16,581 nucleotides of DNA from an uncultured Bacilli bacterium (GTDB taxonomy: Bacteria > Bacillota_I > Bacilli_A > RF39 > UBA660). The stretch is from contig CANQIR010000004.1 of NCBI GenBank assembly GCA_947624095.1, positions 1-16,581 on the forward strand. Direction: 5' to 3'. Numbering within the stretch: position 1 is the stretch's first letter; the number at the start of each line of letters is the position of its first letter. Under the pieces are notes generated by a model that was not told where the DNA came from, searched no databases, and was given only the letters and a program-made list of their open reading frames with translations. This document shows positions 1 through 16,581 of the stretch, in pieces. The position numbers were made by a program, and so were the translations under genes.

Positions 1-84
1 GCCAAACCTGTTTTTAAATTGGTACTTATCCCTTGTGGATTATTATAAAGTACCCCCCCCCAGTTTGCAGTTTGTTAATTTCAT
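1..84 (-). other. Possible start of a gene, interrupted by a G9 tract, running off the left edge
   Basis: On the minus strand a perfect GGAGGT (97-92) sits 8 bases before an ATG at 84-82. The frame reads MKLTNCKLGGG and stops soon after a run of nine G (plus-strand C9 at 53-61). If the run had 8 or 11 G, the frame would instead continue as GGVLYNNPQGISTN and stay open to the window edge. This could be a slippage-controlled gene, a sequencing or assembly error in a homopolymer, or chance. I do not recognise the short peptide. A plus-strand frame is also open from 2 to about 121, so coding here is not proven. Confidence 0.35.
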
Positions 85-198
85 CTTCAAGACCTCCATA
101 TTTTCTATATTTTTATTTTAACACTTATTACCTCATAAATCCATAGAAAAATATCTACTACAAAATAGTGGAAAATCGATTAATTTTTACTGACAAAT

Positions 199-223
199 AA
201 AAACATTGGTAATTGAACCAATG
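199..223 (-). terminator. Intrinsic terminator after the M29 aminopeptidase
   Basis: Minus-strand hairpin CATTGGT, loop TCAATT, ACCAATG, followed by TTTTTATTT. It lies about 80 bases past the aminopeptidase stop and would end the metallo-hydrolase and aminopeptidase transcript. Between this hairpin and the gene, 241-279 can form a second imperfect stem. I see nothing else in 120-305. Confidence 0.75.
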
Positions 224-305
224 GAATTTATTATAATAAACATGGTAACACCCAATAAGGCACATAGAAGTGTTCCATGAATGTCTTTATTTTAACATAA
301 TTTTT

Positions 306-1535
306 TTATTTAGTAAATTCTTTAGTAAAGTTGCCTTCTTGAAAGATGATTACTTCTTGATTATCGTAGGTAGTAGCAGTTATTTGTAAATCTTTAGTAC
401 CTATCATAAAGTCGGTATGACTTTTACAATCATTAAAGCCAATGGCTTCTCTTTCTTTACTAGTCATTTTATCAGTATTGGCAAAACATTCAGTAAAGCC
501 GGTACCAAGAGCAAGATGACAAGAGGCGTTTTCATCTAATAAGGTTGTATAAAATAAAGTTTCGGTATTTCTAATTGGGGAATCGTAAGGAACTAAGGCT
601 ACTTCACCTAAATAATTAGCATTCTTAACTGATTCAACAATTTCTTGTAATGTAGCTTTATTTTTGGTAGCTTTAATATTTGTAACTTTTCCATTTTGGA
701 ATTCTAAGGAGAAATTATCGATTACTATTCCATTAGCTAATAAGGGCATTGAACTGTAGACAATACCATTAGTTTGGAATTTATCGGGAGTAGTAAATAC
801 TTCAAAAGAAGGATAATTACATACTATTTCTTTACCATTTTTAATTTTAGAGACAGTTGTGTTCCAAATAGAATCTTTACTTAAACCAATAGTTAAATCA
901 GTTCCTAAAGAATTAGTATAGTGTAATTCTTTAATTTTTAAGTTGTTTAATTTAGTACATATTTTTTTATTCTTTTCGAGAAGTTTTTCTAAATTCTTAA
1001 GAGGATTTTGGGAGTTTATATCACATAAAGTAAAGATAGTTTCCCATAATTTGGTTAAAGGATCAGGAACATTGGGGAAAACTTGTCTAGCCCAGTCTTT
1101 AGTTGGTACCATAGCAATTAGCCAAGCTATCTGGTTATTAGTTTGATATTCGCGATATAAACTACAGGTATCAGAAGCGTAAAGATTTACTTTAGCCATA
1201 AGTTTGGAATCAATATCTTCCATTAAATTAGGGGTTTCACTAGCTAAACACAATATTGCACCATTCTTTTTAGCATATTCATTATAAATTTCTTTATTAA
1301 ATAAGGGATTATTTTTTAATTTATTAAAAGTTATATTTTGTAATAAACTGTGTTGGAGATATTTATCAGTAAAGTAATAGCCAATATCTGTTACACCTAA
1401 TTTCAAAGCTTCATCAGTAATAATTCTTACAAATTCATAAGCCTCTATGGGAGCGATAATAAGTAGTGGTTGTTTATCAACTTTTAGACAAGTTTCGAGT
1501 AACATATGAGCATAGATAGTTTGTTTTTCTTTCAT
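306..1535 (-). CDS. M29 family aminopeptidase (AmpS/PepS/aminopeptidase T type)
   Basis: Predicted cytoplasmic metallo-aminopeptidase of 409 residues, the normal length for family M29. These enzymes remove N-terminal residues from peptides using two metal ions. Expected ligand positions are visible: E245 in FEVFTTP, E311 in GEVALVP, H340 in CHLALG, and H373/D375 in HTDFMIG. Spacings match the family (66 residues from E245 to E311, 29 from E311 to H340). The conserved tyrosine seven residues after the H340-equivalent is Phe347 here. There is no signal peptide. The ATG is preceded by AAAGGAAAA. It lies 25 bases after the metallo-hydrolase gene with no terminator between, so the two are probably co-transcribed from the promoter at 2481-2509. 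The family call is firm; the substrate is unknown. Confidence 0.93.
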   Translation of the reverse strand: MKEKQTIYAHMLLETCLKVDKQPLLIIAPIEAYEFVRIITDEALKLGVTDIGYYFTDKYLQHSLLQNITFNKLKNNPLFNKEIYNEYAKKNGAILCLASETPNLMEDIDSKLMAKVNLYASDTCSLYREYQTNNQIAWLIAMVPTKDWARQVFPNVPDPLTKLWETIFTLCDINSQNPLKNLEKLLEKNKKICTKLNNLKIKELHYTNSLGTDLTIGLSKDSIWNTTVSKIKNGKEIVCNYPSFEVFTTPDKFQTNGIVYSSMPLLANGIVIDNFSLEFQNGKVTNIKATKNKATLQEIVESVKNANYLGEVALVPYDSPIRNTETLFYTTLLDENASCHLALGTGFTECFANTDKMTSKEREAIGFNDCKSHTDFMIGTKDLQITATTYDNQEVIIFQEGNFTKEFTK

Positions 1536-1560
1536 AAATATTTTCCTTTCTTTAGATGAA

Positions 1561-2439
1561 CTATTCTTCTGTTTCTATTATGTATTGTTTATTCTTAATA
1601 TATACAATTTTAAGAAGATTTTTTGCTAGTAAATACTTGATATATCCTTTGAAAGTTGTTGTAATTAAAACATATTGTTTATTACTAAGCGGGATATGAT
1701 ATTTTTGGGTTATTATGGCAACTAAATCTTCGATAGTTTGGGGAGTTTTAATGGATTTGGTAATCAATGAACAAATTTCTAGAGTTTTACTCATATTAGT
1801 TTGCATATATTCTGTTAAATCAGTTAGGACAGTACCGTGACTTGGAATATAGTAGCTAGCTGATATTTGAGAAAGTTCTTTTAAAGATGATAAATATTCT
1901 GAGACATCATAAAGATAGCAAACATTATATTTATTAATAATTTGGGGATTTAAAAGAGCATCGCCAATAAATAGGACATCATCTTTAGTTTTAATGCCAA
2001 TCATATTTGGAGAATGACCAGGAAGATTAATAATGGTAAATAAACTAGGCATTTCATTAGTAATTCTAGATAATGGTGTAGGTTTAGCTAAAACACTTTT
2101 ATCAACATAGTCGGGTATTGGTACACCTCCCCACATAGTAGTAACTTCTAACTCGGGATTGATTATATAAGCTATTTCATTTGGATGAATGTATACTTGA
2201 CAATCAGTATGTTTAATAAGATAGTTATTACCACCGGTATGGTCAGCGTGATAATGAGTATTAATTATCATTTTTAGATGCCAATGATTAGCTTCAATAA
2301 TTCTTAAAACTTTTTTAGCAGCATCATCGTCATTACCGCTATCAATTAAATAGACATCACTACCATCTAAATATAAGCCGATATTAGTAGGTGATGGAAT
2401 GAGATAAGTATTATTTTTTATTTTTGTTAATTCATACAT
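1561..2439 (-). CDS. Metallo-beta-lactamase fold hydrolase with C-terminal winged-helix-like region
   Basis: Predicted cytoplasmic zinc hydrolase of 292 residues. The fold's metal motifs are complete and in order: H62-x-H64-x-D66-H67 (THYHADHTGG), H142 (LPGHS), D160 (FIGDALL) and H201 (PSHGTV). About 75 residues follow the catalytic domain (from about 220). They are helical and then end in a beta hairpin, resembling the winged-helix extension of LACTB2-like MBL proteins, though I cannot confirm that family by eye. Possible substrates include thioesters such as lactoylglutathione-type esters, lactones or nucleic acid; the sequence does not decide. AAGGAG precedes the ATG. It is the first gene of an operon with the M29 aminopeptidase and has its own sigma-A-type promoter overlapping the preceding terminator. 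Confidence 0.9.
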   Translation of the reverse strand: MYELTKIKNNTYLIPSPTNIGLYLDGSDVYLIDSGNDDDAAKKVLRIIEANHWHLKMIINTHYHADHTGGNNYLIKHTDCQVYIHPNEIAYIINPELEVTTMWGGVPIPDYVDKSVLAKPTPLSRITNEMPSLFTIINLPGHSPNMIGIKTKDDVLFIGDALLNPQIINKYNVCYLYDVSEYLSSLKELSQISASYYIPSHGTVLTDLTEYMQTNMSKTLEICSLITKSIKTPQTIEDLVAIITQKYHIPLSNKQYVLITTTFKGYIKYLLAKNLLKIVYIKNKQYIIETEE

Positions 2440-2480
2440 AATATTTGCTCCTTTATATTTTATATATCAAATCAATATCC

Positions 2481-2509
2481 ATTATACTAGTAAAAAGAAA
2501 AATTCTCAA
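2481..2509 (-). promoter_or_regulatory. Sigma-A-type promoter of the MBL hydrolase and aminopeptidase operon
   Basis: Minus strand: -35 TTGAGA (2509-2504), 17-base spacer, -10 TATAAT (2486-2481). Transcription would start near 2474, about 35 bases before the ATG. The -35 box lies inside the stem-loop of the upstream terminator. Confidence 0.8.
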
Positions 2510-2522
2510 TAAAGAGAATTTT
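2491..2522 (-). terminator. Intrinsic terminator after the flavin reductase gene
   Basis: Minus-strand stem AAAATTCTC / GAGAATTTT (2522-2514 and 2507-2499) with a six-base loop, followed by TTCTTTTT. It starts 7 bases after the flavin reductase stop and ends the bile salt hydrolase operon. Confidence 0.75.
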
Positions 2523-2529
2523 CACGTAA

Positions 2530-3117
2530 TTAATCTTTGCTACTAGTATTTTTATTTTTTATTTCTAAGCCATCTTTAAAAGCATTCCCTACTCGATTAC
2601 CTACTTCGTAATAACCGTGGGTGTAGGGATCAAAAGCAATGGCATGAACTAAAGAAATATCGACATTATCACCATTCATTATTTTTTGATCTGCTGATAC
2701 ATTAAGGACTTTACCAATAACGCCTAAACCATATTCATTAGCTTGATATTCAATAAATTCACATTCTAAACAGATGGGAAATTCATTAATAATGGGAGCA
2801 TTAACAATATCAGATTTAGTAGCAGTTAACCCACTATTAGCAAATTTATCTTTAGTATTATTGGCTGATACTATACCGAAGTAGTCAGCTTCTTTAACGT
2901 GAGGAGCATCAGCAATACTAACAGTAAAAGCTTGATTTCTTTTAATGTTTTCTACTGTTTTATGGGTTTCAGTTAAATTTAGAGCGATGATATCACGATC
3001 AACCATTGTTCCCCAAGCAGCATTCATAACATCAATTGTTCCATCTTCATTATAAGTAGCTATCATTAAGACAGGCATAGGGAATATGGCTTCGGTAGTT
3101 TTAATATTTTGACGCAT
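2530..3117 (-). CDS. Flavin reductase-like, FMN-binding split-barrel protein
   Basis: A protein of 195 residues in the flavin reductase-like family (COG1853, DIM6/NTAB type). The N-terminal part (MPVLMIATYNEDGTIDVM, NAAWGTMVD), the KTVENIKRN helix, FTVSIAD and the central DYFGIVSAN motif are typical of FMN-binding split-barrel enzymes. These reduce flavins with NAD(P)H or hold FMN for oxidoreductases. There is no signal peptide, so it should be cytoplasmic. The start is supported by AAAGGAAGATAAAT. It lies 13 bases after the bile salt hydrolase stop, with no terminator or promoter between, so the two are co-transcribed. Whether it acts on bile-derived compounds cannot be told; many relatives are general flavoproteins. 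Confidence 0.9.
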   Translation of the reverse strand: MRQNIKTTEAIFPMPVLMIATYNEDGTIDVMNAAWGTMVDRDIIALNLTETHKTVENIKRNQAFTVSIADAPHVKEADYFGIVSANNTKDKFANSGLTATKSDIVNAPIINEFPICLECEFIEYQANEYGLGVIGKVLNVSADQKIMNGDNVDISLVHAIAFDPYTHGYYEVGNRVGNAFKDGLEIKNKNTSSKD

Positions 3118-3130
3118 ATTTATCTTCCTT

Positions 3131-4105
3131 TCAATTTTGATAATTTATTTGTTGACCAGTTATTAGTGGATAGTTAACTAAATCTTGACTATCTAAATCA
3201 ACTTTATGCATATCAACACAAGTAATTTGACTATTTTCGTAAGTCGTATAATAGTATAAACCTTTATCTTGGTTACAACATGAACTATAGATAGTTATCT
3301 CATATTGACCTTCGCCCATATGGACTAGTCCTCTTTGTTGATAAACAGAACCTAGAATATGGAAGAACTGACTGATACTTGATGATTCATCTTCATTAGC
3401 TAAGGAATTCATTTTAGTAAATGAGGCTTTGACAAAACGTGAAGCACTAGATAAATCACCAGGAAGACCAAGACCACCCATTCCTCTACTATAATTAGTT
3501 AAATTTAATTTATGGGAAAAAGTATTGATTGGTTGTTCGGTAGATAAGTGTGAGTAATTATTTAAATTAAATAATTGCATATCAAATGATGGATTATTGG
3601 TTAGAATTCCGACTGGATTATCATATATTTTTAAACCTTCTTTAACAGATTCAACGGTAATTGATGATTCTTTATCAGCAATAATCCAATGTAAGGGAGA
3701 AGCTGGGAGTTTATCACTAAAGTTAATATTAGCTAAATTCATTTTATTAAGTAGGTCTTTAGCTTCACTAACAGTAGCACATTGGCTAAGTATCCAAGGA
3801 ATAAATTCAAAAGGTGCAATGTTGTCTTTGCCTTCTGCTATATCGTGGTAGTAAGCATTACCTGGGAAATTAAGTCCGGCCATTCCTAAACCTTTTTCAT
3901 TAATGGCATCATAATATAGGGGATAATTATCAGCAACGTAAGCCATACCAATTAAGGCATAATGAGAAGTAATGCTGCTTACTTGGCGAAAATTAAAAGG
4001 ATAGTTTCGTGGTGTAATAGTTACTGTTTCGTGATAAGAGTATTCTAAGTCTAAGTTACGACCAAAATAATGGTCTTTAGTTTGATATGTTGCAGCTGTA
4101 CACAT
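3131..4105 (-). CDS. bsh: Choloylglycine (bile salt) hydrolase
   Basis: Ntn-hydrolase of peptidase family C59, 324 residues, almost the same length as characterised Clostridium and Lactobacillus bile salt hydrolases. It would cleave the amide bond of glycine- or taurine-conjugated bile acids. The catalytic set is present: Cys2 (nucleophile once Met1 is removed), Arg16 and Asp19 in FGRNLDLEYSY, Asn79 in AGLNFPG, Asn170 in ILTNNPSFD, and Arg223 in SASRFV. Asn79, where penicillin V acylases usually carry Tyr, favours bile salts over penicillin V. There is no signal peptide, as expected for an intracellular enzyme. AGAAGG precedes the ATG. It is the first gene of an operon with the flavin reductase. 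It ends in TGA, which argues that UGA is a stop here. The function implies life in a bile-exposed gut. Confidence 0.93.
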   Translation of the reverse strand: MCTAATYQTKDHYFGRNLDLEYSYHETVTITPRNYPFNFRQVSSITSHYALIGMAYVADNYPLYYDAINEKGLGMAGLNFPGNAYYHDIAEGKDNIAPFEFIPWILSQCATVSEAKDLLNKMNLANINFSDKLPASPLHWIIADKESSITVESVKEGLKIYDNPVGILTNNPSFDMQLFNLNNYSHLSTEQPINTFSHKLNLTNYSRGMGGLGLPGDLSSASRFVKASFTKMNSLANEDESSSISQFFHILGSVYQQRGLVHMGEGQYEITIYSSCCNQDKGLYYYTTYENSQITCVDMHKVDLDSQDLVNYPLITGQQINYQN

Positions 4106-4134
4106 AAATTTTTACCTTCTTTCTCTATATATTG

Positions 4135-4163
4135 ATTATATCACATTTTAAGAAAAAGAAATT
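4135..4163 (-). promoter_or_regulatory. Extended -10 promoter of the bile salt hydrolase operon
   Basis: Minus strand TGATATAAT (TATAAT at 4140-4135 with the extended TG). The -35 region is weak (AATTTC at 4163-4158, 17-base spacing). The start site would be about 25 bases upstream of the ATG. Confidence 0.65.
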
Positions 4164-4175
4164 TTATTTGGATAG

Positions 4176-4305
4176 TTATTTGAACATCGATAATATTGCT
4201 TTTCGATAAATATCTTTAGCAATACTGCAACCATTAGGAACATTTTGCATATTTGATTTGTTCTTCATTACATATTTCGGCGATTAAATTTGGAAAATCT
4301 AACAT
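4176..4305 (-). pseudogene. Two overlapping small ORFs, possibly one frameshifted small gene
   Basis: A 23-codon ORF (4305-4234) starts MLDFPNLIAEICNEEQ and has a good ribosome binding site, AGAGGTGACAAT, directly before its ATG. A second frame (4268-4176, 30 codons) overlaps it and reads MKNKSNMQNVPNGC then SIAKDIYRKAILSMFK. It has no ribosome binding site. A single frameshift near 4240-4265 would join them into a protein of about 45 residues. I recognise neither piece. This may be a decayed small gene, or a real 23-residue peptide followed by unused sequence. It lies 45 bases after the GNAT gene in the same direction, with no terminator seen between. Confidence 0.3.
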
Positions 4306-4350
4306 ATTGTCACCTCTTTCTTAGACTTTGATAAAAGATAAAAGTTTAAA

Positions 4351-4845
4351 TTAAGATAATTCAAATAGATAGATATTTTCAGGATATTTTTCTCTAAATA
4401 ATTGGGTATCGATAAGTTTGCCACCAAGATGTTGATAAAATTGATTGGCAGGATTGCCATCTAAGCAACCGATTATTAATTTATTTATCTTATTGTTAAG
4501 GATATGTTCTTTAGCATAGTTATATAACATTTTGCCATAGCCTTTTCCTTGATATTCTTTTAAGATATAGAGAGAATGAATTTCAGCAGCATTCGCATAT
4601 TTGTCAGTATCTAAGGTAAAATAAAGCCAGCCGATTATTTTATCTTCGATGGTTAAAACGTAATAATTTGGTTGTTCGTTGAGATTATTTTTTAATCTTT
4701 CAGCATTTTGTTTTTCACCTTTTACTAGATTTTTTAAAAATTCAGTGTCAACAATGCCTTGATAGGTTGTATTCCACACAAGAGCGATGCAATGAGCTAG
4801 TTCGTTGGAATCTTCTAGTTTTCTTTTTCGAATGATTGGCTGCAT
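4351..4845 (-). CDS. GNAT family N-acetyltransferase
   Basis: A predicted cytoplasmic acyl-CoA-dependent acetyltransferase of 164 residues. The GNAT core is clear: motif A near residues 92-104 (LYILKEYQGKGYGKMLY) with the Q99-G-K-G-Y-G pyrophosphate loop, and motif B near 129-142 (GNPANQFYQHLGG). The substrate is unknown; the pattern is that of general small-molecule or protein acetyltransferases. I start it at the ATG at 4845 because AAGAGGA lies at the right distance before it. The frame is open 17 codons further upstream, but that extension would run through the tRNA terminator hairpin and has no ribosome binding site. The gene begins 59 bases after the tRNA-Met gene and may be read by leak-through from the tRNA promoter. 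Confidence 0.88.
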   Translation of the reverse strand: MQPIIRKRKLEDSNELAHCIALVWNTTYQGIVDTEFLKNLVKGEKQNAERLKNNLNEQPNYYVLTIEDKIIGWLYFTLDTDKYANAAEIHSLYILKEYQGKGYGKMLYNYAKEHILNNKINKLIIGCLDGNPANQFYQHLGGKLIDTQLFREKYPENIYLFELS

Positions 4846-4868
4846 AAATGAAATTCCTCTTTTCAAAT

Positions 4869-4892
4869 AAAAACTCCCATAAAAATGGAAGT
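4869..4892 (-). terminator. Terminator after tRNA-Met
   Basis: Minus-strand stem ACTTCCAT / ATGGGAGT (eight pairs, one G-U), loop TTTT, followed by a T-rich tail. It sits between the tRNA and the GNAT ribosome binding site, so it may set how much reads through to the GNAT gene. Confidence 0.65.
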
Positions 4893-4904
4893 GCAATACA
4901 AAAT

Positions 4905-4981
4905 TGGTAGCGCCGGGGAGATTCGAACTCTCGACCTGCCGGGTATGAACCGGATGCTCTAGCCAACTGAGCTACAGCGCC
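4905..4981 (-). tRNA. tRNA-Met (CAT), elongator type
   Basis: A 77-base tRNA with encoded CCA. The minus strand begins GGCGCTGTAGCTCAG; the anticodon loop is TTCATAC with anticodon CAT; the T arm carries GTTCGAATC. It resembles the Bacillus elongator tRNA-Met, including the G1-U72 pair. An initiator would start with an unpaired C1 and carry three G-C pairs in the anticodon stem, which is not seen. A tRNA-Ile2 with modified CAT is unlikely but cannot be excluded by eye. It has its own promoter and terminator. Confidence 0.95.
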
Positions 4982-4998
4982 ATTTCTCAAGTGAGTTA

Positions 4999-5027
4999 AT
5001 TATATCAAATATTTTATAAATGTACAA
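4999..5027 (-). promoter_or_regulatory. Promoter of tRNA-Met
   Basis: Minus strand: -35 TTGTAC (5027-5022), 17-base spacer, extended -10 TGATATAAT (TATAAT at 5004-4999). The predicted start is about 10 bases before the tRNA 5' end. This is one of the best promoters in the window. Confidence 0.85.
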
Positions 5028-5080
5028 TATTTTTTTAAATTTTGCTCATTTTGCGCTAATTTTGAGACTGATATCCCGTT

Positions 5081-5596
5081 TTAAATTATTTTAATGATGG
5101 GATTTTGGCTTCTATCGAGAAAATTTAAGATAAAAATTAAAGATTTTTTATCAATAGCAATACAACCGTGAGTAACGTCGCTAGTTTTGATATGTAAAAA
5201 GATAGCACTCCCCTTACCTTTTAGACATTCTGGATTATAATTGATAACTAAACCATATTCATATTCATTAGGATAATCTATTAAATGTTCAGCACTTTGA
5301 AAATCTTTAGAAGTGATAGATAAATCAACAAGTTGATTATAATAATTAGAATTGATATCATCTACCCAATAATGGTAAGGATTAATAGTAAAATTAGGAT
5401 ATGTAAGAGCAAGTTTATGAGTAGAAAAAGCAATACCGAGAGAGTACTTTCCAAGGGGAGTTTTACCGTCACCTTCTTTTTTATCTTTGGTAACTCCATT
5501 AATACCTATAGCAATATTAGAAATAGTTTTAATAAGAGTTTGGTCTTCATATACTTTTAAAGTTTTAGTATGAGTATCACAAATTAATGATTGCAT
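5081..5596 (-). CDS. L,D-transpeptidase (YkuD domain) without a signal peptide
   Basis: A protein of 171 residues with a YkuD catalytic domain over nearly its whole length. The family signature is present as FLHIKTSDVTHGC: His135, His143, Gly144 and the nucleophile Cys145. The N-terminal half has EGDGKTPLGKYSLG and the YWVDDINSNYYN segment typical of the COG3786 group. Such enzymes form 3-3 crosslinks in peptidoglycan or exchange D-amino acids. There is no signal peptide, transmembrane segment or LysM domain, and AAGGAG directly before the ATG at 5596 makes a longer start unlikely. So it seems to be made in the cytoplasm. Bacillus YkuD also lacks a classical signal peptide and is linked to the spore; with cotE nearby in this genome a spore role is possible, but that is inference. 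Confidence 0.88.
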   Translation of the reverse strand: MQSLICDTHTKTLKVYEDQTLIKTISNIAIGINGVTKDKKEGDGKTPLGKYSLGIAFSTHKLALTYPNFTINPYHYWVDDINSNYYNQLVDLSITSKDFQSAEHLIDYPNEYEYGLVINYNPECLKGKGSAIFLHIKTSDVTHGCIAIDKKSLIFILNFLDRSQNPIIKII

Positions 5597-5614
5597 AAGA
5601 TTCTCCTTTAATAT

Positions 5615-5634
5615 AAAAAAGCCTTAACGGCTTT
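5615..5634 (-). terminator. Short terminator between the small unknown gene and the L,D-transpeptidase
   Basis: Minus-strand AAAGCC, loop GTTAA, GGCTTT, then a run of T. The stem begins within the stop codon of the upstream gene. Only about 20 bases separate the T run from the L,D-transpeptidase ATG, so that gene either depends on read-through or has a promoter I cannot see. Confidence 0.6.
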
Positions 5635-5989
5635 AAATCCAACGAGATACGTATATTTTTCTGGTTGTTCCTTCTTCATAATTATTAAAAATTGAAATTA
5701 AACTATCAACAAGACTTAATAAGATATTATTACTTCTTTTAATTTGTAAAGTTGCTAAACTATGTTTCATTTCTTTACGGAATAAATAGTCATCAACATA
5801 TTTAGCTAATACTTTATCAATTTCGGATACTTTACCTAATTGTTCAGGACTATTAATATCGGCACTAAAAATGAAACTACGATAGATTTTTAATAATTTA
5901 TCTGTTATTAGATCTTCGGCGAAATAGTCGAAGTTAATGATTTTATAAAAATTAGGACAATATTGAAGGATTACTTTATTCTTATCCAT
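5633..5989 (-). CDS. Small protein of unknown function (118 aa)
   Basis: I do not recognise this protein. It is predicted to be cytoplasmic and mostly helical, with no signal peptide, membrane segment, cysteine-rich motif or repeat. Its N-terminus has an aromatic-rich stretch (YCPNFYKIINFDYF), and its C-terminus ends RKIYVSRWI. It is probably a real gene: AGGTGAG precedes the ATG, a strong sigma-A-type promoter lies at 6016-6045, and a terminator begins at its stop codon. It lies upstream of the L,D-transpeptidase in the same direction. Confidence 0.75.
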   Translation of the reverse strand: MDKNKVILQYCPNFYKIINFDYFAEDLITDKLLKIYRSFIFSADINSPEQLGKVSEIDKVLAKYVDDYLFRKEMKHSLATLQIKRSNNILLSLVDSLISIFNNYEEGTTRKIYVSRWI

Positions 5990-6015
5990 CTACTCACCTG
6001 CTTTATTCTAAATAT

Positions 6016-6045
6016 ATAATACATCTATAGAGAGTTTATTGTCAA
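6016..6045 (-). promoter_or_regulatory. Promoter of the small unknown gene
   Basis: Minus strand: perfect -35 TTGACA (6045-6040), 18-base spacer, -10 TATTAT (6021-6016). The leader to the ATG at 5989 would be about 20 bases. Confidence 0.75.
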
Positions 6046-6076
6046 GGGAAAGCAAGATTTTAAAATATTTAATTTC

Positions 6077-6101
6077 AAAAGAAAAGTGAGGTATACTCAC
6101 T
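6077..6101 (-). terminator. Terminator at the end of the uppS-cdsA-rseP operon
   Basis: Minus-strand AGTGAG, loop TATAC, CTCACT, then TTTCTTTT. The stem begins inside the rseP stop codon (TAG at 6102-6100). Confidence 0.7.
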
Positions 6102-7170
6102 AAAATAAACGAATTATGTCTTGAATTGTTATATATATCATTAAAAGCATTAATAAAGCAAATCCTATAGTATGAATTTTGGTTTCTAAATCAGCATCTA
6201 CTTTGCTACCTTTAATTTTTTCAATAATTAGGAAGAGAACGTGACCACCATCAAAAGCTGGGAATGGTAAGATATTAATGAAGCCTAAGTTGATACTTAG
6301 AAAAGCGGTAAGATAGATAATATTATATATTATATCTGAGGCTTTAGCAGCAGAAGTTGATTGATCAACTATAGAATAAACACCAACGGGACCTGATAAA
6401 GCTCCTAAAGATATTTTACCAGTAAAGAGATTACCAACAGTTATAGCCATTGTATTCATAACGGAAATAAATTTAGTACCAGCATATTTGATAGCTCTAA
6501 AGAATCCTTTATGAGGGGTATTGTCGATTCCAACACCAAAGACTTTAGTTTCATTACCTTCTTCATCTTTAGTAACTTCCGGTACTACATTATATTCGTC
6601 TGTAGTGCCATCTTCGTGTTTAATAGTAAATGTGTAATAATCTTTATCATTTTTGATAACAAGACGAATTTGTGCTTCATCCCAAGTAGATAATTTTTTA
6701 CCATTGATAGCAGTTATTAAATCGCCTTCTTTGATACCAGCTTCCGCAATTGGTGAACCTTCTTGGACATAAGCAACTACTGGTTTCATATTTGGAGAAC
6801 CCCAAATTAAACCTAGGAAGAATAGTAATACTAAGGCGGTAATAAAATTAAAGGTTACTCCAGCTACTAAGATGAGGACTCTTTGATACCAAGGACGATT
6901 ACACATAAATCTTTCTTTTTTGATTTTTTTATCATCTTCGTATACTTCACCGGCCATTTGGACATAGCCACCGATAGGTAAAGCTCTTATTGAATAATCA
7001 ATACCATCTTTACCTTTGAAACCTTTAAGTTTGGGACCCATACCAATTGAGAATTCATAGATATGGACCTTACAAGCTTTAGCAAGAAGGAAATGGCCTA
7101 ATTCATGAAGTAAAACTAGAACTCCTAGCATTAAGATTAAAATTATAATATTAAAAATAATATTTAACAT
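6100..7170 (-). CDS. rseP: RseP-type intramembrane site-2 metalloprotease
   Basis: A membrane zinc protease of family M50B, 356 residues. It cuts substrates such as anti-sigma factors and leftover signal peptides within the membrane. The first membrane helix carries HELGH (H22, E23, H26). A second helix is near 97-120, a PDZ domain with GIKEGDLITAINGK lies at about 125-215, a third helix near 280-300 leads into NILPFPAFDGGH with the third metal ligand Asp307, and a last helix is near 332-350. The order and length are normal for Firmicutes RseP/RasP. AAGGAGCTGATC precedes the ATG and overlaps the cdsA stop codon. It is the last gene of uppS-cdsA-rseP. Bacillus places dxr between cdsA and rasP; here it is absent. 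Confidence 0.95.
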   Translation of the reverse strand: MLNIIFNIIILILMLGVLVLLHELGHFLLAKACKVHIYEFSIGMGPKLKGFKGKDGIDYSIRALPIGGYVQMAGEVYEDDKKIKKERFMCNRPWYQRVLILVAGVTFNFITALVLLFFLGLIWGSPNMKPVVAYVQEGSPIAEAGIKEGDLITAINGKKLSTWDEAQIRLVIKNDKDYYTFTIKHEDGTTDEYNVVPEVTKDEEGNETKVFGVGIDNTPHKGFFRAIKYAGTKFISVMNTMAITVGNLFTGKISLGALSGPVGVYSIVDQSTSAAKASDIIYNIIYLTAFLSINLGFINILPFPAFDGGHVLFLIIEKIKGSKVDADLETKIHTIGFALLMLLMIYITIQDIIRLF

Positions 7171-7182
7171 ATGATCAGCTCC

Positions 7183-7968
7183 TTAAATAATATAAAGAAT
7201 TACTACGTAAGTTAGAACCGTAAAGATTAAACTATCTAAACGGTCTAAGATTCCTCCGTGACCGGGAATAATTTTGGAAAACTTTTGGAGATCGTTTTCT
7301 CTTTTAATTTTATTAAAGATTAAATCTCCTATTACAGATATAATACTTAAAAAGATAGTGGTTATAATCGTTGTGGGAATATTGGGACTACCTATTACTT
7401 TGATATAGAAGAAAGAAGCAATAATACTAGCTATTGTAATTCCACCGATAGCACCTTCGATAGTTTTATCTGGGTCAGCACTCGATAAGCGATGAGTACC
7501 AATTAGTTTGCCAATAATCATTGAGAAAGTATCAGTCATCGATGCTATGAGAACTAAATAAGGCAATATAAGTCGGTGGAAGTTTTCAAATAAAATAAAT
7601 GTATTAAATACTGTTCCTAAAAAGATAACTACTCCTAAAAGATAAAAGGCCTCTTTAGTAGTGTATTTTTTAATAACTAAAGTTGGTAATAGTAAAAGTA
7701 TAAAGCTTAAAGCCATAGCCACATAAGATACGCCAAAAGCTAGGTTATAGCCGTCAAATTTAGAATATACTAACAATAGTAAGCAAATAACAGCAGTTAG
7801 TTGGATTGGTAAGGGATACGATACGTGACTAGCTTTTAAGTCAAGTGCTTCTTTTAAAGCAAAGATACTGGTAATACCGACGGCCATCGCCCAACAAATA
7901 CCACCTAATAGATATAAGGGAACGATTATAATTAATAAGCATAAAGCACTAATTATTCTTCTTTTCAT
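7183..7968 (-). CDS. cdsA: Phosphatidate cytidylyltransferase (CDP-diglyceride synthase)
   Basis: An integral membrane enzyme of 261 residues that makes CDP-diacylglycerol from phosphatidic acid and CTP, the branch point for bacterial phospholipids. Several hydrophobic helices fill residues 5-110 and 130-215. Family motifs seen are DTFSM near 146, DPDKTIEGAIGG near 165-176, and PGHGGILDRLD at 235-245. The CdsA signature just before this last motif is changed: the usual S-x-I-K-R is N-K-I-K-R, and the usual K-D is Q228-K229. I start it at the ATG at 7968, since GGAGG stands five bases before it; a TTG at 7980 overlaps that site and is unlikely. The gene overlaps the 3' end of uppS by 20 bases, which suggests translational coupling. 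Confidence 0.93.
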   Translation of the reverse strand: MKRRIISALCLLIIIVPLYLLGGICWAMAVGITSIFALKEALDLKASHVSYPLPIQLTAVICLLLLVYSKFDGYNLAFGVSYVAMALSFILLLLPTLVIKKYTTKEAFYLLGVVIFLGTVFNTFILFENFHRLILPYLVLIASMTDTFSMIIGKLIGTHRLSSADPDKTIEGAIGGITIASIIASFFYIKVIGSPNIPTTIITTIFLSIISVIGDLIFNKIKRENDLQKFSKIIPGHGGILDRLDSLIFTVLTYVVILYII

Positions 7969-8665
7969 TATTGCCTCCAAAGCGACGATCTCTTTTTAAA
8001 AATTCGTCAACTATTTGATCAAATTCTTCAATAGTAAAAGCTGGAAAATAAGTATGGGTGAAAAACATTTCGGCATAACTTAATTGCCATAACATAAAAT
8101 TGCTAATTCGGCATTCGCCACTTGTACGAATCATTAAATCAATTGGTGGAAGATTTTGATAAAGATGTTCATAGATAGTGTTTTCATTGATATTTTCAAT
8201 AGTAAGTGAGCCATTCCTTACTTCTTCTGCAATTTTCTTAGTAGCATCAATAATTTCTTGCTGACCACCATAATTAAGGCAGATGTTAAAAGTTCCTTGG
8301 GTATTATCTTTTGTTAATTCGGTAATTCTATCCATAGATTCTAGAACATCGTCTCTTAGACGACTACGTCTACCGGAAAAGACTATCTTGATGTTTTCTT
8401 TATGAAGTTTATCACATTCTTTTTGAAACATTTCTACAAAGATATTCATTAGATAATTAACTTCATCAGCACTGCGTTTAAAATTTTCATTGGAAAAAGC
8501 AAATACACTTAAATACTTTACACCACGTTTAAAAATTTGCGGAGCTAGTGAACGGATATTTTCAAAGCCTTGGCTATGACCTTGGAAACTTGTAAGTCCG
8601 TTTTCTTTTGCCCAACGTCGATTGCCATCTAAGATAATTGCGATATGCGTTGGCATTTCTTTCAT
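7949..8665 (-). CDS. uppS: Isoprenyl transferase (undecaprenyl diphosphate synthase)
   Basis: A cytoplasmic cis-prenyltransferase of 238 residues that extends farnesyl diphosphate with isopentenyl diphosphate to make the C55 lipid carrier for cell wall synthesis. HIAIILDGNRRWA at 7-19 holds the catalytic Asp13; GHSQGFENI follows near 29-37; VFAFSNENFKRS near 54-65; and the C-terminal RTSGECRISNFMLWQ near 180-194 binds diphosphate. I choose the ATG at 8665, with AAAGGA upstream. The frame is open to a TTG at 8692, but that codon lies within the -10 box of the promoter, so it would not be transcribed. It is the first gene of uppS-cdsA-rseP. Confidence 0.96.
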   Translation of the reverse strand: MKEMPTHIAIILDGNRRWAKENGLTSFQGHSQGFENIRSLAPQIFKRGVKYLSVFAFSNENFKRSADEVNYLMNIFVEMFQKECDKLHKENIKIVFSGRRSRLRDDVLESMDRITELTKDNTQGTFNICLNYGGQQEIIDATKKIAEEVRNGSLTIENINENTIYEHLYQNLPPIDLMIRTSGECRISNFMLWQLSYAEMFFTHTYFPAFTIEEFDQIVDEFLKRDRRFGGNNEKKNN

Positions 8666-8691
8666 ATAATAACCATCCTTTACTACTCTCA

Positions 8692-8720
8692 AGTATACTA
8701 GGTTGTTAAGTTTTAGTCAA
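8692..8720 (-). promoter_or_regulatory. Promoter of the uppS-cdsA-rseP operon
   Basis: Minus strand: -35 TTGACT (8720-8715), 17-base spacer, -10 TATACT (8697-8692). It rules out the upstream TTG start of uppS and places transcription start near 8685. Confidence 0.85.
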
Positions 8721-8745
8721 TTGATTTAACAGTAATATTGTCAAT

Positions 8746-8770
8746 AAAAAAAGGCTTTAAATGCCCTCTT
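8746..8770 (-). terminator. Terminator after khpA
   Basis: Minus-strand AAGAGGGC, loop ATTTAAA, GCCTTTTT, running into a seven-base T tract. The stem has eight pairs, two of them G-U. It begins within the khpA stop codon. Confidence 0.8.
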
Positions 8771-9014
8771 AAAATGAATCAAAATTGATTTTAACTTTAT
8801 TTTTGCCTAATAAATAAGCGTGTGCTTGGATTAGCGTTCTAATAGCATTAGCCATTTTACCACTACGACCGATTACTAAACCCATATCACTTTCATGGAC
8901 AATTATTTCAAGAATGATGGAATCTTCTTCACCACCAAATTCTTGGACTTTTACCATATCAGGTTCTTTCACTACACTTTTTACTAGGTATTCAGCAAAA
9001 CTTCTTAAATCCAT
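8769..9014 (-). CDS. khpA: KH-domain RNA-binding protein KhpA
   Basis: A single KH domain protein of 81 residues. The GxxG loop is IGRSGKMA near 53-60, preceded by DMGLV and followed by the helix AIRTLIQAHAYLLG. KhpA forms homo- and heterodimers (with KhpB/Jag), binds RNA, and affects cell elongation and division in Gram-positive bacteria. The position directly after rpsP is the classic arrangement in Firmicutes. Only two bases separate the rpsP stop from this ATG, and the ribosome binding site GAAGG lies inside the end of rpsP. So the two are coupled in one operon. Confidence 0.95.
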   Translation of the reverse strand: MDLRSFAEYLVKSVVKEPDMVKVQEFGGEEDSIILEIIVHESDMGLVIGRSGKMANAIRTLIQAHAYLLGKNKVKINFDSF

Positions 9015-9016
9015 AA

Positions 9017-9301
9017 TTATTTACCTTCTTTTTTAGAATTTTTGCTTTCAGTGAATTTTTTTAATATACCACTTTGACTTAATAGATTTCTTACTGTATC
9101 AGTTGGTTGAGCACCATTACCTAACCAGTATAGAGCTTTTTCTTCATCAATTTTTACTTCAGCTGGGTTACTAATTGGATTATAGGTACCAACTGTTTCA
9201 ATAAATCTACCATCTCTAGGACTACGTGAATCACTAGCTACGATACGATAGAATGGTCTTTGTTTAGCGCCCATTCTTTTTAGTCTTAATTTAACTGCCA
9301 T
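9017..9301 (-). CDS. rpsP: 30S ribosomal protein S16
   Basis: A ribosomal protein of 94 residues with the typical start [20 protein letters not shown], the [18 protein letters not shown] segment, and the [16 protein letters not shown] segment near 64-79. It binds 16S rRNA early in small-subunit assembly. GGAGGG lies at ideal distance before the ATG. It leads the rpsP-khpA operon from a strong promoter at 9330-9358. Many Firmicutes continue with rimM and trmD; here a terminator follows khpA instead. Confidence 0.98.
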
Positions 9302-9329
9302 TATTATTCCCTCCTTTTTTGCTGTATTT

Positions 9330-9358
9330 AATATATCAAATCATTAATAAGGTGTCAA
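9330..9358 (-). promoter_or_regulatory. Promoter of rpsP-khpA
   Basis: Minus strand: perfect -35 TTGACA (9358-9353), 17-base spacer, extended -10 TGATATATT (TATATT at 9335-9330). The -35 box lies in one arm of the inverted repeat at 9351-9376. Confidence 0.85.
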
Positions 9359-9376
9359 CCATTTTTTGTTGACACC
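9351..9376 (-). terminator. Perfect inverted repeat at the cotE stop; terminator or operator
   Basis: Nine-base arms GGTGTCAAC / GTTGACACC with an eight-base loop. On the minus strand the stem starts in the last base of the cotE stop codon. It is followed by TTATTAATGATTT and not by a solid T tract, so it is a weak terminator. Its right arm contains the rpsP -35 box, so it could also affect rpsP transcription. Confidence 0.55.
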
Positions 9377-9897
9377 TATTCTAAATAGTTTTCATTTACT
9401 TCGTTATCAATTTGTTCAGTTATTTCTTCATCGTCATCAATATCTTCCCAAGGCTCTTCATCTTCTTCAATAGCTATCTTTACTTTAGTTTCACCTACTA
9501 CTTCTACACCTAATTCTTTTTCGATATCTAAATTAACTAAGCCATCTTTAATATTGACATCAGTTACAGTTGGTTGTTTTAGACTTCTGACAACTATTTC
9601 TTGATTATTGTTAGTATTTTCTTTTAAATGAAGTTTCATCATATCACTATAAGATAATCTTTTGGTGCTTACTGCAGTTTTGGTATCGTTGTCATAAGAG
9701 TACCAAACGTTAACATCAAAGGCACCATTTACTGTAACATTGCCATCGTTATTTGTTCCATTAAAGCGATGGTTTATTACCCAACAGCCTAAAACAGTAT
9801 TGGGTTTTTCTTCGGTTTCGATTGTATAAGAGTTACTAGATGTTTTCTTTCCCTTTCCGATTATAGCCTTAGTTACAATTTCTTTATAAGCAGACAT
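9376..9897 (-). CDS. cotE: Outer spore coat morphogenetic protein CotE
   Basis: A protein of 173 residues that aligns along its length with Bacillus subtilis CotE (181 residues). In Bacillus, CotE forms a ring around the forespore in the mother cell and recruits the outer coat. Conserved blocks are YKEIVTKAIIGKGKK near 4-18, LGCWVINHRF near 36-45, DVNVWYSYDNDTKT near 61-74, and VVGETKVKI near 133-141. It ends in the usual strongly acidic tail (from about 144, rich in Asp and Glu). There is no signal peptide, as expected for a mother-cell cytoplasmic protein. AGAGGGTGATAAA precedes the ATG. The upstream -10 region (CATAAATTA) fits mother-cell sigma factors. It is transcribed on its own, with a hairpin on each side. 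This gene is the main evidence that the organism forms endospores. Confidence 0.93.
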   Translation of the reverse strand: MSAYKEIVTKAIIGKGKKTSSNSYTIETEEKPNTVLGCWVINHRFNGTNNDGNVTVNGAFDVNVWYSYDNDTKTAVSTKRLSYSDMMKLHLKENTNNNQEIVVRSLKQPTVTDVNIKDGLVNLDIEKELGVEVVGETKVKIAIEEDEEPWEDIDDDEEITEQIDNEVNENYLE

Positions 9898-9914
9898 TTT
9901 ATCACCCTCTAGTT

Positions 9915-9945
9915 TAATTTATGCACAGAATAGAAAAAATTGAAT
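9915..9945 (-). promoter_or_regulatory. Putative sporulation (sigma-E or sigma-K) promoter of cotE
   Basis: Minus strand: GCATAAATTA at 9924-9915, matching the CATAnnnTA -10 pattern of mother-cell sigma factors. ATTCAAT (9945-9939) lies 14 bases upstream and loosely fits a sigma-E -35 element. No good sigma-A promoter is seen in the gap. In Bacillus, cotE is known to use sigma-E and sigma-K. Confidence 0.5.
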
Positions 9946-9969
9946 AAAAAAAGCAAAGCAGAACTTTGC
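9946..9969 (-). terminator. Terminator of the dockerin protease and cohesin operon
   Basis: Minus-strand GCAAAG, loop TTCTG, CTTTGC, followed by TTTTTTTATT. It separates the operon from cotE. Confidence 0.88.
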
Positions 9970-10000
9970 AATTTAAGATTTAATTACTAGATATATTTTC

Positions 10001-12223
10001 TTACATTATTAAAGTTTCATTTTCTTCTGATTTGGTTTGTTGATTCTGAGGAGTCGATGTTGGTCCCTGGTTATTTGAAGAATTAGTGCTATTTAAATTT
10101 AGGATAGGTGCTGTTGGAGTAGCAGATTGGTTAGATACTGGCGGTGTTAGACCACTACCAGGATTACGAATTTGATTAGTTGTTCCTTGGGGTTTAGTAC
10201 TTCCTAAATCTAAAGATCCTGGACGACCAATATTTAAATTATTACTGGCATTATTAAGATTATTATTTCTAGTAATAACACTGGATGATTTATTTGGTGA
10301 ACTTGACTTTGTTTTGGGATTAGTAAATATGCCCTTTGCCTTAATGAAGACAACGGCAGTTGTTAATAAGATACCTACTAATAGGCCAATAATGAATGAT
10401 AAAATACTAAATGAACTCTTAGACTTTTCTTTTTGACTTGTTGGAGTTACAGGTGATGATTCATTTGTTAGAGCATATCTAGTAGCACCATTAGTTGTAA
10501 ATGAGATATAGCCATTATTATTAGCAATTGTTTCTGATAAAAGAGTTAAATTACTATCTGTTTCGCTATAAGTATAAATACCTAATCCTTCTGTATTAAA
10601 ATCACCTAAATAGTAAGTTACAATGATACCAGCTGGTAAAGTAGTAGCTAAAGTGACTGGGGAGCTGGTATTAATTAGAATATTTAAATCTAAGTCATTA
10701 ACTTTACTTACATTACTATCAATCACAAAACTATATAACAAGCCTTTATAACTATTGACTATGTTTACATATAATTTACCATTAACTATTTTATTTAGAA
10801 TGTCTTTGGGAATAATTTTATCAGCATCACTATTTAACTCCAAGATTAAATCATTTTTAATATTATTATCATTTATTTTATCAATAGAATCAACTTTTGG
10901 AGCATTAATGGTTTTGTTAACTAAGATAAAGTATTCTCTTTCTAATTCACCATCACGGACAGTAATAATAATCTTATTTATACCTAATGATAAACTAGTA
11001 GCATTATCAATAGAAACAGTTGCGGAAGTACTTTTAGTTTCAGTTTTAATTTCTAGGTTATTTACTGTACTATCGACACCAAATAAATAAGTTGAACTGC
11101 CATCGAGAACTATCTCAATATTATTAATAATTAATCTTGTTAGTTCATCACTTGGGTCAGTAATGGCTCCTCTATTGGTAAAGCGAATTAAATATTCGGT
11201 ACTTGAACCATTTTCAGCAGTTACGGTGATGGTATGGACTTTTTTATCGTTACCAATATTTATTAAACCGGTACCGGTTATTTTAGCTTTACTATCATTA
11301 GCTTCAGCTTTTATATTTAGAGTAGTTAAATTTTCGGGTAATTCAATATCATAAATAAATTTATCGCTAGAAAAATCAATATCTACCCCTTCGATAGTTA
11401 AACTTTTTAATTTATTATCAGATGAACGATTGTCTACTCTTTTTACTTTAATAGTATAATTATTTTTGGTTTTGCCATCTTCAGCAGTTACGGTGATAGT
11501 TATTGTGTTATCACCAATTTTTAAGGATTTAGTACCTGCACCAGTAATTGTAGCACCAGTTGATGCTGTTGCTCTAATGGTTATTGAACTTAATTCTGTA
11601 TCTGGTAAGGTATATGATTTAGTACTTGATGAAAAACTTGGATTTAAAGCTAAACCGGTAACTGATAAGGATTTAAGTAAGGCTTCATTACTCTTTGGAG
11701 TAGAAGGATTGCTTGGATTTGATGGATTTGATGGATTACTTGGAGTTTGAGCTTTAGTAAAACTAACTGAGGTACCTTGGGTAGTACCGGAAATATCGCC
11801 ACCGTTAGCATCAGCATAGCCAGAGCCTTCGATGTTAAAGTTTGCTGTCCCACTTTCAACGTTACTTGTAAATGTTATGGTAATTACTGTTCCATTATTA
11901 ATAGATGTACTAGGACCACCACCGGTATTATCCATATAAGATATTTTGATAGTTCCGGGGCTTTGAAGATTAACAAACATATCTGAGCTTTTATTACTAC
12001 TCCATTTGTTATTATAAGAAACTTTTGTAGTATCAAAGGTTATAACATAATCTGCAGAAGAAAGGTAATTATTCAAACCAGAAACTACAATAGACACTGT
12101 AAATTCTTTTCCTTTCTCGACGCTAGATGATGATGGAGTTAATTTTGATACTAGGGCATTAGGCGTCAATAATACGATGAACATTAAACTCATAGTAAAT
12201 ATTAAATATTTTATTTTTTTCAT
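10001..12223 (-). CDS. Membrane-anchored cohesin-domain protein with cadherin-like beta-sandwich repeats
   Basis: A surface protein of 740 residues. Signal peptide: 1-24. Residues 25-157 form a cohesin-like beta sandwich: KLTPSSSSVEKGKEFTVSI, a YVITFDTTKVSY strand pair, ISYMD, INNGTVITITF and a closing VSFTKA strand. A repeated Pro-Ser-Asn linker lies at 160-176. Three cadherin-like beta-sandwich domains (Pfam PF12733 type) follow at about 178-263, 270-350 and 357-437, each with a Y-x-I/L strand and an ITVTAEDG-like end. Further beta structure runs to about 590. One membrane helix lies at 605-628, and a 110-residue Asn/Ser/Pro/Gln-rich tail should be cytoplasmic. There is no LPXTG or S-layer motif. 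It starts 20 bases after the dockerin protease gene, with GGGTGA before the ATG. The likely role is to hold dockerin-bearing proteins at the surface. The cohesin call is by pattern, not by search. Confidence 0.85.
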   Translation of the reverse strand: MKKIKYLIFTMSLMFIVLLTPNALVSKLTPSSSSVEKGKEFTVSIVVSGLNNYLSSADYVITFDTTKVSYNNKWSSNKSSDMFVNLQSPGTIKISYMDNTGGGPSTSINNGTVITITFTSNVESGTANFNIEGSGYADANGGDISGTTQGTSVSFTKAQTPSNPSNPSNPSNPSTPKSNEALLKSLSVTGLALNPSFSSSTKSYTLPDTELSSITIRATASTGATITGAGTKSLKIGDNTITITVTAEDGKTKNNYTIKVKRVDNRSSDNKLKSLTIEGVDIDFSSDKFIYDIELPENLTTLNIKAEANDSKAKITGTGLINIGNDKKVHTITVTAENGSSTEYLIRFTNRGAITDPSDELTRLIINNIEIVLDGSSTYLFGVDSTVNNLEIKTETKSTSATVSIDNATSLSLGINKIIITVRDGELEREYFILVNKTINAPKVDSIDKINDNNIKNDLILELNSDADKIIPKDILNKIVNGKLYVNIVNSYKGLLYSFVIDSNVSKVNDLDLNILINTSSPVTLATTLPAGIIVTYYLGDFNTEGLGIYTYSETDSNLTLLSETIANNNGYISFTTNGATRYALTNESSPVTPTSQKEKSKSSFSILSFIIGLLVGILLTTAVVFIKAKGIFTNPKTKSSSPNKSSSVITRNNNLNNASNNLNIGRPGSLDLGSTKPQGTTNQIRNPGSGLTPPVSNQSATPTAPILNLNSTNSSNNQGPTSTPQNQQTKSEENETLIM
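11696..11746 (-). repeat. Short tandem repeat encoding a Pro-Ser-Asn linker
   Basis: Nine-base units of the type AATCCATCA encode (Pro-Ser-Asn) about four times, flanked by Thr-Pro. This is the flexible linker between the cohesin-like domain and the first cadherin-like domain. Copy number could vary between strains without a frameshift. Confidence 0.8.
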
Positions 12224-12243
12224 TTTTTCACCCGCTTTTTATT

Positions 12244-15200
12244 TTAATTAAGTGTTGATGATAAGCCAACTACGTATCTTCTAATTTTGAGAGCATCATT
12301 ACTGCCTAGGGAGTTATCACCGGAAATATCGCCAGCCATTTGATAAACTTTTTCTAAAGTGCTAAGTCCTACTACGTGGCGTCTAATAAGCAGTGCATCG
12401 TTACTACCAACTGTGCCATCCCCATTAGTATCACCTTTGATAATTAAGGTATATTTTTGAGTACCACTAGAAGTTTTGTGTTCGAGAGTCATACCAGTAC
12501 CGATATAACCAGAAGTAACTGGATTTGTACCTTTATAGATTGTAACTGTTTCACCAGAAGTAATATCCAAGGAATTATAGAATTTTTGATAATCGGTTTT
12601 TTCGGTAATTCCTTTTAGGTAACCATCTTCTTGGGTATAGTTTGTGTAAGTAAATAAGTCATCAGTTACGGTAACAGTAAATGTTGTACTAACATTAGAA
12701 CCATCCGTACTTGTTACGGTTATTTTAGTAGAACCAACAGCATGAGTTTTTAAAGTATTTCCTTCTATTGTAGCGATGGTATCATTTTCAATTGTGTATT
12801 TTAAGACTTTATTATAGGCATTGGTTGGGGTAATAACTGGATTTAAATCGATTGTCATATTATTACGGGTACGGATATCATTGATAGAAATATTAGTTAT
12901 TTCACTAGTATTGAATACTTCAAATTCATAAGTTGCCGTTAGAGTTTTAGCGTGACCGCCACTTACTGTTACTTTATATACCCCTTCTTTGGCTTTGCCA
13001 TCATGATTTATAGTAATTGTTGCACTATCACCCGTTAATTGATCGCCACCACTTATAGTAAAGTAATCAACTGGGCTATCTGAGGAATCAGTAATTTTGG
13101 TTGTTAAATTGTCAATATCTTGAATAGTGAATTTTAAGGTAATTGTACCTTCGTTATTAATAAATAATTGAGAGGTATCTTTGGGATACGTACCAGTTAT
13201 TTTGGAAGTTGATAATTTTAATTTAGGATCTTCAACGATGATACTTGTTTTAGCAGTAGCTTCTGGGTTATCTTGACTAGTTACGGTAATATCTGCTTTG
13301 CCGCGGCCTCTAGTTGTTAACGTACCATCTTGTTTAATAGTAGCTACTGTTCCGGGAGAGGTTTGCCATTTCACGGCTTTGTTGGTAGCATTTGGTGGAT
13401 TAACCGTTGCTTCTAAAGTATAAATATGATTATTTAGAAGATATTGGTCTATAGGAGTTAAAGTTATTGATTCTACTTCGACATATTCGATAATTTCAAA
13501 AGTTACAGTATCTTGATTACCATTTTCACCAGTAATTGTTACAGTATACTTACCAAATTTACTATCTTTAGGAATTTTTATAGTAATAGTTGCTTGATTA
13601 TTGTTAACTGTATTACCACTAATGGTAGCATTTTCTAGTTTTGAAGTTGATTCATCAACAATTTCTACTGTAAGATTTGCATTATTTTGATAACCAATAG
13701 CTAATACAGGAATAGTTATAGCGTTTTCATCTTTATCATACATTGTGGAAGAACCTGGGTTAACGTCACCAGCAATTATTTCGTATTGACTATAGAGATG
13801 GAATGGTACTTCTTTAGTTATTTCACCAAAAGTTACAACTATGCGATAATCGCCTTGAGGAGCGGTATGACCACTAGTATTTTGGATAACAATGGTTGCT
13901 TGATTAGTTTGCGTTTGCCCGCTTATTGAAAAATTAGTAGTAACATCTTCATTATTGCTATTAAAGATTTTAATAGTTGCGGCGGAAGCTAAAACAGTTT
14001 TACTATCAAATGATAAGCTTAGGTTAAAATCACCTGAATAGTATGGATATTCTGGATTTTGGGTAAGTGGTCCTAAAGTAAAGTTATATTGAATTTTATC
14101 GGTACTAGCTTTAATACTAGCGTATGGCTTATAAGTGGTATCTTCAGATAGGTCTTCCCATGGGCCATCCATACTTCGACTGACATAACTTTGACCAGCG
14201 GTGGTATTTCCAAAATCAAATAAACTATCTTGAGAAATATATAGTTGTGTACCTATAGGATAATCGCCATCAGAACTTTGGTATTTATAAGCAATCATAA
14301 TGACAAATTTTTGATTTTCAAGAAGATAAGGACTTGATAGTTTAAAAGTGTGATAGCCGTCGTAATTGGCAACGCTTGTACCTAAATGAATAAATTTAGA
14401 TTTATCTAATTTATCATCTACTGGATTTAAGTAAACATCATATACTACACCACTTTTAGTAGCAATAGTTACTTCTTTTAATAATTCTTGTTCGGATTCT
14501 AAAGTGAAAACATTGGCAGCATAGTTTGTTTCAGTATTATAACCATAGTAGCCATTAAATCCTAAAGTATCATAAGCATATATTTTTTCTTCAACATCCG
14601 TAGCGAGGTGGTCAACATCAGTTGCCCCACTAGGAGATGAGCAAATCCAGTAATCTTCATAAGAAACATAGAAATAACCAGCTTTACCATAAGCCCAGTC
14701 ACTACCATAAGAATTTTGGACTATCCAAGCGCCATTAGATTGAGGTTGGTTAGTTGAGGAAAAATAATTTTTATTATAAGTGTCATCCCAACCGATGATA
14801 GTTACTCCATGATTAACTGTATGAAAGGTGTTAGATTTATCATATTTATAATATAGTGATGCATTTTCTTTCTTGTAATAAGCTGATTCAGTTGTCATAT
14901 AAATGTTGGCAGCCATTGAACCGTATTTCGTAATATGTTCTTTAATAACATTTTTAATACTAGCTGTACAGCCACCAACTGTGCCGCTAACAACTTCGTA
15001 GCCATTAACATCAACTGTTCTTTTGGTAGTCGGTAAATCTTTTTTATTAATTGGATTTTCATCATTTTGAAACGGCATAGTAGATTCTTCGACTGGTCCT
15101 TTACCATTAATAAGATAATTGCTGGCGATATAACCATTACCACCGGTACCTACTTGGCGATTATAGTTATTTGCATCGGTACCGTCTTGGAAATAACGGG

Positions 15201-15642
15201 TGGTTGAATATTCCATATGACGAGTTGAAAAATTATAAACTGGTCCATTATTTTTAATAATGGCAGTTTCTAGAGTAGTTAAAGCAGAAAAGGCCCAGCA
15301 GCCACCAGTATTTTGTTGATTCTTGATAGGACGAAGGTAGTTTTGGGTAGTTCTTGGATCAAAAGTAGCTGGGTACTGGCCTTTGGCAGAATCATTAAAA
15401 CTAAAGGTTTTATATTCTTTGTAATATGGTTCTGGTGTACTTACATCAATTAAAGTACTTTTACAAATATTAGGCATTGGAACGGTCTTTTTTTCTTCTT
15501 CAGATAACTTTTGCCATTCAATAAATTCATCAGAAAATGTACACGTACTTGGCGAGATGGCCCTAGGTCTAAGACAAGTTGTGATAAGCATAGCAAAAAT
15601 AATAAAATTAAAAGTAAATATTTTTTTTAATGTCTCTTTCAT
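12244..15642 (-). CDS. Secreted papain-like cysteine protease with lectin-like, Ig-like and C-terminal dockerin domains
   Basis: A large extracellular protein of 1132 residues. Signal peptide: about 1-30. A C1A (papain) peptidase domain at about 87-340 has all catalytic residues: Gln109 in IKNQQN, Cys115 in GGCWAFS, His278 in VNHGVTIIGW, and Asn310 in VQNSYGSDW. A lectin-like domain of the kind found next to such peptidases follows at about 355-512. Beta-sandwich domains fill 520-1000, including two Big2-type Ig domains near 722-802 and 913-994. The C-terminus is a type I-like dockerin with two calcium loops: D1071, N1073, D1075, D1082 in GDTNGDGTVGSND, and D1105, S1107, D1109, D1116 in GDISGDNSLGSND. 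Start: ATG at 15642; the GTG nine bases upstream has no ribosome binding site. It is the first gene of an operon with the cohesin protein, its probable partner. Confidence 0.93.
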   Translation of the reverse strand: MKETLKKIFTFNFIIFAMLITTCLRPRAISPSTCTFSDEFIEWQKLSEEEKKTVPMPNICKSTLIDVSTPEPYYKEYKTFSFNDSAKGQYPATFDPRTTQNYLRPIKNQQNTGGCWAFSALTTLETAIIKNNGPVYNFSTRHMEYSTTRYFQDGTDANNYNRQVGTGGNGYIASNYLINGKGPVEESTMPFQNDENPINKKDLPTTKRTVDVNGYEVVSGTVGGCTASIKNVIKEHITKYGSMAANIYMTTESAYYKKENASLYYKYDKSNTFHTVNHGVTIIGWDDTYNKNYFSSTNQPQSNGAWIVQNSYGSDWAYGKAGYFYVSYEDYWICSSPSGATDVDHLATDVEEKIYAYDTLGFNGYYGYNTETNYAANVFTLESEQELLKEVTIATKSGVVYDVYLNPVDDKLDKSKFIHLGTSVANYDGYHTFKLSSPYLLENQKFVIMIAYKYQSSDGDYPIGTQLYISQDSLFDFGNTTAGQSYVSRSMDGPWEDLSEDTTYKPYASIKASTDKIQYNFTLGPLTQNPEYPYYSGDFNLSLSFDSKTVLASAATIKIFNSNNEDVTTNFSISGQTQTNQATIVIQNTSGHTAPQGDYRIVVTFGEITKEVPFHLYSQYEIIAGDVNPGSSTMYDKDENAITIPVLAIGYQNNANLTVEIVDESTSKLENATISGNTVNNNQATITIKIPKDSKFGKYTVTITGENGNQDTVTFEIIEYVEVESITLTPIDQYLLNNHIYTLEATVNPPNATNKAVKWQTSPGTVATIKQDGTLTTRGRGKADITVTSQDNPEATAKTSIIVEDPKLKLSTSKITGTYPKDTSQLFINNEGTITLKFTIQDIDNLTTKITDSSDSPVDYFTISGGDQLTGDSATITINHDGKAKEGVYKVTVSGGHAKTLTATYEFEVFNTSEITNISINDIRTRNNMTIDLNPVITPTNAYNKVLKYTIENDTIATIEGNTLKTHAVGSTKITVTSTDGSNVSTTFTVTVTDDLFTYTNYTQEDGYLKGITEKTDYQKFYNSLDITSGETVTIYKGTNPVTSGYIGTGMTLEHKTSSGTQKYTLIIKGDTNGDGTVGSNDALLIRRHVVGLSTLEKVYQMAGDISGDNSLGSNDALKIRRYVVGLSSTLN
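12262..12432 (-). other. Dockerin domain of the papain-like protease
   Basis: Two near-identical segments of about 24 residues, each a calcium loop followed by a helix: SNDALLIRRHVVGL and SNDALKIRRYVVGL. The duplicated symmetry is typical of dockerins and allows binding in two orientations. Positions 10 and 11 of both loops are Gly-Ser, the usual site of cohesin specificity. The second loop has Ser1107 and Asn1110 in place of the usual Asn and Gly, so it may bind calcium more weakly. Confidence 0.88.
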
Positions 15643-15662
15643 ACTTACCACTCTCTATGATT

Positions 15663-15691
15663 AGTATATACTATTTTTAAATTTTTAGCAA
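15663..15691 (-). promoter_or_regulatory. Promoter of the dockerin protease and cohesin operon
   Basis: Minus strand: -35 TTGCTA (15691-15686), 17-base spacer, -10 TATACT (15668-15663). The -10 lies within the perfect 12-base palindrome TAGTATATACTA (15662-15673), a possible operator. The sigma-A-like form suggests expression in growing cells and not only in sporulation. Confidence 0.65.
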
Positions 15692-15703
15692 TTCTAAATG
15701 ATA

Positions 15704-15732
15704 TTTACGATAGGGAGATTTTTTGGTATTAT
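15704..15732 (+). promoter_or_regulatory. Promoter of the HIT family gene
   Basis: -35 TTTACG (15704-15709), 17-base spacer, extended -10 TGGTATTAT (TATTAT at 15727-15732). It is back to back with the protease promoter; the two -35 boxes are 12 bases apart. The leader before the ATG would be very short, about 12 bases. Confidence 0.55.
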
Positions 15733-15750
15733 TTAGTTGGTGATATTATT

Positions 15751-16128
15751 ATGGATTGTTTATTTTGTAAGATAGTTAAAGGAGAGGTTGCTAGTAAAAA
15801 GATATATGAAGATGAACAAGTAATAGCAATACTTGATGCTTTTCCTAATGTAGATGGACATACATTAATTATACCAAAGAAACATTATGAAGATTTTTTG
15901 GCAATGCCTGATGATTTAATCGCTCATATTCATAGCGTAGCTAAAAAGATTAGTCCAATTTTAATTAAGGAAATGCAAGCAGAAAGTTTCAGTTTAAGAG
16001 TTAATTATGGAACTACACAGGCGATTAAACATTTTCATTTACATTTACTACCAAATTATGATGTTAAAAAGAAAGCTACGATGAGTAGTGATGAGGTTTA
16101 TGAGAAATTAAAAAGGGCAATGGATTAA
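15751..16128 (+). CDS. HIT family hydrolase (Hint-type nucleotide phosphoramidase-like)
   Basis: A cytoplasmic protein of 125 residues and the only plus-strand gene. The histidine triad is HFHLHLLP (H94, H96, H98), with H96 the expected nucleophile. The N-terminal CLFCKI pair (C3, C6) is part of the zinc site seen in bacterial Hit/Hint proteins, and FPNVDGHTLIIPKKHYEDF is typical. These enzymes remove groups from AMP-linked compounds such as aminoacyl adenylates and AMP-phosphoramidates. The length is slightly short for the family (about 110-150). GGTGATATTATT before the ATG is a modest ribosome binding site. Its stop codon overlaps the stop of the convergent Lgt-like gene by four bases. Confidence 0.93.
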   Translation: MDCLFCKIVKGEVASKKIYEDEQVIAILDAFPNVDGHTLIIPKKHYEDFLAMPDDLIAHIHSVAKKISPILIKEMQAESFSLRVNYGTTQAIKHFHLHLLPNYDVKKKATMSSDEVYEKLKRAMD

Positions 16129-16581
16129 GTTGTCTTTTTTGATGAGTTAAATTTATAAGTTATAAAACCTAGGAAAATAAGGAATAAACAGACTATTTGA
16201 TTGATACTTAAAATAGTGGTGGACGGTTTGAGACGGAAAAATTCTAAAATAAATTTTAAAGTTCCCCAAAGAATAAGACATTTAGAGATTACTTGGGGGT
16301 CTTTTTTATTAGCTAGATGATATAAATAGAAAAATAGGAATATAAAAGTAATTGATTCAATAATTTGAATAGGAAAATAGGAAAATTCACTCGATACTAT
16401 TTGCGAATATTTATAAGTAATCGCCCCTACTCCAGTATATTTAAAACCTAGACAGCAACCGGTTAGAAAACAACCTATTTTACCGATACCATACATTAAA
16501 GGGATTGCGGGAGCAACTAAGTTGGCTAACTTCTTTAGACTTATTTTATACTGCCAGGAATATATGGCAAGCATAGTTAAC
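16125..16581 (-). CDS. Divergent Lgt-family membrane protein (partial, start beyond the window)
   Basis: The C-terminal ~150 residues of a membrane protein related to prolipoprotein diacylglyceryl transferase (Lgt), which moves diacylglycerol from phosphatidylglycerol to lipoprotein cysteines. The frame stays open to the right edge, and full Lgt proteins have about 260-300 residues, so the start lies outside even though an ATG occurs at 16574. Counting from that ATG, the Lgt-like core is GIGKIGCFLTGCCLG (29-43), FPIQIIES (67-74) and WGTLKFILEFFR (103-114), with membrane helices near 75-88 and 122-140. True Lgt has G-R-x-G-N in the first motif and an Arg before the F-x-x-E of the last; both Arg are Lys here and Asn is Cys. 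It may therefore be a paralogue with another lipid-related role. Confidence 0.72.
   Translation of the reverse strand, partial: LTMLAIYSWQYKISLKKLANLVAPAIPLMYGIGKIGCFLTGCCLGFKYTGVGAITYKYSQIVSSEFSYFPIQIIESITFIFLFFYLYHLANKKDPQVISKCLILWGTLKFILEFFRLKPSTTILSINQIVCLFLIFLGFITYKFNSSKKTT

Follow-up and report, generated by a model that had tools for sequence, protein, structure and literature searches.

A two-gene locus proposed to tether a secreted Cwp84-like protease to the membrane through a cohesin-dockerin pair

Why would a papain-like protease end in a dockerin, beside a gene for a cohesin-bearing membrane protein, in a region where no glycoside hydrolase was found? The locus lies on a stretch of 16,581 nucleotides (the window). 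An earlier, sequence-only reading suggested a minimal surface complex that anchors the protease. The cohesin fold, the dockerin, the membrane topology and a dedicated pairing of the two proteins are indirectly supported by our analysis; the accompanying idea that the anchor is a general socket is not supported for this genome. We favor a dedicated, non-cellulosomal membrane tether for a secreted Cwp84-like protease, with a probability of about 0.8.

The protease and its neighbor

Both open reading frames are where the earlier reading placed them. The features, all on the minus strand, are as follows.

12244..15642, minus: dockerin-bearing C1A protease, secreted, 1132 aa when started at the ATG (ORF and Pfam)
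15550..15642, minus: putative signal peptide, about residues 1-31 (hydrophobic N terminus, by eye from the sequence)
14653..15372, minus: papain-like Peptidase_C1 domain (Pfam, 76 bits), with Q109, C115, H278 and N310 in ATG numbering
14101..14583, minus: Lectin_like domain, as in Cwp84 (PF18560, 72 bits)
13252..13476, minus: Ig-like domain of the bacterial Big_2 type, the better of two stretches (Pfam)
12271..12438, minus: type I dockerin, two repeats (PF00404, 36 bits on DNA, 30.6 in protein)
10001..12223, minus: membrane anchor protein, 740 aa (ORF and Pfam)
11777..12139, minus: cohesin domain, type I-like (PF00963)
11438..11677, minus: spacer with a Cadherin-like beta-sandwich, the better of two such stretches (PF12733, 51 bits)
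10352..10420, minus: C-terminal membrane helix, about residues 602-624 (hydropathy)
10004..10351, minus: Ser/Asn/Pro-rich tail of ~115 residues, probably cytoplasmic, as K residues directly past the helix suggest
15663..15691, minus: promoter-like site of sigma-70 type ahead of the two genes (TTGCTA-17-TATACT, 9/12, consensus match only)
9953..9969, minus: intrinsic-terminator-like hairpin closing the two-gene unit (7 pairs, then T7)

The best protease start is the ATG at 15642, which has a purine-rich site ahead of it, and the anchor gene starts 20 bases past the protease stop codon. Promoter-like sites (46 found versus 38.7 expected) and terminator-like hairpins (4 versus 3.0) barely exceed chance in the region, so we only infer that the two genes form one transcript. 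A profile search of 17 window proteins found no glycoside hydrolase, and a CotE spore-coat gene (Pfam) adjoins the pair just downstream.

The protease scores above the curated cut-off for Peptidase_C1, and its catalytic set, the Gln, Cys, His and Asn of the C1A papain family, is invariant in all six aligned sequences, the window's included. The closest solved relatives of this domain (4ci7 and 4d59; E = 3e-26) are of Clostridioides difficile Cwp84, likewise a surface protease with a C1A and a lectin-like domain, and the order here, C1A then lectin-like, is that of Cwp84. Wall-binding repeats retain Cwp84 on the cell; the dockerin would take that role here, and no CWB2 repeats occur among the 15 Pfam matches of the protease at E values up to 1. 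In sections of the Cwp84 study, the catalytic residues are Gln110, Cys116, His262 and Asn287 (PMC4089489), corresponding in order and role to the four listed above. The lectin-like domain is an addition to the earlier reading; it and both Big_2 stretches lie above Pfam curated cut-offs. At the C terminus, Dockerin_1 exceeds its cut-off of 22.9 bits, solved dockerins match at E = 1e-9, and both calcium loops have D at positions 1, 5 and 12 and N or S at position 3. The domain thus has the two F-hand repeats and calcium-loop residues of a type I dockerin, and by eye the repeats share S, N, A, L, R, R at the six positions scored for recognition.

In the anchor, residues 29-149 match the Pfam cohesin profile at 41.3 bits (cut-off, 24.1), and structural matches that include 3ul4 and 4dh2 support the cohesin jelly-roll fold. 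The beta-sandwich repeats noticed earlier are two Cadherin-like stretches above the curated cut-off, and the membrane helix is a hydrophobic stretch. Unlike a sortase-anchored scaffoldin, the anchor has no LPxTG ahead of the helix. Sortases are nevertheless present in 43 of 60 genomes searched, including this one (3 hits), which rules out the tether as a replacement for sortase anchoring.

Pairing within the genome and among relatives

A profile search of the DNA of the host genome, which is 77% complete, found three dockerins, each with a linked cohesin-like domain of its own; besides the window protease, the cargos are a glucosaminidase and an M26-like metalloprotease. The two further units add to the earlier reading. 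Detection of their cohesins varied: Pfam Cohesin does not match the C35 partner, which came up only in a search with an alignment that includes its close relatives, and the C28 cohesin passes on DNA and is absent from the protein scan. The three cohesin-like domains sit in three separate proteins. With these cargos, the system does not resemble a cellulosome, which combines a multi-cohesin scaffoldin with dockerin glycoside hydrolases for the plant cell wall, and a cellulosome fragment is not supported in this 77% complete genome, from which parts could be missed.

The sequence-only reading had spoken of scattered non-cellulosomal pairs, which understates what we see. Pairs of this kind occur repeatedly across the family and also in loci labelled Clostridia, and many gut bacteria have the two-gene layout with other enzymes and other recognition codes, so the locus is no isolated oddity. 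The commonest cargo is a SagB-like glucosaminidase, and the window pair is one paralogue. Carriers of the glucosaminidase module include Pseudoflavonifractor sp. An85 and An44 (loci L161 and L163), probably cultured isolates. Named relatives came from a scan with one peptide pattern, of which the best 80 of 583 were kept.

Among C1A genes, an anchor stands next door in 12 of 15 loci with a dockerin versus none of 8 without, which rules out chance adjacency; these counts were tallied by hand, include related genomes and are not independent. Loci at contig ends were excluded (L235 from the 15; L238 and L251 from the 8), and tandem genes counted as one locus (three in L254, two in L237). One of the 8 is L241, where the following gene lies 123 bases on and shows no helix in the 721 residues in view, which stop short of its end. 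The three dockerin loci lacking an anchor are in G010, G214 and G201, and in G021 six of seven non-glucosaminidase dockerin genes with the next ORF in view lack one. An anchor in relatives was called from a signal peptide and a helix; helix scores are weak in L092, L093 and L100, and only 4 of the 12 C1A anchors have a Pfam cohesin (the window, L093 and L248 in the protein scan, L092 in the DNA scan). For other cargos, the adjacency counts omit genes whose downstream ORF is absent or cut short (2 of 30 for the glucosaminidase, 4 of 30 for the remaining dockerin hits); long ORFs cut by the stretch end counted as anchors if they had a signal peptide (6 of 74 and 1 of 15). The dockerin listing comprised 60 hits, exclusive of those inside very long M26-like proteins.

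Recognition residues and competing explanations

Co-variation between dockerin and anchor was computed on the sister glucosaminidase pairs rather than on the few C1A pairs. Of 92 starting pairs (same-family genes uncut at the 5' end, plus named loci inside set bounds on length and gap), 77 remained once repeats and anchors without a detectable cadherin start had been removed; 2924 of 2926 distances were used. The co-variation is specific to the cohesin and dockerin modules. Dockerin recognition positions known from the literature gave an r of 0.645, versus 0.374 for the remaining positions; random nine-column sets averaged 0.34, with a maximum of 0.57. A recognition set chosen from the same data gave 0.67, a circular value. 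On the cohesin side, the mapping gave partial support for the interface: strand 3 was highest on average, but the best single column fell in strand 7, which is not part of the known face, and no column of strand 5 was scorable (strand numbers are ours, from the secondary structure of the model). Conserved adjacency and co-variation in sister pairs indirectly support the view that the protease and anchor are a dedicated pair, and the sister pairs likewise lend indirect support to binding of a dockerin by the window cohesin.

On the domains, fold, operon-like layout, conserved pairing and dockerin-helix co-variation in sister pairs, all computed or observed, we build the following model. The upstream gene would yield the secreted protease, and the downstream gene a membrane protein of type I topology, with one cohesin facing outward and held away from the membrane on cadherin-like spacers. 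This cohesin would bind the dockerin of its own protease in either of two orientations, probably with the help of calcium; the protease would then stay at the cell surface because its dockerin is bound to a membrane-anchored cohesin. Its likeliest targets are envelope or surface proteins of the cell that makes it, a substrate class guessed from Cwp84. Two orientations are predicted because the recognition residues of the two dockerin repeats agree in 0.89 of cases versus 0.34 expected.

The earlier reading had other dockerin proteins compete for the single cohesin, making it a general socket for exchangeable display. One relative, G068, fits this: three tandem C1A-dockerin genes with similar dockerins precede one anchor, which they may share. 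Exchange is nonetheless unlikely here, as the genome yielded only two other dockerins, each with its own cohesin-like domain (a further one could be missed because the genome is 77% complete), and recognition residues differ by eye, A-R-R in the window pair versus L-Q-K in the C35 pair. Dockerin codes differ between modules within one genome more widely: all six genomes that have both types of pair show, by eye, dockerins that differ from each other at two or more of positions 15, 16, 19 and 20.

Still less likely, the cohesin might act as a sensor, reporting protease loading or envelope state through the cytoplasmic tail. Long tails do follow the helix both here and in the C35 partner, where the tail is KE-rich, but the two tails differ, a Pfam scan found no signalling domain in either protein, and some related anchors are almost tail-less. 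It is most improbable that dockerin and cohesin are generic secreted modules that do not interact and adjoin for another reason. Most C1A anchors of relatives do lack a Pfam cohesin, as that explanation would have it; against it stand the dependence of the anchor on the dockerin among C1A loci and the module-specific co-variation. Beyond the dedicated tether of this locus, there may be, at somewhat less than even odds, a lineage-wide addressing code, in which each of several envelope enzymes in a cell has a private, internally symmetric dockerin matched to a private membrane cohesin, so that enzymes reach their own anchors with no cross-talk; some members of the lineage would have a socket reduced to ~100 residues and unseen by the cohesin profile, with the dockerin recognition helix changed along with it.

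Relation to known systems

Among the literature titles and abstract openings listed, a scope that leaves out most subscription journals and all preprints, none describes a C1A protease or peptidoglycan hydrolase that bears a dockerin and is paired with a membrane anchor carrying a cohesin. Among the nearest designs are OlpA and OlpC of Clostridium thermocellum (3ul4 and 4dh2), surface proteins that likewise use one type I cohesin to recruit single enzymes. They accompany a full cellulosome; here, the anchor and cargo genes adjoin and the anchor has a membrane helix. According to sections of PMC5429695, the dockerins by which C. thermocellum brings single enzymes to its surface outside the cellulosome have a single binding mode, whereas the matching repeats here predict a dual mode and so bear on the claim that such dockerins bind one way only.

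A single cohesin with a C-terminal membrane helix, as in the window anchor, is also described for proteins of H. luporum, C. cibarium and Lachnoclostridium sp. MSJ-17 in sections of PMC11557425, which call the partners in the first two species unclear and mention no neighboring dockerin enzyme. These proteins are candidates for the same module, and our pairs point to where their partners may lie. Non-cellulosic cohesin-dockerin systems also include the toxin assembly of Clostridium perfringens. In the Limousia mucinolysome, which contains dockerin peptidases, many enzymes share scaffoldins, one of them LPxTG-anchored (sections of PMC12997984), whereas here there is mostly one cargo for each anchor. 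The cellulosomal dockerin protein reported in sections of PMC3573020, which has papain-like NlpC/P60 modules, is a different case.

If correct, the model offers a general, testable design in which roughly one-to-one cohesin-dockerin pairs hold envelope enzymes, such as the protease and the SagB-like glucosaminidase, on gut-bacterial membranes; a large natural stock of private pairs would also supply protein engineers with orthogonal connectors. For the sister cargo, the catalytic relative is Staphylococcus aureus SagB, which has its own membrane helix and a partner, SpdC; the glucosaminidase here would instead be membrane-held via dockerin and cohesin. It scores 65 bits against the NCBIfam SagB model, below the cut-off of 425, and matches 6u0o_B, presumably of the SagB complex, at E = 2e-35.

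The protease-anchor pair and its protease relatives

The window is one whole contig (C4) of a 927-kb assembly with 127 contigs and 77% completeness. Two of its minus-strand genes lie 20 bases apart, with a promoter-like site ahead of them and a terminator-like hairpin behind:

12244-15642, minus strand: protease gene; signal peptide, C1A protease, Lectin_like, Ig-like domains, C-terminal type I dockerin
10001-12223, minus strand: anchor gene; signal peptide, cohesin, cadherin-like sandwiches, C-terminal membrane helix, tail

The catalytic residues of the protease are invariant in all six aligned sequences, the window's own included. For the protease and lectin-like part, the nearest solved structures are 4ci7 and 4d59 (E 3e-26) of a C. 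difficile surface cysteine protease, which we take to be Cwp84. The Cwp84 structure is described in an excerpt of PMC4089489. The domains, fold, and layout of the pair are evident from these data. We infer that the window cohesin and dockerin bind each other in a calcium-dependent manner, and the topology of the complex and the substrate of the protease are likewise predictions; by analogy with Cwp84 and SagB, the most likely function would be envelope self-processing close to the membrane.

The gene order HIT, protease, anchor, cotE, S16, KH is the same in the window and in both congeners examined, with conservation of 46% for the protease and 47-60% for the anchor versus 76-91% for the neighbors. 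CotE is the only spore marker detected in the window. A choloylglycine (bile salt) hydrolase at 3131-4105 (502.6 bits; NCBIfam cut-off, 350) is a gut marker on the same contig.

An alignment of C1A-lectin-dockerin proteins is matched by 86 of 291 family genomes, many of these matches being confined to its last third, the dockerin part. Of the C1A loci seen in context, 15 have a dockerin and 8 do not; an anchor, defined by a signal peptide and a helix, comes next in 12 of the former and in none of the latter. Pfam cohesins are found in 4 of these 12 anchors (the window, L093, L248, and, by DNA search, L092), and most of the others have a Pfam cadherin-like domain above the cut-off. At locus L254 (G068:C11:12000-23500), a single anchor gene comes after three C1A-dockerin protease genes in tandem. 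Two of the dockerins are nearly identical and the third is similar to them; in the anchor, Pfam finds cadherin-like repeats and no cohesin. This locus may be a natural example of one socket serving several cargos. Dockerin annotation is present on 49 of the 120 protease relatives listed, out of 380 in a protein database (hand count), indicating that the protease-dockerin fusion is not rare.

Sister pairs in the same genome and in relatives

In this 77% complete genome, three dockerins and three cohesin-like domains were detected, arranged as three units:

C4: window pair, the first unit
C35 (L007): SH3-glucosaminidase-dockerin gene; 12 bases on, gene for a sandwich-cadherin-helix protein whose tail is KE-rich
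C28 (L006:2157-9392): single 2411-residue protein; N-terminal cohesin, hydrophobic segments, weak dockerin, M26 (IgA1-protease-type) metalloprotease

The C35 unit repeats the design of the window pair. Its partner domain (the cohesin-like domain of the anchor) has no Pfam Cohesin match in scans of genome DNA and protein and was detected via A4, an alignment that includes its close relatives; its orthologues in genomes G001 and G002 score ∼21-22 bits, slightly below the Pfam cut-off of 24.1. On C28, cargo and anchor look fused into one chain: the cohesin scores 34 bits in the DNA search and is absent from the protein scan listing, and the dockerin scores 27.7 bits on DNA and 20.8, below the cut-off, in protein. 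Open reading frames of 2406-3088 residues, identified by their cohesin, are present in several relatives. A tether standing in for an absent sortase was also considered; sortases are present in this genome, so this explanation is ruled out.

We class the sister cargo as a glucosaminidase from its relation to SagB (65 bits with the NCBIfam model, under its cut-off of 425) and its similarity to solved enzymes of this kind (6u0o_B, E 2e-35); of 25 family members, only 1 is recognized by the Glucosaminidase model of Pfam. Among 60 genomes, the window's own included, 23 have Pfam Cohesin and 36 have Dockerin (E 0.01 or better), and the window's family (37 genomes) holds 22 and 33 of these, respectively. 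The pairing is conserved: an anchor (signal peptide, single helix) comes next in 27 of the 28 glucosaminidase-dockerin genes (30 in total) with the next gene in view and in 15 of 26 other dockerin genes. With a stricter helix cut-off, 99 of 118 dockerin genes have an anchor next, compared with 11 of the 663 remaining genes of the regions examined, all from related genomes that are not independent. In a scan of named genomes with a glucosaminidase query, 76 of the best 80 of 583 loci have a dockerin, and 74 of these 76 have an anchor next, although 6 of the 74 anchor genes leave the contig ahead of the helix. Labels of loci with an anchor include Lachnospiraceae, Oscillospiraceae, and Pseudoflavonifractor sp. 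An85 and An44; the two without one, L167 and L178, are labeled Oscillospiraceae and Clostridia. Phylum-wide, the glucosaminidase alignment is matched by 25 of 392 genomes drawn (E 1e-30 or better), indicating that this type is concentrated in some families.

Other arrangements were also observed. Genome G021 has 11 dockerin hits (E 0.01 or better; loci L096, L097, L098, and L123), and by the criteria used here, an adjacent anchor is missing for 6 of 7 non-glucosaminidase dockerin genes with the next frame in view; this lineage may put dockerins to a different use. At a contig end, L111 (G019:C82:5000-9901) encodes in one frame a dockerin with a cohesin directly behind it, then a cadherin-like part and a membrane helix, apparently a natural dockerin-cohesin-anchor chain. 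L118 (G002), L119 (G022), and L120 (G009) encode ∼1.7-kaa proteins with an internal dockerin-like stretch, the G002 protein also having a HEIGH motif; shortly downstream lies a gene for a ∼300-residue signal-peptide protein, with a C-terminal helix in both complete cases. These loci are possibly a further version of the module.

Co-variation of dockerin and partner domain

For 77 glucosaminidase pairs, we compared distances of the catalytic region, dockerin, partner domain, and next anchor part. Co-variation in these sister pairs is specific to the module: corrected for the other two parts, which serve as a proxy for relatedness that the permutations ignore, the correlation of dockerin with partner domain is 0.58, a value reached in 0 of 1000 permutations. 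The corresponding values are -0.05 for dockerin and the anchor rest and 0.20 for the catalytic region and partner domain. In a column-wise scan, the signal falls on dockerin positions 15, 16, 19, and 20 and 49, 50, 53, and 54, a spacing consistent with one helix face per repeat, and the calcium ligands and linker give none. The recognition positions known from the literature give 0.645, and the remaining dockerin positions give 0.374; the 0.67 of a set picked from the scan itself is circular. In the subset of 54 pairs whose dockerin has L, I, M, F, or V at position 15, most of them involving classic cohesins, the correlation is 0.51. Where one genome has both pair types, the two dockerins differ at at least two of positions 15, 16, 19, and 20 (six of six genomes, by eye).

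DYxxxKN-type dockerins go with a short partner domain of ∼100 residues:

L137:6967-7278, L136:6955-7266, and 10 more loci: short partner domain (alignment A6; nine with such dockerins, three related)

Its structure model is confident (pLDDT, 93.7; pTM, 0.82). Profile comparison relates it to classic cohesins (probability, 97.3); Cohesin is not among the Pfam families listed (25 of 26) for the 12 A6 members, and fold searches did not single out cohesins. It may be a cohesin in reduced form or else an Ig-like domain that took its place as dockerin receptor.

Symmetry of the dockerin repeats

At six scored recognition positions, the two repeats of a dockerin agree in a fraction of 0.89 versus 0.34 expected from shuffling; at other positions, agreement is 0.60 versus 0.46. 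Repeats agree at all of positions 15, 16, 19, and 20 in 68 of 77 dockerins and at all six scored positions in 44 of 77, and agreement is likewise raised at positions 11, 17, and 22. The window dockerin agrees at six of six (by eye), and a dual orientation is predicted for its binding as well. PMC5429695 reports a single binding mode for the non-cellulosomal dockerins through which individual enzymes are recruited to the C. thermocellum surface, and for the C. perfringens pair. From their repeat symmetry, the dockerins of the present module would instead be expected to bind in a dual mode.
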